64,000 bases of DNA from a virus. How positions within the stretch are numbered: the first letter of the stretch is position 1; each line of letters opens with the position of its first letter. A model generated the notes under the pieces. It was not told the origin of the DNA, ran no database searches, and saw nothing but the letters and a program-made list of their open reading frames with translations. The position numbers and the translations under genes were made by a program. The stretch spans positions 18,222-82,221 of the IMG/VR virus record IMGVR_UViG_3300028654_000014; one strand, 5' to 3'. This document shows positions 1 to 64,000 of this stretch, piece by piece.

Positions 1-1
1 T

Positions 2-103
2 ATGTATATTGAAAAGGAAGAATCATATTGGCATGTATGTGGTAATAATATAGATAATCATAAAGAAAATGGGAAAATAATTGATATATTAACTTATGAA
101 TGA
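2..103 (+). CDS. LEY-family microprotein, possibly 5'-truncated
   Basis: A 33-residue reading frame begins at the first ATG of the window and ends DILTYE, a variant of the I-L-E-Y-E/K ending shared by many tiny genes here. Its last codons overlap the start of the DNA polymerase gene (TATGAATGA), so the two are probably translationally coupled. The gene may begin before the window. Function unknown. Confidence 0.5.
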   Translation: MYIEKEESYWHVCGNNIDNHKENGKIIDILTYE

Positions 104-1583
104 AATATTATATGGTAAACAAGAATTACAAAAAATAGTATCAATAGAACCTTCAAATAGTTCTGTTGAAATTTTCATTCAAGATAATCAAGGAAATGTT
201 AAATCAGAATTTGTTGAAAACCGTTCATGGATTTTAAGCCATTTTCCTCTAAAAGACTTTAAAAAACTCCAAGGTAATCTTTATTATCAATATGGTAAAC
301 AATTTAGAGAAAGAAACGAATTTCAAAAAGCTCGAAGCTATTTAAAAAACTCAGACATATTTTCAATTTATGACCCAAAAGAATCTTTCATGGTTCTAAA
401 GGGTTATACTTATTTTAAAGGATTAAAACACCAAGATGTTACAATTCTTTCATTTGACATTGAAACTACAACAAAAGATTTAAATGATCAATCTAAACTT
501 CTACTAATATCCAATACATTTAGAAAAAACGGCATAATTACTAAAAAGCTATTCTCCTATGATGATTATAATGATGAAGGAGAAATGATTGAAGAATGGT
601 GCAAATGGGTTAGAAAAATGGACCCAAGCATTATAACAGGTCATTATATTTTAGTATTTGATTTGGATTATATTCAATTCATAGCTAATAAATATAATGT
701 TGCTTTAAAATTAGGCCGAGATGGTTCTAATATGAAAGTTAACAATTATGAATCACAATTTAGAAAAGATGGTTCACAATCTTATTCATATTACAAACAT
801 TACATTTATGGCCGAGAAATTATTGATGGATACTTTTTAGCTTTAAAATATGATATTGGTAGAAAATATGATAATTATAAGTTAAAGAATATAATCAAAC
901 AAGAAGGATTAGAAAAACAAGGAAGAGTATTTTATGATGCTTCAAAAATCAGAGAGAATTATAAGAATCCTACCGAATGGGCTAAAATAAAAGAATATTG
1001 TATAGATGATTCTGATGATTCATTAGCAATATTTGATTTAATGAGTCCAGCATTATTTTATTCGGCGCAAATGATTCCCAAACCCTTTCAATTAATATCA
1101 GAATGCGCAACAGGTTCACAAATTAATTCAATTATGATGAGAAGTTATTTACAAAATGGTCATAGTTTACCAAGAGCTTCTGATCCTTTTCCTTTTAAAG
1201 GTGCAATATCAATAGGAAATTTTGGAATCTATAGAAATGTATTTAAAGTAGACGTTTCAAGTCTATATCCTTCAATAATGATCCAATATGAAGTTTACGA
1301 TAAAGATAAAGATCCTAATGGAAATTTCTTATATTTGGTAAAAAATCTAACGGAACAAAGACTTATAAATAAAAAATTAGCAAAAGAAACTGGAGATAAT
1401 TATTATAAAGGATTAGAACAGAGCCAGAAAATTTTAGTGAATTCTGCTTACGGATTTTTAGCTGCGGCAGGTTTGATATTTAATTCTCCTATTAAAGCTG
1501 ATTTTATTACAGAAACTGGAAGAGATATATTAAAAAAATCTATTTTATGGGCAACAGGAAAAGAATATGACGAAAACAGTTGA
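96..1583 (+). CDS. Family B DNA polymerase, N-terminal part (exonuclease and palm motifs A, B)
   Basis: Replicative DNA polymerase, first of two polypeptides. The 3'-5' exonuclease motifs are visible: SFDIETT (Asp121, Glu123), GHYILVFDLDY (about 182-192, with Tyr where Asn is usual) and YCIDDSDDS (301-309). They are followed by polymerase motif A KVDVSSLYPSI (384-394) and motif B KILVNSAYG (445-453). Motif C (DTDS) is missing here and lies in the gene at 2102. The product ends after GKEYDENS, where an HNH endonuclease gene begins inside the last codons. The two halves total about 717 residues, somewhat short for phage family B enzymes, and would have to assemble to form one active site. The start codon overlaps the end of the preceding microprotein. 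Confidence 0.93.
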   Translation: MNEILYGKQELQKIVSIEPSNSSVEIFIQDNQGNVKSEFVENRSWILSHFPLKDFKKLQGNLYYQYGKQFRERNEFQKARSYLKNSDIFSIYDPKESFMVLKGYTYFKGLKHQDVTILSFDIETTTKDLNDQSKLLLISNTFRKNGIITKKLFSYDDYNDEGEMIEEWCKWVRKMDPSIITGHYILVFDLDYIQFIANKYNVALKLGRDGSNMKVNNYESQFRKDGSQSYSYYKHYIYGREIIDGYFLALKYDIGRKYDNYKLKNIIKQEGLEKQGRVFYDASKIRENYKNPTEWAKIKEYCIDDSDDSLAIFDLMSPALFYSAQMIPKPFQLISECATGSQINSIMMRSYLQNGHSLPRASDPFPFKGAISIGNFGIYRNVFKVDVSSLYPSIMIQYEVYDKDKDPNGNFLYLVKNLTEQRLINKKLAKETGDNYYKGLEQSQKILVNSAYGFLAAAGLIFNSPIKADFITETGRDILKKSILWATGKEYDENS

Positions 1584-2109
1584 TTTAATTGGTAAAAGAT
1601 TTGGAAGATGGTTAGTTTTAGAAATTTCAAACATGGGAAAAAATCCTAGAGTAAAAGTAATATGTGATTGTGGTACAGAAAAAATTATATTAAGTAAAAC
1701 TTTAGTAGCTAAAAAAGCTAAAAGTACATCATGTGGATGTTATCAAAGAGAAAGAGTAAAAGAATGTTTAGGAAAACCAAATGATGTATCAGCTTTAAAT
1801 CAATATTATTCAATTTATAAAACTTCAGCAAAACAAAGAAATCATAATTTTAATCTTACTAAATATGAATTCAAACAATTTATTTTTGAAAAATGTTATT
1901 ATTGTGAAAAAAATCCAGAACCTAGACTTATACATTCTAGAGGATTACTTTTAAATGTAAATGGAATAGATAGAGTTGATAATTCTAAAGGTTATTCTAT
2001 TGAAAATTGTGTAACTTGTTGTAAAGATTGTAATAATAAAAAATCAGATATAACTAAAAATATTATAATAAAAGCTTATAATTTTCTAATGGGGGATAAT
2101 AATGCATAA
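1567..2109 (+). CDS. HNH homing endonuclease interrupting the DNA polymerase gene
   Basis: A 180-residue free-standing homing endonuclease. The N-terminus (about 11-60) has a DNA-binding zinc-finger-like pattern with CDCG and SCGC, as often seen in phage HNH proteins. The HNH nuclease core is CYYC (110-113), GIDRVD (133-138) and CCKDCNNKKSD (151-161). The gene overlaps the end of the upstream polymerase piece by 17 bp and the start of the downstream piece by 8 bp. All three are in different frames, so this is neither an intein nor an intron-borne gene. It presumably entered by homing at the polymerase locus. Confidence 0.93.
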   Translation: MTKTVDLIGKRFGRWLVLEISNMGKNPRVKVICDCGTEKIILSKTLVAKKAKSTSCGCYQRERVKECLGKPNDVSALNQYYSIYKTSAKQRNHNFNLTKYEFKQFIFEKCYYCEKNPEPRLIHSRGLLLNVNGIDRVDNSKGYSIENCVTCCKDCNNKKSDITKNIIIKAYNFLMGDNNA

Positions 2110-2770
2110 TTTTAAGCTTGTAAACGCTGATACAGACAGTATTTCCTTTTCCAAGGGTGATGAGTCATTTATTGAAAAAAGTGAGCGTATAAGCCTTTTA
2201 AACGAGATTAATGACCTATTTCCTGAGAAGATCAAGTTCGAAGATGATGGATTCTATAAAACGATTATATGCCTGATGGCAAAGAATTATGTAATGGAAA
2301 AGGAAGATGGTACAGTAATTTATAAAGGTTCTGCTTTAAAAGATGCTAAAAAGGAACCAGCCCTTTATCAATTTATGAAAGATATAATAGGTTCAATTTT
2401 AAACAATAAAAACAACTATTTAGAGATTTATAATCAATATGTTAAAGAAATTAAGGATGTGAAGGATATAAAACGCTGGGCATCAAAAAAGACCATTACC
2501 AAAGCTGTTTTAAAAGCTGAAAGAACCAATGAAAAGAATATACTTGCAGCAATTTCTGAAATCGAGTATAATGAAGGTGATAAAATTTCATTGTATTATG
2601 ATGAGGAAGATGTTTTGAAATTAGCTGATAATTTTGATGGAAAATATTCAAAGACAAGACTTCTGCAAAAATTGTACAAAACAAGTGAAACTTTTGAATC
2701 GATTATTCCAAAGGAAACTTTTATGAACTATTCTTTGAAGAGAAATCAAAAGATATTGGAAGTTTTATGA
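2102..2770 (+). CDS. Family B DNA polymerase, C-terminal part (motif C and thumb)
   Basis: Second polymerase polypeptide, 222 residues. It opens with LVNADTDSISF, which is palm motif C with the metal-binding DTDS; the rest would form the end of the palm and the thumb, with a basic segment near RWASKKT. It reads as the direct continuation of the product ending at 1583. Translation probably begins at the ATG that overlaps the end of the HNH gene, giving a separate subunit. Its stop codon overlaps the ATG of the next microprotein (ATGA). Confidence 0.92.
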   Translation: MHNFKLVNADTDSISFSKGDESFIEKSERISLLNEINDLFPEKIKFEDDGFYKTIICLMAKNYVMEKEDGTVIYKGSALKDAKKEPALYQFMKDIIGSILNNKNNYLEIYNQYVKEIKDVKDIKRWASKKTITKAVLKAERTNEKNILAAISEIEYNEGDKISLYYDEEDVLKLADNFDGKYSKTRLLQKLYKTSETFESIIPKETFMNYSLKRNQKILEVL

Positions 2771-2937
2771 TAAAAAAGAAACACACATTATACTATATGG
2801 TAGAATCATTCTTATATAATAGTGATTTTTTTGTAAATTATGATGATGGTGGATTTTTCTTACCCATTTCTGAAGATGATGATCTTATTAAAATTGATCT
2901 AGATGAAAATGATGTAAAAATATTGGAATATAAATGA
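2767..2937 (+). CDS. LEY-family microprotein
   Basis: 56 residues, beginning MIKKKHTLYYMVESF and ending DVKILEYK. It overlaps the polymerase stop and the next gene start by 4 bp each (ATGA). The final nine codons match those of the next gene closely at DNA level, so the pair looks like a tandem duplication. No known domain recognised. Confidence 0.7.
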   Translation: MIKKKHTLYYMVESFLYNSDFFVNYDDGGFFLPISEDDDLIKIDLDENDVKILEYK

Positions 2938-3128
2938 AAAAGAAGAAATGGACTTTAATTTATGATAATAGACCTTCGGAATTATTAGTAGCTGTTGGAA
3001 TTAAACCTTCTGCTGATAGTTTATTTATTTCATATAGTTATAATGAAACAATATTTTTTGATGATGGATTATTAAAAATGAAACTTGGTAAATTAAAATC
3101 TGATGTTAAAATATTGGAATATAAATGA
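2934..3128 (+). CDS. LEY-family microprotein
   Basis: 64 residues, beginning MKKKKWTLIYDN and ending SDVKILEYK. It is the closest paralogue of the gene at 2767. The GGA of TATTGGAATATAA lies about six bases before its ATG and could be the ribosome-binding site, while also encoding the end of the upstream protein. Function unknown. Confidence 0.72.
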   Translation: MKKKKWTLIYDNRPSELLVAVGIKPSADSLFISYSYNETIFFDDGLLKMKLGKLKSDVKILEYK

Positions 3129-3253
3129 TGGTATTATTTTATTATCCAAGATTATGGTTTGGAGATTTTCCAGTAGTTAATTATTGGCCAAAAGATTTAT
3201 ATTTAAAAACTGAAATATTAGCAGGTGAATTTATTATTTGTGAGTATGAATGA
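3125..3253 (+). CDS. LEY-family microprotein
   Basis: 42 residues rich in aromatic residues, start MMVLFYYPRLWF and end EFIICEYE. Coupled by ATGA at both ends. The ICEYE variant of the tail reappears in minus-strand members at 61.8 kb, which supports a protein-level family. Confidence 0.65.
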   Translation: MMVLFYYPRLWFGDFPVVNYWPKDLYLKTEILAGEFIICEYE

Positions 3254-3390
3254 TTTTATATAGTTGGTATTCAAAATCTTTTAATAAATGGTTCATACAA
3301 GATCCAATGATGAAATTATATTTCTATAAATATATAATTGAAAAAGAAACAGATTGGATAGATAGAAAAATAATATTGGAATATGAATGA
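3250..3390 (+). CDS. LEY-family microprotein
   Basis: 46 residues, start MILYSWYSKSF and end DRKIILEYE. It is the last of four head-to-tail microproteins between the polymerase and the glycosyltransferase, and its stop overlaps the glycosyltransferase start. No recognised domain. Confidence 0.68.
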   Translation: MILYSWYSKSFNKWFIQDPMMKLYFYKYIIEKETDWIDRKIILEYE

Positions 3391-4316
3391 TTAAAGAAAT
3401 AGTTAATATTTTAATAGCAGAGGGAGGCATGGGAGATTTAATTTGTTCATTAGTATCAGTAAATTACAATATAACTCATTTCCCAGACATTCAATTTCTT
3501 GTATGGGTTCCAAATTATTTATTAGATTTTGCAAAACATGTATTACCAAGAGGAACTTCTATTAGAAATTTTACAGAAGCTCAAGATAAATATAATCCAA
3601 ATTTACCAGGAGTTTCAACAAAATGGTCATCATTCCATACTCCAATGAGAACTCATCCTGTAGATTATTCATTTCATATGTTAAGCGATAAACATATTTA
3701 TAATATGAATGAAAAGAACTATTTACAAATAAATCCTGAAAAGATTAATATAAAGAGATTTTCATTGCCAGAAAAATATGTAGTAATTTGTTCAGCAGCG
3801 GCAGAAAAAGTTAAAGAAATGCCCATAAGTACAATGAATGATTTAATTGAATATATTATTAATAAAGAATATACACCAGTATTTTTAGGTAAAACTCTTG
3901 TAGAAACAGGAGTTAAAGGAATAGATATTAAAGCTAATCCTTTAAATATTGATTATAGTAAAGGGATTAATTTATTAGATAAAACAAGTTTATTAGAAGC
4001 GGCAAAAATAATGAGTGAAGCAAAATGTGTAATAGGAATGGATGGAGGATTAATTCATTTAGCAGGATGTACAGATGTTACAATAATTGCAGCTTATACT
4101 TTAGCCAGCCCCGAACATTTAGCTCCAATAAGAAATGGATCACAATCTTATAAATTCTTTCCAATAGAACCAGATCTAAACATTCCAAATAGATATTATC
4201 AAACCAATAATAATTTTAATTATAATGTTGATTATAGAACATTTCCAGGATGGGAAAAAGTTGTAGAAAATATTACAAGTGATAAATTTGTAAAAGTATT
4301 GGAAGAGATTTTATGA
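3387..4316 (+). CDS. Glycosyltransferase family 9 (heptosyltransferase-like)
   Basis: 309 residues with the GT-B pattern of ADP-heptose:LPS heptosyltransferases: an N-terminal glycine loop AEGGMGDLIC (11-20) and the C-terminal nucleotide-sugar region GMDGGLIHLAGCTD (217-230). It would transfer a sugar from a nucleotide-sugar donor. With the glycosyltransferase at 4766 and the nucleotidyltransferase at 5786 it forms a sugar module. Possible targets are host surface polysaccharide, virion protein or DNA, and the sequence does not decide between them. The tail KVLEEIL overlaps the next start by 4 bp. Confidence 0.8.
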   Translation: MIKEIVNILIAEGGMGDLICSLVSVNYNITHFPDIQFLVWVPNYLLDFAKHVLPRGTSIRNFTEAQDKYNPNLPGVSTKWSSFHTPMRTHPVDYSFHMLSDKHIYNMNEKNYLQINPEKINIKRFSLPEKYVVICSAAAEKVKEMPISTMNDLIEYIINKEYTPVFLGKTLVETGVKGIDIKANPLNIDYSKGINLLDKTSLLEAAKIMSEAKCVIGMDGGLIHLAGCTDVTIIAAYTLASPEHLAPIRNGSQSYKFFPIEPDLNIPNRYYQTNNNFNYNVDYRTFPGWEKVVENITSDKFVKVLEEIL

Positions 4317-4435
4317 CCTTTTTATATTATATAAATGATGAATTATCTGAAAATCTAACTTCTAATGAGAATTTTTTTATTAATGATATAATTTATAAAG
4401 ATAATAAGATTATTAAAATATTGGAATACACATGA
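4313..4435 (+). CDS. LEY-family microprotein
   Basis: 40 residues, start MTFLYYINDEL and end IIKILEYT. Overlaps both neighbours by ATGA. Acidic and asparagine-rich centre. Function unknown. Confidence 0.65.
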   Translation: MTFLYYINDELSENLTSNENFFINDIIYKDNKIIKILEYT

Positions 4436-4569
4436 ATTATTTATATATTGTTAAAGTTGATAATAAAAGAAATTCATTAAAAGATGCAATTTTTCAATAT
4501 TTTACTAAAGAACAATATAAATTTTGTAAATTTTATCCTGAAGATACTTTCATATTGGAATATGAATGA
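4432..4569 (+). CDS. LEY-family microprotein
   Basis: 45 residues, start MNYLYIVKVDN and end DTFILEYE. The start closely resembles the minus-strand member at 61815 (MNNYLYVIKSFDN), which links the two distant clusters. Coupled by ATGA to its neighbours. Confidence 0.68.
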   Translation: MNYLYIVKVDNKRNSLKDAIFQYFTKEQYKFCKFYPEDTFILEYE

Positions 4570-4769
4570 TATTTTATTGGATTACAATTGTAATATTAAT
4601 TTTAATAGGAATAAGTGCAATAATACTTATAATAGATAATTTTGTAATTAATAGAAAAACTTATCTTGTATGGAATCATAAAAAGATGTCTTTAAGATAT
4701 ACACCTCCAGTAGAATGTGGCAAATATCAAATAAAAAGAGAAGAACAAATAATAATGAGTTACAAATGA
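4566..4769 (+). CDS. Small membrane protein with LEY-like tail
   Basis: 67 residues with one strong N-terminal transmembrane segment (about residues 2-27, Ile/Leu-rich) followed by a basic cytoplasmic-type tail ending QIIMSYK. It sits in the microprotein chain and overlaps the next glycosyltransferase start by ATGA. A membrane-anchored relative or an unrelated small protein; role unknown. Confidence 0.6.
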   Translation: MIFYWITIVILILIGISAIILIIDNFVINRKTYLVWNHKKMSLRYTPPVECGKYQIKREEQIIMSYK

Positions 4770-5395
4770 AAACAGCAATATTTACAACTACTTATCTAGT
4801 CCCCCAAGAAAGATTTGATAAAACTGTCAAATTTCTTGATTATTATTCAAGAAAAACTAATTATGATATATACGTTTTAGATAATAATTCTCCATTAGAA
4901 AAAGCAATTGAATTACAACTATTATTTCCTCAAATCAAAATTATAAGATATGATGAACATTTTGATAGACCAAGCCATTTAGATTATAAATATCTTTGGA
5001 GAGCAGTTTTTGATCTTCAAAACTATTTTAATGAATATGAAAAGATAATTTATATGGATAATGACTTTTATATACTTTCTGATAAAATGTTCAATTATAT
5101 CAATGATTTAAAAGATTCATGGACCACTTTTTGGTGTAAAATGCATCAATTTCCAGAAACAGGATGCCATATAATTCTTAAAAATGATCCTAACTATACT
5201 AACTTTATTAAAGATTTAACTTTACAAAATTTTATAAACCTGTATAATAATAGTTGTATGGAAAATACTTTGCCCGTTTCAAAAATTGAGAAATCATTCA
5301 ATGGTGATAGATTTGGGGAATTAAAAGATCCTCCAAAATTAGATGGATTGGATTTTTGGGCGCAAGCGAAATTGGAGGATAGGATTGAACTTTAA
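4766..5395 (+). CDS. GT-A-type glycosyltransferase, frameshifted before its C-terminus
   Basis: About 209 residues before the stop. Features of a GT-A fold nucleotide-diphospho-sugar transferase: start MKTAIFTTTYLVPQERF, then YDIYVLDNNSP and the metal-binding DxD-like IIYMDNDFYIL. An in-frame ATG further upstream at 4715 is less likely, because 4766 overlaps the preceding stop by ATGA like its neighbours. The sequence ends at EDRIEL, but the continuing frame (5343-5525) encodes what looks like the missing C-terminal part. It belongs to the sugar module with the genes at 3387 and 5786. Confidence 0.75.
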   Translation: MKTAIFTTTYLVPQERFDKTVKFLDYYSRKTNYDIYVLDNNSPLEKAIELQLLFPQIKIIRYDEHFDRPSHLDYKYLWRAVFDLQNYFNEYEKIIYMDNDFYILSDKMFNYINDLKDSWTTFWCKMHQFPETGCHIILKNDPNYTNFIKDLTLQNFINLYNNSCMENTLPVSKIEKSFNGDRFGELKDPPKLDGLDFWAQAKLEDRIEL

Positions 5396-5525
5396 TATTC
5401 TAGCTTATAGATTAAATCAACCTATTCATGGTAATATTCATGATCCTTTTTATTGGATTCCAACAGTTTATTCAGGATATGTAGAAATATTTAGATTAGT
5501 TGAATTTAGAGAATATAATGACTAA
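5343..5525 (+). pseudogene. C-terminal remainder of the GT-A glycosyltransferase in another frame
   Basis: Reading one frame over from the 4766 gene, the sequence from about 5385 gives LNFNILAYRLNQPIHGNIHD and onward to REYND. That is a plausible end for the glycosyltransferase rather than an independent protein. An ATG at 5343 could in principle restart translation. A one-base indel near 5370-5395 would join both parts. It may be a natural lesion, a sequencing error, or a site of frameshifting; no obvious slippery heptamer was seen. Confidence 0.5.
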
Positions 5526-5676
5526 ATTATGGTATAATACAAGAAAAGTATGGAAACATATGCCATTCTCTTCAACAAGGAAAAATTATACTATACATTT
5601 CACAGGTAAGAAAAATATTATATCTGATAGAGAAATAATATATGAAGATGATATTTTAATAATGGAATATAAATGA
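5518..5676 (+). CDS. LEY-family microprotein
   Basis: 52 residues, start MTKLWYNTRKVW, basic in the middle, end DDILIMEYK. It begins within the last codons of the glycosyltransferase remainder and overlaps the next start by ATGA. Confidence 0.66.
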   Translation: MTKLWYNTRKVWKHMPFSSTRKNYTIHFTGKKNIISDREIIYEDDILIMEYK

Positions 5677-5789
5677 TATTAGTTTATTGGAGCGAAATAT
5701 ATGCAGATCCATTTAAATTATATCCAATAGAATATTATTGTAATATACCAGTTAGTAAAGTTCATATAAAAGTAATGGAGTATAAATGA
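5673..5789 (+). CDS. LEY-family microprotein
   Basis: 38 residues, start MILVYWSEIYADPF and end HIKVMEYK. A compact example of the family layout: an aromatic first strand, a short variable middle and a tail of alternating hydrophobic residues. ATGA overlap to the nucleotidyltransferase. Confidence 0.68.
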   Translation: MILVYWSEIYADPFKLYPIEYYCNIPVSKVHIKVMEYK

Positions 5790-6400
5790 TTTGTATCATA
5801 CCTTGTGCCGGATTTGGAAAACGAATGGGAATGAAAAAGAACCAATCCAAAGAAATGCTCCCAGATACTGATTTTAAAAATGATCATATAATTGATTATA
5901 GTATAAATATTTGTAGAACATTAGAAATTGAACCAATAGTAGTTACAAGAAAAGAGAAGAAAGATTTAATTAATTATTTAAAAGAAAAGAAAGTTAAATA
6001 CATCATTTTTAATCCAAATGAACATAATGAATGGTATGATTCAGTTTTAGCTTCACAAGCTCATTGGGATGAAGATAATTTATTAATTCTACCAGATACA
6101 AGATTCTTACCAATATTTCCAACTATTTCTGATATTAAAAAAGGATTGGAATTGGGAAATGAAGCAGTATTTGCAGTTCACAAAGTTAATGACCCACAAA
6201 ATTGGGGAATAATTAAAGATTATTCTTTATTTGAAAAACCTGAAAATATGGAAGGTCCTCAAAGAGCTTGGGGATTAATAGGTTTTAAAAAATCTTATGG
6301 ATTTAATTTATTTAGTCGAATGAAGATGAAAAATCAAGAATTAGAACATGCAGGATTTGTATATTTAAATAGCTTTTTGGATATTACAAGAGGTAAATAA
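5786..6400 (+). CDS. Sugar nucleotidyltransferase (NTP_transferase-like)
   Basis: 204 residues beginning with the nucleotide-binding signature of sugar-1-phosphate nucleotidyltransferases, IIPCAGFGKRMG (4-15) followed by KEMLP (23-27). LLILPDTRF near residue 100 occupies the place of the usual metal-site aspartate region. It is shorter than full-length RmlA-type enzymes (about 290), so it may be a minimal form. It would activate a sugar phosphate with an NTP and so could supply the donor for the neighbouring glycosyltransferases. It overlaps the next gene by one base. Confidence 0.8.
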   Translation: MICIIPCAGFGKRMGMKKNQSKEMLPDTDFKNDHIIDYSINICRTLEIEPIVVTRKEKKDLINYLKEKKVKYIIFNPNEHNEWYDSVLASQAHWDEDNLLILPDTRFLPIFPTISDIKKGLELGNEAVFAVHKVNDPQNWGIIKDYSLFEKPENMEGPQRAWGLIGFKKSYGFNLFSRMKMKNQELEHAGFVYLNSFLDITRGK

Positions 6401-7371
6401 TGGGAGTTTTTAAAGTAAAAAAGATTACCAATATTAATGATGTAAAAGTCAATGATGAACTTCCTGAATCAGATTTCGCATCAATGACCAGTGAAGGAAA
6501 TTTCGTACAACTTGAATATATTGATGATGAACATACAAAAGAACCTTATAAAGTCAAGCCAGGAATTTGGGCAGTACAAAAAGTAGGTATGAGTTTAAAA
6601 TTAGAAGCTACAAGCTTTGTAAGTGATAAAATATTAGATTCATTTGTAAGTACAAAGAATATTACTGATAAAATTGATTGCTTTTTCAATAAAATTCCAG
6701 TTTATAAGGAATTGGGATTTGAAGTGGCGAAAAGAGCAGCTTTATTATATGGTCCCGCAGGATGTGGAAAATCGACCAGCCTTGCATTAGTAGCAAACAA
6801 ATATACAGCAGATAATAAAACAGCAGTCATAATATGGCATACAGATAAATTTGAGTCATACCAAATTAAGGATTTTATCAAATCTTTTGAATATGATGGA
6901 GTTGAAAAGCTCATTTTGATTATAGAGGATGTTGGAGGAGCAGAAATTGAAGGTGCTCGAATGAAATCTGACAGTTCCCTACTTTCATTATTAGATAATC
7001 AAGAAAAAACCTTTAAGATTCCAGTATTTATACTCGCAACAACAAATTATCCTGAAAATTTCATGGGCAATCTTACAAACCGTCCTAATCGATTTGACGA
7101 TAAAATAGAAGTATCCTATCCAGAAGCAAAACAAAGAGAAGAATTATTATCATTCTTTTTAAAAGAAAGTCCTTCACAAGAAGCAAAAGATCTGATATTA
7201 TCTAATAAGACAAAGGAATTTTCAGCGGCTCATATAAGAGAGATAGTGATAAGGTCAAAAATATATGATAAATCAATTGAAGCTGTCATTACAGAAATGC
7301 ACAAAGAGATTGAGAAGTATAAGAAAGCCTTTGCAGAAGAACGAAAAATGGGATTCGAAATTGATGATTAA
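6400..7371 (+). CDS. AAA+ ATPase
   Basis: 323 residues. About 110 residues of unassigned N-terminal sequence precede an AAA+ core with Walker A GPAGCGKST (118-126), Walker B LILIIED (171-177), sensor 1 ATTN (213-216) and a RPNRFD arginine-finger-like segment (228-233). The arrangement resembles classical AAA proteins that remodel protein complexes rather than helicases. It lies just before a MoxR ATPase and a VWA protein, so the three may act on a common substrate. The substrate is not evident. Confidence 0.85.
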   Translation: MGVFKVKKITNINDVKVNDELPESDFASMTSEGNFVQLEYIDDEHTKEPYKVKPGIWAVQKVGMSLKLEATSFVSDKILDSFVSTKNITDKIDCFFNKIPVYKELGFEVAKRAALLYGPAGCGKSTSLALVANKYTADNKTAVIIWHTDKFESYQIKDFIKSFEYDGVEKLILIIEDVGGAEIEGARMKSDSSLLSLLDNQEKTFKIPVFILATTNYPENFMGNLTNRPNRFDDKIEVSYPEAKQREELLSFFLKESPSQEAKDLILSNKTKEFSAAHIREIVIRSKIYDKSIEAVITEMHKEIEKYKKAFAEERKMGFEIDD

Positions 7372-7468
7372 TGGATATTATTGTTTTGATAGTGAACAAT
7401 TTCATTATTTTCAATCACATTCTTCTTGCAAATCTTGTAATTTTGTATTAGAATATATAAATGATTAA
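7364..7468 (+). CDS. LEY-family microprotein
   Basis: 34 residues, start MINGYYCFDSEQF and end CNFVLEYIND, overlapping the ATPase stop by 8 bp. A CKSC pair is visible in the middle. Unlike most members it is followed by a 21-base gap with its own Shine-Dalgarno site, yet it keeps the VLEY tail, which argues that the tail is selected in the protein. Confidence 0.6.
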   Translation: MINGYYCFDSEQFHYFQSHSSCKSCNFVLEYIND

Positions 7469-7489
7469 CTAAACAAAAGGGAGAAATAG

Positions 7490-8554
7490 ATGAAGCCAGG
7501 AAATATTAAAGATGTAATGGATTTAGCAAAAAGAGCACGAGAAAGAGGTCATAGATTTAATCCATGTTTTGTAAGTCCTCCAGGAGTTGGAAAATCAGAA
7601 ATCGTTCAACAATGGTGTAAAGAAAATGGTTACGATTTTATTGATATTAGATTAGCTTATAAAGAAGCTCCTGATATGATCGGATTTCCACAACCAAGAG
7701 AAGTTACCGATAAAAATGGTACAGTAAGACAAGTTTGTTTATATTTTACCCCAGAAATTTGGCCAACAGAAGGTAAGGGAGTTATTTTCTTAGATGAAAT
7801 TAACCGAGGTACAACTTCTGTTATGAATACTTGTATGCAACTTTTGACTGATAGAAAGATTGAAAAATACTCACTTCCTGAAGGATGGATAATTGCTGCC
7901 GCGATAAATCCTGAAAATGAACACAATGATGTAAATACAATGGATACAGCTTTAAAAGATCGTTTAGAAATCTTTGAAGTAAATTATGATAAGAAAACAT
8001 TTGTATCCTTTATGAAAGATTCAAGCTGGGATAAAAATATCGTTATGTTTGTAGAATCAAATATGTGGTCATATTCCAAACCAGAAGATGTTGGAGAAAC
8101 AGCGGGAAATAAATATCTATCCCCAAGAACTTTAAGCAAATTAAATGCAGCTTTAAAATCTGATATTCCAAAAGATATGGAATTAGATTTCTATGAAGGA
8201 ATTTTGGGTAAAAATGTCGGGAGAGCATTTTTCCAATTTATGAATGATGAACAACCAGTACTTTACAAAGATATTGTAAAGAATCCAGCTAAAGCATTTG
8301 AGAAGCTTAAAAGATTCAGTGATCCTGCAAAATACATGGCTGGACACATTTCTTTAACAATCAAAGATATTGTTGAAAATCATGATATTGATGATGAATT
8401 GTTAGTAAAAGTAATTTTAAACATTCCAGCTGATAGTGGACCATCACTTGTAAGTGAATTGGAATTTAAAAGAAAAGATCCAACTCTCTTAGATCGTTTG
8501 TTAAAAAATTATCCTGCTGTAAAGAAATACTTTAAGGATGTTTTGAATAAATAA
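7490..8554 (+). CDS. MoxR-type AAA+ ATPase
   Basis: 354 residues with Walker A SPPGVGKSE (29-37), Walker B VIFLDEINRG (98-107) and the conserved IIAAAINPENE segment. This is the MoxR branch, whose members work with VWA-domain partners to assemble, activate or insert metals into other proteins. The next gene is exactly such a VWA protein. A good ribosome-binding site (AAAGGGAG) lies nine bases before the ATG. MoxR/VWA pairs are common in bacteria and known in phages, but the phage target is usually unknown. Confidence 0.9.
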   Translation: MKPGNIKDVMDLAKRARERGHRFNPCFVSPPGVGKSEIVQQWCKENGYDFIDIRLAYKEAPDMIGFPQPREVTDKNGTVRQVCLYFTPEIWPTEGKGVIFLDEINRGTTSVMNTCMQLLTDRKIEKYSLPEGWIIAAAINPENEHNDVNTMDTALKDRLEIFEVNYDKKTFVSFMKDSSWDKNIVMFVESNMWSYSKPEDVGETAGNKYLSPRTLSKLNAALKSDIPKDMELDFYEGILGKNVGRAFFQFMNDEQPVLYKDIVKNPAKAFEKLKRFSDPAKYMAGHISLTIKDIVENHDIDDELLVKVILNIPADSGPSLVSELEFKRKDPTLLDRLLKNYPAVKKYFKDVLNK

Positions 8555-8598
8555 TGATTTTCATAGTGTATTTAAATACGAGAGGGAGATTTTAAGAT

Positions 8599-9900
8599 AT
8601 GACTAAAACAGAGGAACTTTTACAGTCATGTATTTATAAGATAGTAAGGGATAATGCTTTTATTGGTGGTTTGTTACAAGAATTAACTTTTAAATTTAGT
8701 AATGAAGTACCAACAGCTGCGATTGGTTTTGATAAAAAGACCCAAAAGTATGAATTATACTTCAATCTTGACTTTTTTCAGAAAATGGAGAAGGAACAAA
8801 GAATTGCAGTATTAATGCATGAAATCCTTCATTTTCTTCATAAACATCTATTTCGATGGATGCAAATGAAAGTTGATGAAAAGGACCGATTTTTATGGAA
8901 CATTGCAGCAGACATGGCCATAAACCAATACATTGAAAACCTCCCAAAAGGCTCTATAAGCATAGATAATTACAAAGATGCTAAAGGACAGCCTTTTCCA
9001 AAATTCCAGCCCATGGAAGCCTATTACGATCTAATACAACAGAATAGAGAAGGAGATAAGACCAAAGGACAGGATTTAAAAGATCCTAATGGTGAACCTT
9101 CAAAAGATAAGAACGGAAATTCTATTGTTGATCCTAATGGAAAGCCTTATGATTCCAAAGGAACGGGCAATGAGGGATCAAATAAGGAAGAATTGGACAA
9201 ATATACAGCAATGGATGAGCATAAATGGGAAGATCTTTCAGATGAAGAAAAAGAAAGAATGGCTAGAGAAGCTGAAAAGCTTATTAAACGAACCATTGAA
9301 AAAACAGCTTATAGTCATTCAAATATTCCAGGATATGTTGAAGATTTCTTAAAAGATTTAAGTGCATATTTAAGGAAATTGAATTATAAAGCTATTTTAA
9401 GAAATGCAATAAAGAAAACAGTAATGAGTCAAGATAGAGAAAATTCATGGAAGAAACCTAATAAAAGATTTGGAGAAGTAGCCCCTGGAACTTCTTTAAG
9501 TAGAACTCCAAGAATTAATATGTATGTTGATACTTCAGGATCAATTTCTTATCAAGAACTTACAGAATTTTTAAGTATTATTGATGGATTTTTAAAAGCC
9601 GGAAATAAAGATTGTAGATTAGTTTTATGGCATACAAATCCTTATTATAATAAGAAATATAAACTTAATAGTAAATTAGATTCAAAAGTAGTTCAAGCAG
9701 GAGGAACAGATCCTCAACCTACTTTAGAATTGATTCAAAAAACTAGCCCCGATCTTTCTATTATTCTAACAGATGGATTTTATGATAAATCTAATATTAA
9801 ATTACATAGTGATGTAATATGGATTATTAGTAAAACTGGAAATAAAGATCATCCAAATTCTCATATTGGGAAAACGATTCTTTTAGAAGGAATTAAGTGA
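8599..9900 (+). CDS. VWA-like protein with putative metallopeptidase domain (DUF2201 type)
   Basis: 433 residues. The N-terminal domain carries a zinc-protease-like HEILHFLHKH (74-83). A hydrophilic linker at about 150-200 contains repeats of the type DPNGxPxD. The C-terminal part is a VWA-like domain with a MIDAS motif DTSGS (about 311-315) and an ILTDGFYD segment. It is the expected partner of the MoxR ATPase at 7490, from which it is separated by 44 bases with its own GAGGGAG ribosome-binding site. The metallopeptidase-like helix may be structural rather than catalytic. The stop overlaps a GTG start (GTGA). Confidence 0.87.
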   Translation: MTKTEELLQSCIYKIVRDNAFIGGLLQELTFKFSNEVPTAAIGFDKKTQKYELYFNLDFFQKMEKEQRIAVLMHEILHFLHKHLFRWMQMKVDEKDRFLWNIAADMAINQYIENLPKGSISIDNYKDAKGQPFPKFQPMEAYYDLIQQNREGDKTKGQDLKDPNGEPSKDKNGNSIVDPNGKPYDSKGTGNEGSNKEELDKYTAMDEHKWEDLSDEEKERMAREAEKLIKRTIEKTAYSHSNIPGYVEDFLKDLSAYLRKLNYKAILRNAIKKTVMSQDRENSWKKPNKRFGEVAPGTSLSRTPRINMYVDTSGSISYQELTEFLSIIDGFLKAGNKDCRLVLWHTNPYYNKKYKLNSKLDSKVVQAGGTDPQPTLELIQKTSPDLSIILTDGFYDKSNIKLHSDVIWIISKTGNKDHPNSHIGKTILLEGIK

Positions 9901-9995
9901 AAAAAAGTTTAATATGGATTCCTAAATTAGGAATTAGAAGATGTATAAGAGGTGATATGTTTAAATACGAAACTCTTATATTGGATTATGAATGA
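9897..9995 (+). CDS. LEY-family microprotein (GTG start)
   Basis: 32 residues, read from a GTG that overlaps the VWA stop (AAGTGA); start MKKSLIWIPKLGIRRC and end TLILDYE. The next gene is a clear paralogue with the same length and pattern, so this pair is a recent tandem duplication. Confidence 0.62.
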   Translation: MKKSLIWIPKLGIRRCIRGDMFKYETLILDYE

Positions 9996-10087
9996 AAAAT
10001 TTAATTTGGTTGAATAATTTAAAATGTTTTATTTGGATTAAAAGAATAGGTGGTACACATGAAACTTTTATATTGGAATATAAATGA
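9992..10087 (+). CDS. LEY-family microprotein
   Basis: 31 residues, start MKNLIWLNNLKCFIW and end ETFILEYK, one of the shortest members. Paralogue of the gene at 9897 and coupled by ATGA on both sides. Confidence 0.66.
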   Translation: MKNLIWLNNLKCFIWIKRIGGTHETFILEYK

Positions 10088-10410
10088 TAGTAATTTTAAA
10101 AGATGAAGTAGTAGGAAAATCTTTACGTATTCCCATAATGATTGGAATTTCGGTATCAGTAAAATTTACATTAACTTCAATAGCTAACTCTCAAATTATT
10201 GATTGTGAATTTTTAAGAGGAAAAGAATATAAAGCAAAATTAAAAAAAGATCCATTAATAGGAGATGAATTTTATTTTATAAAACCAGAAAATTCTTCTA
10301 AAATATTTAAATTTGATAAATATGTTATTGATAAACACTTTTATATTAAAACAGAAAAACAAATACATCAAGAGAAATTTGATAAGAAAATGGATAAGAT
10401 ACTGAAATGA
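10084..10410 (+). CDS. Hypothetical protein with QFxxKxDKxL-type tail
   Basis: 108 residues, predicted soluble, beta-rich N-terminal half and basic C-terminus ending HQEKFDKKMDKILK. The tail resembles those of the genes at 10659 and 16377 although the bodies differ. Coupled to both neighbours by ATGA. Function unknown. Confidence 0.72.
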   Translation: MIVILKDEVVGKSLRIPIMIGISVSVKFTLTSIANSQIIDCEFLRGKEYKAKLKKDPLIGDEFYFIKPENSSKIFKFDKYVIDKHFYIKTEKQIHQEKFDKKMDKILK

Positions 10411-10604
10411 TTCAATTATATTATATAGATAATACATGGTATGAAAATACTTACGAATTCATTGATTTTTCTAATGGTAGGAATTTATTGAACAAAAGTA
10501 AAAAAGAGATGTCCAGATTTGTTTATAAAGATTATAACGATACTGTTAGAGTTAATAGTGATTATATGTATAAATTAAAGCTTATTTTTGAAATTAGTGC
10601 TTGA
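10407..10604 (+). CDS. Hypothetical small protein
   Basis: 65 residues, start MIQLYYIDNTWYENTYEF, resembling the aromatic start of the LEY family, but ending KLKLIFEISA. It may be a diverged member. Its stop lies inside the -35 region of the promoter at 10601. Confidence 0.6.
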   Translation: MIQLYYIDNTWYENTYEFIDFSNGRNLLNKSKKEMSRFVYKDYNDTVRVNSDYMYKLKLIFEISA

Positions 10605-10629
10605 TTTTTGATTAAAGATTTGATATAAT
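10601..10629 (+). promoter_or_regulatory. Sigma70-like promoter
   Basis: TTGATT, a 17-base spacer and TATAAT directly precede the gene at 10659, which also has a strong AAGGAG ribosome-binding site. It fits transcription by unmodified host RNA polymerase early in infection. Confidence 0.72.
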
Positions 10630-10658
10630 GAATATTATTAACTAATAAGGAGATAATA

Positions 10659-10958
10659 ATGGAAACAGTAACATTTCACGATTCAAAGAATAATATCACT
10701 TTTACGATTAAGAGTGAATTTGTAGAAACTTGTCCCGAATTTAAAACCACTCCCACGAAAGAATTAGTAGAAAAGCACAATATCTTTAAATTCTTTCACA
10801 ATCCTAATGGTCCATCAGTAACTGACCATAAAACCAACACTATTACATATTTTTTAAATGGTCATTTGGTTGAAGGTGAAGAATTGGAAAAGATTAAACA
10901 TCGTGAACAATTCAATGGTAAAATGGATAAAGTTTTAGCAGATGAATCAGCTTCATAA
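10659..10958 (+). CDS. Hypothetical protein with QFxxKxDKxL-type tail
   Basis: 99 residues, mainly short beta strands. It has its own promoter and ribosome-binding site, so it is probably highly expressed early. The C-terminus HREQFNGKMDKVLADESAS shares its pattern with the genes at 10084 and 16377. The final ESAS is also seen at the end of the product at 14414. The segment NPNGPSVTDHKTNTITYFLNG is toxin-repeat-like in appearance, but no function can be assigned. Confidence 0.75.
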   Translation: METVTFHDSKNNITFTIKSEFVETCPEFKTTPTKELVEKHNIFKFFHNPNGPSVTDHKTNTITYFLNGHLVEGEELEKIKHREQFNGKMDKVLADESAS

Positions 10959-10961
10959 AAT

Positions 10962-11117
10962 ATGAATAGATTATTTATTGTAAATGAACCATTAACTTAT
11001 AAATGGCATTTAGAAAATAATCATGGAGTTCATTATTTCAGTAATGATAAAGTATTAGTTAAGTATGCTGTAGTTATTGATTATAGTAAAGGAATATATA
11101 TTTGTATTTATGATTGA
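10962..11117 (+). CDS. Probable diverged LEY-family microprotein
   Basis: 51 residues, start MNRLFIVNEPLTYKWH and end GIYICIYD. Size, aromatic content and tail position fit the family, but the LEY residues are changed. It overlaps the next gene by 8 bp. Confidence 0.5.
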   Translation: MNRLFIVNEPLTYKWHLENNHGVHYFSNDKVLVKYAVVIDYSKGIYICIYD

Positions 11118-11331
11118 TCTAGATGAGTATAAAAATAAGAAGAAGCTCAAAGATATTGTAAAAGATCTTGAAGATTGTAAAATTAAACTTACAGGATCTT
11201 TAAATCTTTTAGAAGTTCATAAGAAATATATTCCTATAATGGAATCGATAAGTGTTTTACATAATAGTCGAACTCTTATAGAAATTCATTTAAACAAGTA
11301 CAAGAATTTACTAGAGAAAGAATTAGAATGA
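11110..11331 (+). CDS. Hypothetical helical protein
   Basis: 73 residues from the ATG at 11110; an upstream in-frame ATG at 11077 would overlap the previous gene further. The sequence is charged and leucine-rich (DIVKDLEDCKIKL, YKNLLEKELE), consistent with a short coiled coil. ATGA overlap with the metallopeptidase-like gene that follows. Function unknown. Confidence 0.6.
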   Translation: MIDLDEYKNKKKLKDIVKDLEDCKIKLTGSLNLLEVHKKYIPIMESISVLHNSRTLIEIHLNKYKNLLEKELE

Positions 11332-11675
11332 ATTGGAAAAGCTTTTATAAAAGAATTCCTAAACAAGTTAAAGTAGGTCAAAATACCTATGAGGTTGTTT
11401 GGAACAAAGGTTTTTCCCGCGATAAAAAACAATTAGGGGAAACAAGATTCTTTAACGAGAATCCGCAAATTGTTATTAATTTAAATCAACCGATAGAAGA
11501 AGCTGTTCATACTTATTTTCATGAACTTTTACACATATTTAGTGAAGAATATGGTGCAAGATTGACAGAAAATCAAGTAATAGTTCTAGAGCAGGGACTA
11601 AAGGACATTCTAGCCCCTAATAATATATTTACCAAAGGAGTCAAAAGTGATACGACCAAACCAAGAAAACGGTGA
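11328..11675 (+). CDS. Putative zinc metallopeptidase
   Basis: 115 residues with a gluzincin-like active-site helix HTYFHELLHIFSEE near residue 82, containing HExxH followed by EE. Proteins of this size and motif are common in phages and resemble the IrrE/SprT-like group; the substrate is unknown. It lies between replication-associated genes. The basic C-terminus overlaps the next gene by 29 bp. Confidence 0.72.
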   Translation: MNWKSFYKRIPKQVKVGQNTYEVVWNKGFSRDKKQLGETRFFNENPQIVINLNQPIEEAVHTYFHELLHIFSEEYGARLTENQVIVLEQGLKDILAPNNIFTKGVKSDTTKPRKR

Positions 11676-12639
11676 GATATTAAAGGCTTACGTCCAACTA
11701 GTTCAAACAACAGGAAGGTTTCCAAATTGTAGGGAAGTAGAAAGATTAATCACAAGTGATAGGCAAGTTAGAAAACATTTTGGAGGATATACAGCTTTAA
11801 AAGAAACAGTAATTAAATTTCATCCAGAACTGTTAGAATTTGATCAAACACATGAAAATGAAGCTAAAGTATTAGTATTTGATATTGAAACTGCTCCTAT
11901 AACAGCTCACGTTTGGGGATTATGGGAAAATAATGTATCATTGAATCAAATAGTTAAAGATTGGCATGTTTTAAGCTGGAGCGCAAAATGGTTAGGAAAT
12001 CAAGAGATACTATACAAAGATCAAAGAAAAAATAAGAATGTAGAAGATGATACTGAAATATTAAAAGGTATCTGGAAATTATTAGATGAAGCAGATGTTG
12101 TAATTACCCAAAATGGTAAGAGTTTTGATGTTAAGAAACTTAATGCTCGATTTGCTTTAAAAGGAATGAAACCGCCAAGTAGTTTTAGACACATTGATAT
12201 TTGTCGCGTGGCTAAAAAACATTTTGGATTTTCAAGTCATAAATTAGAATATATGACCGATAAATTATGTAAGAAATATAAGAAGTTAAAGCATAAGAAA
12301 TTCCAAGGCCATGAATTATGGACCCAATGTTTAGCTGGTAATTTAAAAGCTTGGAAAGAGATGGAAAAGTATAATAAATATGATGTATTATCATTAGAAG
12401 AATTGTATTATATTTTAATTCCCTGGGACAATACCATTAACTTTGATATTTATACAAATAAAGAAGAAAATATTTGTAAATGTGGAAGTAAGAAATTTGT
12501 TAAAAAAGGATTTTATTACACTGCTTCTTCAAAATATCAGAGATATCAATGTATTAAATGTTATGCAGAATCAAGGGATAATATTAATTTATTACCAAGT
12601 CATAAGAAGGATTCTTTGAAACGTGGCATTACAAGGTAA
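11647..12639 (+). CDS. DnaQ-like 3'-5' exonuclease with zinc ribbon
   Basis: 330 residues starting at GTG, preceded by an AAAGGAG ribosome-binding site. Residues 1-65 look like a small helical DNA-binding module. The RNase H-like exonuclease core has FDIETAP (78-84), VVITQNGKSFDVKKL (151-165) and a YNKYDVLSLEEL third motif (242-253). The C-terminus carries a zinc ribbon, CKCG (277-280) and CIKC (302-305). The organisation is that of YprB-type predicted nucleases, probably acting on DNA ends or RNA during replication or recombination. Confidence 0.85.
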   Translation: MIRPNQENGEILKAYVQLVQTTGRFPNCREVERLITSDRQVRKHFGGYTALKETVIKFHPELLEFDQTHENEAKVLVFDIETAPITAHVWGLWENNVSLNQIVKDWHVLSWSAKWLGNQEILYKDQRKNKNVEDDTEILKGIWKLLDEADVVITQNGKSFDVKKLNARFALKGMKPPSSFRHIDICRVAKKHFGFSSHKLEYMTDKLCKKYKKLKHKKFQGHELWTQCLAGNLKAWKEMEKYNKYDVLSLEELYYILIPWDNTINFDIYTNKEENICKCGSKKFVKKGFYYTASSKYQRYQCIKCYAESRDNINLLPSHKKDSLKRGITR

Positions 12640-12640
12640 A

Positions 12641-12775
12641 ATGATATTAACTTATATAACTTCTGTATATTATATAGGTAATATTCATCATATTGAATTT
12701 TGGTACGGTCCAGTAAATAATTATTTATCCAATAATTATGGTGATGAAGAAAAGATAATATTGTATTATGAATAA
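12641..12775 (+). CDS. LEY-family microprotein
   Basis: 44 residues, start MILTYITSVYYIGN and end EEKIILYYE, with TAA stop. It is not overlapped by the next start, yet keeps the tail pattern in the form ILYYE. Confidence 0.6.
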   Translation: MILTYITSVYYIGNIHHIEFWYGPVNNYLSNNYGDEEKIILYYE

Positions 12776-12776
12776 A

Positions 12777-12929
12777 ATGTACTATATTTTTGATACAGGA
12801 ATGTATCATATTGGAATTCAAACTGCATATAGTATAAGGTATTTTGATTATTCTCATAATGATTGGACATCTATTATTAATAGAAAGATACATTACAAAG
12901 ATATTAGATATGTATTAAATTATGAATAA
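12777..12929 (+). CDS. LEY-family microprotein
   Basis: 50 residues, start MYYIFDTGMYHIG and end IRYVLNYE. It starts one base after the previous stop. Aromatic-rich like its neighbour. Confidence 0.58.
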   Translation: MYYIFDTGMYHIGIQTAYSIRYFDYSHNDWTSIINRKIHYKDIRYVLNYE

Positions 12930-12987
12930 ATTAATATTAGTACTTTCATTTTTATTATTACTTGTAACTATTTTGTATAGAAGATGA
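12922..12987 (+). CDS. Possible 21-residue transmembrane peptide
   Basis: MNKLILVLSFLLLLVTILYRR, a single hydrophobic helix with a basic end, reached by an 8-bp overlap and followed by an ATGA overlap. So short that it may only be a coupling leader for the next gene, but its composition is that of a membrane peptide. Confidence 0.4.
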   Translation: MNKLILVLSFLLLLVTILYRR

Positions 12988-13148
12988 ATAAACTTTTATT
13001 AGATGGTACTGGTATTTTTGGTAAAACTAAATATTGGATTATGAAAGATGATAGATTATATGAATCAATAAGTATGCGTTTATTGGAAAACACAGTTAAT
13101 GATTTAAATATTAAAAATGATAAAGTTATATTAGAATATGAGGATTAA
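12984..13148 (+). CDS. LEY-family microprotein
   Basis: 54 residues, start MNKLLLDGTGIFGKTKYW and end DKVILEYED. The stop is directly followed by the GTG start of the recombinase gene. Confidence 0.64.
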   Translation: MNKLLLDGTGIFGKTKYWIMKDDRLYESISMRLLENTVNDLNIKNDKVILEYED

Positions 13149-14045
13149 GTGAAAGAATTTGATTTAGAAGATTATGAAGAAGCTTCGGAACCAACAGAAG
13201 AAATTGTATATAAACCAATGCAATATATTACAATGCCTAAATGTTTTCAAGATTCTATAGGATTGCCAGGAATTCCATTAGGACATTCAACAATGCTTTA
13301 TGGACTTTCAGATTCTGGAAAAACTGATGTCTTGTTAAAGATAGCAAGAGAAGCTACAAAACAAGAAATTCTACCAATAATTGTAATTACTGAAAATAAA
13401 CTTGATAAAGATAGATTAGATTCCATGGGTTTGGAACATAAAAAGAATTGTATCATAAAAGAAGATCTTACAACATTAGAAGATGTTTATGATTATATTT
13501 CAATGAAAGTAACTGATATAAAGAATAATAAGCTTAAAATGAATACATTGATTCTATGGGATTCAGTTGCCGGAACTCCTTCAAAAGATTCCTTTGAAAT
13601 TGCAAAAGATGGTAAAATAACTAAAAAGTATGGTCCACAAAAGAATGCTCAAACAATTGGATATTTTAATCCTATTATTATGAAACTTGTTACAAGTACA
13701 AGACAAATGGATTGTGATTATTCTTTAGGACTTTTTATGTTAAATCAAGCTTATAAGAATATGCCCGAATTTCCAGGAGCACCAGTAACAACGGTTCCAA
13801 ATGGCGGGGAAAAGATTTGGTTTCCAATTTCTTTAGCCATTGAGATTAAAGAAGGAAAACGCATTAAAATCACTAAGGATGGAAGAGATTTAGAAGTTGG
13901 ACTTGTGAGTAAACTTAAAGTTAAAAAGAATCATATAACGGGTATAAACTCATCTGGAGAGATTGTACTGGCAGGTTCTGAAATGTTTGAAAATGATGAT
14001 AAGCTTATAAAGGATTTTAAAGAGAGGATTAAAAATGAAAGCTAA
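13149..14045 (+). CDS. RecA/UvsX-like recombinase
   Basis: 298 residues with a RecA-type ATPase core: Walker A GLSDSGKT (52-59), the IVITENK segment after it and Walker B TLILWDS (133-139), followed by AGTPS. It would promote strand exchange for recombination-dependent replication and repair, alongside the family B polymerase and the exonuclease at 11647. The start is GTG immediately after the previous stop. The loop region with YGPQKNAQ (about 165-175) may correspond to DNA-binding loops. Overlap of 11 bp with the lipoprotein gene. Confidence 0.87.
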   Translation: MKEFDLEDYEEASEPTEEIVYKPMQYITMPKCFQDSIGLPGIPLGHSTMLYGLSDSGKTDVLLKIAREATKQEILPIIVITENKLDKDRLDSMGLEHKKNCIIKEDLTTLEDVYDYISMKVTDIKNNKLKMNTLILWDSVAGTPSKDSFEIAKDGKITKKYGPQKNAQTIGYFNPIIMKLVTSTRQMDCDYSLGLFMLNQAYKNMPEFPGAPVTTVPNGGEKIWFPISLAIEIKEGKRIKITKDGRDLEVGLVSKLKVKKNHITGINSSGEIVLAGSEMFENDDKLIKDFKERIKNES

Positions 14046-14271
14046 GTATTTAATACCATTTTTATTACTAATTTCAATAGGTTGTATAAATAAACATGAA
14101 CAATCTAGACCTAAATATCATATTGGACAAATTGTAGGTAATGGATATTGTAAAGGAATGATAGCATCTGTTATATATTTAATGGATTACTATGAATATT
14201 ATATATTAGATGCAGAATGTGGAAATAGAATATATAATCATGTTATTTTAAGAGAAGATGAGATAAAATGA
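14035..14271 (+). CDS. Small lipoprotein
   Basis: 78 residues. The N-terminus MKAKYLIPFLLLISIGC is a lipoprotein signal peptide with the lipobox-like SIGC, giving a mature protein of about 61 residues with three further cysteines. It would be attached to a host membrane, which may suit a role in exclusion or envelope modification. A link to lysis is possible but not indicated by its neighbours. Confidence 0.7.
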   Translation: MKAKYLIPFLLLISIGCINKHEQSRPKYHIGQIVGNGYCKGMIASVIYLMDYYEYYILDAECGNRIYNHVILREDEIK

Positions 14272-14417
14272 AGCTTAAATTATATATTTTAGTTGACAAA
14301 GATAAAAGAATTTGTTATACTAGTGATAATAGAAAACAAGTTCAATATTTTAAAAAATCTATTGAAGCAAATAATAAAAACCTTAAAATTGTAAAACTAA
14401 CAGGAGAAATAAAATGA
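14268..14417 (+). CDS. Hypothetical small basic protein
   Basis: 49 residues, start MKLKLYILVDKDKRI, end LTGEIK, coupled by ATGA to both neighbours. A good sigma70-like promoter lies within the coding sequence, so downstream genes can be transcribed independently. Confidence 0.55.
   Translation: MKLKLYILVDKDKRICYTSDNRKQVQYFKKSIEANNKNLKIVKLTGEIK
14293..14321 (+). promoter_or_regulatory. Sigma70-like promoter inside a small gene
   Basis: TTGACA, a 17-base spacer and TATACT, about 90 bases before the gene at 14414. It is the likely start of a transcript through the MazZ-like gene and dUTPase. Confidence 0.7.
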
Positions 14418-14605
14418 CCAAATACGCCGTATCAGAAGAGTCCCTCAATTCTATTCTAAACTATCTAGCATCAAGACCTTTTGCTGAAGTTTATAAAATT
14501 GTACCACTTCTTCAAGTTCCAAATGTAGAACTATTGGCACAAGAAGCTCAAGCAGAAGCATCTGAAGTATCTGAAGTATTGGATAGTCAAGAATCAGCAT
14601 CATAA
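14414..14605 (+). CDS. Hypothetical small acidic protein
   Basis: 63 residues with ACAGGAG as ribosome-binding site. N-terminal helical region, then an acidic tail rich in Glu, Ala and Ser ending SQESAS. The end resembles that of the product at 10659. Possibly a small regulator or antirestriction-like acidic protein; no evidence for either. Confidence 0.65.
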   Translation: MTKYAVSEESLNSILNYLASRPFAEVYKIVPLLQVPNVELLAQEAQAEASEVSEVLDSQESAS

Positions 14606-14621
14606 TGATCGGAGGGGATAA

Positions 14622-14957
14622 ATGTCGGGAATTAAGCATGATTCTGAAAAAGAACCATTAGATCTTTTACCACCAGAAGCTTTATTTGAGATAGGAAGAG
14701 TTTTAGCTGCCGGAAAGAAAAAATATGGCACAGCAAATTGGGCCAAGGGAATTACAATTTCCAGACTTCTGGCAGCTTCTTTAAGACATATCTTTCAATT
14801 TTTAAAAGGTGAAGATTATGATAAAGAAACTAAAACACTTCATATTGCAAATGCTGCTTGTAATTTAATGTTTGCGATTTGGATGATGAAAAATAGACCT
14901 GACCTAGATGATCGTTGGATCAAAGGAGTTAAAAATGGCAAGAAAAAAGGCAAATAA
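14622..14957 (+). CDS. MazZ-like dATP/dGTP diphosphohydrolase (DUF5664-type)
   Basis: 111 residues matching the all-alpha NTP pyrophosphatase type that phages use on deoxynucleotides: LDLLPPEALFEIGRVLAAG, KYGTANWAKGI, SRLLAASLRHI and HIANAACNLMFAIW are the recurring signature segments. It would hydrolyse dATP/dGTP to dNMP and pyrophosphate, altering the pool along with the dUTPase at 15574. In some phages the family supports 2-aminoadenine genomes, but no PurZ or DpoZ partner is seen here. Strong GGAGGGG ribosome-binding site. Confidence 0.82.
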   Translation: MSGIKHDSEKEPLDLLPPEALFEIGRVLAAGKKKYGTANWAKGITISRLLAASLRHIFQFLKGEDYDKETKTLHIANAACNLMFAIWMMKNRPDLDDRWIKGVKNGKKKGK

Positions 14958-15123
14958 ATATGGATGGAGTGATAATCCTTTAATTCTAATTAAACAGTTA
15001 GAAAAAGAAATGATTCCTGATATTAAAGCTGGATTAAAATTAAATCCTAAAACAATCAAGAATCTACAAAAAATAGATGAGATCTTTAAAAAAGGATTAA
15101 AAAATGGTAAGAAAAAAAGATAA
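14935..15123 (+). CDS. Hypothetical basic protein, tandem copy 1
   Basis: 62 residues from the ATG at 14935, preceded by AAAGGAG. Lysine-rich with the segment GLKLNPKTIKNLQKIDEIFKK. The following gene has the related KHKLNPSTLKNFKKIDSLF, so the two are a tandem duplication. It overlaps the MazZ-like gene by 23 bp. Function unknown. Confidence 0.68.
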   Translation: MARKKANKYGWSDNPLILIKQLEKEMIPDIKAGLKLNPKTIKNLQKIDEIFKKGLKNGKKKR

Positions 15124-15280
15124 TACATTAAAACTTATGAAAAAAGTTGGTAAAGATTTAGATATAGTATTAAAAAATAAACATAAATTAAATCCTAGTA
15201 CATTAAAGAATTTTAAAAAGATTGATTCTTTATTTGAAGATTTATTTAAAGATATTGATTCACTTGGAAAAAAGAAATGA
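15104..15280 (+). CDS. Hypothetical basic protein, tandem copy 2
   Basis: 58 residues, paralogue of the gene at 14935 through the LNPxTxKNxxKID segment. Predicted helical and lysine-rich at both ends. ATGA overlap with the next gene. Confidence 0.66.
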   Translation: MVRKKDNTLKLMKKVGKDLDIVLKNKHKLNPSTLKNFKKIDSLFEDLFKDIDSLGKKK

Positions 15281-15468
15281 TAACAAACGAGTATCTAAAA
15301 GGATACATAAACGCTCTAGATAATATTAAATCTATTGTAAATACTTACAAAATTGATTCAAATAATAATCATTCACTAGAAGCTTTTAATGATGTTTTAA
15401 ATTATATTGAACAAGTAAGAAATAATTACAAACAATTAGTAAAGGAATTAAACGAGAAGAATGATTAA
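15277..15468 (+). CDS. Hypothetical helical protein
   Basis: 63 residues, start MITNEYLKGYINALDNI, with a C-terminal amphipathic helix (YIEQVRNNYKQLVKELNEK). It resembles small phage helical proteins of unknown function. Coupled to both neighbours. Confidence 0.62.
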   Translation: MITNEYLKGYINALDNIKSIVNTYKIDSNNNHSLEAFNDVLNYIEQVRNNYKQLVKELNEKND

Positions 15469-15583
15469 TTTGAATGAAGCTCTTATGTATTTTTTTAAAC
15501 TTTCAATATTATTTTTCATAAGTTCAATTGTTTTATCAGTAATATTTCACAAATTAACAAAGAGGATTAAACGATGCAACTAA
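15461..15583 (+). CDS. Small membrane protein
   Basis: 40 residues with one transmembrane helix (about 8-30, FFKLSILFFISSIVLSVIF) and a basic end. It overlaps the previous gene by 8 bp and the dUTPase by 10 bp. Confidence 0.52.
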   Translation: MINLNEALMYFFKLSILFFISSIVLSVIFHKLTKRIKRCN

Positions 15584-16011
15584 AAGTTAAGAAAACAGAT
15601 TCAACTGCTTACCCTTTGGAATATAAAACAGAAGGATCAGCAGCTTTTGATTTAACAAGCATTGAAGAAGTTACTATTACATCAGGAGAAACAAAAGCAG
15701 TCAGAACAGGGTGGTCTTTCGAAGTTCCTCCAGGTTTTGAACTAGAAATTAGACCAAGATCAGGACTTTCTTTAAGTTCTAATATTAGAATCAGTAATTC
15801 TCCTGGTACTATTGATTCTGATTTTAGAGGAGAGGTTAAAATTATTGTAGATCTTCTAATGAAAAGATTTCCTGAAACATATACAATAGTCAAAGGACAA
15901 AGAATTGCCCAAGCTCTTTTAAAGAAGGTTGAACAAGCAGAAATTGTAGAGATAGAAGAACTTTCTGAAACTGAAAGAGGAACTGGTGGATTTGGAAGTA
16001 CAGGAAAATGA
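15574..16011 (+). CDS. dut: dUTP diphosphatase
   Basis: 145 residues with all five trimeric dUTPase motifs in order: AAFDLTS, RPRSGLS, GTIDSDFRGEV, KGQRIAQALL and RGTGGFGSTG. It hydrolyses dUTP to dUMP, keeping uracil out of phage DNA and supplying the dTMP pathway. The glycine-rich last motif at the C-terminus is complete, so the enzyme should be active. Its stop overlaps an ATG (ATGA). Confidence 0.96.
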   Translation: MQLKVKKTDSTAYPLEYKTEGSAAFDLTSIEEVTITSGETKAVRTGWSFEVPPGFELEIRPRSGLSLSSNIRISNSPGTIDSDFRGEVKIIVDLLMKRFPETYTIVKGQRIAQALLKKVEQAEIVEIEELSETERGTGGFGSTGK

Positions 16012-16217
16012 TCCAATCTTTTGGTCAAGTCTTATTTCTATTCCTAGCATTTTTAATGATTATATTCATTCCCGATTCATTTAAAAGGACAACAGATGGC
16101 AAAGACACGTCATGCAAAACCAGACGAGTTCCAAAAGGAACAAATAAGAAATCTAAGAAAACAATTAAAACAAAGAGATCAAAAAATAAGACAGTTAGAA
16201 AAACTTCTAGGTTATAA
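16008..16217 (+). CDS. Possible small membrane protein overlapping the next gene
   Basis: 69 residues: a hydrophobic helix (about 6-23) followed by a very basic Lys/Thr/Ser tail. The start is coupled to dUTPase by ATGA. More than half lies in another frame of the gene at 16096, so the basic tail may be only a by-product of that gene's coding. Real use is uncertain. Confidence 0.4.
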   Translation: MIQSFGQVLFLFLAFLMIIFIPDSFKRTTDGKDTSCKTRRVPKGTNKKSKKTIKTKRSKNKTVRKTSRL

Positions 16218-16380
16218 TCAAAATAGAGATGAATCTAAAAAGGATTCAGTAATAGAAGAATTAAATGTATGTGAGCATTGTGGAAAAGGGTTTGTAGTTG
16301 AAACTGTTTTTGAAGGAATTAAAAGGAAGTTTATAAGCTGTACAGTGTGCGATTATAAATCTAGGGCAATCAAAATATGA
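16096..16380 (+). CDS. Zinc-ribbon protein with coiled coil
   Basis: 94 residues: an N-terminal charged coiled coil (about 12-45) and a C-terminal zinc ribbon, CEHCGKG and CTVCDYK, spaced by 21 residues. Preceded by AAAAGGA. A DNA- or RNA-binding regulator is plausible from the layout. Coupled by ATGA to the next gene. Confidence 0.72.
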   Translation: MAKTRHAKPDEFQKEQIRNLRKQLKQRDQKIRQLEKLLGYNQNRDESKKDSVIEELNVCEHCGKGFVVETVFEGIKRKFISCTVCDYKSRAIKI

Positions 16381-16673
16381 ACGATTTAAAGAATCTTAAA
16401 ACTCTAGAATATCTATTAAAAGATAAAAACTACTTTGGATATAAATTTTATACTGTTTTTAGACATATTGAATATGATAGTTATGAAATAACTTTTCTTA
16501 ATGATGAAAATAAATATTTTAGAATTCAATTATGTCATGGATTAATTTTAGGTATGGAATACAATAATTTAATAGGATATATTGATAATATGGTCCATAG
16601 TTCCTCAGATTTTAAAAAACTCGCTCATAATCAACAATTTATGAACAAATTTGATAAGATGTTACATGAGTAA
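16377..16673 (+). CDS. Hypothetical protein with QFxxKxDKxL-type tail
   Basis: 98 residues, mixed alpha/beta, ending HNQQFMNKFDKMLHE. Its tail is shared with the genes at 10084 and 10659. It overlaps the microprotein at 16666 by 8 bp. Function unknown. Confidence 0.72.
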   Translation: MNDLKNLKTLEYLLKDKNYFGYKFYTVFRHIEYDSYEITFLNDENKYFRIQLCHGLILGMEYNNLIGYIDNMVHSSSDFKKLAHNQQFMNKFDKMLHE

Positions 16674-16836
16674 TATATCATATAGATTTAATTCAGTAAT
16701 AGGATTATTAGAAGCTGGTATTATAACACATAAAGAAGCTATAGAACTTTTAGATTTTAGTAATGTATATTATATTAATAATAAATTAATGTGTTTTAGA
16801 AAATTTGATATAATAGAAGTATTAAGATATGAGTAA
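16666..16836 (+). CDS. LEY-family microprotein
   Basis: 56 residues from ATG 16666, start MSNISYRFNSVIGLLEAG and end IIEVLRYE. The helical segment LEAGIITHKEAIELL is unlike the usual beta-looking middle. The stop overlaps the HNH gene start by 8 bp. Confidence 0.6.
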   Translation: MSNISYRFNSVIGLLEAGIITHKEAIELLDFSNVYYINNKLMCFRKFDIIEVLRYE

Positions 16837-17233
16837 AAAGAAAAAAGATTATAGTTCAATAGAAAAGGATAATGAAGCATTTGAAAAGCATAAATTCAAT
16901 TTTGTTAAGAATGCTTTAAGAATCGCAACTTACAAGTGGCCATATTTTTCTAAAGCTCTTGCGCGACAAAGACTTGAAAGAGGATTATATCAATGTGAAT
17001 CTTGTAAAGGAGCTTTCGGTCCAAAACAAATTAATCGGGATCATATTGAACCTGTAGTAGCAGTAACAGGATGGTCAGGATGGACAGATTATATTAATAG
17101 ATTATTCGTTAAGAGTGATGGAATTCAAATATTATGTATATCATGCCACGAAAACAAGAGTTTAGTTGAAAATCAAATGAGGAAAAAATATAATCAACCT
17201 ATTATTAAAATTCGAAAAAAGAAGAATAAATGA
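16829..17233 (+). CDS. HNH endonuclease
   Basis: 134 residues with a compact HNH domain: CESCKG, NRDHIEPV and LCISCHENKS. There is no extra DNA-binding module beyond the basic ends. Free-standing and compactly packed between a microprotein and a GIY-YIG gene; such a run of two nucleases suggests a homing hot spot. It could also serve DNA processing. Confidence 0.87.
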   Translation: MSKKKKDYSSIEKDNEAFEKHKFNFVKNALRIATYKWPYFSKALARQRLERGLYQCESCKGAFGPKQINRDHIEPVVAVTGWSGWTDYINRLFVKSDGIQILCISCHENKSLVENQMRKKYNQPIIKIRKKKNK

Positions 17234-17874
17234 AAACTGGTGTGTATAAAATAACAAATATTATAAATAATAAAATTTATGTAGGAAGTTCTTGGAAATG
17301 TATTATAAAAAGATGGAGATGTCATAAAAGTAATTTAAAAAAGAATAAACATACTAATAAACATCTTCAAAGATCATGGAATAAACATGGAGAAGAAAAT
17401 TTTAAATTTGAAGTTTTAGAATATTGTGAGCCTTTAAAATGTATGGAAATAGAACAATATTATATAGATACATTAAATCCCGAATTTAATATATGTAAAA
17501 GAGTTGAAGGTAGGATAGGTTGTAAATTATCTAAAGAACAAATTGAGAGATTAAGGGTAATAAATACAGGTAGACCTGCGTGGAATAAAGGAAAACCATT
17601 TCCAAAAGAAACACGAAAAAGAATGTCTGAATCTAGAAAATTAGGATTAAAAAATGGAACTGTTAAATCTTGGAATAAAGGAAGATCATTCCCATCAAAA
17701 GGACCAGTTTATTGTTCAAATGGTAAAATTTATAAATCTGTAAGAGATGCAGCAAAAGATTTAAAAGTTAAACCAAATACAATAGTTAAAGCTTGTACTG
17801 ATAAAAAGCAAATAAGAAAGGTTAAAAAATTTATAGTATCTTATGATAATATTAATAATGCGAGTAAAGAATAA
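17230..17874 (+). CDS. GIY-YIG homing endonuclease with NUMOD repeats
   Basis: 214 residues. GIY-YIG catalytic domain: GVYKITNIINNKIYVGSSW (4-22), the arginine in IIKRWRCH and the glutamate in EIEQYYID. After it come NUMOD3-type motifs (AWNKGKPF, SWNKGRSF) and a C-terminal NUMOD1-like helix-turn-helix (KSVRDAAKDLKVKPNTI). These are the standard parts of segF/I-TevI-like enzymes, which cut long DNA sites. ATGA overlap with the HNH gene. Confidence 0.9.
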   Translation: MKTGVYKITNIINNKIYVGSSWKCIIKRWRCHKSNLKKNKHTNKHLQRSWNKHGEENFKFEVLEYCEPLKCMEIEQYYIDTLNPEFNICKRVEGRIGCKLSKEQIERLRVINTGRPAWNKGKPFPKETRKRMSESRKLGLKNGTVKSWNKGRSFPSKGPVYCSNGKIYKSVRDAAKDLKVKPNTIVKACTDKKQIRKVKKFIVSYDNINNASKE

Positions 17875-17907
17875 TCAAAAACCAATTAAGATGAAGAAAA
17901 GAAAGAA

Positions 17908-18054
17908 ATGAAAGATCCTTTAAAATTATTTAAAAGACTTGGAATAAAGTATTATGATATAATGGATTTTTTCAAAGAACCTTTCACATATAAACCATAT
18001 TATAATTCAAATATATTAAAATATTATAAAAAGAAAATATTGGTATATAAATGA
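17908..18054 (+). CDS. LEY-family microprotein
   Basis: 48 residues, start MKDPLKLFKRLGIKYYDI, lysine- and tyrosine-rich, end KKKILVYK. First of five chained microproteins before the lysis-like cassette. Confidence 0.6.
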   Translation: MKDPLKLFKRLGIKYYDIMDFFKEPFTYKPYYNSNILKYYKKKILVYK

Positions 18055-18182
18055 AAGGTGCTTTCATAGAAGCTGCTAAATATTTAATGGGATTTTATAA
18101 TTTTTATCCATGGGAAATTAAAAGATTTAGTAAATTAAATTGGCTAATATATGGTGATATAAAAATATTGAGGTATAAATAA
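18051..18182 (+). CDS. LEY-family microprotein
   Basis: 43 residues, start MKGAFIEAAKYLMGF and end DIKILRYK. ATGA overlap before and a one-base overlap (TAATG) after. Confidence 0.62.
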   Translation: MKGAFIEAAKYLMGFYNFYPWEIKRFSKLNWLIYGDIKILRYK

Positions 18183-18361
18183 TGGCTGCAACATTTATGG
18201 GAATTTCAGATATGAGTAAAATTTTTAAAGAATTATATGCAGATTATTTTTCACCATGGAGATATGATGGAAAGAAATTAACTTATAATGAAGGTCATCT
18301 TTGGACTTCACCCAAAGTTGCTCCTCCTAAAAAAGATTTGATAGTATTGGAATATAAATAA
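18182..18361 (+). CDS. LEY-family microprotein
   Basis: 59 residues, start MAATFMGISDMSKIF and end KDLIVLEYK. TAATG overlaps on both sides. Confidence 0.64.
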   Translation: MAATFMGISDMSKIFKELYADYFSPWRYDGKKLTYNEGHLWTSPKVAPPKKDLIVLEYK

Positions 18362-18486
18362 TGGGAAACTCAAATTATTATGTATATGATTCACCACACT
18401 GGGTTTCAGAAAATAATATACTCACTTATATAAGCTTTTATATTCCTTATGAAACTAAACAAACGGAAATATTAAGATATGAATGA
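18361..18486 (+). CDS. LEY-family microprotein
   Basis: 41 residues, start MGNSNYYVYDSPHWV and end QTEILRYE. Two alternative downstream starts overlap its end, at 18479 and 18483; the former opens the longer frame. Confidence 0.62.
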   Translation: MGNSNYYVYDSPHWVSENNILTYISFYIPYETKQTEILRYE

Positions 18487-18601
18487 ATATCAACAAGAAA
18501 CTGATTGGATCTATGAAAAATGTATATGGTTAAGTAATGGATTTTATTGGTATAATTCAAAATATGAAATAATTCAAATATTTCAATTGACAAATGAATA
18601 A
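18479..18601 (+). CDS. Probable diverged LEY-family microprotein
   Basis: 40 residues, start MNEYQQETDWIYEKCIW, aromatic-rich, end IFQLTNE. It lacks the LEY residues. Its last codons contain the -35 box of the following promoter, which may explain the loss. Confidence 0.5.
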   Translation: MNEYQQETDWIYEKCIWLSNGFYWYNSKYEIIQIFQLTNE

Positions 18602-18615
18602 CTATTTGATATAAT
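18587..18615 (+). promoter_or_regulatory. Consensus sigma70 promoter
   Basis: TTGACA, a 17-base spacer and TATAAT: a perfect match to the host consensus, ten bases before the ATG at 18625. It should drive the membrane/lysis-like cassette. The transcript leader would be very short. Confidence 0.8.
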
Positions 18616-18624
18616 GGGTAATAT

Positions 18625-18906
18625 ATGATTCAAAAACTACAAGACTTATTAAAGACAATTTTAACTAAATTGAACTTTCTAGACTATCAACAACAGTTAT
18701 CTATAAGCAATATAACAGTTGCTGTATTTGTATTTATAGCCGCGATAAGAATGGCTTTTGGAGGTTCGGATTTAAATCTTGGATTCTTCATATGGAAAAT
18801 ACAAGTTATAGATATAGGTGGAACATTACCAGTTTTCTACTCGCTTTTAAATTATGCACATAAAAGACATATTAACAATCAAAATAATGGAGATAATAGT
18901 AAATGA
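18625..18906 (+). CDS. Small membrane protein, holin-like
   Basis: 93 residues with two hydrophobic segments (about 29-45 and 57-76) and charged ends. Position ahead of a spanin-like pair and size fit a holin, but no family is recognised and the endolysin lies far away at 61150. Start chosen at the ATG next to the consensus promoter. ATGA overlap with the protease gene. Confidence 0.5.
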   Translation: MIQKLQDLLKTILTKLNFLDYQQQLSISNITVAVFVFIAAIRMAFGGSDLNLGFFIWKIQVIDIGGTLPVFYSLLNYAHKRHINNQNNGDNSK

Positions 18907-19814
18907 ATAAACTTAAAGACCTTCTAGTTAAATTAAAGAGTAACTTATCTATTCCTTTAAAAGTTGGAATAGTAGGATTCGCTCTTTTGAGCGGATTTGT
19001 AATAATTAAACATTTAAAACACGAAACAAATCTCGGAGATTCAAGTGTAATGATTGTAAATCATGAAGTAACTCATGGTGGTACAGGAATTATTCTACGA
19101 TCAACAAGCGGTGAATCTAGTATTCTTACAAATGATCACGTTTGTCGAGCAATTAATACAGGTGGAATAGTAATTTCTCCAACTGGAACATATCAAATTA
19201 CAAAGATGCTTGAATCAGAATTAAGTGATTTATGTTTAATATCAGTAGCAGCAGATTTGGGAGTTAATACAAAAATTGCTCAAAAAGCTCCAGAATTTTA
19301 TGAAGAAGCACAAGTTTCTGGACATCCAGCTTTGATGCCCAATGTTATTTCTACAGGTCATTTCTCAGGAAGATCAATTATTCAAGTTATGACAGGAGTT
19401 AGAAAGTGTACTGATGAAGAATTATCTGGTCAACTTGGAATTATTTGTGCATTTTTTGGTGGAATTCCAGTAGTTAAGAACTTTGAATCTATTCTTGTAA
19501 CAGCAACAATTATGCCAGGAAGTAGTGGATCTGGAGTTTATAATAAAGATAAAGAACTAAGTGGTGTAGTATTTGCAGGGAAAAGCGATTTTGGTTATGC
19601 ATGGACAGTTCCTTACGAACAAGTTGTAAACTTTCTATTTAAAGAACATAAACATCTTAAAACTAAAGTTGTTTCTCAAGAAATTAATATTCTTAAAGAA
19701 GTCGGTCAAGAAAATAAAACAAAAGAAGTATTACAAAAATGTGCTCAAGAAACGAATGAAGAGATTTTAAACTTTTGTGAGATACTTAAACAAGATATGA
19801 CATGGGTAAAATAA
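18903..19814 (+). CDS. Membrane-anchored trypsin-like serine protease
   Basis: 303 residues. A transmembrane segment (about 20-37) is followed by a chymotrypsin-fold protease domain with catalytic His in LTNDHVC (His79), Asp in LSDLCLI (Asp109) and Ser in PGSSGSG (Ser208). The charge distribution suggests the catalytic domain lies outside the cytoplasm. A C-terminal helical tail (about 240-303) follows. A role in envelope breakdown, signal cleavage or exclusion of competitors is possible; it is unusual next to holin- and spanin-like genes. Confidence 0.82.
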   Translation: MNKLKDLLVKLKSNLSIPLKVGIVGFALLSGFVIIKHLKHETNLGDSSVMIVNHEVTHGGTGIILRSTSGESSILTNDHVCRAINTGGIVISPTGTYQITKMLESELSDLCLISVAADLGVNTKIAQKAPEFYEEAQVSGHPALMPNVISTGHFSGRSIIQVMTGVRKCTDEELSGQLGIICAFFGGIPVVKNFESILVTATIMPGSSGSGVYNKDKELSGVVFAGKSDFGYAWTVPYEQVVNFLFKEHKHLKTKVVSQEINILKEVGQENKTKEVLQKCAQETNEEILNFCEILKQDMTWVK

Positions 19815-20080
19815 TGTTAGATTTATGGAATAAGATTAAAACATGGGCTTTAGGAATTGTTTCTGTAATAGGAGCAATTTTAGCTGCTCTTTTTTGGTAC
19901 GAAAAAACAAAGAATGCAGATTTAAAAGCTAAAGATGATAATATTGAAACAAAGAGTAAAGTAGCTCAAATTAATCAACAAATTGATGATTTAGAAAAAG
20001 AAACAAAGGATAAAGAAAATGAACCACAAACTAAAGAAAGCTTGCTTGATTTCGTTAATAATGTTAACAAGCCTAAATAG
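19802..20080 (+). CDS. Inner-membrane spanin-like protein
   Basis: 92 residues: one transmembrane helix (about 14-31, start MGKIMLDLWNKIKTWALG) followed by a charged coiled coil (NIETKSKVAQINQQIDDLEKE). This is the layout of i-spanins such as Rz. An ATG at 19814, overlapping the protease stop as TAATG, is an alternative start. The next gene is embedded in its end by 62 bp, as is common for spanin pairs. Confidence 0.55.
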   Translation: MGKIMLDLWNKIKTWALGIVSVIGAILAALFWYEKTKNADLKAKDDNIETKSKVAQINQQIDDLEKETKDKENEPQTKESLLDFVNNVNKPK

Positions 20081-20381
20081 TTTTGCTCAACAAGAATCTG
20101 TATATTTAGATAAAGGAACTCCAGCTCCATTCTTTGGATACCTTTTACCAGAAGATACTGTAATTACATTAAGAAATAACACTCTCGAAAGAGATATGTA
20201 TAAAACTGAATCTACTTTAAAAGATCAGCAAATACAACTTCTATCTACTCAAAATGATAATCTTTCCAAGACATTAGAAAGTACATCAAGTTTAAATGCT
20301 TGGGAAAAGATTGGATTTTTTGTAGGTGGAGTTTTAATTACAGGGTTAGCGATTTCAGGTGCCCATGCAATCTACCATTAA
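20019..20381 (+). CDS. Exported coiled-coil protein with C-terminal membrane segment
   Basis: 120 residues: a signal peptide (1-24, cleavage after SFA likely), a coiled-coil middle (about 50-95) and a C-terminal transmembrane segment (about 97-118). No lipobox is present, so it is not a typical o-spanin or u-spanin. The overlap with the preceding i-spanin-like gene suggests a partner role across the envelope. Confidence 0.58.
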   Translation: MNHKLKKACLISLIMLTSLNSFAQQESVYLDKGTPAPFFGYLLPEDTVITLRNNTLERDMYKTESTLKDQQIQLLSTQNDNLSKTLESTSSLNAWEKIGFFVGGVLITGLAISGAHAIYH

Positions 20382-20490
20382 ATTAGTAATTGGTACTAAT
20401 CCTTTTGTTAGAAGTTATTGTTTTATAATAGAAGATGAATATAGTTTTAGAAATTTATTACCTTCTCGATTAGTTTTGGAATATGAATAA
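20365..20490 (+). CDS. LEY-family microprotein
   Basis: 41 residues, start MQSTIKLVIGTNPFVRSY and end SRLVLEYE. It overlaps the previous gene by 17 bp and the next by 8 bp. Confidence 0.62.
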   Translation: MQSTIKLVIGTNPFVRSYCFIIEDEYSFRNLLPSRLVLEYE

Positions 20491-20668
20491 CAAATTATAC
20501 TACGATAATCAAAAAAATGATCCAGATAAATTTGTAATATTCTTTCAAGAATCGAATTTAAAATATTATAATACTAGAGTTGACGATTGGGTTTATTCTG
20601 GAATTCATGTAATAAAAGATATAAATAAATTAGTTAGAATAATGGAATATGAACAAACTATATTATAA
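20483..20668 (+). CDS. LEY-family microprotein with extended tail
   Basis: 61 residues, start MNNKLYYDNQKNDPDKF; the family tail is internal (VRIMEYE) followed by QTIL. The next gene starts inside this tail. Paralogue of the gene at 20649, which has MNKLYYNTNPDFGWF. Confidence 0.64.
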   Translation: MNNKLYYDNQKNDPDKFVIFFQESNLKYYNTRVDDWVYSGIHVIKDINKLVRIMEYEQTIL

Positions 20669-20825
20669 TACAAATCCTGATTTTGGATGGTTTATTAAAT
20701 TTAACAATACAGATGGTTTACATTTTAATAAATTAGAAATCTTTCAAGAAGTTGAAAATGGACAAAAATCTACAGATATACTGATAATGGAATATGAAGA
20801 AGATAATAACAGAACTAACGGATGA
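20649..20825 (+). CDS. LEY-family microprotein with extended tail
   Basis: 58 residues, start MNKLYYNTNPDFGWFIKF; tail ILIMEYE extended by EDNNRTNG because the stop was lost and the frame runs into the next gene. Here the conserved residues remain even though the usual stop-start overlap is gone. Confidence 0.62.
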   Translation: MNKLYYNTNPDFGWFIKFNNTDGLHFNKLEIFQEVENGQKSTDILIMEYEEDNNRTNG

Positions 20826-21489
20826 AGAACTCCTAGAGATAATAAAGAATAAGCCCGAAGGTGAAGAATTATATTTTAAAAATGATGTAACAGATTTTAT
20901 CTCTTTTTATAATATAAAATCAGGCAGATTTAAAGTACCTCCAAAACTATTATATAAGTTATATGTAAGATGGTCAGAAATTCCAGTTCAACATCAAACA
21001 TTTACTACAACTTTAACTGATCTTTTTCCTCATATTAAAAAGGGACAATATTATACCCTTTTATTAAATAGAGATACTTTTAATTTAAAAAGCACATTAG
21101 ATTTATTAGGTAAAAAGAACAATAAGATTAAGCAGAAAAGATTCAAACAACACTTTGATAAATTCTTAGAAAAGTATGAGATTAAAAGGGGAAAGAAATA
21201 CATTAAAAATGAGATTTTATACAATTTATATGATAAATGGACTTATAAAAACAATAACAAGAATCCCCTCGGAGTTGCACAATTTAATAACTTTTGTAAA
21301 CTCTACTTTAATCACAAGGTAGTGAATCAAGAATTTTGTTTTGCAATAAATGAATCTCTATACAAACATTTAACAGAGGAGATAGTAACATTAATAAAGG
21401 AAAAACATGCCAAGCAAAAAGAAAAATCGAAGATCAAACGCGAAATATCCCGCTTTAGAGAAAAATTTAAATCTCAAAACAAGAACTGA
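20794..21489 (+). CDS. Hypothetical protein with two winged-helix-like repeats
   Basis: 231 residues. Two similar segments are visible: FYNIKSGRFKVPPKLLYKLYVRW (about 33-55) and KYEIKRGKKYIKNEILYNLYDKW (about 127-149). Each is followed by a T/N-x-F helix region. The pattern (basic strand, LY-LY-x-W helix, then a second helix) resembles the small winged-helix domain at the end of D5/P4-type primases, so DNA binding is likely. The C-terminus is a basic coiled coil. Overlaps the next gene by 83 bp. A small terminase or replication accessory role is possible. Confidence 0.6.
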   Translation: MKKIITELTDEELLEIIKNKPEGEELYFKNDVTDFISFYNIKSGRFKVPPKLLYKLYVRWSEIPVQHQTFTTTLTDLFPHIKKGQYYTLLLNRDTFNLKSTLDLLGKKNNKIKQKRFKQHFDKFLEKYEIKRGKKYIKNEILYNLYDKWTYKNNNKNPLGVAQFNNFCKLYFNHKVVNQEFCFAINESLYKHLTEEIVTLIKEKHAKQKEKSKIKREISRFREKFKSQNKN

Positions 21490-22048
21490 ACAAATAGATT
21501 TTGATTATATTGATCAGTTACCAGAAAAATGGACTGATCCTAAAACAGGTAAAACTTGTAATCCCAAACAATACTTGAATGATTTCGTAAATGAATCAAT
21601 TCATGCTGATTTCAAATCAAATAAAAGACTTCATAAGAAGAAAAAGATTGAAGATCCTAAAAATGAAGATCTCCGCAAACTATTAGATCTCATTTATATT
21701 AAAGTTAAAGAACTAGTAGGATTAATAGATAATTCAAAAACCAACAATAAATTAAAGATTAAGCTTAAAAAATCTATTAGTAAACTTAAAGTTCAAATTA
21801 GAAAACAAATTAAAGGTGATTTTTCATTTATTGAAGATTACTTCCAAAAAGAAGCATATGATAAGAATAACTCAAGGAATAGATGTATTTTAACTCGCGC
21901 AAAGGCCCAAGGAAAGGCTATAAGTATAGATGATATGCCAGTAGGAGCTTATGTTACAAAGAATGTAGAGGATGAGGTAATAGATCTTATAGATGGTTTA
22001 AAACTTGCCCAGAACCTTAAGGATGAGAGTGACCAATCCGCTGATTGA
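21407..22048 (+). CDS. Hypothetical basic protein
   Basis: 213 residues, strongly basic N-terminus (MPSKKKNRRSNAK), helical lysine-rich middle and an acidic C-terminus. Preceded by AAGGA. It is the last gene of the rightward block and its end overlaps the convergent gene at 21998 by 51 bp. No family recognised; nucleic-acid binding is plausible from charge only. Confidence 0.65.
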   Translation: MPSKKKNRRSNAKYPALEKNLNLKTRTEQIDFDYIDQLPEKWTDPKTGKTCNPKQYLNDFVNESIHADFKSNKRLHKKKKIEDPKNEDLRKLLDLIYIKVKELVGLIDNSKTNNKLKIKLKKSISKLKVQIRKQIKGDFSFIEDYFQKEAYDKNNSRNRCILTRAKAQGKAISIDDMPVGAYVTKNVEDEVIDLIDGLKLAQNLKDESDQSAD

Positions 22049-22252
22049 AGCTAAAAACGCGACAAATACTAAAACACCTTTAGTTTTATCCATATAAGAT
22101 TCAATAGGTTCTAATCTTCCTTCGATGATTTCTGTACGTCTAATATGTTCAGAGAGAGAAACTTCTTGTTTAGCTAATGTAACATCTACAGAATCAAGAC
22201 GAGTATCTAAAACATCAATTTTACCTTCGATTCTTTTTAATATATCGTCCAT
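21998..22252 (-). CDS. Coiled-coil protein with C-terminal transmembrane helix
   Basis: 84 residues: an amphipathic coiled coil (LKRIEGKIDVLDTRLDSVDVTL) followed by HIRRTEIIEGRLEPIE and one transmembrane helix (about 61-82). The pattern is widespread in phages next to structural or lysis genes and is often called holin- or XhlA-like without proof. It is the last gene of the leftward late block. Confidence 0.65.
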   Translation of the reverse strand: MDDILKRIEGKIDVLDTRLDSVDVTLAKQEVSLSEHIRRTEIIEGRLEPIESYMDKTKGVLVFVAFLASISGLVTLILKVLGKF

Positions 22253-22253
22253 A

Positions 22254-24017
22254 TTATTCCTTATCTGGTGTGATTAGTTTGCGTGTTAAAGGGTTTTGCA
22301 TTATGAGAAAGATGGCTCTATTCTTTTCACCTTCATCATCATTATCAATCGCTTTATTCAAATGATCAGCATAAAATTGTAAACCTGGTTGTTGTTTAAT
22401 TTTAGCTGCCACTTCTTTTAAAGAATCATCTGTAGCATTATAAAGATTCTTAGCTATCTTTGAAGATGGATTATCACCACTTCCAAATTTACTTTGAATT
22501 TTTGCTTGTCCAAAAGGATTCGTAATAACAGAAGCAGGTGTAGCTGGAAGAGTTTTTTGAACTAATTGACCAGCTGGAGTATCAACAGCTTTTGAAGCAA
22601 TATTTAAACCTTTAGCTGCTAACATTCTAGCTTCGCGGCCAATTGGATTTCCAGTCAATAATGTCGAAGGTAGATTTAAAGTACTAGCAACAGCACTACC
22701 AGTACCTTTATCCATTAATTTCTTAGCAGCAGTATTATAAGTATAAAGATTACTTAATGTTTGATTTGTACTTTTAATAGCTTCAGAAGCTTGAGGATCA
22801 ACAGTTTCAGCCAAATCTTCAATATGTTGTCTTACAATACCACTTAATCTTTTTACAAATTCAGCTTCGGGTTTTAAATCTGAAGCAGGTTGATCAAAAG
22901 CAGCTGAGGCTAAATCCGTTGCTTTACTTTGTAAACCTTGTTTATAAGATATTAATTGTTGTAAATCACCATCAGAAGCAGATAATTTTTCAATATAAGG
23001 AATATATTTCTTTTCAATTTTATCCATTATAGCATTTTGATCAGGATCAGTTCCTAAACCTTCTCTAAAATCATATAAGAATTTAGCAGTTTTATCTCCA
23101 ATATGACCAGCTTCTTCTAAATTATCTGGCATATTTTGTTCTAATTTCGATTGAACATCGGGTATAATTTTATTTAATTTTTGATAGTTATTATCAATAG
23201 CTTCTAATGATTTATCATAGATTGCATTTGCCCCGCCGGTTAAAGACATTGCACCCTCATCCATAGCAGTTTTACCAATACCTTTTATAATATCAGATCC
23301 TTGAGCAACTTTACCAGTTTCTTGATTATAAACTCTAGCAAGCTCTTTAGAAGGTTTAATTCCAACAGCTTTTGAAGCCATTTTAGAACTAGCAACTTCT
23401 AACGCTTCAGGAGATAAAGCTTCGACACCTTTAGCAATTCCAGCTCCTAAAGCACCCCCAGCAGCTCCTAATCCAGCTCCTAACGCAGTATCTTTAGCCA
23501 TACCACCCAAGTCCTCAGAATCAGAGGTTCCAAGCCCTGTAGCAGCTCCTAAAGCAGCTCCACCGCCAATTGTACCTAATTTAGCAGCAATAGCTTCTGG
23601 AGCTAAGGCAATAGATCCAACACCACCAGCAACATTACCAAGACCATAAGTCCAAGGGTTTTGTTCTTGAGCTGCTGAATTCTTAGATCTTTGAATATCT
23701 CTGTATTGTTTATAAAGATCTTCCATTGAAGCTTTTTCTTCACCTTTTTCAGGTAAAGCTTTATGTTTTAAAGCTTGTAAAGCACCCATCATTTCATCAG
23801 AATAACCTAAAGTAGCACCTTGAGCGGCACCCCTTAAACCTGATTCTAATTGACTAACGGGTTCTTGTTGAGATTCTAAAGCAGATTGTTTTACAGGATC
23901 ATTATCATGAGCTTGTTGGAAAATAGCCTTTAGATCTTGATCATCATTTTTTGATTGATCAATAGGATCATTTCCAGCAGCGGCATTAAAAATGTCTTTA
24001 ATATCTTGATCAGCCAT
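22254..24017 (-). CDS. Putative internal virion protein
   Basis: 587 residues. The N-terminus repeats an acidic motif (IKDIFNAAAGNDPIDQS, then LKAIFQQAHDNDPVKQS). A glycine/alanine-zipper region follows at about 125-200 (AGGVGSIALAPEAIAAKLG, GAGLGAAGGALGAG), able to insert into membranes; the rest is helical. Such proteins at the end of a podovirus late operon are often ejected with the DNA. Identity is inferred from composition and place, not from a recognised family. Confidence 0.55.
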   Translation of the reverse strand: MADQDIKDIFNAAAGNDPIDQSKNDDQDLKAIFQQAHDNDPVKQSALESQQEPVSQLESGLRGAAQGATLGYSDEMMGALQALKHKALPEKGEEKASMEDLYKQYRDIQRSKNSAAQEQNPWTYGLGNVAGGVGSIALAPEAIAAKLGTIGGGAALGAATGLGTSDSEDLGGMAKDTALGAGLGAAGGALGAGIAKGVEALSPEALEVASSKMASKAVGIKPSKELARVYNQETGKVAQGSDIIKGIGKTAMDEGAMSLTGGANAIYDKSLEAIDNNYQKLNKIIPDVQSKLEQNMPDNLEEAGHIGDKTAKFLYDFREGLGTDPDQNAIMDKIEKKYIPYIEKLSASDGDLQQLISYKQGLQSKATDLASAAFDQPASDLKPEAEFVKRLSGIVRQHIEDLAETVDPQASEAIKSTNQTLSNLYTYNTAAKKLMDKGTGSAVASTLNLPSTLLTGNPIGREARMLAAKGLNIASKAVDTPAGQLVQKTLPATPASVITNPFGQAKIQSKFGSGDNPSSKIAKNLYNATDDSLKEVAAKIKQQPGLQFYADHLNKAIDNDDEGEKNRAIFLIMQNPLTRKLITPDKE

Positions 24018-24018
24018 T

Positions 24019-25929
24019 TTAGTAATTAGTATCCTTTAAAGCTTTTTGTTGAATGAGAGATTTTATAGCATCTTGTCTTGATAATCCTTTTGCTTGCATA
24101 ACTGCATTTATTCCACGTTCTTGAGCAGGAGTATATAATCCTAACATATCAGAATGTCTATAAATAGCATTTTTATATTGTTCAGGAGTTAATTTATCTT
24201 GACCAGCTTTAACAACATTACCCATATTATCTTTAATAACTTGATTACTTACATCAGCAAGTCCATTTAAATATTTTTGATTTAATTTAATAAATTCACC
24301 TTGTTGAGCACCAACAGGAACATTTGCAATTTTTTGCATATATCCGGCCATACCAGAAGCAGCTGTAGGATTACTTAAATCTTTTATCATTCCTTCAGTA
24401 GGAGCGTTATTACTAGCAACTTTTGCCATTTCTATATTATACAATTTAACTTGTTGAGGAGTCCATTTATCAGGATCTGGAAATTCTTGAAACATTTTTA
24501 AAGCATTTTTAATAGCTAATGAATTTCTATAAGCTTGTTGAATTGCAGGTTTACTTCTAGCATTTGTTATATCATTTTCCATTTTAACTTCAGCATCTCT
24601 AGATTCTTTGGCCATTTTAAATTCTTGACCAGCTTTAGCTGCTTGAATTCTAGCAGCATTTTGAGATTTAGTTCTTTCCATAGAAGCTGTACGATTTTTC
24701 TCACCTTCAGATTGTTTTACATTTTGTTGAAGGATAACTTTTTGCATAGCAGTTTGTAATGCTGAATCTTTTTGTAAGAAAGGAGCAATTTTAAATAAAT
24801 CAGAAGCTGAAGCATTATCAGGTACTTTCATTCCTTTTTTATTTAAATAATCCCTTATAACTTGTGACATAGGACTAGAAGCATCATTTTGTTGATTAGC
24901 AACAATTTCATTATATTTTTGAACTGGTAAACCAGATTCAGTTCTTTGTTGTTGTAAAAGAGCTAATTCTTGAGCAGGAGAAGCTTTTGCCATTCCAGCA
25001 CCCATTAAAGCAAATCCTTGTTGAGCATTATTTAAAGCTAAATTTTGATCTCTTTGTCTTTGAGCTTCAGCAAGATCAGAAGATTGAGGTTTTAAAGCAC
25101 CCAATAATTTACTAAAAGAAGATTGATCTGGTTCTTCTAATAATTTCTTATCTTCATCTGATACTTCGGATTCATCTTTTGAAGGTTCAGAAGCTAATTT
25201 TCTATCAGATTCTTCTGAAGGTTTTTCATCAGATTTTTCTTTAGCTACAAAATCTTCATTAGCCATTTCATTTTTTAATTCTTTATCTTCAGGAGATTCT
25301 CCAGAAACATCTAATTCAGAAGCAGGTTTTGCAATTGGTTTAGTAGGAGAAGCTTCAATATCTTGTTCTTCACCTTTTATATCTTCAGGTTGATTCATTT
25401 TTTGAGCTTCAGGATATTCAGCATTAGCAATTAAAGCCAAACCTTCTGGACTATTAGGATCAATAGAACCAGTAACAGGATCAGATGAAACTTGTCCACC
25501 ATCATCGTAACCTTTTATTTGACCACCTTCAGAATCATTATCAGGAAATAATTTATTCCATAATTGTTTTACAGTCATTTGAGAATCTTGGGGATGGGCA
25601 GCAGCTTTTTTTAAAGCATCAGTAACATCAGGTCTAGCAGCTGGAACGGAGGGAGAAGGAGAAGGAGATGGTTCAACATCACCACCACTAAAATAACCAA
25701 CATTTACAACAGGTTCTTTATAATTCTTTTGAGCATCATTATATTTTTGTATTCTTTCTTGTTCGGTTGGAAGGCTCATTAATTCTCGGTAATTCTTTTC
25801 AACAGGTGTTTCTTCAGGAGATTCATCAACTTGTCCACCATCATCATAATGTTCAATATGAATATGAGGAGGATTATTTATCTTTTGATATTGTTTATAA
25901 ACTTTTTTCATTTTTTTAATGTCTGACAT
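24019..25929 (-). CDS. Putative internal virion protein with GG[QD]V motifs
   Basis: 636 residues. The first third is acidic and proline/serine-rich and contains repeated short motifs HYDDGGQV, GYFSGGDV and GYDDGGQV. The remainder is helical and alanine/glutamine-rich. The GG-x-V type motif also appears in the products at 25938 and 35937, suggesting a shared assembly or processing signal. Located between two other presumed internal proteins. Confidence 0.55.
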   Translation of the reverse strand: MSDIKKMKKVYKQYQKINNPPHIHIEHYDDGGQVDESPEETPVEKNYRELMSLPTEQERIQKYNDAQKNYKEPVVNVGYFSGGDVEPSPSPSPSVPAARPDVTDALKKAAAHPQDSQMTVKQLWNKLFPDNDSEGGQIKGYDDGGQVSSDPVTGSIDPNSPEGLALIANAEYPEAQKMNQPEDIKGEEQDIEASPTKPIAKPASELDVSGESPEDKELKNEMANEDFVAKEKSDEKPSEESDRKLASEPSKDESEVSDEDKKLLEEPDQSSFSKLLGALKPQSSDLAEAQRQRDQNLALNNAQQGFALMGAGMAKASPAQELALLQQQRTESGLPVQKYNEIVANQQNDASSPMSQVIRDYLNKKGMKVPDNASASDLFKIAPFLQKDSALQTAMQKVILQQNVKQSEGEKNRTASMERTKSQNAARIQAAKAGQEFKMAKESRDAEVKMENDITNARSKPAIQQAYRNSLAIKNALKMFQEFPDPDKWTPQQVKLYNIEMAKVASNNAPTEGMIKDLSNPTAASGMAGYMQKIANVPVGAQQGEFIKLNQKYLNGLADVSNQVIKDNMGNVVKAGQDKLTPEQYKNAIYRHSDMLGLYTPAQERGINAVMQAKGLSRQDAIKSLIQQKALKDTNY

Positions 25930-25937
25930 ATCTTACC

Positions 25938-27233
25938 TTAATCTTTTTCGTTAAGTCTATTCTTTACAGAGTTATGAGCATGAATTAATTTTAACAATTC
26001 TTTACCAAGTTTAGATTCAGCTAATGAACGAGGAACTACAATTTCCATTGGAGATAACATTGCATGAACAGTATCATTTTTAGGACTATCACCAGGAACA
26101 TTAGCTTGTCCTGGAACTTCTCCACCTTGTTTGAAATTTACAGGACCACCTTGATTCATTCCAGCAGCAGCGTTCATTCCACCACCTTGCCACTTTTGTT
26201 GTAAATTAGAAATTTTACCACCTTCATAAGCCATAACTTGAGGATTAGCATTTTTAGTACCTGATGTATTATAAGCACTCTCTAATCCACCAAGACCTTG
26301 ACCAGCTCCAGCCCACATATTATAAGCACCTTGAGCTGCTTGATTTCCTAAATTACCTAAAGCACCAGCACTATTTAAAGCTGCACCAGATTGAGCACCA
26401 GCTCTTGATAAATTTAAACCATATTGTTGAGCTGTTCTTGCTTGTTGAGCTGCCAATTCTTGATTTTGAGCACTAATATTCATATTACCAACATTTTGAA
26501 GATTGGCAAGATTTCCAGCTTGAGCCTGATTTTGTGCTCCAACATTTCTTTGTTGTTGAGCAATTTGATTTTGAGTATTAAATCTTTGCATTTGATCAGC
26601 AGCTTGAGCTTTTTGAGCAGCTTGAGAAAATTGTTGTTGATTAATTTGACCACCTATTTGACCAGATTGAGCTGTTGCTTGTAAAGCTTGTTGTGCAGCT
26701 TGTTGAGCAACTTGATTAGCATTACTAAATTCTTGATTAGCTCCTGATTGAGCATTTTGTAATTGAGCAGCTAAAGTTCTACCAGTTGATCCAGCTCCAC
26801 CCATTTGCATTTGAGCATTTTGCAAAATCTGAGCATTTTTAGATTGAATATCACCTTGAGCGGATTGTTGAGCTTGAGCCAAAGCAGCACGATCAGCAGC
26901 AGTTAATCCTTGAGTTGATCTTTGTTGCATTTGTTGTAAAGCTTGTCTTTGAGCATCTAAAGATTGTTGATCAGTACCAACTCCAGCCATAGCTGAAGGA
27001 CCAGCAGACATATAAGCTTCTAATTGAGGAGTTAAAATTCCAGCTTGACGATACTTTTCTAATATAAGAGGTTTAGAAATATCAGGAGCATTTCCAACTT
27101 CTTGCATTATTTGATAAGCGATATTATCTAAATTTGAAGCTTGACCTCTATCGCCACTACCAGCAGCTTGTCCTGCGAAACCACCAGCAATACTACCTAT
27201 TGCACCTAATGCCGAGCTAAATGGATCAGCCAT
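25938..27233 (-). CDS. Q/A-rich virion protein with GDSPKNDTV motif
   Basis: 431 residues. A glycine/alanine hydrophobic N-terminus is followed by long alanine/glutamine-rich helices. The C-terminus has GG-x-V repeats (NQGGPVNFKQGGEV), then VPGDSPKNDTVHAMLSPMEI and VVPRS. The DTV-x-AML-S-P-x-E-I/F-V-V-P-R motif recurs at the C-termini of phage tail and internal proteins, where it may mark an assembly domain. Likely part of the ejected core or tail extension. Confidence 0.6.
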   Translation of the reverse strand: MADPFSSALGAIGSIAGGFAGQAAGSGDRGQASNLDNIAYQIMQEVGNAPDISKPLILEKYRQAGILTPQLEAYMSAGPSAMAGVGTDQQSLDAQRQALQQMQQRSTQGLTAADRAALAQAQQSAQGDIQSKNAQILQNAQMQMGGAGSTGRTLAAQLQNAQSGANQEFSNANQVAQQAAQQALQATAQSGQIGGQINQQQFSQAAQKAQAADQMQRFNTQNQIAQQQRNVGAQNQAQAGNLANLQNVGNMNISAQNQELAAQQARTAQQYGLNLSRAGAQSGAALNSAGALGNLGNQAAQGAYNMWAGAGQGLGGLESAYNTSGTKNANPQVMAYEGGKISNLQQKWQGGGMNAAAGMNQGGPVNFKQGGEVPGQANVPGDSPKNDTVHAMLSPMEIVVPRSLAESKLGKELLKLIHAHNSVKNRLNEKD

Positions 27234-27251
27234 TTTATGATACCTCTTTCA

Positions 27252-28838
27252 TTATGAACTTCCTACAGTATTTGCTATTGAAGGATAAGCTGATTGTTGA
27301 GCAGCTTGTTCTGGAGTTATATTTAAATTTTGTAAACCACCAACAGCAGCATTTGCTGATGCTAATGCATTATTATATGCAGCTTGATCAGTTGCTAAAT
27401 TTGCATTTGCCCAAGCTATTTCGTTATCAGAATTTGCACTACCTAATGCACCTGGAGCAAATTGTCTAATTGCTGCTTCTTTGGCACCTTGAGTATATAA
27501 TGCAGGATCTGTACTATACCAAATATCATGAATTTTTTGAGCTTGTTGATAAGAAGCTAATGGTGAAGCAATTTGACTTTGATAATTACCTAATGAATTT
27601 TGTAATGCATTATTAAATCCTGTTGTATCAGCATTAATAGTTGGAGCGGCAGCAAATTGACCAACTTGTCCTTGATTATATTGTCCTAGTATATTTTGAG
27701 CTGATGTTGGAGCATTTTGTCCACCTAATTGTTGTAAAGCTGCTAATTGAGCATATTGTTGTTGATTAATATCATTTTGAGCTGTTGCTTGTAATGGATT
27801 TTGAGTTAAATAAGATCCAATACCTTGTAATACATTACCAGTAACTTGTTCACCAGGAGTAACTCCTAAAAGATTAGCTTCTTGTTGAGAAATATTACCT
27901 GATTGAAAATCCTTTATAGCTTGCTGATATTGTGCATTTGATGCGTTTTGAGCTTGAGTTGCTTGATTTTGAAATTGATTATTTAAACCAGTAACAGTTT
28001 GACCAAATTGATTTTGAACTCCTTGACCAAATTGTTGAGCTTGAGAAGCTGCTTGTTGTCCTTGAGCTTGAGCACCAGTAATAGCATTTTGTATCTGAGG
28101 AGATAATCCAGCAGTAGCAGTTCGAGCTTGACCTAAAGCTTGTTGATTATTTTGTTGTCCTAAAAGTAAAGAATCCAAACCTTGTTGACCTTGAGTGTAT
28201 TGAGGATTTCCTACAAATCTTTGTAACAAACCAGTTCTTCCACCTTGAGAACCAATAGCTTGATTTAATTGATTAACATCAGCAGCTTGAGATTGTAATT
28301 GTTGAGTATTATTTAATCCTTGAGGTCCTTGATATTGACCACTCATTAATTGTTGAAATTGACTAGCTTGAGGTCCAGAAAGAGATTGAGATCCTGGTTG
28401 ACCTGAAACATACTGAGTAGGATTTTGTAATACATTTTGAACTAATTGTTGATTAGCTCCAGTGTTAAATTGATTTTGAGAAGTACCTTGTTGAAATTGT
28501 TGTTGCTGATTTTGTAAATTTTGAGAAGCTTGTTGACCAACTCCTTGAATTCCATTTCCAACTGCTTGACCTAATTGATTACCTTGATTAGCTTGTAAAA
28601 CCTTTTGAATATTTGTATAACCAGAACCTTTTTGTTGATTAGGATTTGTAGCAGGTGCAGCAGCACTTCCACCAGCAACAGCTGTAGAACCACCAGAACT
28701 ACCCGATCCTTGACCCCCCGTAGGAGATTGACCATTACCAGAAGTAGGAGAAAATATACCAACTTGTTGCTGTTGTTGATTACCAGCTTGTTGAGTATTA
28801 TCTTGACCTAAGTCATTTTGTTGAATAGTATTAGCCAT
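27252..28838 (-). CDS. Q/N-rich virion protein
   Basis: 528 residues, dominated by glutamine, asparagine, alanine and glycine, with QQQ and NQ runs in the first 140 residues, then long helical Q/A repeats. It is the first gene behind a late-promoter-like motif at 28864. Composition and place suggest an internal or ejected virion protein related in style to the product at 25938. Confidence 0.58.
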   Translation of the reverse strand: MANTIQQNDLGQDNTQQAGNQQQQQVGIFSPTSGNGQSPTGGQGSGSSGGSTAVAGGSAAAPATNPNQQKGSGYTNIQKVLQANQGNQLGQAVGNGIQGVGQQASQNLQNQQQQFQQGTSQNQFNTGANQQLVQNVLQNPTQYVSGQPGSQSLSGPQASQFQQLMSGQYQGPQGLNNTQQLQSQAADVNQLNQAIGSQGGRTGLLQRFVGNPQYTQGQQGLDSLLLGQQNNQQALGQARTATAGLSPQIQNAITGAQAQGQQAASQAQQFGQGVQNQFGQTVTGLNNQFQNQATQAQNASNAQYQQAIKDFQSGNISQQEANLLGVTPGEQVTGNVLQGIGSYLTQNPLQATAQNDINQQQYAQLAALQQLGGQNAPTSAQNILGQYNQGQVGQFAAAPTINADTTGFNNALQNSLGNYQSQIASPLASYQQAQKIHDIWYSTDPALYTQGAKEAAIRQFAPGALGSANSDNEIAWANANLATDQAAYNNALASANAAVGGLQNLNITPEQAAQQSAYPSIANTVGSS

Positions 28839-28863
28839 TTAAAATCCTGTTATCATGCATAAC

Positions 28864-28875
28864 TATAGTTGTTAA
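28864..28875 (-). promoter_or_regulatory. Late-promoter-like motif TTAACAACTATA
   Basis: Exact copy of the 12-mer on the minus strand, 25 bases before the ATG at 28838. Here the motif is followed by GTT, which creates the palindrome AACTATAGTT. Confidence 0.6.
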
Positions 28876-28885
28876 CTTCATAAAC

Positions 28886-29299
28886 TTACTGTTGCCAAGC
28901 AACTACTCTTATTATGTATGATTCATTAGCTTGTAACCCTGTGATATTATTGATGTTATAGACATTTGATGATTGAGCACCACTTACAAACACCCCAGAA
29001 GTAGGAAAATGAGTTGTATTAGTTTGATTCAAAGCCGATATAACGGTTACACCATCAACCTTTGCTGTTGAATTTAAAGCAAAAGAAGATGTTTGTAATG
29101 GATTGCCCGAAGCGTCAACCGATACAGTAACATCCTTTACAGTACAACTAATATTGTCTCTTAAAGATAAATCACCATTTAAAGCTTCATAAATTACTTC
29201 AATACCATTATTTAATGATACAGAAAGAGTATCAACCAATTGTCTAAATTGACTTTGATAATCTGATGAAATTAATCTTCTAAATGATGGAAGTTTCAT
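28886..29299 (-). CDS. Hypothetical virion protein
   Basis: 137 residues: a helical N-terminus (MKLPSFRRLISSDYQSQF) and a beta-rich C-terminal domain of about 90 residues. Located after the large neck/tail gene; possibly a tail accessory or attachment protein. No family recognised. Confidence 0.6.
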   Translation of the reverse strand: MKLPSFRRLISSDYQSQFRQLVDTLSVSLNNGIEVIYEALNGDLSLRDNISCTVKDVTVSVDASGNPLQTSSFALNSTAKVDGVTVISALNQTNTTHFPTSGVFVSGAQSSNVYNINNITGLQANESYIIRVVAWQQ

Positions 29300-29302
29300 T
29301 TT

Positions 29303-29395
29303 TTACCTTAATAAAAAACTTATGATTAAATAAACTATGAAATTAAAAATACCCATAGATATTAAAGCTAAACATATAGCATTCCAAAAACTCAT
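29303..29395 (-). CDS. Tiny membrane protein
   Basis: 30 residues, MSFWNAICLALISMGIF then NFIVYLIISFLLR, almost entirely hydrophobic. The ATG comes one base after the stop of the 1650-residue protein, so it can be translated by reinitiation. Function unknown. Confidence 0.45.
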   Translation of the reverse strand: MSFWNAICLALISMGIFNFIVYLIISFLLR

Positions 29396-29396
29396 A

Positions 29397-32300
29397 TTAA
29401 CGATAAGCCCTTGAACTTTGACCAATTTCACCTGTCAAAGTAATTCCAAAAAGAGAATATTTTTCTCTAGCAATTGAATGAGTAAATTGACAATTTAAAT
29501 ATCTACATCTTTGAACATCTCTAGGAATATAAGTTCTTGATGGAGCAGAATTTGATGCCCCACCAAAAAATCCATAACCAAATCCTGTTGGACCTGGAAC
29601 TCCATGAACTGAAGCAGGAATTCCTGTATAACCAAATATACCATTACCTGTACCAAGTACTGGAACATCAATAAAAGATGGTAATAGATCACTAGAAAAA
29701 CTTAAAGTTGCAGAAGTAAAAGCTTTATTTTCAAACATTGTTGTTGCTTCACGAACATGTTTTAAATTTAATGGATCACCAAAAGTTTGAGGTGCCCATT
29801 GAATATTTGATTTAATAGATTTAAAAATAGTCAAAGGACCAATAAGAAAATCTAATTTGTTGTTTAAAGTAACTCTTTTATTTGAAATATTAACCTTTGT
29901 AATAATAGCTTCTTGTAAAGTATTATTTACTATTTGTTGATAATTATTAAAAGCAGTACCAGTATCATTATTTAAAGTTAAAATCATTCCATTGTAAGAA
30001 GATTCAATATCTGCAAAATCATTGTTATTTACAGTTAAACTTCCAGTAGTACCTGCAACTTGTACTGATACTGGAATAGTAAATGTATTAGAAGTAAGAA
30101 CAGTTACAGGATAAGTTCCATCAATATTAGGAACAGAATCACTACCACTAATTGTAATTATTCTTCCACTTGTTAAGTTATGAGCACCAAATGTTGTAAT
30201 TACAGTAGGATCACTAGCAGAAATACCAGTAATAACTACTACAGAATTATTAGATTCATAAACAGTATAACTTGAACCAGGATCAGCTCCAGGTTGAGCT
30301 AATCTTCCAGCATCTGTAGCAATTTTAGCCAATAATAAATCTAATTGATTTCTAGCATTTCCACCAGGAAGTAATTGTAGAGTAGAAAAATAATTCCTAT
30401 CAGTTAAAAATACATCACTATCTAATTTAGTTAATAAAGTATTAAATTGAAAGATAGAAATAGTTTGATCTTGAGTTAAAACATCACCTACTGCAAAATC
30501 AGCAATATTACTAAATAATATTTGATCACCAAAATAATCACCAGCAACTAAATTTTGTGTTAATTCACGATCAGCATAATCATAACGATCAAAATCTTTT
30601 CTTTCTTGTTCTAAGAAATCAGTATCACCAGCTCCTAAATATTGTCTATCATTAAATGAATTAATAACACCACAAGTATCAGTTTTATCAAAAGTTGTCC
30701 ATGTATTAGTTAAAGTACTAAATCTATAACCAATAGTAGCTAAAAGATCAGTTGTCTCTTGAACTGTATAAACTGTATATGAATTATCAGATTCATAACC
30801 AATTCCCCAAGTAGCTGATTTAAAATTTGTATATTGTTCTGTTGCAAGTTTTAAAATATCAATATCAATTGGACGAGAAACAATATTAACACCAGATTCA
30901 GAAGTTGAAGTAATACCCTGAGTAGTCCATCCATAAATTAAATTATTAGATACATCTAAAGAATCAGGAGCCAATAAAATACAGCTACTATCAAATAAAG
31001 CAAGATTAAAAGGAGCAGTTTCTCCACTGATTCTAAATAATCCATCTTCTTTATAAACAAATAGACTATCTCTTAAAGGAAATATTCTAAGAATTGCTTT
31101 ATCTTTTGCACCAACATCAATTGTATTTACTAATGGTACAGCATCAGGTTGTAATATTTTAGAAAAATATATTCTATTAGGTAATACTTCATTATCAGAA
31201 GTTACAGCAGTTGTAATATTTATCAAAGCACCTCTAGTTCCAGCAACCGTTACATTTACAGGAATAGAGAAAGATGTAGGACTTATATATGAAATAGTCC
31301 AAACTCCATTAACTGAAGGAGTTGAATTAGAATTAGTGATCATTACTTGATTTTGATTAATAAGTCCATGAGGAGTTGAAGTTGTAATTACAGTAGGATT
31401 AGCAATTGAAATTGAACTTATTTGAATAGTAGGACTAATATCGGGATTAAAAGACAATCCTGTTTGAGAATTATTTCCAACAATAAAAAAGGGACTATTA
31501 GTTAAAGATCTAGCTTCAAATAATATTTGACCAGGAACACCTGTAGGACCTGAAAGATAATAAGCATAAATAGGAGAATTAGGATCTCTATTAATAATAT
31601 CAATTAAGCTTCTAGCAGTTTGATCAACAGCTTGTGCAGGACTTATAACATTTGATAATAGTATTTGATTTAAAGAAGGATCAGCTCCAACTCCAGGAGT
31701 TAAAACGCTTGAAGTAAATCCAGAAGTACCATTAGTAGGAGCAGCAGCACTTCCTTCATTGATATTAGTAACTGTAATATGATTTGTAGAAAATACTGAA
31801 GTAAAATCTTGAACAATTGTATTAATAACATTACTTGTTTTTATAGCAACAGTATTAGCCGAATCATTTGTTACAAGATCAACTAATACTCCAGTTTTAT
31901 TAGCTACAAGAGGATCAGTTCCAACTCCATTAACTTTATACCAAATATAATAAGAAGTTGTATCATTAGCATCATTGATTGTAAAATATTTCCCAGCTAA
32001 ATTACCTGAAACATCTGCTACTGTATTAATTTGAACAATTTGTGCAACTCCAAGAACGAAAGTATATGTAGTTGTAGTAGTGCCATCAGACAATGTAATT
32101 GTTGGAATTGTACCTGCATTAATTTCAGCAATCATTTGTTCTACACCTAATAAACTAATATCTAATCTTTGACGAGTACGAGTATTAGCATAAAACATGA
32201 CATTCTTAAAATTGTTAATATCTAATGCAAATGGAGGTAAATCATTTGCTTGTAAAATACCTTCACCAGTTGTAGCATTTGTATATAGAAAAGCTCCAGC

Positions 32301-34349
32301 AAATGCTTGAGGAGTAACATCAAGAACTGTAATAAAACCATTTATTATATCTTGAGCTGTAGGAAATCCTTCAAATACTAATTTTAATTCATCACTAGGA
32401 GCTATATCTGTAGCTAAAACTTGAGTTTGAGAAGCAGTAACAATATCTGATCTATAAATTTGATAAAAATCATTAACAGTTACACCAGCTGGAATTGTAA
32501 AAGTTAATAAAACATTAGCACTATTAGTCAATTGAATTGTTGATAAGAAATTAGTTTGAGAGTTTGAACTAATAGTAGGAGGTGTACCAGTTGAAGTTTC
32601 TGATTGTAATCGAGTTATAATAGCTAATAAATAATTTTGTAAAGCTAATAATTGAGCATCAGTTGTTGGAATTGAAGGAACAGCAGGTTGAGCAATAATT
32701 TCATATTCATAACTATGAATTGTAGCGTTACTAAATGAAACAGGACCACCAGCAGTTGTATTAAAATTAATTGCTGCGTCGAAATTTAAAGTAGCACCAG
32801 TTGTATTAGAAATAGCATTTTGACTAAGAGTTATTGTATTAATTCCTACAGCTGTTACATAAGTTCCAGCAGCAATATGTCCAGGACTAGTAACAATTAC
32901 ACCAACATTAATACCAGAAGTACTTGCAACACTTGTAATTATATTAGAATCAGTACCTTGAGTTATAGAAACAATACTAAACCCTGTAGTACCCATAGTA
33001 GCATCAGTAGTAGCACCAATAGATGTATTTGTAATAACAACATTATTAGTTGAACCTGAAGTTATAAAATCAGCATTAAATCCATTTAAAGCTTGTCTAA
33101 TATTAGCAGCAACGGTATTTGCTGAATCATTTGCAGAAATATTTACTCTAATACCTGTTTTACCAGAAACATTTGGATCAGTTCCAGTATTATCAGAATT
33201 TAACCAAACATAATATTGAGTTGCATCATTAGCACTATTAATTAAGAAATATGAACTATTAAGACTTGAATTAATATCAGCAATAGTAGTTAAAGAAGTA
33301 CTTTCAGCAACACCTAATGTTGTATTACCAGTTGTTGTAAATGTAGGAACTAATGTTGAAACAACTTCATTAGCAACACCAGTTGTAGGATTAATAAAAC
33401 TACCAGTAGTAGGAGTAAAATTATTTAATAATATATTACTACCAGATACAAAGTAATTAGCTGGATTTCCAGAAGAGAAACTAATTGTTCCAATTCCAGA
33501 ATTAATTGAAGCTCCACCAATTTGTAAAGGAGCAACAGAAACTTGATCAGCATATAAAATAGATTGATCTAATTTTGCAGCTAAAGCGATTAGATTTGCT
33601 TGTAATTCTTGAGCAGAAGCCGAAGGTCCTAAATTTAAAGAAGAAAAGAAATTAAGAGCTGTTATAAGACTAGGATTAGAAACGTTAGCACTAATATTAT
33701 TTAATTGATTTAGAATATTATTAAAATCCATTAATACCATTGTTGATAATGGATTAAATACAACAACTCTAGCAGTAGGAGATCCTAAAACTAAATTTCC
33801 ATTAGCATCAGTATAACCCCAAACTTGTCTATAAGCTACAGCACTATCTGGAGGTAAAAATCCTGATTGTAATCCTAAAGAGAAATCCAACACAGCTGAT
33901 AAATCTAAAGCTTTAATTCCACCAGCGGGAGTTATATAAGGACAAGCTGTTGTAAAATCAGCAGCAGTTTTAGCTGAAATCTTTTCAATACCATTAGAAG
34001 TTGTAAAGTAAAAATTACCATTAGCTTCTTTAAATCTTATTCTACGACCAACTTCAGGTTCTAAATAAGTTCCACAAAAACTTAAAAATTTACCAGCACC
34101 ATCACTATCATATTGTAATTGATTTGAGAAGTGTCTTAAAATTCTATTTTTATATGTCATTAATTGTTTTGCACGATCAGAAGATGAACCCATAGCATTA
34201 CCATATAAAGGATAACCTCTACGTGGCTCAATAACGCCATCACGCTTAATAATGACATTACTAGCTACTGCTAGACTTCCAGGAGGAAGATCTAATTGAT
34301 TAGGCTGGACATTTAATCCAGCTGCTTTTAATGTGATTGATGCTGACAT
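29397..34349 (-). CDS. Giant beta-rich neck/tail protein with repeat modules
   Basis: 1650 residues. It starts ITLKAAGLNVQPNQLDLPPG, a type of N-terminus seen in large structural proteins of podovirus-like phages. Two FCCH-like modules are visible (DNA 31218-31425 and 30030-30240), each with the order VITT, HGL/HNL, ITxSxSxPxIDG and FTIPVSV. Two copies of another repeat contain NDAN/SAND, YYIW/YYVW and NDSANTVA. The C-terminal 200 residues lack repeats and end in a compact domain. Located directly downstream of the connector-like gene, so it is probably a tail hub or tail tubular component. Confidence 0.68.
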   Translation of the reverse strand: MSASITLKAAGLNVQPNQLDLPPGSLAVASNVIIKRDGVIEPRRGYPLYGNAMGSSSDRAKQLMTYKNRILRHFSNQLQYDSDGAGKFLSFCGTYLEPEVGRRIRFKEANGNFYFTTSNGIEKISAKTAADFTTACPYITPAGGIKALDLSAVLDFSLGLQSGFLPPDSAVAYRQVWGYTDANGNLVLGSPTARVVVFNPLSTMVLMDFNNILNQLNNISANVSNPSLITALNFFSSLNLGPSASAQELQANLIALAAKLDQSILYADQVSVAPLQIGGASINSGIGTISFSSGNPANYFVSGSNILLNNFTPTTGSFINPTTGVANEVVSTLVPTFTTTGNTTLGVAESTSLTTIADINSSLNSSYFLINSANDATQYYVWLNSDNTGTDPNVSGKTGIRVNISANDSANTVAANIRQALNGFNADFITSGSTNNVVITNTSIGATTDATMGTTGFSIVSITQGTDSNIITSVASTSGINVGVIVTSPGHIAAGTYVTAVGINTITLSQNAISNTTGATLNFDAAINFNTTAGGPVSFSNATIHSYEYEIIAQPAVPSIPTTDAQLLALQNYLLAIITRLQSETSTGTPPTISSNSQTNFLSTIQLTNSANVLLTFTIPAGVTVNDFYQIYRSDIVTASQTQVLATDIAPSDELKLVFEGFPTAQDIINGFITVLDVTPQAFAGAFLYTNATTGEGILQANDLPPFALDINNFKNVMFYANTRTRQRLDISLLGVEQMIAEINAGTIPTITLSDGTTTTTYTFVLGVAQIVQINTVADVSGNLAGKYFTINDANDTTSYYIWYKVNGVGTDPLVANKTGVLVDLVTNDSANTVAIKTSNVINTIVQDFTSVFSTNHITVTNINEGSAAAPTNGTSGFTSSVLTPGVGADPSLNQILLSNVISPAQAVDQTARSLIDIINRDPNSPIYAYYLSGPTGVPGQILFEARSLTNSPFFIVGNNSQTGLSFNPDISPTIQISSISIANPTVITTSTPHGLINQNQVMITNSNSTPSVNGVWTISYISPTSFSIPVNVTVAGTRGALINITTAVTSDNEVLPNRIYFSKILQPDAVPLVNTIDVGAKDKAILRIFPLRDSLFVYKEDGLFRISGETAPFNLALFDSSCILLAPDSLDVSNNLIYGWTTQGITSTSESGVNIVSRPIDIDILKLATEQYTNFKSATWGIGYESDNSYTVYTVQETTDLLATIGYRFSTLTNTWTTFDKTDTCGVINSFNDRQYLGAGDTDFLEQERKDFDRYDYADRELTQNLVAGDYFGDQILFSNIADFAVGDVLTQDQTISIFQFNTLLTKLDSDVFLTDRNYFSTLQLLPGGNARNQLDLLLAKIATDAGRLAQPGADPGSSYTVYESNNSVVVITGISASDPTVITTFGAHNLTSGRIITISGSDSVPNIDGTYPVTVLTSNTFTIPVSVQVAGTTGSLTVNNNDFADIESSYNGMILTLNNDTGTAFNNYQQIVNNTLQEAIITKVNISNKRVTLNNKLDFLIGPLTIFKSIKSNIQWAPQTFGDPLNLKHVREATTMFENKAFTSATLSFSSDLLPSFIDVPVLGTGNGIFGYTGIPASVHGVPGPTGFGYGFFGGASNSAPSRTYIPRDVQRCRYLNCQFTHSIAREKYSLFGITLTGEIGQSSRAYR
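30030..30240 (-). repeat. FCCH-like module copy B (within the 1650-residue protein)
   Basis: Encodes ISASDPTVITTFGAHNL through NTFTIPVSVQVAGTTGS, about 70 residues. Same segment order as the copies at 31218, 35098 and 47121. Confidence 0.65.
31218..31425 (-). repeat. FCCH-like module copy A (within the 1650-residue protein)
   Basis: Encodes ISIANPTVITTSTPHGL, then NSNSTPSVNGVW and TSFSIPVNVTVAGTRGA. It is the copy most similar to the one in the head protein at 47121, also at nucleotide level. Confidence 0.68.
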
Positions 34350-34355
34350 TATTTA

Positions 34356-35900
34356 TTATGTTCTCCTGGTAGTTCCGAGTTTTCCATACCTAAGTAAAGA
34401 ATGTCGGTTATTAACTTTTTGAGGAGTTCCTTCTGAACGATTATCTAAAAGATTACCTTGACGTTGTTCAATTTCTGCAATTTTTGCATTAGAAGTTGCC
34501 AAACCTGCTTGATCTCCAATTGCTGCCAATATTCTAGCAGCTGTTCTTTCAGCTAAACCATTATGTAAATCAGGAGGAATTTGAGGAATGATAGCTTCAT
34601 TTGCTAAACAAATATAATCATTAGGTTTAATATCTGCTAATATAAACTGTATAGGATTAGAATGAATATCTTTTGTTATTCCATTATTAATAGTTCCAGT
34701 AGGAACAAGTAATTGTTTTTGTTGAAATGTAATAGTAGTTCCACTAATTCCAGTTGGACTTATTAAAACATCATATTTATAAATTCTATGACCTGGTTCT
34801 GTTTGTAGAAAATCTATTAATGTATTAGGTTGAAATAAAGGTTCTGTAATATTAGTTTCATTATCAGTATAAACACTTGGTAATGAATCAAATACAATAC
34901 CTATAGTATGTTGAGGAATCATAAATGCTATAGTATTACTAGTTATAATAGGCATTCTAATATTAAGAAAGAAAGGTATTACTAAATTTAGAGAATTAGT
35001 TGAAGTTGTATAATCAATAGCAGTTGCATTAATAGATGCCGATAAATTTGCAGCAGTTAAAGCATCACTTACAGCAATTTGAAATTGATTAGTTGATGTA
35101 AATGTTCCAGTTGAACCTGATGTTGCTATTTGAAAAGGAATAGTAAAATTATTAGGATCAAGAACAGTTACACAATAAGTTCCATCAATAATTGGATTTG
35201 AGTTACTTCCGGTAATAGTTACAAATTGACCAGTAGATAATTGATGATTAGCTGAAGCAATTTGAGTTGCAGTAGATGATAAAGCAGTAATCGAACTAAT
35301 TGAACCACCTAAAGTATTAACAGCAGTATAAATTGTTTTTCCTAAAGTAATTGTATCTAAAGGAACAATTAAACTGTTATTAATTCTAATAGGTTGATTA
35401 AAACCTTGAACAATCGCAGCACGATCATTTTTTACTAACTGATTAGGACGAAGATAAAATACAAATACTAAAGATCCTGTAGGAGAATCTACAACACCAG
35501 GAGTTAATACTACATCATTACCTTCAATATAAAATTTATGAATAGCTTGATTAGATCCGATATTTGCTTGAAAAAAAGCTTTATCATGTTCTTCAATTCG
35601 AGTCATTTCGAAAAGATTGCCGTTTTGATCCATCCAAAATAAATCACGAAGTTTCATTCCTGTTGCGCGTCCAGGAATTGGATACTTACTTAAATTAGTT
35701 TTTAATGGAGTAGTAACATAATTTACAAAATACTCTTCATGAAATTGAAGAATAGTAGGTACCTGCGAAATGAACATTTCTTCATTCGCAAAAGCTAAAA
35801 TATCAAGATTGGTAAAAGTGTTTTGACTTATTGGAAACGCAATTTTACGTTTAACACTATCAATAATGTCATAACTCGTATACCATGGTTTTATAGACAT
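34356..35900 (-). CDS. Head-tail connector / tail tubular A-like protein
   Basis: 514 residues. The N-terminus (SYDIIDSVKRKIAFPISQ, LDILAFANEEMF) and the C-terminal helices (LHNGLAERTAARILAAIGDQ) are of the kind found in podovirus connector proteins that sit below the portal. An FCCH-like module is inserted in the middle (DNA 35098-35302). It precedes the giant neck/tail gene by seven bases. A good AGGAGG ribosome-binding site precedes the ATG. Confidence 0.68.
   Translation of the reverse strand: MSIKPWYTSYDIIDSVKRKIAFPISQNTFTNLDILAFANEEMFISQVPTILQFHEEYFVNYVTTPLKTNLSKYPIPGRATGMKLRDLFWMDQNGNLFEMTRIEEHDKAFFQANIGSNQAIHKFYIEGNDVVLTPGVVDSPTGSLVFVFYLRPNQLVKNDRAAIVQGFNQPIRINNSLIVPLDTITLGKTIYTAVNTLGGSISSITALSSTATQIASANHQLSTGQFVTITGSNSNPIIDGTYCVTVLDPNNFTIPFQIATSGSTGTFTSTNQFQIAVSDALTAANLSASINATAIDYTTSTNSLNLVIPFFLNIRMPIITSNTIAFMIPQHTIGIVFDSLPSVYTDNETNITEPLFQPNTLIDFLQTEPGHRIYKYDVLISPTGISGTTITFQQKQLLVPTGTINNGITKDIHSNPIQFILADIKPNDYICLANEAIIPQIPPDLHNGLAERTAARILAAIGDQAGLATSNAKIAEIEQRQGNLLDNRSEGTPQKVNNRHSLLRYGKLGTTRRT
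35098..35302 (-). repeat. FCCH-like module copy C (within the connector-like protein)
   Basis: Encodes ISSITALSSTATQIASANHQ, then ITGSNSNPIIDGTYCVTVL and NNFTIPFQIATSGSTGT. The most diverged of the four copies. Confidence 0.6.
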
Positions 35901-35936
35901 CGAATCCTCCTAAAGTTATTAAAAAACGAAGTAACT

Positions 35937-36482
35937 TTATTTGGATGATAGCTTCTTATGAAGTTCCATTAGATGATCGATTCTTTTTTGAATCTCATCA
36001 ATGTCAAGTCCTTCTAAATTTTCATGATCTTCTTCTGATTCTTCTTCAGAAGATTCTTCGCCTTCATGTTCAGGAGATTCTTCATCTTCTTGAGCAGGAG
36101 AACCTTCATCAGCAGCTTCATAATCGCCTTGATCGGGAGATTCTTCAACTTCCCCACCTTCAGCCATACCCATTTCATTTCCACCATGCTCATGTTCGTG
36201 TTCTTGTTCAGCATGTTTGAAATCAGAATATGGAGCTTCAGCATCTTGTTGCATTTGCTGTTCTTCAGGATCATTTAAAATTCCTTTAGCTTTATCAAGA
36301 CCATGTTGCAGACCTTGTTTGCTATTGGACATAACGGATACTTTTCCAAGACCGTCTAATTTATCACCCATCATGCCTGAAACAGAATCTTTTAGATCCT
36401 TAACAACAGACATTTTAGCGTGTTTTTCATTTGGCGAAAGATCTCTCTTTTTAGCCAACATTTTCATCATTTTATCGCGCAT
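35937..36482 (-). CDS. Acidic virion-associated protein
   Basis: 181 residues. A basic/helical first half is followed by a very acidic stretch (Glu/Asp/Ser/Pro runs, about 95-155) and a C-terminal coiled coil. It contains MAEGGEV, related to the GG-x-V motifs at 24019 and 25938, and a histidine/glutamate run. The character suits a chaperone or scaffold-like assembly factor; no family is recognised. Confidence 0.58.
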   Translation of the reverse strand: MRDKMMKMLAKKRDLSPNEKHAKMSVVKDLKDSVSGMMGDKLDGLGKVSVMSNSKQGLQHGLDKAKGILNDPEEQQMQQDAEAPYSDFKHAEQEHEHEHGGNEMGMAEGGEVEESPDQGDYEAADEGSPAQEDEESPEHEGEESSEEESEEDHENLEGLDIDEIQKRIDHLMELHKKLSSK

Positions 36483-36501
36483 AAATTACCTTTCCTATCT
36501 C

Positions 36502-36735
36502 TTATAAATGATTGTAAGTTACTTGAGTTGAATCAGAACCACTTGTAGAAACAGATGGATCTGTATCACGAACAGTAACTTGAACAATACCAGCTTTCAA
36601 ACCACCTTCAATAGCTGTCAAAACATTAATATTCTTATTAATTGCTTCGTCAACTTTTGTAGGTACTTGAACTTCTGCATTTAACTGATCAATGGAATCA
36701 TTGGGACAGTTAATCACTAAAACTAAAAATGCCAT
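36502..36735 (-). CDS. Hypothetical small virion protein
   Basis: 77 residues, start MAFLVLVINCPNDSIDQL, with a compact alpha/beta middle and VQVTVRDTDPSVSTSGSDS at the end. AAGGAG precedes the ATG. Function unknown. Confidence 0.62.
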   Translation of the reverse strand: MAFLVLVINCPNDSIDQLNAEVQVPTKVDEAINKNINVLTAIEGGLKAGIVQVTVRDTDPSVSTSGSDSTQVTYNHL

Positions 36736-36745
36736 ATTTTCTCCT

Positions 36746-37216
36746 TTACTTTTTCAGTAAGTTAATTATTAATAAAGCTACAATGCTCACGGCTTGCAAA
36801 ATAGCAGCAAATTTCAATATAAATGGATAATCTCTATCTTTTAAAACTTCTATTGTTTTTATTTCTTGAACAACAATAGGTTTTTCATATTCAATTATCT
36901 TTGGTACTTCGATATATTTTATTACTTCAATTGTTCTATATTCGATTTCTTTTACAATAACTTGTTTTTCAATTTCTCTAATTTCAATTTGAGGTATAAA
37001 TACATTCTTTTCAATGATTTGTATATTAGATTCTTTTTGATCTATTTTAATATTCTTTAAACCATCTTTAATTGAATTAGTTATTTGATCTGTATCAACT
37101 GTAATTCTAATATTATCACCCCCAACTAATACTACCCTATCAGCATCTAAATTGTCATCAAACTTGCGTTTGTGAATTTGATCGGTATCGAGTTGAGTTA
37201 AATTATTGTTTTTCAT
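36746..37216 (-). CDS. Membrane-anchored protein with IEV/KEI beta repeats
   Basis: 156 residues. The middle (about 60-125) alternates short hydrophobic-charged units such as IEIREIEKQVIVKEIEYRTI and IKYIEVPKIIEYEKPI, typical of extended beta or coiled repeat rods. A C-terminal transmembrane helix follows (about 133-154). A late-promoter-like motif lies only three bases before the ATG. Possibly an envelope-spanning or host-membrane factor. Confidence 0.6.
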   Translation of the reverse strand: MKNNNLTQLDTDQIHKRKFDDNLDADRVVLVGGDNIRITVDTDQITNSIKDGLKNIKIDQKESNIQIIEKNVFIPQIEIREIEKQVIVKEIEYRTIEVIKYIEVPKIIEYEKPIVVQEIKTIEVLKDRDYPFILKFAAILQAVSIVALLIINLLKK

Positions 37217-37219
37217 AAG

Positions 37220-37231
37220 TATAGTTGTTAA
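37220..37231 (-). promoter_or_regulatory. Late-promoter-like motif TTAACAACTATA
   Basis: Exact 12-mer three bases before the ATG at 37216. A promoter this close would give an almost leaderless transcript or a downstream start, so its exact role is uncertain. Confidence 0.5.
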
Positions 37232-37237
37232 TATCCT

Positions 37238-40200
37238 TTATTTAAGTTGTTTTACTATCCAAGTTATACTTGGTGAATTTGATAGATTTTCTATACTTAA
37301 AGTTCCACCTGTAACTTGTCCTTGAATACTTATTGTAGCAGCTGAACCCGAACTAAATGCATATATTCCAGTAAGTGTAATAGGAGAACTTTGACTAATT
37401 GCTCCAATAATTGCAGCAGAAGAAAAATTAATTGTTCCATCTGTTAAAAAGAAACTACCTTGTGCAGCACTTTGATCTCCAAAAAATATAGCTGTTATTT
37501 CATAAACAGAACTAGAAGATGCTGGAGTTATAGAAAGACCAGCAACATTACTAGATGCAGCACTTACTGTTATTCCATCACTAAATATTGTAGTTAAAGT
37601 ATTATTTCCAGAATTTGTTAAAGCTGCTTGAGATGTACTTGAAGTTGACCATGATGTTGTATTTAGCATACTACCACTATAATAATTTACTGAAGCAACA
37701 GATGATGGTGTTCCCCAAGTTGGAGCAGAAGTACCATTTGAAATTGGAACTTGACCAGTAGTACCAGCTCCCATATTTACAAATTTAGTACCATCAGAAT
37801 AAAACATTCCACCGGCTGTAACAGAAAGTGAACCATTATTAGTACCACCATTTGCAATTGGTAATACGTTTGATACTTGAGAAGTTAAATTAACTGAAAC
37901 ACTTGTTAATTGAGAAAATGGTAAACTTAAAGCACTTAAAGTTGTTATAGTAGAATTAGATGAAGCTGTAATATTTGAAGCTGTACCAGTTGTAGATTGA
38001 TTTAAAGTTGGAATATCACCAGCTACAATTGCTCCCCATGCTGGAGCAGCAGAAATAGATCCTGTTCCTGTTTGTGTTAAAAATTGTTTTGTTGAAGTAA
38101 TATTACCAGCTAATCTTGCAGCAACAGGAGTTGCATTTTCATAAATTATATCACCCAATGTAGTCATTGGATTTGAAAAACCAGCAGGAGGAGCAGCAAA
38201 AGTTCCATCGGCTCTTAAGAAATTACTTGTTCCACCACCAGAAGCTGGAACCAAACCTTGAAGAGTAGATGTAAATAAATTTAAATCAGCAGTTAATTGA
38301 GTTGAAGTTACATCTATAGCATTTGCAGTAGAACCTGTATTATTACCTTTATATGTATGAGCTGCCATTTGGGAAAGATTAGAATTGGTAACAACATTTG
38401 TTCCTGAAACAGTTCCAGCACTACCACTAGCATTTCCTGTTAAATTTGCAGTAACAGTTGTAGCTGATATAGAACCGTTGACTTGTAAAAAATCTGTTCC
38501 ATTATCTGTAGTTGTATTTATTAAAACATGACCAGAAGTAGTAACTCTTACTCTTTCAGTACGAGTTGTAGATCCTGTTGGAGTTGAATTAAGTGTTAAA
38601 TAAGCACCTTGAGCCGAATCAGTCCAATTTTCACCAGCAAGAAATCCAACACTTGCTTTTACATTTGAACCAAAAGCAGTAGCTCCATATCCAAGACCGC
38701 CAACAAAACCTAAACTATCATTTGATTGAACAGCAGTTGGACTTCCAGAAGTTCCTCTTGCACGTCTTATTTTAAGACCAGCATTACCAGCATTATCATA
38801 ATTTGTTAATTGTAAATTTTGAGTTGTTGCAGAACTTTGAGCTTGTAAATCTAAAATAGAATTTGCTGCTGGAGCTACTCCAACACCTAAAGCTTTATTT
38901 GTTGCATCAACTATTAAAGCGTTTGTATTTACAGTAAAAGCTGTAGTAGAAGTAGAAGATACTGCTAAATCACCACTAAAAGTTTTAGCCCCAGCAATTG
39001 TTTGAGTTGTTGTAGAAATTCCACCAGGATGTGTTGAATCTGCTGGTTGAAGATTTAATACTTGTCCAGAAATACTTAAACCATTAGCATTAGGAGTTGA
39101 TCCAAAAGCTGCTAAAGTAACATCACCACTATTTGTACCAGAAGAAGATCCAGAAATATTAGTAGCTGAAATTGTTCCTGCTAAAGTAGCATTACCTTGA
39201 TAAGTAACTGCAAAAGCATTAGATCTATGTGTATTATCAGTACCATTACCAATTATAAAAGCATTATCAGTATTAACTAAACTTCCTGATGTACCTTGAA
39301 CTACGTTATAACTACCAATAGCAGTTTGTCCATAACCTTGAGCTGTAGTTCCAACATTTGCAGCATGAGCAGCTAAACCTGAAGTTAAAGTACCAGTACC
39401 TTCTGCATGAGAATAAGTAGATCCTGCTGTATTATTTTGACCTTCAACATGACTATAATCACCTGAAGCTGTATTTGTAGATCCTTCAGAATGTGATGCA
39501 TAACCAGAAGCATTTGTACTTTCACCTTCTGCATGAGAAATATTTCCAGAAGCTATTGTTCCCGTACCTTCTGCATGAGAATTTGTATTAGTTGCTTGAG
39601 TTGAAGATCCTTCAGCATGAGCAGAAGCAGCAGAAGCTGTTACTGTATCACCAGTAGCTGTAGAATTATCACCAGATGCTGTTGAATTATTACCGGAAGC
39701 AAATGAATTTAAACCTGAAGTAACATTACCAGTTCCAACAGCAACAGTAATTGTAAATGTTTTAGCTCCTGCAAAAGATTGTGTAGTAGTTGAAACTCCT
39801 CCTGGATTTGTAGCATCAGCAGGTTGAAGAGTTAAAACTTGAGTAGATAATGATGCTCCATTAGAATTAGGAGAACTTCCAAAAGTTGCTAAAGTTACAG
39901 GATTATGAGATCCTTGATTTATAGTAAATCCGCTAGATCCTGGAGTAACTGTTACGATACCAGCAGTATTAGGAGCTTTAAATATCCAACTATTACGATC
40001 AGAAGAAGTTTGAGCATAACCTGTTACTATATTATTTTCTTCAACATTAATACCAGAATTAGAACCACTTCCAACTCCAGCACCAACATTTAAATTTATA
40101 ACAGGATTAGATACATTTAAAGTTGTAGTATTTTCAAATATTGTTGTACCTTGAATATTTACAGTCGCGCCAGAATTTCCAATATTAATTACTGTAGAAT

Positions 40201-40471
40201 TAACACTTGTACCAATTGCTAATGTTCCAGAAGTTGATCTATCTAAAGAAGCTGTTAAAATTCCACCAGTAACACTTAATTTTGTAGTTCCATTATCATA
40301 TGAAAAATTTGCATTATCTTGATTTAATGAACCAGTAGGATTTACAAATAATACAGATTTATTAGTACCACCAACAACTGATCCACCAATAGTAGGAGAT
40401 CCACCTCCACCACCACTGGTACCAGCATTATCAAAGCCACTAAATAATAAAGGATTAAATTTAATCGACAT
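37238..40471 (-). CDS. Tail fibre with trimeric-autotransporter-like head repeats
   Basis: 1077 residues, Ser/Thr/Asn/Gly-rich and beta-structured. At about 240-400 there are some ten 14-residue repeats of the form SHAEG-x-x-x-x-ASG-x-x (AEGTGTIASGNISHAEG and similar), the pattern of the YadA/Hia-type left-handed beta-roll. The later part contains the module SPTAVQSNDSLGFVGGLGYG to HVLINTTTDNGTDFLQV, shared with the fibre at 54856. A fibre that binds the host surface is the best reading. Confidence 0.8.
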   Translation of the reverse strand: MSIKFNPLLFSGFDNAGTSGGGGGSPTIGGSVVGGTNKSVLFVNPTGSLNQDNANFSYDNGTTKLSVTGGILTASLDRSTSGTLAIGTSVNSTVINIGNSGATVNIQGTTIFENTTTLNVSNPVINLNVGAGVGSGSNSGINVEENNIVTGYAQTSSDRNSWIFKAPNTAGIVTVTPGSSGFTINQGSHNPVTLATFGSSPNSNGASLSTQVLTLQPADATNPGGVSTTTQSFAGAKTFTITVAVGTGNVTSGLNSFASGNNSTASGDNSTATGDTVTASAASAHAEGSSTQATNTNSHAEGTGTIASGNISHAEGESTNASGYASHSEGSTNTASGDYSHVEGQNNTAGSTYSHAEGTGTLTSGLAAHAANVGTTAQGYGQTAIGSYNVVQGTSGSLVNTDNAFIIGNGTDNTHRSNAFAVTYQGNATLAGTISATNISGSSSGTNSGDVTLAAFGSTPNANGLSISGQVLNLQPADSTHPGGISTTTQTIAGAKTFSGDLAVSSTSTTAFTVNTNALIVDATNKALGVGVAPAANSILDLQAQSSATTQNLQLTNYDNAGNAGLKIRRARGTSGSPTAVQSNDSLGFVGGLGYGATAFGSNVKASVGFLAGENWTDSAQGAYLTLNSTPTGSTTRTERVRVTTSGHVLINTTTDNGTDFLQVNGSISATTVTANLTGNASGSAGTVSGTNVVTNSNLSQMAAHTYKGNNTGSTANAIDVTSTQLTADLNLFTSTLQGLVPASGGGTSNFLRADGTFAAPPAGFSNPMTTLGDIIYENATPVAARLAGNITSTKQFLTQTGTGSISAAPAWGAIVAGDIPTLNQSTTGTASNITASSNSTITTLSALSLPFSQLTSVSVNLTSQVSNVLPIANGGTNNGSLSVTAGGMFYSDGTKFVNMGAGTTGQVPISNGTSAPTWGTPSSVASVNYYSGSMLNTTSWSTSSTSQAALTNSGNNTLTTIFSDGITVSAASSNVAGLSITPASSSSVYEITAIFFGDQSAAQGSFFLTDGTINFSSAAIIGAISQSSPITLTGIYAFSSGSAATISIQGQVTGGTLSIENLSNSPSITWIVKQLK

Positions 40472-40481
40472 TTGTTACCTT

Positions 40482-40751
40482 TTAATTTGTTCTTTCAGCA
40501 GAAATCATTGTATCTCTAGTTCCAGTTGTATATATAATTTTTATAACATACAAATTAGTTCCACTTTCAGAAAAAGTATAAGTTTCAGTATCATTTGCAA
40601 CAGAAGTTGTAGAAATTGCTAATTCAACTTTACGACCAACTTCTCCAGTTAAAAAACCATCAACACCTAAAGTAGCATTAACATCATTATAAGATCTTTG
40701 AATTGTTTGTAAAGGATCTGTATCTGAAAGCGGTTTATTAGTAAGTGACAT
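40482..40751 (-). CDS. Hypothetical small structural protein
   Basis: 89 residues, start MSLTNKPLSDTDPLQTIQRS, mostly beta strands. It lies between a fibre and low-complexity proteins. Its size and place fit a fibre adaptor or chaperone; no family recognised. Confidence 0.6.
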   Translation of the reverse strand: MSLTNKPLSDTDPLQTIQRSYNDVNATLGVDGFLTGEVGRKVELAISTTSVANDTETYTFSESGTNLYVIKIIYTTGTRDTMISAERTN

Positions 40752-40759
40752 ATATTTCC

Positions 40760-41107
40760 TTATTCAAATTTTGTAGGTTTAAGCATTTTCTTAGTTTTAC
40801 CAAATCTAGGACTTTTTGGTAGACCTGGTAAAGCTGGAACAGCAGCTGGTTGAGAAGCTGGCATTTTTGGAACAGGAGGAGCAGTTGGTAATTTTGAAGC
40901 TCCTAAACTTTGTAAAGCACCGATTTTAGGTCCCATTGGAGCAATAGGAGCTACTTTTGGAACCATTGGAGCCATTTTAGGAGCACCCATTCCACTTGAA
41001 GCCATAGGAGGCATAGGAGCAGCAGGAATTGCTTTTGGAGCAGGATTTAAACTTGCCTTTTGTTTATCTTGTTCAAATAGAAATTTTCTTAATTTAGCTT
41101 TATCCAT
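40760..41107 (-). CDS. Proline/alanine-rich protein with RFGKTKKML motif
   Basis: 115 residues: a helical N-terminus (MDKAKLRKFLFEQDKQK), a P/A/M-rich disordered middle and the C-terminal SPRFGKTKKMLKPTKFE. The RF-x-KTK-x-ML motif is shared with the small products at 41770 and 49606. Confidence 0.6.
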   Translation of the reverse strand: MDKAKLRKFLFEQDKQKASLNPAPKAIPAAPMPPMASSGMGAPKMAPMVPKVAPIAPMGPKIGALQSLGASKLPTAPPVPKMPASQPAAVPALPGLPKSPRFGKTKKMLKPTKFE

Positions 41108-41110
41108 GAT

Positions 41111-41770
41111 TTATCTCATATGTTTCTTTAATTGTTTTTTTATTTCATCAGGAGATAATTTATCTTTACCACCAGGTTGACTATAATTATTTGGTTCATC
41201 AGGAGCAGCACCACCGCCTCCTCCACCAGAACCTTTACCACTACCACCAGCACCTAAAGCACCAGGACCATCACCACTTGCAACATTACCAGCATCAGTT
41301 CTTCCACCAACATTACTAATATTTAAAGTTATTGGACCTGCGGGTTTACTATCTTTACCTTTTCCTTTTTTTGCACCAGCACCACTACTTGTTTCAGTGC
41401 TACTGCTACCAGAAATTGTTACAGTTACTGTACCAGCACCACCAGTAGATGCTCCACCTGTTGCGGCACCACCAGTTCCTGCTCCACCAATTCCACTACC
41501 AACACCACCCGTTGAAGCTCCACCAGGACTAGATCCACCAGTTTCTGTATTAGTATGAGTTGGAGAATTTCCACTATCTGAACCTGCTGAATTTGCTGCT
41601 GGAGGTTTGGCACTAGCAATTTTAGGTTTTGCAGCTATTGGTGCTGCGGCTGTTGCTTCTGGAGTTTTTGCTGGTGCTATTTCTGGTTCTATTGATGGAT
41701 CTTTTGTTGGATCTTTTACTTCTTCACCATCAAACATTTTTTTCATTCTTTTAAATCTATTATGATTCAT
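41111..41770 (-). CDS. Gly/Ser/Ala-rich low-complexity protein
   Basis: 219 residues. It starts MNHNRFKRMKKMFDGEEV, reminiscent of the RF-x-KTK-x-ML motif, continues with proline/alanine and then glycine/serine/threonine low complexity, and ends in a basic segment with LSPDEIKKQLKKHMR. The start overlaps the previous gene as TAATG. Probably a disordered virion protein. Confidence 0.58.
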   Translation of the reverse strand: MNHNRFKRMKKMFDGEEVKDPTKDPSIEPEIAPAKTPEATAAAPIAAKPKIASAKPPAANSAGSDSGNSPTHTNTETGGSSPGGASTGGVGSGIGGAGTGGAATGGASTGGAGTVTVTISGSSSTETSSGAGAKKGKGKDSKPAGPITLNISNVGGRTDAGNVASGDGPGALGAGGSGKGSGGGGGGAAPDEPNNYSQPGGKDKLSPDEIKKQLKKHMR

Positions 41771-41928
41771 TATTTCTTCTCCAACATCTTTTTTGTTTTT
41801 TTAAATCTTGGTAATTTCATTCCTTTTGAAGCTTGATCAAATTCTTTTACAGTAGAAGGTTTAATACCTTCTTTTTTCGCGGTATCAGTATGAAAAAATC
41901 TACGTTGAGCATCTGAAACATACGGCAT
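41770..41928 (-). CDS. Small phage protein, MPYVSDAQRRFFHT type
   Basis: 52 residues, start MPYVSDAQRRFFHTDTAKKE, continuing KPSTVKEFDQASKGMKLP and ending in the RFKKTKKML motif. The MP-x-VS-x-AQRR-x-F start and KGMKLP are seen in small conserved proteins of many tailed phages, although their role is not established. Translation is coupled to the next gene by TAATG. Confidence 0.72.
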   Translation of the reverse strand: MPYVSDAQRRFFHTDTAKKEGIKPSTVKEFDQASKGMKLPRFKKTKKMLEKK

Positions 41929-41942
41929 TTATATTATTCCTT

Positions 41943-43481
41943 TTAAAATGCAAAATTAAAAACAGGATATTCAAAATAAAAGCTAACAGGTTCACTAGAT
42001 TGAGCAAAACCATTAGCCGCAACTTTTGTCATTGCTCCACTATTAGTTACTTGTGTAAAATAAATATTAGCATTATCAAAACCATCATAAAATACTCTAG
42101 CTTCACGACCTGAAGTATTAATTACTAATGATGCAGAAGAAATACCAATTGCATTACCTATTTGTGTTCCGCATGTATTTGTTGACATTTTAGTTCGATC
42201 TAATTCATATCCGTTTGGTATGGCAATAGAAGCGATACCACCACCTGTTGTTCCTGCAACAAAAGTACCTCTAACTTGCATTGAATCACCAACTCTTCTA
42301 GAAAATATTTCAGAACTTGTAATTGTTCCAAAACCAATACTAGGAGTAAATGTTAAACTACTTGACCAATTTGATCCAGGCATTCCACCAGCTGAACCAA
42401 TTACTCTCCAACGATTAGTAACAGTATCATATAACAATTGAACTGAAGAATTATTAGGAACTGATAAATTATTTCCAGTTCCTGTTAAAATTCTATTAGC
42501 AGCTGTAAGTCCTGTATCTTCATTATTAATATTTATTGTGGCACCAGTAACATTAGTTAATGTAACAGATTGACCTTCTAGACCAATTACTAAACCACCA
42601 ATTGAAGTCAATGAAGCATTTGTTAATCTAGTAAACGCTTGTGTAATGCTACTAATAAAAGCACTAGCACCAGTAGTGCTAGAATTTGTTATCAAATCAT
42701 ATTGAATATTAGAACTTACTCTAAGACGATTTGAAACTGTTACTTGACCAGTTCCATTTGCAGTTAATATTAAATTTCTATTATTTTGAGTTGTAATTGT
42801 TAAATCAGATGAAGTAGAACCAGTGATAGTATCATTTGCTACTGTAATATTTTTAATTAATACATTACCAGTTGCGCCAGAAAAATCAATATTAGTAGCA
42901 CCAAAAATATCATTTAAAGTTCTATTAATAACACTTACTGCTAAAGTTCCACTAGGACCATTATTATCATTTAAAGATTCTGTATAAAGAGTTGCCCATC
43001 TTTTAGAAATATTACCTAAATTTATAGTATTATCAGATGCTGGTAATAATGAAGTATTAATTGCAACAGATGCTAAGTTACTTAAATTAACATTTGCTCC
43101 ACCAGCAACTACAATAGCATTTATTTGAGTTTGAATATTTGAAGTAGCACCAGAAAGATAACTAAGTTCTGTATTAGTAACATTAGATGATTCTAAACTA
43201 CCAGTTGAAGAATTAAATTGAGGAATTCTATTTGCTGTAGAAGATATTGTATTAGAAGATACTGATATAGTACTTGAAGAAATTGTTCCACCACTAATAA
43301 CTTTATTAGTTAAAGTAGATCCACCAGCTTCAGTAACAACAGGAGATGATATTGTACCATTATGAAGATTTAATTTATGATTAGTGGTATCAAAATCTAA
43401 TTCCCCAGCAGTATCAACATTTGATGTTACTTTTGGAATTATTTGAATACCAGTATTGATGCGTCTAAAATTCAGGGCCAT
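41943..43481 (-). CDS. Tail fibre / tail spike-like protein
   Basis: 512 residues. The N-terminus (DTAGELDFDTTNHKLNLHNG) is a phage fibre attachment-type segment. It is followed by Ser/Thr/Asn-rich beta structure and a non-repetitive C-terminal domain from about residue 370 (SNWSSSLTFTPSIGFGTITS to the end) that may bind the receptor. One of several fibres, with 37238 and 54856. Confidence 0.7.
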   Translation of the reverse strand: MALNFRRINTGIQIIPKVTSNVDTAGELDFDTTNHKLNLHNGTISSPVVTEAGGSTLTNKVISGGTISSSTISVSSNTISSTANRIPQFNSSTGSLESSNVTNTELSYLSGATSNIQTQINAIVVAGGANVNLSNLASVAINTSLLPASDNTINLGNISKRWATLYTESLNDNNGPSGTLAVSVINRTLNDIFGATNIDFSGATGNVLIKNITVANDTITGSTSSDLTITTQNNRNLILTANGTGQVTVSNRLRVSSNIQYDLITNSSTTGASAFISSITQAFTRLTNASLTSIGGLVIGLEGQSVTLTNVTGATININNEDTGLTAANRILTGTGNNLSVPNNSSVQLLYDTVTNRWRVIGSAGGMPGSNWSSSLTFTPSIGFGTITSSEIFSRRVGDSMQVRGTFVAGTTGGGIASIAIPNGYELDRTKMSTNTCGTQIGNAIGISSASLVINTSGREARVFYDGFDNANIYFTQVTNSGAMTKVAANGFAQSSEPVSFYFEYPVFNFAF

Positions 43482-43489
43482 GAAAATCC

Positions 43490-43972
43490 TTAACTATTTG
43501 TAATAGATTTAGCTTGATATGAAATAATACCGTTATGAGCAGTTCCAGCTAATAAAACAGATGAAAATTGAACTTGACCAATATCGGTAATATTAAAACT
43601 AACTTGAGCATCACCAACTAATTCTTGACTTATTTCCCATTTACTATTTGTAGGATTTGTAGCATTATAATTAATAAATATTTGACCTGTTTCAGTTGCA
43701 GTAACAGATGATGTATTTCTATAAACAGAATAGGTGATGATAGCACCTTGGACATTACTACTTGGAAAAGTAAGATTCGGCAAACTAACATTTGTATTAG
43801 CATTGGAAGTCATTACGAAGATTTGAGATGGTACATCATAAGGTCCAGCGAAGGAATTTAATGTATTTTGAATGGCTTGGAATGCTTCGATTATTGCTGG
43901 TGCCCAGTTGGGACTTTCCCCAGATGAGGGAATATTAATCGTAGTTCCACCGATTATTATTGGAATTGACAT
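43490..43972 (-). CDS. Hypothetical beta-rich virion protein
   Basis: 160 residues. The N-terminus has SIPIIIGGTTINIPSSGESP and NWAPAIIEAFQAIQNTL, a pattern seen in small phage fibre-associated proteins; the remainder is beta-rich. It overlaps the HNH stop by one base. Confidence 0.6.
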   Translation of the reverse strand: MSIPIIIGGTTINIPSSGESPNWAPAIIEAFQAIQNTLNSFAGPYDVPSQIFVMTSNANTNVSLPNLTFPSSNVQGAIITYSVYRNTSSVTATETGQIFINYNATNPTNSKWEISQELVGDAQVSFNITDIGQVQFSSVLLAGTAHNGIISYQAKSITNS

Positions 43973-44532
43973 TACTTTTTAACCTCTAAAATACTACAAT
44001 ATTTATTTGACTTTTTAATATTATGAATCTTCCATAAAGGTTGTAAATTCTTGTAATTATTAACTTTTAAGAATTCTTCCCTAATAGTTAAATCAACTTT
44101 ACTTAAAGGGATAATATGATCTAATTCCCACTTACCATAATTATCCCACGACATACCTTCTGTGAATTGTTTTTCTAAATGAATCTTTAATTCATCTATA
44201 GAACATCCCAAATCCTTTACAGCTGATCCTGCCTTTTGATTTTGTTTTAAAGCATGATAAAGCCGACTTCTTAAATTATGAGCTAATCTGAAGTTTGTAT
44301 TAATCTTACGATGTTCTTTAACATATATTTTTCTATAATTTTTGACTTTTTCTTTATTATTTTTTATATATTTTTTAACATATGTATATTTATTATTATT
44401 TTGTTTCTGATATTCAGCTTTTTTTAACTTAAAACATGATTTACAATCATATCTAAAACCATCTTTAGATTGCTTATAACGATAATATTCTTTATAATCT
44501 TTTAAATTATTACATGTTTTACAGATTTTCAT
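43972..44532 (-). CDS. HNH endonuclease in the late block
   Basis: 186 residues. The N-terminal zinc finger has CKTCNN and CKSC. A long basic linker follows, then an HNH domain with WELDHIIPLS, NNYKNLQPLWKIHN and KKSNKY. This is a common free-standing phage homing endonuclease. It sits behind its own TTAACAACTATA motif and after the terminator of the capsid gene, so it appears to be a self-contained insertion. Confidence 0.88.
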   Translation of the reverse strand: MKICKTCNNLKDYKEYYRYKQSKDGFRYDCKSCFKLKKAEYQKQNNNKYTYVKKYIKNNKEKVKNYRKIYVKEHRKINTNFRLAHNLRSRLYHALKQNQKAGSAVKDLGCSIDELKIHLEKQFTEGMSWDNYGKWELDHIIPLSKVDLTIREEFLKVNNYKNLQPLWKIHNIKKSNKYCSILEVKK

Positions 44533-44538
44533 CCTACT

Positions 44539-44550
44539 TATAGTTGTTAA
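44539..44550 (-). promoter_or_regulatory. Late-promoter-like motif TTAACAACTATA
   Basis: Exact 12-mer, six bases before the HNH start. The intervening AGTAGG can serve as ribosome-binding site. It lies downstream of the capsid terminator and so restarts transcription toward the fibre genes. Confidence 0.58.
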
Positions 44551-44618
44551 CTGTATATTTGATAAAAAATAAAGAATTTTTTGTATATTAAGTAGTTGAT
44601 TTTATTAAAGAATTTAGA

Positions 44619-44651
44619 TAAAAAAATAGGGACCTTTTTTAAGGGTCCCTA
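44619..44651 (-). terminator. Rho-independent terminator after the major capsid gene
   Basis: On the minus strand an 8-bp stem TAGGGACC/GGTCCCTA with a nine-base loop is followed by seven Ts. It lies 23 bases past the capsid gene stop. It is the clearest terminator in the window and would keep capsid message separate from the HNH and fibre genes. Confidence 0.85.
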
Positions 44652-44674
44652 CTTCAAACTATTACCAGTTTAAA

Positions 44675-45922
44675 TTAGTTAGAATTCACTACGTTGATTA
44701 TAATCGTATTTCGTCCTGGAGCCATACAAAAAACAGCCTGGTCAGAATACAATCGTAATTCATAAGCAGCAGCATTCTCTAGATCTCTAAAGAATTCTTC
44801 ACCTTGTCCAGGACGTTTAAAGGTCATGTCAGTTGAACCAACACGGAACCATTCGTCAAGACTTAGTACATAAGAATAGCCTTCTTTTACATAAATAGAA
44901 GGTTCGATCTCGATTTCACCATTTTGAGAGTGAAACAAGATTGAACTTGATCCATTTTCAGCTTTTGAAGAACTATAGCTGGAATCATACTTACGGAGAG
45001 CAGCTTGATCAGAAAGCATATTAGCCCATGCACGAGGATTGCAAAGAGATAATACACGACCGTCCAAACCTTTCTCAACTGCTCTAGCTACTGCTTGATT
45101 CAACTTTGTGAAGCTGAGCGCACCAGATTGAGCATCATATTGATTGCCACGGAAGAGATTATAATTCCCTACATCGATATTAAACAAAATACCTGAACTG
45201 ATTGTCAAGATTTTGTGAATACCAGGGAATTCATTACCGAAAGCACCTTTATGCCAAATAATATCTGTAGCGATAACACTTGGAATAGCAGATGTAAGGG
45301 TAATTGTTCTAAGAGTCATATCAACAGATTGAACTACAGAAGAACCACGACTTGTAGCACCTGTAGAATCTCTGATTTCAATTGGCATACCTTCAGCACC
45401 GGCCCAGATACCTGGTGCCCATTCTGGGGTAGAGATTGTAATAACAGCTCCAGCAACGGAACCTACTACACCATAACCAATTTGACCATAAAGCATTTCG
45501 ATTTCAAGCTTTTTAGCCATTGATCGAAGCATGTTTGCAACAAGAAACTTTGTAGCATCCATGAAAGCTTTTTGTCCACCAAGAGCTGCACGAGAAGCAG
45601 CAGCATAACCGAGTAAAGATCTCAAAACAACGGGATTACCGCGAATTTGAGCATCTTTTACTTGACCAGCTACAGGAGCATTCAAATTGAATGCATCTTC
45701 ATCTGAAGCAGCAAATGTAACACCATGCTCTAATCCGAGGATTACAGGTTGATGATACAAATTACCTGGTTGTTTTTCTTTCGACATAAATTTAATTTTA
45801 TTTAACAGTTTTACTCCATCTGGGATAAGTTCTTTAAGCTTATCAGCATATGTTTCTTTGAAAAAACCGTTAAGTGTACCAACCGAATTATTCGGGGTAC
45901 CAAACGTATTTGCAGTTGCCAT
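44675..45922 (-). CDS. Major capsid protein
   Basis: 415 residues. Size, position after the scaffold gene and the segments TYADKLKELIPDGVKLLNKI, NLYHQPVILGLEHGVTFA, AAASRAALGGQKAF and LEIEMLYGQIGYG match coat proteins of podovirus-like phages. Followed at once by a strong terminator and preceded by AAGGAG, as expected for a very highly expressed gene. The fold is presumably HK97-type. Confidence 0.85.
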   Translation of the reverse strand: MATANTFGTPNNSVGTLNGFFKETYADKLKELIPDGVKLLNKIKFMSKEKQPGNLYHQPVILGLEHGVTFAASDEDAFNLNAPVAGQVKDAQIRGNPVVLRSLLGYAAASRAALGGQKAFMDATKFLVANMLRSMAKKLEIEMLYGQIGYGVVGSVAGAVITISTPEWAPGIWAGAEGMPIEIRDSTGATSRGSSVVQSVDMTLRTITLTSAIPSVIATDIIWHKGAFGNEFPGIHKILTISSGILFNIDVGNYNLFRGNQYDAQSGALSFTKLNQAVARAVEKGLDGRVLSLCNPRAWANMLSDQAALRKYDSSYSSSKAENGSSSILFHSQNGEIEIEPSIYVKEGYSYVLSLDEWFRVGSTDMTFKRPGQGEEFFRDLENAAAYELRLYSDQAVFCMAPGRNTIIINVVNSN

Positions 45923-45942
45923 TTTATATTCTCCTTAAATTA

Positions 45943-46410
45943 TTAATTACCATCTACAACAGAGTATTCGACTTCTAAACATAAATCGGAACTTGTTGAA
46001 GCAAAACTTGGAACACCACTAACACTTAGCATCATATTGCCTGATATTGAAACGCCTGTACTAGAAACAGAACCTGTATCGATATGACCAGAGTAACTTG
46101 TTCCTAATATACGACTTTTCACTACACATTGCATTACTTTTGCAACTTTTTCACCAACAACAACCAAGATATTTAGTTGACCACTAGAATCACTTGGAGA
46201 TTGATTAGCGAATGCCGCAGCAGCTATTGAGTCAGCAGCTGTAATTTGATTAACACCTTGGCTTTGTAAGAACAAAACACTCGGCTCATCATTAGAAAGA
46301 AGTACGCTTGCAGGTGTTGCACTAGCCGTTACAGAAAACGGAATAGTCAACTTTTGGACCTTTAACTGTCGGTCCATTGCGAGCGAACTTTTCGCATAAA
46401 AATCTGACAT
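45943..46410 (-). CDS. Head-surface protein, paralogue 1
   Basis: 155 residues. The N-terminus (LAMDRQLKVQKLTI) and C-terminus (DLCLEVEYSVVD) match the start and end of the products at 46616 and 46986, with a different beta-rich middle. Located directly before the capsid gene in the same transcript, so a capsid decoration or cement role is likely. Confidence 0.62.
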   Translation of the reverse strand: MSDFYAKSSLAMDRQLKVQKLTIPFSVTASATPASVLLSNDEPSVLFLQSQGVNQITAADSIAAAAFANQSPSDSSGQLNILVVVGEKVAKVMQCVVKSRILGTSYSGHIDTGSVSSTGVSISGNMMLSVSGVPSFASTSSDLCLEVEYSVVDGN

Positions 46411-46437
46411 TCTTTTCTTCCTTCTATAAAAATTATT

Positions 46438-46463
46438 GTTTATAACATTTTTTTACTATAAAC
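46438..46463 (-). other. Hairpin in the leader of the capsid operon
   Basis: GTTTATA and TATAAAC form a 7-bp stem with a 12-base A-rich loop, 28 bases before the ATG at 46410. It lies in a leader of about 138 bases that starts at the promoter-like motif at 46549. It might stabilise the message. Confidence 0.4.
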
Positions 46464-46548
46464 GCTAATTTCAGATCACCGATATTCTTACTCTGCTATA
46501 AACAGGTTATAAGAAGTCTAAGACAGAACTACGTTTAAATTTCTTAGA

Positions 46549-46560
46549 TATAGTTGTTAA
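46549..46560 (-). promoter_or_regulatory. Late-promoter-like motif TTAACAACTATA
   Basis: Exact 12-mer 138 bases before the gene at 46410. It would drive the small head protein and the major capsid gene as one transcript ending at 44619. Confidence 0.65.
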
Positions 46561-46615
46561 ATATATCTATTTCTAAGCTTTTTATTGTATAAGTTATTGA
46601 AATTATTATATATTT

Positions 46616-46960
46616 TTATAAATGTTCAATAACACTATATTTTACTATTAAAAGATCATTAGCAGCTAAAGATGCTAAACCTGTGATCTTAATTGCACCT
46701 AAATTACTAGGAGCAGCGTTTGTAAGTGAAGAAGAATCAACGATTGACAAGCTAGATTGAGCAAATTCAGTCCAAGTATTTGAACCGTCTACTTTTACTC
46801 TAGCAAGAAAGATCTTTTCTAGTGGCTCACGAATAAATACAAACATATTTCCACCGGAAATACTGTATAAACCTTGATCGGCACCACTCATTGACAATTC
46901 TTGAACTCTTAACGATTGTTGCATCGTTTGTTCATTTTTAGGATTAAATCCTACTGACAT
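46616..46960 (-). CDS. Head-surface protein, paralogue 2 (minimal core)
   Basis: 114 residues. Start MSVGFNPKNE, then SLRVQELSMSG and GLYS, middle FIREPLEKIFLARVKVDGSNTW and end LLIVKYSVIE. The same segments occur in the gene at 46986, interrupted there by two extra domains, so this is the bare core of the family. GGAG ribosome-binding site. Confidence 0.66.
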   Translation of the reverse strand: MSVGFNPKNEQTMQQSLRVQELSMSGADQGLYSISGGNMFVFIREPLEKIFLARVKVDGSNTWTEFAQSSLSIVDSSSLTNAAPSNLGAIKITGLASLAANDLLIVKYSVIEHL

Positions 46961-46985
46961 CTTATTTCTCCTTTAAAAGAATTTA

Positions 46986-48263
46986 TTAAACGTTACGATT
47001 TGCTGGATCTGTTGGTTCACTAACTATATATTTTACAACAGCTAGATCATTTGCATTAAAAGCTGAACCTGGAAGTCCCAACAATCTAATTGCACCTGCG
47101 TCACTAACAGGATATTTCCTATCAACATAACCTTGATTTCCAGATACTGTAACATTTACAGGAATAGAAAAAGTAGTTGGACTTAAAACAATAACTTGTT
47201 GATAGCTATTAATACTTGGTGTTGAATTAGAATTAGTTATATAAACTATTTGACCAGTAATCATATTATGAGGATATGAAGTTGTAATTACGGAAGGATT
47301 AGCAGCACTAATACTTGAAATTTGTAGTAATTGATCATCAACAATAACAATTTCAGCTTGATTGAAATCGTACATTGTATTTGATGCGTCAACTTTACAA
47401 AAAGCATTAGAAACCTTTTTAACTGGTTCACGAACATAGATTGTAAGATCAGTTGATGGTGAAGAAGTACTACCACTAATAGCAATAATTGTACTTATGT
47501 TACTAACAGTAATAGCAGCATTTAATGCTATTAAACTACCATTAATTGTTGCACTTTGAGTTACAGTGATACTAGTATTTGCAATAATGTTACCATTAAA
47601 TACAGCTCCAGTACTTGCTACAGATTGATTGATCGTAGCTGAACTTCCAACAACGAAATATACGTTTTTAGCTAAAGCACCACCAGTTAAAGCAATAACA
47701 GGAAGATCAGTACTACCTGAAGCTCCAGTTAAAAGAGTAGAAGCTGTATAAATAACAAATCTTCCAGGACCATTAAGAGTAAGTGTGCTATGTCCACTTG
47801 TTAGTGAAATACCAGCACTACCAGATGCAAATTGAAAAGCAACAGTTGCACCAGCAACAGGTGAATTTAAAGTTTGTCCACCAAGTTCAGATGGAATTGT
47901 AGTTCCAGCTAAACCTAAAGTTTGTAATGCGGTAAATGCAGAAGAAGCAGCATTTTGAGCAGCAAGAGCAGCTGCATTACCAAGATCAGTAGAACCTGAA
48001 ACAGTAAATGATCCAGTAACGGTACTACCAGGAGATTCTCCTAAATTACCAGTTACAACTGAAGTTCCAACACTATTTGTTATTGCAACTGCTGCTAAAA
48101 TACCATATCCACCAGCAACACCCATATAAGGATCACTAGTTATGATAGGAGCACCAGGAGCCGTTGAATAAAGACCATAATCTAACCCACTTACAGCTAA
48201 TTCCTGAACTTTTAATTCTCTATCTAATATTAATTCATTTTTAGGATTGAAACCTACAGACAT
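46986..48263 (-). CDS. Head-surface protein with DUF3494 ice-binding-like and FCCH-like insertions
   Basis: 425 residues. Residues 1-33 (MSVGFNPKNE ... GLYS) and the segments YVREPVKKVSNAFCKVDASN (276-295) and AIRLLGLPGSAFNANDLAVV (391-410) match the 114-residue neighbour. Residues 52-262 form a DUF3494-type domain, the fold of bacterial and algal ice-binding proteins and adhesins: TGNLGESPG, an alpha helix of AALAAQNAASSAFTALQ, then GRFVIYTAS, VYFVVGSSATI and NGNIIANTSITVTQSATING. Residues 315-381 are an FCCH-like module. Probably displayed on the capsid; binding target unknown. Confidence 0.8.
   Translation of the reverse strand: MSVGFNPKNELILDRELKVQELAVSGLDYGLYSTAPGAPIITSDPYMGVAGGYGILAAVAITNSVGTSVVTGNLGESPGSTVTGSFTVSGSTDLGNAAALAAQNAASSAFTALQTLGLAGTTIPSELGGQTLNSPVAGATVAFQFASGSAGISLTSGHSTLTLNGPGRFVIYTASTLLTGASGSTDLPVIALTGGALAKNVYFVVGSSATINQSVASTGAVFNGNIIANTSITVTQSATINGSLIALNAAITVSNISTIIAISGSTSSPSTDLTIYVREPVKKVSNAFCKVDASNTMYDFNQAEIVIVDDQLLQISSISAANPSVITTSYPHNMITGQIVYITNSNSTPSINSYQQVIVLSPTTFSIPVNVTVSGNQGYVDRKYPVSDAGAIRLLGLPGSAFNANDLAVVKYIVSEPTDPANRNV
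47121..47321 (-). repeat. FCCH-like module copy D (within the head-surface protein)
   Basis: Encodes ISSISAANPSVITTSYPHNM, then ITNSNSTPSINSY and TTFSIPVNVTVSGNQGY. Close to copy A at 31218 in both protein and DNA, although 16 kb away. Confidence 0.68.
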
Positions 48264-48372
48264 TTTAATCTCCTTAAAAATTATGTTTATTTAACTTTAT
48301 TACTTGAAAAATGTCCCTACTCTGTATATCAGGTAATAAGGAGTAATTAAGTAGTACTTTAATTTCCTATAA

Positions 48373-48384
48373 TATAGTTGTTAA
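48373..48384 (-). promoter_or_regulatory. Late-promoter-like motif TTAACAACTATA
   Basis: Exact 12-mer 109 bases before the ATG at 48263, with an AAGGAG ribosome-binding site near the gene. Would drive the two head-surface genes. Confidence 0.65.
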
Positions 48385-48465
48385 CTAGAAATTTTTAAAA
48401 TAACTTATACTTTATTCTTCAGAAAATACTAATAAAATCAATAACTTAAGTAATAACACGATTTC

Positions 48466-49467
48466 TTATACGCCTTTGAAGAAATCTTTAAAGCTAATTT
48501 TCTTTTCCTCTTTTTTAGGCTCAGAAACTTTACCAGTATTAGGTACTTTAGAACCTGATTTTAGAGCAGGATTATTACCAGCCTGTTTTACTTTTGCTAC
48601 TGACTTCTTTCTTAAACGATTAAGAACATCTTTTCCAATAAAATCTTCAAGATCATCTTCTGACATTGAAGCTAGGATTTCAGAATAATCATTTTTAAGA
48701 TCTTCGCGAATTAAAGGGATAATATCTTCAGGAGTAACATCTTTTCCAGCTTCAAGACCAATTAACATATAATCAGCCATTCTTTTGATAATTGCTGGAT
48801 TTTTAGGAACATTATGTTTTTCTAATGCTTGAGACATTAACATATCATAACGCTCATATTCTTGTTCTTTAAGACGTTCCAATTCCTTTTGATTACCTTC
48901 ATTCTTTTCTCTTTCACGTTGTTCTTTTAATTCACTAAGTTCTAATTGAAGTTTTTCTTTTTCAAGTTGTTCTGGAGATTTTTTAGAATTTGCAATCTCT
49001 TCTTCCATAATTTCAACAGCAAATTTCTTTAAATCCATTCCAATAGCAGGATCAGAAAGAGCTTTTCTTGGATTCTTTCTTAAATCTTCAATAAATTGTA
49101 GAACTTCTTTTTCAATAGAAGCTTTTTCTTGGGCACGTTTTTGACCCATTCTTCCCATTTGTAATTCTCTACGCATATATTCAATTGCTTTAGGATCGTT
49201 AGGAATTTCAAAAGGAAGTTCTTCTTCATATTCTTGACCATCAATTTTTAAAGTTAATTTCTTTAAAAACTTTTCAGCTGCTTTTTTCTCTGTTTTTGAA
49301 GCATTTGGATTCTTTAAAACAGATTTAGCTTCAGCAGCAATAGCTTGAGTTGGAGGATTTGATTGTTGATTACCATCCTGGGAATTTCCAGCTACAGCAT
49401 TTTCAACTTGATCTCCTAAACCTGATATTGAGTCTTGTACGGATGTACTTTGTGATTCGTCTGACAT
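48466..49467 (-). CDS. Scaffolding protein
   Basis: 333 residues, highly charged and helical. Acidic Ser/Gln-rich N-terminus, a short beta segment (LTLKIDGQEYEEELPFEI), long coiled coil (about 110-210, LELSELKEQREREKNEG) and a basic C-terminus (KKEEKKISFKDFFKGV) that could bind coat protein. The composition, size and place before the head genes are those of podovirus scaffolds. Confidence 0.78.
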   Translation of the reverse strand: MSDESQSTSVQDSISGLGDQVENAVAGNSQDGNQQSNPPTQAIAAEAKSVLKNPNASKTEKKAAEKFLKKLTLKIDGQEYEEELPFEIPNDPKAIEYMRRELQMGRMGQKRAQEKASIEKEVLQFIEDLRKNPRKALSDPAIGMDLKKFAVEIMEEEIANSKKSPEQLEKEKLQLELSELKEQREREKNEGNQKELERLKEQEYERYDMLMSQALEKHNVPKNPAIIKRMADYMLIGLEAGKDVTPEDIIPLIREDLKNDYSEILASMSEDDLEDFIGKDVLNRLRKKSVAKVKQAGNNPALKSGSKVPNTGKVSEPKKEEKKISFKDFFKGV

Positions 49468-49543
49468 ATTTTCTCCTTTTCAGTCTAACTTTAGCTAGAT
49501 ATGAAAATAGTTAATCGTCCCGTAATTGGGATAGATTCTTAAT

Positions 49544-49555
49544 TAGAGTTGTTAA
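49544..49555 (-). promoter_or_regulatory. Late-promoter-like motif (TTAACAACTCTA)
   Basis: One mismatch to the 12-mer, 76 bases before the scaffold gene start. Confidence 0.58.
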
Positions 49556-49605
49556 TTTAACATTTTAATAAAAGTAAAGTGATTAGTAATTTGAATTTTA
49601 GTATT

Positions 49606-49821
49606 TTAAACAGCAATTCCACGCTTACCTTTAAGATTTAAATATGATTTATCTTTTAAAGCAGCCATTGGATCTTTTGAAGCATCTAATTCTGCTGTTG
49701 CTTTTCCTTTTGGAGCTAACATAGATTTAGTTTTTTTAAATCTATCCTTTTTCTTTTTTCCATCAGAATAAGATTCTTTTAAATCTGGTTGTAATGATTG
49801 AAATGTATTTGCTATAGCCAT
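49606..49821 (-). CDS. Small basic virion protein with RFKKTKSML motif
   Basis: 71 residues from the ATG at 49821 (a GTG at 49830 is an alternative). Start MAIANTFQSLQPDLKESYSD, then KKKDRFKKTKSMLAPKG. The motif is shared with the products at 40760 and 41770. Function unknown; an assembly-linked role is inferred only from the late position. Confidence 0.62.
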   Translation of the reverse strand: MAIANTFQSLQPDLKESYSDGKKKKDRFKKTKSMLAPKGKATAELDASKDPMAALKDKSYLNLKGKRGIAV

Positions 49822-49822
49822 A

Positions 49823-49975
49823 TTATTCACTTATATCAATTTGAAGATCAGATTGACCATCATCTTGACAAGATATCATTTGTTTATATAAATTTTGATC
49901 ATCAACAGTAATTTCATCTTTATCTATTGTTGCTAAATTCTTTCCACATACATTGCATTTAATTTTCATTTCCAT
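49823..49975 (-). CDS. Small zinc-finger-like protein
   Basis: 50 residues, start MEMKIKCNVCGKNLATIDKD, with one CxxC pair and a third cysteine at about residue 36. AAGGAG precedes the ATG. The pattern MKIKCNVCGKNL is common in tiny phage proteins. Ends just before the start of the next gene. Confidence 0.6.
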   Translation of the reverse strand: MEMKIKCNVCGKNLATIDKDEITVDDQNLYKQMISCQDDGQSDLQIDISE

Positions 49976-49985
49976 TATATTCTCC

Positions 49986-51194
49986 TTATAAATCTTGTTG
50001 AACTATTACACCTAAACCTTGACCACCACCAGTAGCAAGTATAGCAGCTGGAGCAGCAACAGTTATACCAACATCATTAATTTCTTCAGAAACCATATTG
50101 TCAGAACGTATTAAAAATATTCTTCCTCCACCGCCTCCAGCTCCTCCACCACCGCCAGTACCTGTTGTAATACTATTACCACCAAACCCATTACCACCCG
50201 CTCCACCATTACCACCAGAAGCAGATAAAGCATTTAATACTAAAGGTCCAGATAATGTTTTATATGCAATATAAATATATCCACCGCCTCCACCACCACC
50301 TCCAGAACCACCACCAGTAACTCCAGCAGAAGCACCATTGGAACCGTTTCCACCATTACCACCATTTGCTTGAAAAACGTTAGAAGGAGTAGAAGAACTT
50401 TTTATAATATTTCTAGCATATAAAGCTATAACTCCACCACCGTTACCACCAGCTCCACCTGCTCCACCAGCATTTGTACCATCTCCACCACCAGAAGAAC
50501 CACCACGTCCACCTGCTCCACCATTTATTAATGTTACTCCAGCAAGAAAATTTGTTGTCCATGTTCTAATATCTTTTGGAGTAGGAGTAGTTGCAACACC
50601 AGCTGCTCCACCAGCATTAGTTCCAGCTCCTGCAACAGCAGAAGCTCCACCAGGTCCACCTCCACCAGTAATAGCACCACCAGCAGTACCAGCTGAACCT
50701 GCACCTGTACCAGAACTAGCTCCAGCACCACCTTGACTACCTACACCAATTGAACCTGCAACAGGAAGAGTAGGAGCTGTACCTCCTGTAGTTCCAGAAG
50801 CATTTCCACCATTTAAACCGTTTACATTTATTGCTCCAGCTTGAGCATTTGAAATATCTAAATTATTTAAAACAAATATTCTATAACCATTAGGATTTAA
50901 AACTCCTGTTCCAGAAAGAGTTAAATTGTTGTAATACATATCTCTTGTTAAAGTTGTTGTTCCTGAAGAAATTGTAATATTACCATCAGAACCATCACCA
51001 TAACTTTGTGATATTGTTGAAACTGCTGGACCAGATGAAGCGGCATAAGATAATCCTGTCCAAGCTGTAACTCCATCTCCAAATTTAAATTTTCCAGTAT
51101 CAGATTCAAGACCTATTTCACCTTGAGCTAATATTGGATTTGTTGAAGTCCATTGAGCTGCTGTACCATTTCGAAGTTCTATGTGATATGCCAT
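49986..51194 (-). CDS. Glycine-rich adhesin-like protein, tandem copy 4
   Basis: 402 residues. The N-terminal domain (IELRNGTAAQWTSTNPILAQ, GEIGLESDTGKFKFGDG) is a phage fibre tip/attachment type. It is followed by DGNITISSGTTTLTRDMYYNNL and long GG-x-GG-x-rich stretches alternating with conserved hydrophobic strands (VIALYARNI, GGGGYIYIAYKTL, GGGGRIFLI). The glycine pattern is compatible with polyglycine-II helices as in T-even gp38-like adhesins. Four paralogues lie in a row (49986-54852). Confidence 0.72.
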   Translation of the reverse strand: MAYHIELRNGTAAQWTSTNPILAQGEIGLESDTGKFKFGDGVTAWTGLSYAASSGPAVSTISQSYGDGSDGNITISSGTTTLTRDMYYNNLTLSGTGVLNPNGYRIFVLNNLDISNAQAGAINVNGLNGGNASGTTGGTAPTLPVAGSIGVGSQGGAGASSGTGAGSAGTAGGAITGGGGPGGASAVAGAGTNAGGAAGVATTPTPKDIRTWTTNFLAGVTLINGGAGGRGGSSGGGDGTNAGGAGGAGGNGGGVIALYARNIIKSSSTPSNVFQANGGNGGNGSNGASAGVTGGGSGGGGGGGGYIYIAYKTLSGPLVLNALSASGGNGGAGGNGFGGNSITTGTGGGGGAGGGGGRIFLIRSDNMVSEEINDVGITVAAPAAILATGGGQGLGVIVQQDL

Positions 51195-51195
51195 T

Positions 51196-52416
51196 TTATA
51201 AACTCACTTGTACGATGTTACCAGCGCCACCTGCGCCACCAGTTCCAGCTGATTGAGCAGAACCAGCACTACCTGCTGAACCAAAAGATTCAGATCCTGT
51301 TCCATTTAATATATTTAATAATGTAACTCTACCACCTGATCCACCAGTACCTCCAGCTCCTCCAGATCCTACTGTTGAACTAGCAAATCCAACACCATTT
51401 CCACCTGTACCACCTGTACCACCAGAAGCTGATAAAGCATTTGTTGCAGTAGATCCAGTTAAAGTATTATAAATTACAAATACCCATCCACCACCTGAAC
51501 CTCCACCACCGCCCCCACCACCGGCAATACCAGTTGTAGGAGTTCCTCCAGCACCACCATTACCACCCAATGCTGAAATAGCGTTAGCAGCAGTAGATCC
51601 ACCACGTTTTATTATATTTGCATATAAAGCTAATACTCCACCGCTATTACCAGAAGCTCCTCCTCCTCCACCTTTATTAGTACTATCACCGCCTCCACCG
51701 CCTCCTGATCCTCCACTAGCTCCACCACTAATAAGTGTTATACCTTTAATTAAATCAATTGCCCAACGTCTAATTGATAAAGAAGCTGTTACAGTTCCAC
51801 CAGCAGCACTAGTACCACCTGCATTACTATTTCCAAAACCACCTGATCCACTAGCACCACCCGCTCCACCATTTCCTAATGCAGCAGTAGTACCAACAGT
51901 ACCTATTGTACCTGTTGTAAGTTGACCAGCACTACCAACTATACCAATAGAAGCTCCACCAATATTTCCAGCAGCTTGAGCAACAGGAGCAGTTCCACCA
52001 GTTCCATTTGCTTGTCCTGCTCCACCCATATTTCCATTAAAATTTATTGCTGAAGCTCCGGCAGCTGTAATATCTAATGTACCAGCTACAAATAATCTAA
52101 AACCTGCTGTGTATATTTGACCTGTACCACTAATCGTTAAATTATTAAAATATATATCTCTTGTTAAATTTAAAATACCAGCAGTTAATGTTATATTACC
52201 ATCTGATCCATCACCAAATGATTCTAAATCTTGTGTAGGAGCTGCACCGCTAACACCACCATATGATAAAGTTGAATAAGTTGAAGAACCATCACCAACT
52301 TTATAATTTCCAGTATCTCTTTCCCATCCAATTTCACCTTGAGCTAATATTGGATTTAATAAATACCAATCTGATTTAGTATCATTTCTTATTTGTATTT
52401 GAGAATTAACAGCCAT
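51196..52416 (-). CDS. Glycine-rich adhesin-like protein, tandem copy 3
   Basis: 406 residues, N-terminus IQIRNDTKSDWYLLNPILAQ. Same three-part plan as the flanking copies: attachment domain, beta segment (DGNITLTAGILNLTRDIYFN) and glycine-rich end (GGGGGSGGGWVFVIYNTLTG). The N-terminal parts are more alike than the loops between glycine runs, as expected for variable binding surfaces. Confidence 0.72.
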   Translation of the reverse strand: MAVNSQIQIRNDTKSDWYLLNPILAQGEIGWERDTGNYKVGDGSSTYSTLSYGGVSGAAPTQDLESFGDGSDGNITLTAGILNLTRDIYFNNLTISGTGQIYTAGFRLFVAGTLDITAAGASAINFNGNMGGAGQANGTGGTAPVAQAAGNIGGASIGIVGSAGQLTTGTIGTVGTTAALGNGGAGGASGSGGFGNSNAGGTSAAGGTVTASLSIRRWAIDLIKGITLISGGASGGSGGGGGGDSTNKGGGGGASGNSGGVLALYANIIKRGGSTAANAISALGGNGGAGGTPTTGIAGGGGGGGGSGGGWVFVIYNTLTGSTATNALSASGGTGGTGGNGVGFASSTVGSGGAGGTGGSGGRVTLLNILNGTGSESFGSAGSAGSAQSAGTGGAGGAGNIVQVSL

Positions 52417-52417
52417 T

Positions 52418-53623
52418 TTACAAACTCACTGAAAAATTGTTAAGACTTGCACCAGCTCCAGGAGTATTTCCTAAAGCAGTACCACCAAATGCTCCTGCTG
52501 AACCTGTAGAATCAGATGATGTTGAATTTAAAACATTTACTAAAGTTATTCTTCCACCAGAACCACTTCCACCACCATTACCACCAGCACCTGTACCAAA
52601 ACCTTGTCCACCTGATCCTCCAGCTCCACCAGCAGCTTGTAAAGCATTTGTTGCAGTTGAACCGATTAAACTATTATAAAATATAATAATCCAACCTCCA
52701 CCACCACCAGCTGATCCTCCTCCTCCACCAGTATTTCCTATACTATTCATTCCACTTGATCCACCAGTACCACCATTTGCTTGAATAGAAAATTGACTTG
52801 TACTTCCACCTCTATTTATTATATTTGCATAAATAGCAATTAATCCTCCACCATTTGCACCTGATCCACTGGCTCCAGATAGATTAACACCATCGCCACC
52901 ACCACTTCCACCAGAAGCACCACCTATTCCTGGTCTTATTAATGTTGTATTTCTTAATAATTCAGTTTCATATCTTCTAATTGGAAGAGATAAAGATCCT
53001 GTACCACCAGTACCACCATTTCCACCAGTATTTGTAGCTGAAGCTCCACCTGATGCACCATTACCACCATTACCACCATTTACAGGACTAGCATTTGCTG
53101 AAGAATTTCCAGTTGTACCTGTTGTTGTTGAACCAGCTACTCCAGCTACTCCAGTTGTTGGACCACCTAATGATTGAGAAGGTTGTGCTGCGGGAGCAGG
53201 ACCCGCTGTAGATGTTCCGATACTTATACCATTATTACCATTCCAACTAATTGCACCTTGAGCTGCTGCTGTAATATCTAAAGTTCCAGATACAAATATT
53301 CTGTATCCATTTGTTATTAAAGTTCCAGTACCATTAATAGTAAGATTATTATAATACATATCTCTTACTAAAACTGTAATACCTGAACTGATTGTTACGT
53401 TACCATCTGAACTATCACCAAAGAATTTAAAAACATTTGAAGATGCTGGTCCAATTAAACCACCATAAGATAATGCAGTCCAAGTTGAAGTAGCATTAGG
53501 ACTAATTTTATATTTACCTGTATCAGTTTCTAAACCAATTTCACCAGCAGCTAATACAGGATTAACTGAAGTCCAATTTGCTGCGGTATCTCTTCTAATT
53601 TGTATTATTCTTGAAGCTGGCAT
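52418..53623 (-). CDS. Glycine-rich adhesin-like protein, tandem copy 2
   Basis: 401 residues, N-terminus IQIRRDTAANWTSVNPVLAA. It contains the conserved RRYETELLRNTTLI strand before the last glycine-rich third and ends LNNFSVSL. It is separated from the next gene by one base, so the four copies are probably co-translated. Confidence 0.72.
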   Translation of the reverse strand: MPASRIIQIRRDTAANWTSVNPVLAAGEIGLETDTGKYKISPNATSTWTALSYGGLIGPASSNVFKFFGDSSDGNVTISSGITVLVRDMYYNNLTINGTGTLITNGYRIFVSGTLDITAAAQGAISWNGNNGISIGTSTAGPAPAAQPSQSLGGPTTGVAGVAGSTTTGTTGNSSANASPVNGGNGGNGASGGASATNTGGNGGTGGTGSLSLPIRRYETELLRNTTLIRPGIGGASGGSGGGDGVNLSGASGSGANGGGLIAIYANIINRGGSTSQFSIQANGGTGGSSGMNSIGNTGGGGGSAGGGGGWIIIFYNSLIGSTATNALQAAGGAGGSGGQGFGTGAGGNGGGSGSGGRITLVNVLNSTSSDSTGSAGAFGGTALGNTPGAGASLNNFSVSL

Positions 53624-54852
53624 TATAAATTCACCCGCATAATATTACCAGCACCACCTGTTGTACCTAATGTAGTTGTTGCTGTGACTGCTGCCGATCC
53701 TGCTGATCCTATTGAATCTGTACTTGTATTATTTAATAAATTATATAAAGTTACTCTTCCCCCACCACCGCCAGTACCACCTGTACCACCAACAGCACCA
53801 GCACCAGCTGCTGAACCATTTCCACCGTTACCACCATCACAACTTAAAGCACCTGTAGCAGTTGAACCAGTGAGAGTATTATAGACTAAATATATCCATC
53901 CTCCACCGCCTCCACCACCACCTCCACCGCCTCCAGAATTTGCAGTAGGAGTTCCACCACCATTACCACCAGTAGCACCATCAACATTTATAACTTCAGA
54001 TCCAGTACTTCCACTTCGATTTATTATATTTGCCCAAATTCCAATAACATTACCACCAGCACCACCGCCTCCTCCACCACGTCCAGTAGCACCACTTGTA
54101 CCACCACCACCTGATCCTCCAGAACCGCCAGTTCCTCCTATAAGAAGATTAGAACTTTTTAATAAATCAATTTCATAACGTCTAATTGGTAATGCTGTAT
54201 TTGTTCCGATAGATCCAACAGTTCCTCCAGTATTGGCACCAGCAGTTCCACCAATACCACCAGCTCCTCCTGAACTTCCATTTGCAAAAGCTACAGCAGC
54301 AACGTTACCACTAGCACCACCTTGAGTATTAACTCCACCAGCTCCTCCAGCACTACCAGCACCATTAGTTCCTAAAGTATTAGGAGCACTAGCAGCACCA
54401 CCAACAGCACCAGCAGTAGATGCTGAACTAGCTCCAGCATTTGCATTATTAATTATTGAAAAACTTCCAGCAGCACTTATATCTAATGTACCAGCTACAA
54501 ATATTCTAAAACTATTTGTATTTATAGAACCAGAACCACTAATTGTTAAATTATTAAAATAAGCATCTCTAGTTAAGACACCAAAATTTAAAGGTCCTGA
54601 TGATGTAAAATTTGATACAACATTTAAATTTCCATCACTAGCATCACCAAAGAATTTAAATATTTGAGTATTAGCCGGACCAATCATTCCACCATAAGAA
54701 AGTGAATTCCAAGCGATATTATCATCAAGACCAATTTTATAAAGTCTTGTGTCAGTTTCTAAACCAATCTCTCCTTCAGCAAGAAAAGGATTTGCAGCAG
54801 TCCATTGAGCTGCTGTACCTTGTCTTACCGTTAAAAGAGTACTTCGAGGCAT
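53623..54852 (-). CDS. Glycine-rich adhesin-like protein, tandem copy 1
   Basis: 409 residues, N-terminus LTVRQGTAAQWTAANPFLAE. The middle carries an extra segment (NVVSNFTSSGPLNFGVLTRD) absent from the others. The longest glycine run of the four is near GGGGGGGGGGGWIYLVYNTL. It overlaps the following copy by one base. Confidence 0.72.
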   Translation of the reverse strand: MPRSTLLTVRQGTAAQWTAANPFLAEGEIGLETDTRLYKIGLDDNIAWNSLSYGGMIGPANTQIFKFFGDASDGNLNVVSNFTSSGPLNFGVLTRDAYFNNLTISGSGSINTNSFRIFVAGTLDISAAGSFSIINNANAGASSASTAGAVGGAASAPNTLGTNGAGSAGGAGGVNTQGGASGNVAAVAFANGSSGGAGGIGGTAGANTGGTVGSIGTNTALPIRRYEIDLLKSSNLLIGGTGGSGGSGGGGTSGATGRGGGGGGAGGNVIGIWANIINRSGSTGSEVINVDGATGGNGGGTPTANSGGGGGGGGGGGGWIYLVYNTLTGSTATGALSCDGGNGGNGSAAGAGAVGGTGGTGGGGGRVTLYNLLNNTSTDSIGSAGSAAVTATTTLGTTGGAGNIMRVNL

Positions 54853-54855
54853 AAA

Positions 54856-56169
54856 TTAAGGAGTTCCTCCGACAATAACCTGAGCGGCTGTATAAAGAGA
54901 AGCAGCAGTACCACCATCAATATTATTATTTGCAATAGCTGTTGCAAAACTTAAATTACCAGAACCATCATTTTGTAAAAATGTTCCTATTGCTCCTTGA
55001 GATGAAGGAAGAGTTAATGTATAACTTGTAACTGTTGAAGGTGCTGTAACATTTACTGTACCAGAAATTGATCCATAAAATTTTGTATAACCTGTGTATA
55101 TACCACTTCCAACTTGTAACGAATCAACTCCATTATCTGTAACTGTATCAATGAGAACATTTCCTGTTGAATTTATTCTCATACGTTCAGTAGCTGTTAC
55201 TGATCCTGTTGGAGTTGTAGAAAATGCTAAATAAGTTGCATTAGAAGTATTTGTAAATGTTTCACCTGCTGTAATAGTTATAACTCCAGTACTTGCAGCA
55301 GCGAATTGTGATGTTCCATATCCTCTACCACTATATACTGATAAATTATCACCAGATTGAACAGCGGAAGGAGATAAAACAGTTCCTCTAGCAAATCTTC
55401 CTCTAAATGGAACAGATGATCCTACACCATAAGCAGTTGATTGAATAGGTTTTGCTATTCCATTCGCATTTACAATATCTAAAGATGTTGTTGTTCCTGG
55501 AATAGTATTAAGACCTAAAGTAAAATTAGTATCATCCCAGAAAAATTTAGAATTATCTTGAGTTAAAGAAGTACCATTTGAAAATATAACAGAACCAGCA
55601 GTATAAGCAGAACTATTATTTGTTCCACCATTTGCAATAGGAATAATTCCACTTAAAGATCCAGCTGGTAAATTAGTTAGATTACTACCATTAATTACAC
55701 CAAAAGTTCCACCAGATATTTGAGAACCTGAAAGAGCTAAAGATGATGCTGATGTTAAAGCTGATAATGTAGTTAAAGTTGAATTTGATGTTGCTGTAAT
55801 ATTTGAAGCAGTTCCTGTAATAGATCCAGAAGGAATAACATAATCAGTTCCAGCTGAAGCTGCACTAATTGCTGTACCATTTCCTTTTAATAAACCTGTT
55901 ATTGAAGTTGAAACTGTAATAGCTGGAGTTGTAGTTGGATTTGAAACTGTTCCAGAAAAACCATTAGCACTTACAACTGAAACATTTGTTACTGTTCCAC
56001 CTGCTAAAGTACTTGATATTGTAATTGTATTTGCTACAGATGTTACTGTAATTCCACTACCGGCAGCAATTGTTATATTAGGTCCAGGTTGACCATTAAT
56101 ACCTGTGATAGTTCCACCACCACCTCCACCGCCCGTATCACTGGGGATGTTAATAAAAATATCACTCAT
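54856..56169 (-). CDS. Tail fibre protein
   Basis: 437 residues, beta-rich. The start (IFINIPSDTGGGGGGGTITG, INGQPGPNITIAAGSGI) is a repeated fibre-shaft type. SSIIPIANGGTNNSSAYTAG-like and ERMRINSTGNVLIDTVTDNG segments occur also in the long fibre at 37238, which indicates exchange of fibre modules between the two genes. Followed by the adhesin array, which may dock on it. Confidence 0.72.
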   Translation of the reverse strand: MSDIFINIPSDTGGGGGGGTITGINGQPGPNITIAAGSGITVTSVANTITISSTLAGGTVTNVSVVSANGFSGTVSNPTTTPAITVSTSITGLLKGNGTAISAASAGTDYVIPSGSITGTASNITATSNSTLTTLSALTSASSLALSGSQISGGTFGVINGSNLTNLPAGSLSGIIPIANGGTNNSSAYTAGSVIFSNGTSLTQDNSKFFWDDTNFTLGLNTIPGTTTSLDIVNANGIAKPIQSTAYGVGSSVPFRGRFARGTVLSPSAVQSGDNLSVYSGRGYGTSQFAAASTGVITITAGETFTNTSNATYLAFSTTPTGSVTATERMRINSTGNVLIDTVTDNGVDSLQVGSGIYTGYTKFYGSISGTVNVTAPSTVTSYTLTLPSSQGAIGTFLQNDGSGNLSFATAIANNNIDGGTAASLYTAAQVIVGGTP

Positions 56170-56170
56170 A

Positions 56171-56518
56171 TTACCTTCTTTTTGTATTAATTGTAGCTGT
56201 CATTGTTCCTGATCCAGATCCTGCTAGATACAATAATTGAACCCAAGAGTATGCTGGAAATTCAACATTAATTAAATAACTTCCTGCACCATTTATAACG
56301 GCAGCAGATGTATTAATTAACGTATAAGTAATTCCATCATTTGAACCTTGTATTTCAATATTTCCAACAGGAGATCCAGTGTAAACAGCTTGAATTGAGT
56401 AACTTACAACTTCATCAATGTTATAAGGTAAAGATGTGATACTACTGGACATATTTCCAACAACACCACTATCTCCTCCAACTAATTTCTTATTACTTAC
56501 GTGTACTGGTTCTGACAT
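56171..56518 (-). CDS. Hypothetical small beta-rich virion protein
   Basis: 115 residues. SIQAVYTGSPVGNIEIQGSN followed by DGITYTLINTSA resembles the jelly-roll-like domains of small phage structural proteins. It is the first gene after the motif at 56534 and precedes the fibre gene. Confidence 0.62.
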   Translation of the reverse strand: MSEPVHVSNKKLVGGDSGVVGNMSSSITSLPYNIDEVVSYSIQAVYTGSPVGNIEIQGSNDGITYTLINTSAAVINGAGSYLINVEFPAYSWVQLLYLAGSGSGTMTATINTKRR

Positions 56519-56533
56519 AAAATACCTCTACTT

Positions 56534-56545
56534 AAGAGTTGTTAA
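56534..56545 (-). promoter_or_regulatory. Late-promoter-like motif (TTAACAACTCTT)
   Basis: Two mismatches to the 12-mer, 15 bases before the ATG at 56518, just downstream of the portal stop. Would drive the fibre and adhesin genes. Confidence 0.5.
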
Positions 56546-56547
56546 AT

Positions 56548-58638
56548 TTATTTATTCGAAACATTACCCATTGCTGCTTGTTGAATTGCAGGATTTGCCA
56601 ATAAATGAGCTGGAACTTTTGCAGGTCCGGCTGGATTTATATGAGTAATTCCAACACCTTGGGGAGCTGGACCAGCAACGGTTTGACCAGCTTCAGGACT
56701 CATCATAGGAGCTACGTTTGTTTGAGGAGCATTTCCTTGAGGTCCTGGTCCACCATTAGGTTGTCCCCCTGGAGGATTATTATTGTTTGGTTGAAGAGGA
56801 GGTAAAGCTTGTTCACCTCTCATTTGTAATAAAGCAGGATCAGTATTCCTTAAAGCATTCATATGAGCTTCAATATGGTCCATAACAATTTTTACAAGGT
56901 TTGGATCATTTCTAAGATCAGGATCAGCAATAACAGCAGAATGTTCATCAATATGAACACTATGTTTATCCATTGGTGATACTAAAGGATTCTTACCTTC
57001 GAGCAATTCTTCATTTTCTTTTTTAATTAACATTAAATCATCAACTTCACCTTCAAACATTGCTTCTAGTTTTCCAGTATTGATAACTTGAAAGTATTGC
57101 TGGGGATTTTTAATAATCTTCATTTGCATCATTTGTTCGGCCATTTGAACACGACCTGCAATTGTTCTTGATAAAGGATTACCCATATCAACTACAACAC
57201 GATTGATAGCAGAAATCTTTTCGCCAGTAAATTCTTTTAGTAATGGACGATTATTTTTACCAACAAGTGTAATAACTTTAGGAGTATTGGCAAAATCTTT
57301 TAATATTTGAATAACAGCAGTACCAACATCTTCTACTAATTTTACATAATTTTGTTGAAGTCCAGAAATAAATTGTAATGCTTGAGATTGAACAAGAGCT
57401 AAAGCTGTTCCTGATTTTAAAGAAGCTTCAGGATTTCCTCTAGCAACACTATTAACTCCTGAAATTGTTTCAGCAGCTTGAATAAGCATATCTAAAAATT
57501 TAAATATCTCAGCAGGAGTTTGAGTAAGATTTAATGCTTCAGGTTTCTGAGGAGATTCAATAATATTCATTGCTCCTTCAAGATTACTAATAGATATATC
57601 AGCACCCCTTGGCATCCAAACATTCTGAACACCAAAAGCATTTTGATTAGTCATAATAGTTCCATAAAGAGAATTAATACCCTCTTGAATTGGAAAAATA
57701 TCAAACATTGGTGTATAACCATAAGGTGTTCCTAAAATTTCACTAGGAACAATTCTAAATACAGGAATAGTTCTATAAGGTAATTTAGCATCAATTAAAA
57801 CAACATCTGAATCTAAAAATAACATATATCTACCATCAGGCATTGATTCAGTTTGTTTATGGAAAAATTCATATACTGCAATATCATCAGTATCATCATT
57901 AGACCAAATTGCTAATCTAAAAGTTGTTCCTTGATTCTTTGGAGGTAATGCTTTAATTTTATCAGCATATTCAGGATACTTAGCCATTAAATCGAAACGA
58001 TTAACCCAATTACGAGTTAATAACCATTCATTATTCCAAGTTTCTTTAGTACCATCCATTACTACATCAAATGGTGTCATAGTTGAAAATTCTAATTCAC
58101 CTTCTCGAACAGGTTCATTAGTATCAGGATCAACTTCATAAATTTCACCAGCTGTTGCGTTCCAAGCTAACTTTACATAACCAGCACCTAAAACAACTGC
58201 CAATTCTGTAGCACGTTTTAAAGCATCTTCTAAATTCTTTTCTCTCATATAATAATCAAGAATTTGATTAGCAAGATAAGTTTGAGCATAAGATTTATAA
58301 TCAGTATTAATTGCTCTAGCTTCCATTGTTGGACGAGAAGAAGTAATCATTACATAAATATGCTGGGCTAAATTTCTAAAATGATTAATAGGAATTTGAA
58401 CTAATTCACCTTGTTCTCCAGTGAATTGAACTCTATGTCCACCACCGACATAATCATTTAAATAAGCACCATGATAAGCTCTCCACATATTTTGTAATTT
58501 CTCAAGATGATGATTAGATCTTAGAACATTAAAAAATGAATCAGCTTTTCCTAATAATATTCCAGCTGCGTCTTTTGCAGGTTTAGCTGCGAAATATACA
58601 TCATTAGGAGAACTAGATGAATTAAATGTATCTGCCAT
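56548..58638 (-). CDS. Portal protein
   Basis: 696 residues, the usual size for podovirus-like portals. Segments such as FRNLAQHIYVMITSSRPTME, YGYTPMFDIFPIQEGINSLY and a long helix with SLKSGTALALVQSQALQFIS fit the portal family. The C-terminal 70 residues are proline/asparagine/glycine-rich. It is encoded directly after the large terminase, three bases apart. It would form the dodecameric ring for DNA passage. Confidence 0.85.
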   Translation of the reverse strand: MADTFNSSSSPNDVYFAAKPAKDAAGILLGKADSFFNVLRSNHHLEKLQNMWRAYHGAYLNDYVGGGHRVQFTGEQGELVQIPINHFRNLAQHIYVMITSSRPTMEARAINTDYKSYAQTYLANQILDYYMREKNLEDALKRATELAVVLGAGYVKLAWNATAGEIYEVDPDTNEPVREGELEFSTMTPFDVVMDGTKETWNNEWLLTRNWVNRFDLMAKYPEYADKIKALPPKNQGTTFRLAIWSNDDTDDIAVYEFFHKQTESMPDGRYMLFLDSDVVLIDAKLPYRTIPVFRIVPSEILGTPYGYTPMFDIFPIQEGINSLYGTIMTNQNAFGVQNVWMPRGADISISNLEGAMNIIESPQKPEALNLTQTPAEIFKFLDMLIQAAETISGVNSVARGNPEASLKSGTALALVQSQALQFISGLQQNYVKLVEDVGTAVIQILKDFANTPKVITLVGKNNRPLLKEFTGEKISAINRVVVDMGNPLSRTIAGRVQMAEQMMQMKIIKNPQQYFQVINTGKLEAMFEGEVDDLMLIKKENEELLEGKNPLVSPMDKHSVHIDEHSAVIADPDLRNDPNLVKIVMDHIEAHMNALRNTDPALLQMRGEQALPPLQPNNNNPPGGQPNGGPGPQGNAPQTNVAPMMSPEAGQTVAGPAPQGVGITHINPAGPAKVPAHLLANPAIQQAAMGNVSNK

Positions 58639-58641
58639 AAA

Positions 58642-60126
58642 TTAATACTTCTTTCTTGGTCTGTAACCAAAGATCTTTTTATAAATCTCTAATTGGTCAT
58701 TTTTTGATTCACGGAATTTAGCCGGATCTTTAATAAATATATTTTTCATATCTAATTGATAATGAGCAGGATAAGGATTGTGTCGGAAATCAATTGAACG
58801 AACTAAATATTTCAAAGCTTCAACTGCATCATAATGTCCATCATCAACACTTCTTGCAAACTTTTTTCTTTGCTTATCCCATCGAGCATTCTTTAAATGT
58901 CTAATTAAAGTTACACATTTAGGATCAATAATAATCTTTTTATTAGCAATAAGAATTCTTAAATTATTAATCATTGCTTCATTACTATCTTTTGTTGTTA
59001 CTTGAAAATTAATAGTTTCATTTTGCGGGACCATTTTTTTACTTTGATTGTAAATCTCTTGAGTAAAAACATAATCTATATCACTAATACGTTTATATGG
59101 AACTTTAAATTCTCCACTAATAGGATTAGTCCAAAGAGCTTTCTCTTTTTTATTTTGTTGTTGGATTAATAATTCAATTGTTTGATCTTTATTTCTAAAA
59201 TCCATTATTAATTCATCTTGAATAATAATTTTATCAGCTCTAAAATCATAATAACCAAATATAAGAGCAGTAAAATCTTTACCACCAGTATCCATTCCAA
59301 CATAAGCATCATAGAAAGGAGGAAATGGCCAATCTTTTACAACTTCTTTAGCCATATTTTCATCAAATTCAGGTATAACAGAATGATTAGAATCTTTAAT
59401 TATTTCACAATAAAGTTCTCTACGAGTTTCTTCAGAATTAATTCCACCTAGTTCTTCTATTAATTCATCTTTTTGTTGTTTAGTAATTCTAGGATTATCA
59501 TCAATTGTTTTTTTAATTAAGCTACCTTTTAATTCAGCATTCTCAATATATTTTAAAAAGTCATGATCTAATTCTTTTGGAGGAGTTGAAGCCAAAACTC
59601 CCTTACCTTTTGTAATAAGAGTTGTAGGCATAAGAATACTTTTTACTAAATTCTCTAAATCAGAACAACTTCCAGCTTCATCAATAAACCAAATATGAGA
59701 ATCTCCACCGCGAAGTTTTTCAGCATGACCACCATCAGAACCAGCTAATTGAACCTCAGAACCATTAGGAAAATAATAAATATAATCCTTACTTTTAAAT
59801 TCAGGTTTAATATCATCAGGACAATCTTCTAATATTTGTCTAAAGATAGGTCTAACGATTTGTGTAATTTGTACTTTAGTTGGAGCAACAAATTTAACTA
59901 TGCTATTTGGTTTTCGAATACATTGTTCTAAAGCTAATATACAAAGAGTATAAGTTTTTCCTTGTCTACGAGAAAGAAGCCAAGTCATTATTTTATGATC
60001 ATTATTATAAAAGAGTTCATATAACTCTTTTTGAGTACCATCAAGTTTAAATGATAGCGAACCTCTCCTCCACAATTCGTTGAGAGCTGTTCTTTTTTCT
60101 TGTTCTTTACTTGTTATCATTTCCAT
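58642..60126 (-). CDS. Terminase large subunit
   Basis: 494 residues from the ATG at 60126 (a TTG at 60135 is also in frame). ATPase: Walker A LLSRRQGKT (about 50-58), FVAPTK and Walker B HIWFIDEA (about 144-151). Nuclease: the RNase H-like YVGMDTGGKDFTALIFGYYD and a late DDGHYDAVEALKYL. It powers DNA packaging into the prohead and cuts the DNA. Overlaps the small gene upstream by 20 bp. Confidence 0.9.
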   Translation of the reverse strand: MEMITSKEQEKRTALNELWRRGSLSFKLDGTQKELYELFYNNDHKIMTWLLSRRQGKTYTLCILALEQCIRKPNSIVKFVAPTKVQITQIVRPIFRQILEDCPDDIKPEFKSKDYIYYFPNGSEVQLAGSDGGHAEKLRGGDSHIWFIDEAGSCSDLENLVKSILMPTTLITKGKGVLASTPPKELDHDFLKYIENAELKGSLIKKTIDDNPRITKQQKDELIEELGGINSEETRRELYCEIIKDSNHSVIPEFDENMAKEVVKDWPFPPFYDAYVGMDTGGKDFTALIFGYYDFRADKIIIQDELIMDFRNKDQTIELLIQQQNKKEKALWTNPISGEFKVPYKRISDIDYVFTQEIYNQSKKMVPQNETINFQVTTKDSNEAMINNLRILIANKKIIIDPKCVTLIRHLKNARWDKQRKKFARSVDDGHYDAVEALKYLVRSIDFRHNPYPAHYQLDMKNIFIKDPAKFRESKNDQLEIYKKIFGYRPRKKY

Positions 60127-60526
60127 TATTTTCAACTAGTTTCAATAGATCTTCAGTTTTTAAATCTTTAACTTCTTTTTCTCTTTGAGTTGGACGAGAA
60201 TTAATTTGATTCAATATTCTAAAATAAGTATCAAGTCTCTTACATTCTTCATAAGTTAATTCACGTTCTAAAGTCATATTTTTTAATTTACTAATTTCAA
60301 CAGTACAAATATATTCAGTATCATCACCAGAAATTTGATTAACACCTTCTGGTTGAGTTTTTAAAAGAGGAACAGAAGATTCTAAAAGAGTTTTTAAATG
60401 ATCTCTTTCATCTTCTATTTTTTGAATCTTTTTAGACAATTGGATAATAGTAGTTTGTTGAGCCATTGCATATTCTTGCAATTGATTTAATTCTTTATAT
60501 TGTAGAATTGTTTTATCGATAGCCAT
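60107..60526 (-). CDS. Putative small terminase subunit
   Basis: 139 residues: an N-terminal coiled coil (about 20-55) and a C-terminal helical region (NMTLERELTYEECKRLDTYF). Proteins of this kind commonly precede large terminase genes. The place and overlap with the large subunit support the call, but no clear DNA-binding motif is seen. Confidence 0.6.
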   Translation of the reverse strand: MAIDKTILQYKELNQLQEYAMAQQTTIIQLSKKIQKIEDERDHLKTLLESSVPLLKTQPEGVNQISGDDTEYICTVEISKLKNMTLERELTYEECKRLDTYFRILNQINSRPTQREKEVKDLKTEDLLKLVENNGNDNK

Positions 60527-60813
60527 TATCTGCTACCCATTGCTCTCATACCAGAAGAAAGTTTCAAAGAAGTAACAGTTGTTTTTAAATTTTCAATCTC
60601 TTTTGTTTTTTCATCAAAACTATTTTGTAGAGAATTTACTTTCTGTTCTAATTCATCATGTTTATTTTCTTTAATTTTTAATTCAAAGAAACAAAAAGCA
60701 GCGGCTAGTATGCCCAAAACTAAAACTTCTGGATAACCAGGAGATTGAGCAAGGGTTTTACCAAAGTAGGCAACAAAAGCCAATAACGGTATAAGCCGTT
60801 TAATTTGATTCAT
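60526..60813 (-). CDS. Small membrane protein with coiled coil
   Basis: 95 residues from the ATG at 60813, preceded by GAGG; a TTG at 60825 is less likely. One or two hydrophobic segments (about 5-40, LIPLLAFVAYFGKTLAQ and VLVLGILAAAFCFFEL) followed by a coiled coil. First gene of the packaging transcript. Holin- or i-spanin-like by shape only. TAATG overlap with the next gene. Confidence 0.6.
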   Translation of the reverse strand: MNQIKRLIPLLAFVAYFGKTLAQSPGYPEVLVLGILAAAFCFFELKIKENKHDELEQKVNSLQNSFDEKTKEIENLKTTVTSLKLSSGMRAMGSR

Positions 60814-60926
60814 TATACACCTCAATATTTAATTTTTAGTAATAAAGACATTTTAAAGTGTTAGATACAAATCGGAAATCAATCCATCACCCCACTAGAG
60901 GTATTTATCGTTACTTCTGTCTTATT

Positions 60927-60938
60927 TATAGTTGTTAA
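60927..60938 (-). promoter_or_regulatory. Late-promoter-like motif TTAACAACTATA, leftward
   Basis: Exact 12-mer followed by AATAAG, so it also contains TATAAATA, the T4 late promoter consensus. 113 bases before the ATG at 60813. Drives the packaging genes; faces away from the motif at 60999. Confidence 0.68.
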
Positions 60939-60998
60939 GTGTAGAATTGCTGAAAAATCACTTACTTAGCCGTTTTTGGAATTTGATATTTACTTGTG

Positions 60999-61010
60999 TT
61001 AACAACTACT
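60999..61010 (+). promoter_or_regulatory. Late-promoter-like motif (TTAACAACTACT), rightward
   Basis: The only plus-strand copy, two mismatches at its end, three bases before the ATG at 61014. With the motif at 60927 it makes a divergent pair 60 bases apart. Confidence 0.55.
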
Positions 61011-61013
61011 TAC

Positions 61014-61157
61014 ATGAGTGAAAATCAAAGTCAAAGATGTCCAGATTGTTGTGTATTAATGGATTTTGTAAAAGATAATACATGGTTTAAATGTCCAGTT
61101 TGCGGTTATATGGTAAGGGTTATTAAAAGGATTACAAGGATACTAAATAATGAATGA
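61014..61157 (+). CDS. Small zinc-ribbon protein
   Basis: 47 residues, start MSENQSQRCPDCCVLMDFV, with CPDC (9-12) and CPVCG (27-31): a complete four-cysteine zinc ribbon. Such tiny ribbons can act on transcription. It is coupled to the endolysin by an 8-bp overlap and is the first gene of the only rightward late unit. Confidence 0.66.
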   Translation: MSENQSQRCPDCCVLMDFVKDNTWFKCPVCGYMVRVIKRITRILNNE

Positions 61158-61554
61158 TTTAATCACACTAGATCAATATTCAATGGGAAGAGATAAATTA
61201 TATCCAGATGAATGGACACAAGATGTTCAAAACAATGCTATAAGATTATTAAAGATTGTCAATGCATTTTTAAATGAGTTGGGAATTAAAGAAGCTATTG
61301 TAAGTAGTGGATTTAGACCCGCAGCTATTAATGGTAAAATAACCAACGCGGCAAAGAAATCTTATCATATGATTGGATTAGCAGTTGATATAAAAGATAA
61401 TGATAATCAAGACTTAGCTAATTTAATAGCTTCAAATCCTGATCTTTTAAGAAAATATAATTTATGGTTAGAAAGTCCGGCAGCAACAAAAGGATGGGCA
61501 CACATTGATCTTGGATCTAGAATGGATCGTCCTTCGAGAGTTTTTAATCCTTAA
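61150..61554 (+). CDS. M15-type peptidoglycan peptidase (endolysin)
   Basis: 134 residues. Zinc ligands of the M15/VanY-like D-Ala-D-Ala or L-Ala-D-Glu peptidases are present: SGFRP (53-57), SYHMIGLAVDI with His73 and Asp80, and GWAHIDLG with His118. No signal peptide, so a holin would be needed for export. It is separated from the membrane cassette at 18.6-20.4 kb but has a late-type promoter motif. The end overlaps a minus-strand microprotein by 4 bp. Confidence 0.88.
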   Translation: MNDLITLDQYSMGRDKLYPDEWTQDVQNNAIRLLKIVNAFLNELGIKEAIVSSGFRPAAINGKITNAAKKSYHMIGLAVDIKDNDNQDLANLIASNPDLLRKYNLWLESPAATKGWAHIDLGSRMDRPSRVFNP

Positions 61555-61667
61555 ACATATTCGCAAATAATTGTATATTTTTTATGCCATTCCTTATTAC
61601 ATTGTTTAATAGTTGAATATAGATAAGGATATATATTATCATTTCCTTCAAATTTAACTAAACACAT
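61551..61667 (-). CDS. LEY-family microprotein, minus strand
   Basis: 38 residues, start MCLVKFEGNDNIYPYLY and end YTIICEYV. Convergent with the endolysin gene. Starts seven bases after the previous stop. Confidence 0.58.
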   Translation of the reverse strand: MCLVKFEGNDNIYPYLYSTIKQCNKEWHKKYTIICEYV

Positions 61668-61674
61668 TTTTGTT

Positions 61675-61815
61675 CTAAATATATTCACAAACTAAAACAT
61701 CTCCCTTAAAATTAATATTCCATCCTACAATCCATTCTTTGGTGTAATAATAAAATTTAGTATCTCTCACTTTATCATTATCAAATGATTTAATAACATA
61801 TAAATAATTATTCAT
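61675..61815 (-). CDS. LEY-family microprotein, minus strand
   Basis: 46 residues, start MNNYLYVIKSFDNDKVRD, middle with KEWIVGW, end DVLVCEYI. Similar at its start to the plus-strand member at 4432. It overlaps the previous gene by 8 bp. Confidence 0.62.
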   Translation of the reverse strand: MNNYLYVIKSFDNDKVRDTKFYYYTKEWIVGWNINFKGDVLVCEYI

Positions 61816-61918
61816 ATTCACAAATAAATCTTTCAGTTTTCATTAAAGGAATAGCTTCTATTGTTTCCAATATATAATAATCAAAGCGTTTAGAAAGAGA
61901 ATAATATATTAATATCAT
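61808..61918 (-). CDS. LEY-family microprotein, minus strand
   Basis: 36 residues, start MILIYYSLSKRFDYY and end ERFICEYE. ATGA overlap with the upstream gene. The start is nearly the same as that of the members at 5673 (MILVYW) and 62603 (MILWYC). Confidence 0.64.
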   Translation of the reverse strand: MILIYYSLSKRFDYYILETIEAIPLMKTERFICEYE

Positions 61919-62127
61919 TTATTCAACTTACTCTTTCTTAAAACTTCTTCTGTATAATTAACAATCTCTTGTGCCATCTCATTTTTATTATGTTCATTAT
62001 TTTCTTGCAAACAATCATTAATCAAATCAGAAAGATACTTATCTTCTAATGATAATCTAATAGCACTATTAATAACTGTACTATTAACATTCTTTAATTT
62101 ACTTAATTCAGATCTTATATCACTCAT
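61915..62127 (-). CDS. Hypothetical helical protein
   Basis: 70 residues, start MSDIRSELSKLKNVNSTV, helical and charged throughout with SAIRLSLEDKYLSDLINDCL. ATGA overlaps on both sides. Could be a small regulator; no family recognised. Confidence 0.62.
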   Translation of the reverse strand: MSDIRSELSKLKNVNSTVINSAIRLSLEDKYLSDLINDCLQENNEHNKNEMAQEIVNYTEEVLRKSKLNK

Positions 62128-62321
62128 AAAACCTCATCTTTCTTTGCACGTTTAATTCTCATTACAACTTTTAATCGTTCATGGTTACAAGAAGGACAAA
62201 CTGATCCAGACCAAAGCTTACCAGATTCATCAGTCCATTTATTATCCTTGGACCATTTTCCAGCCAAAGTTCTGGTTTTTAATTGTTTACAAATCTTACA
62301 AAGTCTTAAATTACTTTCCAT
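62124..62321 (-). CDS. Small zinc-finger protein
   Basis: 65 residues with CKICK (8-12) and CPSCNHERL (about 42-50), making a four-cysteine zinc site of the type found at the start of phage HNH proteins, but with no nuclease core. Basic C-terminus. Nucleic-acid binding is likely. Confidence 0.66.
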   Translation of the reverse strand: MESNLRLCKICKQLKTRTLAGKWSKDNKWTDESGKLWSGSVCPSCNHERLKVVMRIKRAKKDEVL

Positions 62322-62493
62322 TTACATCCCATGTTTCATATATAATACCTACATTATCTATCAAATCAAATATTTTAATTCTAGAATCATCACGTTTAAT
62401 ATCTCTTTTATTATAAGAATCATATGATCTTAAAACGAACATATCACCAACTATACTATTGTACGCGCTATTTTTAAAGTAATAAAATATCAC
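62311..62493 (-). CDS. Probable diverged LEY-family microprotein (GTG start)
   Basis: 60 residues, start MIFYYFKNSAYNSIVGD, end VGIIYETWDVNGK. The aromatic start fits the family; the tail has IIYE in place of ILEYE. The GTG overlaps the previous stop (GTGTGA). Confidence 0.5.
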   Translation of the reverse strand: MIFYYFKNSAYNSIVGDMFVLRSYDSYNKRDIKRDDSRIKIFDLIDNVGIIYETWDVNGK

Positions 62494-62603
62494 ACATACT
62501 CCAAAATAATTAAATCATTACGATCAATGATAAAGAAATCTTCTTTACTTATAAATCCAAATGGTATTTCATTTTCTAAAAGAGTACAATACCAAAGAAT
62601 CAC
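62490..62603 (-). CDS. LEY-family microprotein, minus strand (GTG start)
   Basis: 37 residues, start MILWYCTLLENEIPFGF and end DLIILEYV. The GTG start overlaps the stop of the upstream gene (GTGA), mirroring the plus-strand case at 9897. Confidence 0.64.
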   Translation of the reverse strand: MILWYCTLLENEIPFGFISKEDFFIIDRNDLIILEYV

Positions 62604-62830
62604 TTCTTTTTCTTCCGTTTCATAATTTTTTTCCCACCACTCACCACCGGCTTAAATCCATAAAAACACTCCAAGCTACAAAACACCCTACCACCTAATA
62701 AATAAAGCTCGGTACCATTGTTAAACTCACTACCAGCTCTCTTATTACATTGAACGCATCCGTTTGACACTTTATTTGTCCTTCTTAAAAGGCCGGAAGT
62801 TTTGATTAAAAGATTCTTTATAAAGTCCAT
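62600..62830 (-). CDS. Hypothetical Cys-containing basic protein
   Basis: 76 residues with CVQCNKRAG and FCSLECFYGF, a possible treble-clef zinc site, and a very basic end (GGKKIMKRKKKK). The start lies 59 bp inside the upstream gene. DNA or RNA binding is plausible. Confidence 0.6.
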   Translation of the reverse strand: MDFIKNLLIKTSGLLRRTNKVSNGCVQCNKRAGSEFNNGTELYLLGGRVFCSLECFYGFKPVVSGGKKIMKRKKKK

Positions 62831-63005
62831 ATCTAAGTCCTGTTGTTGAAATTCCCTTAAATCCTAAGAAAAAGCTATGCCACATAATTTCATTCAAAGG
62901 AGCATGAATATCATGAATACCATGCTCAGCCTTTCTAATCGGGCAATCAAAAAGCCGCCCAGCTACCTTACCCTCTAATCTGTGCAAACCACCTTTTCTC
63001 TTCAC
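62772..63005 (-). CDS. Hypothetical protein (GTG start)
   Basis: 77 residues, start MKRKGGLHRLEGKVAGRLFD, with CPIRKAEHGIHDIHAPLNEI and a basic end. The GTG overlaps the previous stop (GTGA). No family recognised. Confidence 0.58.
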   Translation of the reverse strand: MKRKGGLHRLEGKVAGRLFDCPIRKAEHGIHDIHAPLNEIMWHSFFLGFKGISTTGLRYGLYKESFNQNFRPFKKDK

Positions 63006-63139
63006 TTAACCACCTTAAATCTTTTACGTCTCTCTTGATATTTTCGTTCTTTAGTATTATTAATAAGATTTCTTATAAAGATTATACCTCCTGTTACAAG
63101 AATTGTCAATATAAAAATAAAGATAATCGACAAAGCAAT
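63002..63139 (-). CDS. Possible small membrane protein (TTG start)
   Basis: Open frame of 45 residues from a TTG at 63139, one transmembrane helix (FIFILTILVTGGIIFI) and a basic tail (KERKYQERRKRFKVVK). Its stop overlaps the GTG start of the next gene, supporting translation, but no good start codon or ribosome-binding site is seen. Alternatively only the part after the internal promoter is used. Confidence 0.4.
   Translation of the reverse strand: MALSIIFIFILTILVTGGIIFIRNLINNTKERKYQERRKRFKVVK
63081..63109 (-). promoter_or_regulatory. Sigma70 promoter, minus strand
   Basis: TTGACA, a 17-base spacer containing CTTGTAACAGG, and TATAAT on the minus strand: an exact match to both consensus boxes. 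Would drive the small leftward genes from 63005 to 61551. Confidence 0.75.
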
Positions 63140-63155
63140 ATAAGATGTTACAATA

Positions 63156-63674
63156 TTACCGTTCATTCAAATATTCCCTAGTCAAACGATTGTTACAATA
63201 TTTAATGTCATAAACCTTACCATCAGGGTAAAACTCAAGCATAAACTTATCAGCATCATGAATGGTATCAAAAACACCCACTACAAGCTCCTTATAGCCC
63301 CGTGACGTTAACTTTACATAACAAAGAACCTTCGGGCTATTGGGTGTTACAAGATCAGTCATCACCTCAATAGAAGGTTTGTATTTAATAGCTTTAAAGG
63401 AGCGATACATTAGGTAGCCCCTGTTACAATATTCATTAGTCCAAAACTCATATCTGGTCCTAAGAAGGTCATTGTCCTTTATTGATTCCAGTATTACAAA
63501 TTGAAGTTTACCCAGGTCATTAAAACAAGGATGGTTACAATATTTAAAGGATTGAAGGTTTCTTGCCAAAGCTGTTACAATATTTGTAGTAAAGCCCACA
63601 TAGATTTTCTGATCAATTTCATTAATAAATCCATAAATGCACATGTCAGGATAGTTCAATATTTCTTGTATCAT
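63156..63674 (-). CDS. GIY-YIG domain protein
   Basis: 172 residues from the ATG at 63674; an earlier in-frame start at 63710 would lie upstream of the promoter-like motif. The N-terminus CIYGFINEIDQKIYVGFT matches GIY-YIG, followed by FVILESI and YEFWTNEYCNRGY, the expected region of the catalytic glutamate. The C-terminal half is unassigned. A homing endonuclease or a short repair-type nuclease. The gene body contains several copies of the GTTACAATATT repeat. Confidence 0.75.
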   Translation of the reverse strand: MIQEILNYPDMCIYGFINEIDQKIYVGFTTNIVTALARNLQSFKYCNHPCFNDLGKLQFVILESIKDNDLLRTRYEFWTNEYCNRGYLMYRSFKAIKYKPSIEVMTDLVTPNSPKVLCYVKLTSRGYKELVVGVFDTIHDADKFMLEFYPDGKVYDIKYCNNRLTREYLNER

Positions 63675-63677
63675 AAA

Positions 63678-63689
63678 AATAGTTGTTAA
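63678..63689 (-). promoter_or_regulatory. Late-promoter-like motif (TTAACAACTATT)
   Basis: One mismatch to the 12-mer, three bases before the chosen ATG of the GIY-YIG gene and next to a GTTACAATATT repeat. Confidence 0.5.
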
Positions 63690-63710
63690 ATCTGTTACAA
63701 TATTCCTCAA

Positions 63711-64000
63711 TAGATATTATATGTTGAAAGTCAAAAATAAACATCAATGATTTCAAGGACTTAATATATTTAAAATAGCTGAGATTGACAAATTTGATGA
63801 AACGTGTTACAAGAGTTTAAATTACAAAAATGGTAGGGTTGACTATAAAGTATTATTTAACCCCCCAAAGTAACCCCCCCCCCTCCCAGCCACCACAATA
63901 CACTTGGCACACTACTTGCATATATACAATAACCATACCAACATTCTTTCCTTGCAAGAAGCATACCATATATGTATGGCGATTGCTTGGCATGATACTT
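63711..64000. other. Non-coding right end with C-run and short palindrome
   Basis: No convincing gene in these 290 bases. They hold a GTTACAAG half-repeat (63804), a weak TTGACA/TACAAG pair near 63785, a tract of CCCCCC and an uninterrupted C-run near 63870-63885 in an otherwise AT-rich genome, the palindrome CCATATATGTATGG near 63966, and a recurring CTTGGCA (63903, 63987). It could be an origin, a packaging site or an intergenic control region. Confidence 0.45.

Follow-up and report, generated by a model that had tools for sequence, protein, structure and literature searches.

A DUF3494 domain inserted in a small, probably capsid-associated phage protein and its recurrence in other virion protein classes

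DUF3494 ice-binding proteins (PF11999), such as 6EIO, 7BWX and FfIBP (4NU2), are secreted or located at the cell surface and fold in canonical order as a discontinuous beta-solenoid with a bracing helix. The activity of this family tolerates wide sequence variation, and the domain has also been reported from settings without ice and with a role in substrate binding (PMC12337378). Three phage genes with PF11999 from Arctic vOTUs were classed as auxiliary genes for host cryoprotection (PMC11515562). This was the only discussion of PF11999 in phages found by a literature search for which most subscription journals were outside the scope, so that prior work may exist. The record of Synechococcus phage S-SKS1, named in the same paper for homologues, gave no PF11999 match. 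For other beta modules a role on the virion has been described: the Ig-like domains displayed by T4 Hoc are probably adhesive (PMC10385173).

Here we analyzed a 64,000-nucleotide stretch from the record of an uncultured bacterial virus (the window). Judged by profile searches and structure prediction, a 425-aa protein of this phage is a small core protein with a DUF3494 domain inserted. The domain shares the profile, the solenoid with the bracing helix and the canonical order of the ice-binding proteins.

A small core protein interrupted by two modules

The open reading frame of the 425-aa protein is located at 46986..48263 (-), as given in the first-pass annotation of the window. The PF11999 profile (Ice_binding, DUF3494) covers residues 55-255 with E=5.3e-22 and 79 bits, compared with a curated cut-off of 28.7, and a search of 14 unrelated control genomes with the same profile gave no matches. 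A sequence search of the PDB with the 425-aa protein using phmmer led to 6EIO (1e-10), followed by other ice-binding proteins, and with a profile of 20 viral DUF3494 domains the E-value reached 7e-57. The AlphaFold2 model is confident over the DUF3494 domain only and of low confidence elsewhere. Within the domain it shows a helix (97-118) and strands with a pLDDT mostly above 80. All 31 significant Foldseek matches in the PDB were ice-binding proteins (6eio with E 5e-12), and the highest TM score, 0.85 on target, was obtained with 7bwy. Both the identification of the insert as DUF3494 and the beta-solenoid fold that structure prediction was expected to return are supported by these data. The proposed boundaries at residues 52-262 are correct at the end, and the start lies nearer to residue 47. 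The domain comprises residues 47-262 in canonical, unpermuted order (47478..48125, -). Three TxT motifs are present in these 216 residues; this is a count on the sequence, and compound ice-binding proteins need no repeats.

The remainder of the protein consists of three pieces of the core. The N-terminal piece, residues 1-46 with MSVGFNPKNELILDRELKVQELAVSGLDYGLYS and a linker (48126..48263, -), is 62% identical to a 114-aa paralogue over residues 1-37, and 72% identical over residues 1-46 to the orthologue in the related locus L066. The middle piece (residues 265-309; 47337..47471, -) was delimited by alignment with cores of 114, 128 and 155 aa, and the C-terminal piece (residues 385-425 and the stop codon; 46986..47111, -) by the deletion experiment described below. 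The 114-aa paralogue is encoded directly beside (46616..46960, -) and aligns to the 425-aa protein as three pieces. It had already been recognized as an uninterrupted core, but a third paralogue of 155 aa (45943..46410, -; 106 bits with the core HMM) had been overlooked. This copy is of the single-copy type common among related phages, and its alignment shows about 40 extra residues in the loop in which the 425-aa copy holds DUF3494.

For the empty-site test we built the core HMM from relatives, with every window sequence excluded. The intact 425-aa protein matched this HMM in fragments only (16.0 and 10.7 bits). After deletion of residues 39-265 and 314-382 from the sequence a single full-length match of 33.7 bits was obtained. 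None of twenty shuffled controls scored above about 5 bits, and neither insert by itself exceeded 2.4 bits. The claim that the core is split in this paralogue is therefore upheld by the empty-site test. The AlphaFold2 model of the core reached a pLDDT of 83.5 and had no significant fold match in PDB or BFVD; naming the core by its fold was dropped for this reason. A search of PHROGs with the core gave no match.

The second insert, an FCCH-like module at residues 310-384 (approximate limits; 47112..47336, -), is missing from the L066 orthologue. In the 425-aa protein it matches the Pfam family below threshold (E=0.18). A PDB search led to the FCCH domain of UBA6 (E~1e-3), and the AlphaFold2 model is of low confidence in this region. 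Two proteins encoded in the tail region of this phage contain homologous copies: a 1650-aa protein has two (29397-34349; E 1e-18 and 1e-10) and a 514-aa protein has one (34356-35900; E 1e-7). A tail-region copy matched E1_FCCH (PF16190) with E 4e-4 and 20.9 bits, below the cut-off of 29.5. A beta module of about 70 residues is common to the core protein and these two proteins. As a module, the element that had been annotated at residues 315-381 is genuine; the FCCH label is weak, with scores below the Pfam cut-off.

Position of the core gene in the capsid region

The major capsid protein (MCP, 415 aa; 44675..45922, -) matches phrog_14242, major head protein, with E 2e-9. The nearest cultured homologue is from a Silvanigrella phage (27% identity). 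Scans of genome contigs for a host yielded only stray phage contigs in MAG bins. An HNH-like open reading frame follows directly after the MCP gene (43972-44532, -). Upstream of the core genes a scaffold-like protein of 333 aa is encoded (48466..49467, -). It was assigned by its position and its charged, helical make-up, is kept at the same place in relatives, and had no match in a family search.

IMG/VR contained 63 loci with MCP relatives, and the 59 loci with at least 700 nt of upstream sequence were used for counting the core gene. It is present upstream of the MCP gene in 49 of these 59 relatives and absent in ten. Its location is between the scaffold-like protein and the MCP; as a rule there is one copy, which encodes an uninterrupted protein of 97-184 aa. 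For 32 core genes the distance from their end to the start of the MCP gene is no more than 50 nt. Many of the other matches start inside MCP genes that seem to be interrupted by inserted endonuclease genes. In L101, L103 and L111 an endonuclease-like open reading frame comes after an N-terminal fragment of the MCP.

The slot between scaffold and MCP genes is the location of decoration proteins in several phages. Because most of the related phages have the gene for a plain core immediately before the MCP gene, a location of the core on the capsid surface is likely; its absence in the ten other relatives is as expected of a dispensable decoration protein. Since the core fold matches neither PDB nor BFVD entries, including known decoration proteins, there is no homology tie to these proteins. 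The first-pass description as a head-surface protein is consequently likely by virtue of synteny, and the fold lends it no support.

The gap before the core gene (about 100-220 nt) is conserved. A TTTTAACAACTATA motif is followed there by a hairpin, which lies 70-110 nt upstream of the start codon and is built as GAC-[6 bp]-UWACC-[3 bp]-loop-GAG-[6 bp]-UAYC. In the window such hairpins lie upstream of the 425-aa gene (48310-48345, -) and of the 155-aa gene (46481-46518, -). The hairpin is found at the same place in about 20 relatives, and RNAalifold predicted 10 pairs, 9 of them with compensatory double changes. A search of Rfam with the hairpin gave no match. The element has the appearance of a structured leader, not described before, together with its promoter. 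Between the portal and scaffold genes there is a run of fibre-like genes of about 400 aa (49986-56169, -). The two genes tested both contain a major-tropism-determinant N-terminal domain. A diversity-generating system (DGR) for these Mtd-like fibres was rejected, as no reverse transcriptase was found in the whole record.

DUF3494 in related and unrelated phages

In L066, whose MCP is 88% identical to that of the window, a 341-aa orthologue carries DUF3494 at the same point and is followed by a plain 128-aa core copy. In L032 (MCP 65% identical) the domain sits in another loop of a 411-aa copy, which lies beside a plain 171-aa copy; the flanks of this pair are 57% and 60% identical. A search of 37 records, 35 of them virus records, detected PF11999 in five (L066, L032, L098, L105 and L120). 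In the last three, which are records of this MCP family, a 344-aa protein encoded upstream of the scaffold (2872-3906 in L098 and L105, 2871-3905 in L120) shows a partial match (profile positions 87-203, 93 bits). Core-borne DUF3494 is confined to three lineages, each of which has kept a plain copy beside it. Among the loci of this MCP family that possess the core, more than one core copy is present in every lineage with core-borne DUF3494 and in no other locus. L030, L035 and L050 have other head modules, with an MCP similarity to the window that is marginal at best (E 0.001, L030), and in these loci DUF3494 is borne by one or more genes after the MCP gene. In L050 a plain protein of 220 aa is followed by one of 451 aa with the insert, and the flanks are 68% and 60% identical.

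Using the C-terminal two thirds of the domain as query, we found about 58 DUF3494 loci in IMG/VR, with the domain in open reading frames of 326-2585 aa. The carriers are almost always large and comprise sheath proteins of the tail, baseplate wedge proteins, fibre-like proteins and proteins encoded next to the capsid genes; none of them resembles a secreted host protectant. In an alignment of 17 distinct sheath-like proteins, 14 match the tail sheath family phrog_279, and the remaining three are of a type homologous to the annotated Mx1 sheath. The proteins of 2386-2585 aa match the baseplate wedge family phrog_6, and other carriers are fibre-like or unclassified. With the Pfam profile, each of 36 records contained one to five PF11999 matches, in frames of 305-2784 aa. 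The scan was seeded with virion-embedded domains and may miss standalone viral ice-binding proteins; a few frames of 305-350 aa had no class. A tblastn search of 50,697 records of cultured phages with several viral and bacterial queries, limited by the low-complexity filter, revealed no DUF3494. The original proposal of a domain on the capsid was too narrow, as many phages also carry DUF3494 in their sheath or baseplate proteins, in fibre-like proteins or in other proteins encoded near the capsid genes. Viral "ice-binding genes" are likely to be often parts of the virus particle and not cryoprotectants of the host.

Circular permutation of the domain, with the C-terminal part, from the long helix onwards, preceding the N-terminal part, is seen in L030 and in about 19 distinct proteins of sheath type. 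Pairwise BLAST of the window protein with L003 aligned residues 149-265 with 214-319 and then 47-84 with 321-357, and a Pfam search of the records showed the same two-piece order. One sheath, L053 (phrog_16991, E 5e-5), has the canonical order. The domain is permuted in contractile-tail sheaths (L003, L006, L015 and others) and canonical in baseplate and fibre proteins, sometimes within the same record.

A tree of 86 DUF3494 domains placed nearly all viral domains apart from the bacterial ones. The domain of the window groups with domains from tail and baseplate proteins of other phages (support 99/96) and not with L066. It is 67% identical to the domain of L011 and 53% identical to that of its own orthologue in L066. 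The domains of L066, L032 and L050 group with L012 (98/91), and within this group L032 and L050, from two different head modules, form a pair (95/94). Because the window domain is nearer to tail domains of other phages than to that of L066, despite the close relationship of the MCPs, shuffling is suggested; the FCCH-like module agrees, as its nearest relatives sit in tail-region proteins of the same phage. A specific swap between window and L066 is favoured by the tree, but an AU test did not reject the two domains as sisters (p 0.157). From these sequence comparisons, exchange of the module between phage proteins is likely, not proven.

Possible role of the inserted domain and comparison with known systems

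We regard the 425-aa protein as probably a capsid decoration (cement-type) protein turned into a display protein, with DUF3494 as a shuffling adhesion module of the virion surface. The small core would bind to the capsid lattice, and the solenoid, inserted in a surface loop, would be held outward in many copies. Hoc and other displays of Ig-like domains (PMC10385173) are the analogy on which this proposed outward, multivalent display is based. As the 114-aa and 155-aa copies are kept alongside, subunits with and without the domain could share the capsid sites or divide these between them. DUF3494 would then be one of a set of modules that phages shuffle among virion proteins (capsid, sheath, baseplate and fibre), where they occupy exposed loops. 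By the same analogy its most likely work may be weak multivalent adhesion to polysaccharide of cells or matrix, to particles or to ice.

Three other readings have to be weighed against this display protein. The domain could be a structural module that stabilizes or spaces neighbouring subunits of head, sheath or baseplate and binds nothing. Its appearance in very different virion proteins would fit, as would the variable contents of the slots, since the Mx1 sheath lacks DUF3494 in that region and L066 lacks the FCCH-like module. The distribution speaks against it: the core gene is widespread and the domain is restricted to three lineages, hence not needed for the capsid, and a plain copy is retained beside the domain-bearing one in each of them. 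We judge a purely structural part to be doubtful. Slightly less credit is given to virions that adhere to ice, in which DUF3494 would keep ice binding and the particles would adsorb to ice, or be protected at ice fronts during freeze-thaw; attachment would also hold the virus near ice-associated hosts. All characterized structures that match the fold are ice-binding proteins, the closest PDB sequences come from Antarctic organisms, and the activity of the family is tolerant of sequence variation (PMC12337378). The same paper describes DUF3494 in organisms that do not live in icy habitats, and as a domain for substrate binding, which argues against this, as may the low number of TxT motifs, with no obvious ladder. 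Ice as the ligand is possible, as the family name suggests, and in our view unlikely. The broader version, a module moving freely in canonical or permuted form through capsid, sheath, baseplate and fibre proteins, which binds ice in some of them and renders whole particles ice-adhesive, seems equally improbable.

Very little speaks for an auxiliary gene whose product is made in the infected cell and protects the host from freezing, although this is the published interpretation of the phage PF11999 genes from Arctic vOTUs (PMC11515562). The N-terminal hydropathy, taken as the highest 10-residue value within the first 40 residues, has a median of 2.6 in bacterial DUF3494 open reading frames from two phyla, which have hydrophobic signal or lipoprotein N-termini, compared with 1.5 in the viral ones (p=2e-10). 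The window protein, with the N-terminus MSVGFNPKNELILDREL, has a maximum of 1.1 and no signal peptide. Its domain, moreover, forms part of a capsid-operon protein, and sheath and baseplate proteins harbour it in other phages.

For a decoration protein turned display protein, several consequences follow. A different reading of the "ice-binding" genes of viromes is suggested, as the majority of the viral PF11999 domains in this set resemble components of the virion. Alongside the Ig-like domains, a second fold family would join the promiscuous display domains of phages. The loci also provide, as found in nature, insertion sites in both the empty and the occupied state, and they include a natural circular permutation of a solenoid, which was unexpected. 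Whether a virion sticks to ice, matrix or particles is directly testable with one domain.

Compared with the described systems, the Arctic vOTU genes belong to the same Pfam family and also lie on phage contigs. PMC11515562 assigns those three genes, known to us by description, to host cryoprotection, whereas we interpret the domain as part of a structural protein. The DUF3494 ice-binding proteins differ in that they act outside or at the surface of the cell, while in the window the domain is inserted in a protein that lacks a signal peptide and is probably located on the capsid surface, and many phage sheath domains are circularly permuted. Like the core, capsid decoration proteins beside the MCP (the position of lambda gpD) are small, beta-rich and encoded between scaffold and MCP genes, but the core matches neither gpD nor any solved decoration protein in fold or sequence. 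T4 Hoc and the Ig-like insertions in major capsid and tail proteins likewise represent a promiscuous beta module on several virion proteins, dispensable and probably adhesive. Their fold is unrelated, and Hoc consists of a string of Ig domains on a C-terminal capsid-binding domain, whereas here a solenoid is inserted in an internal loop.
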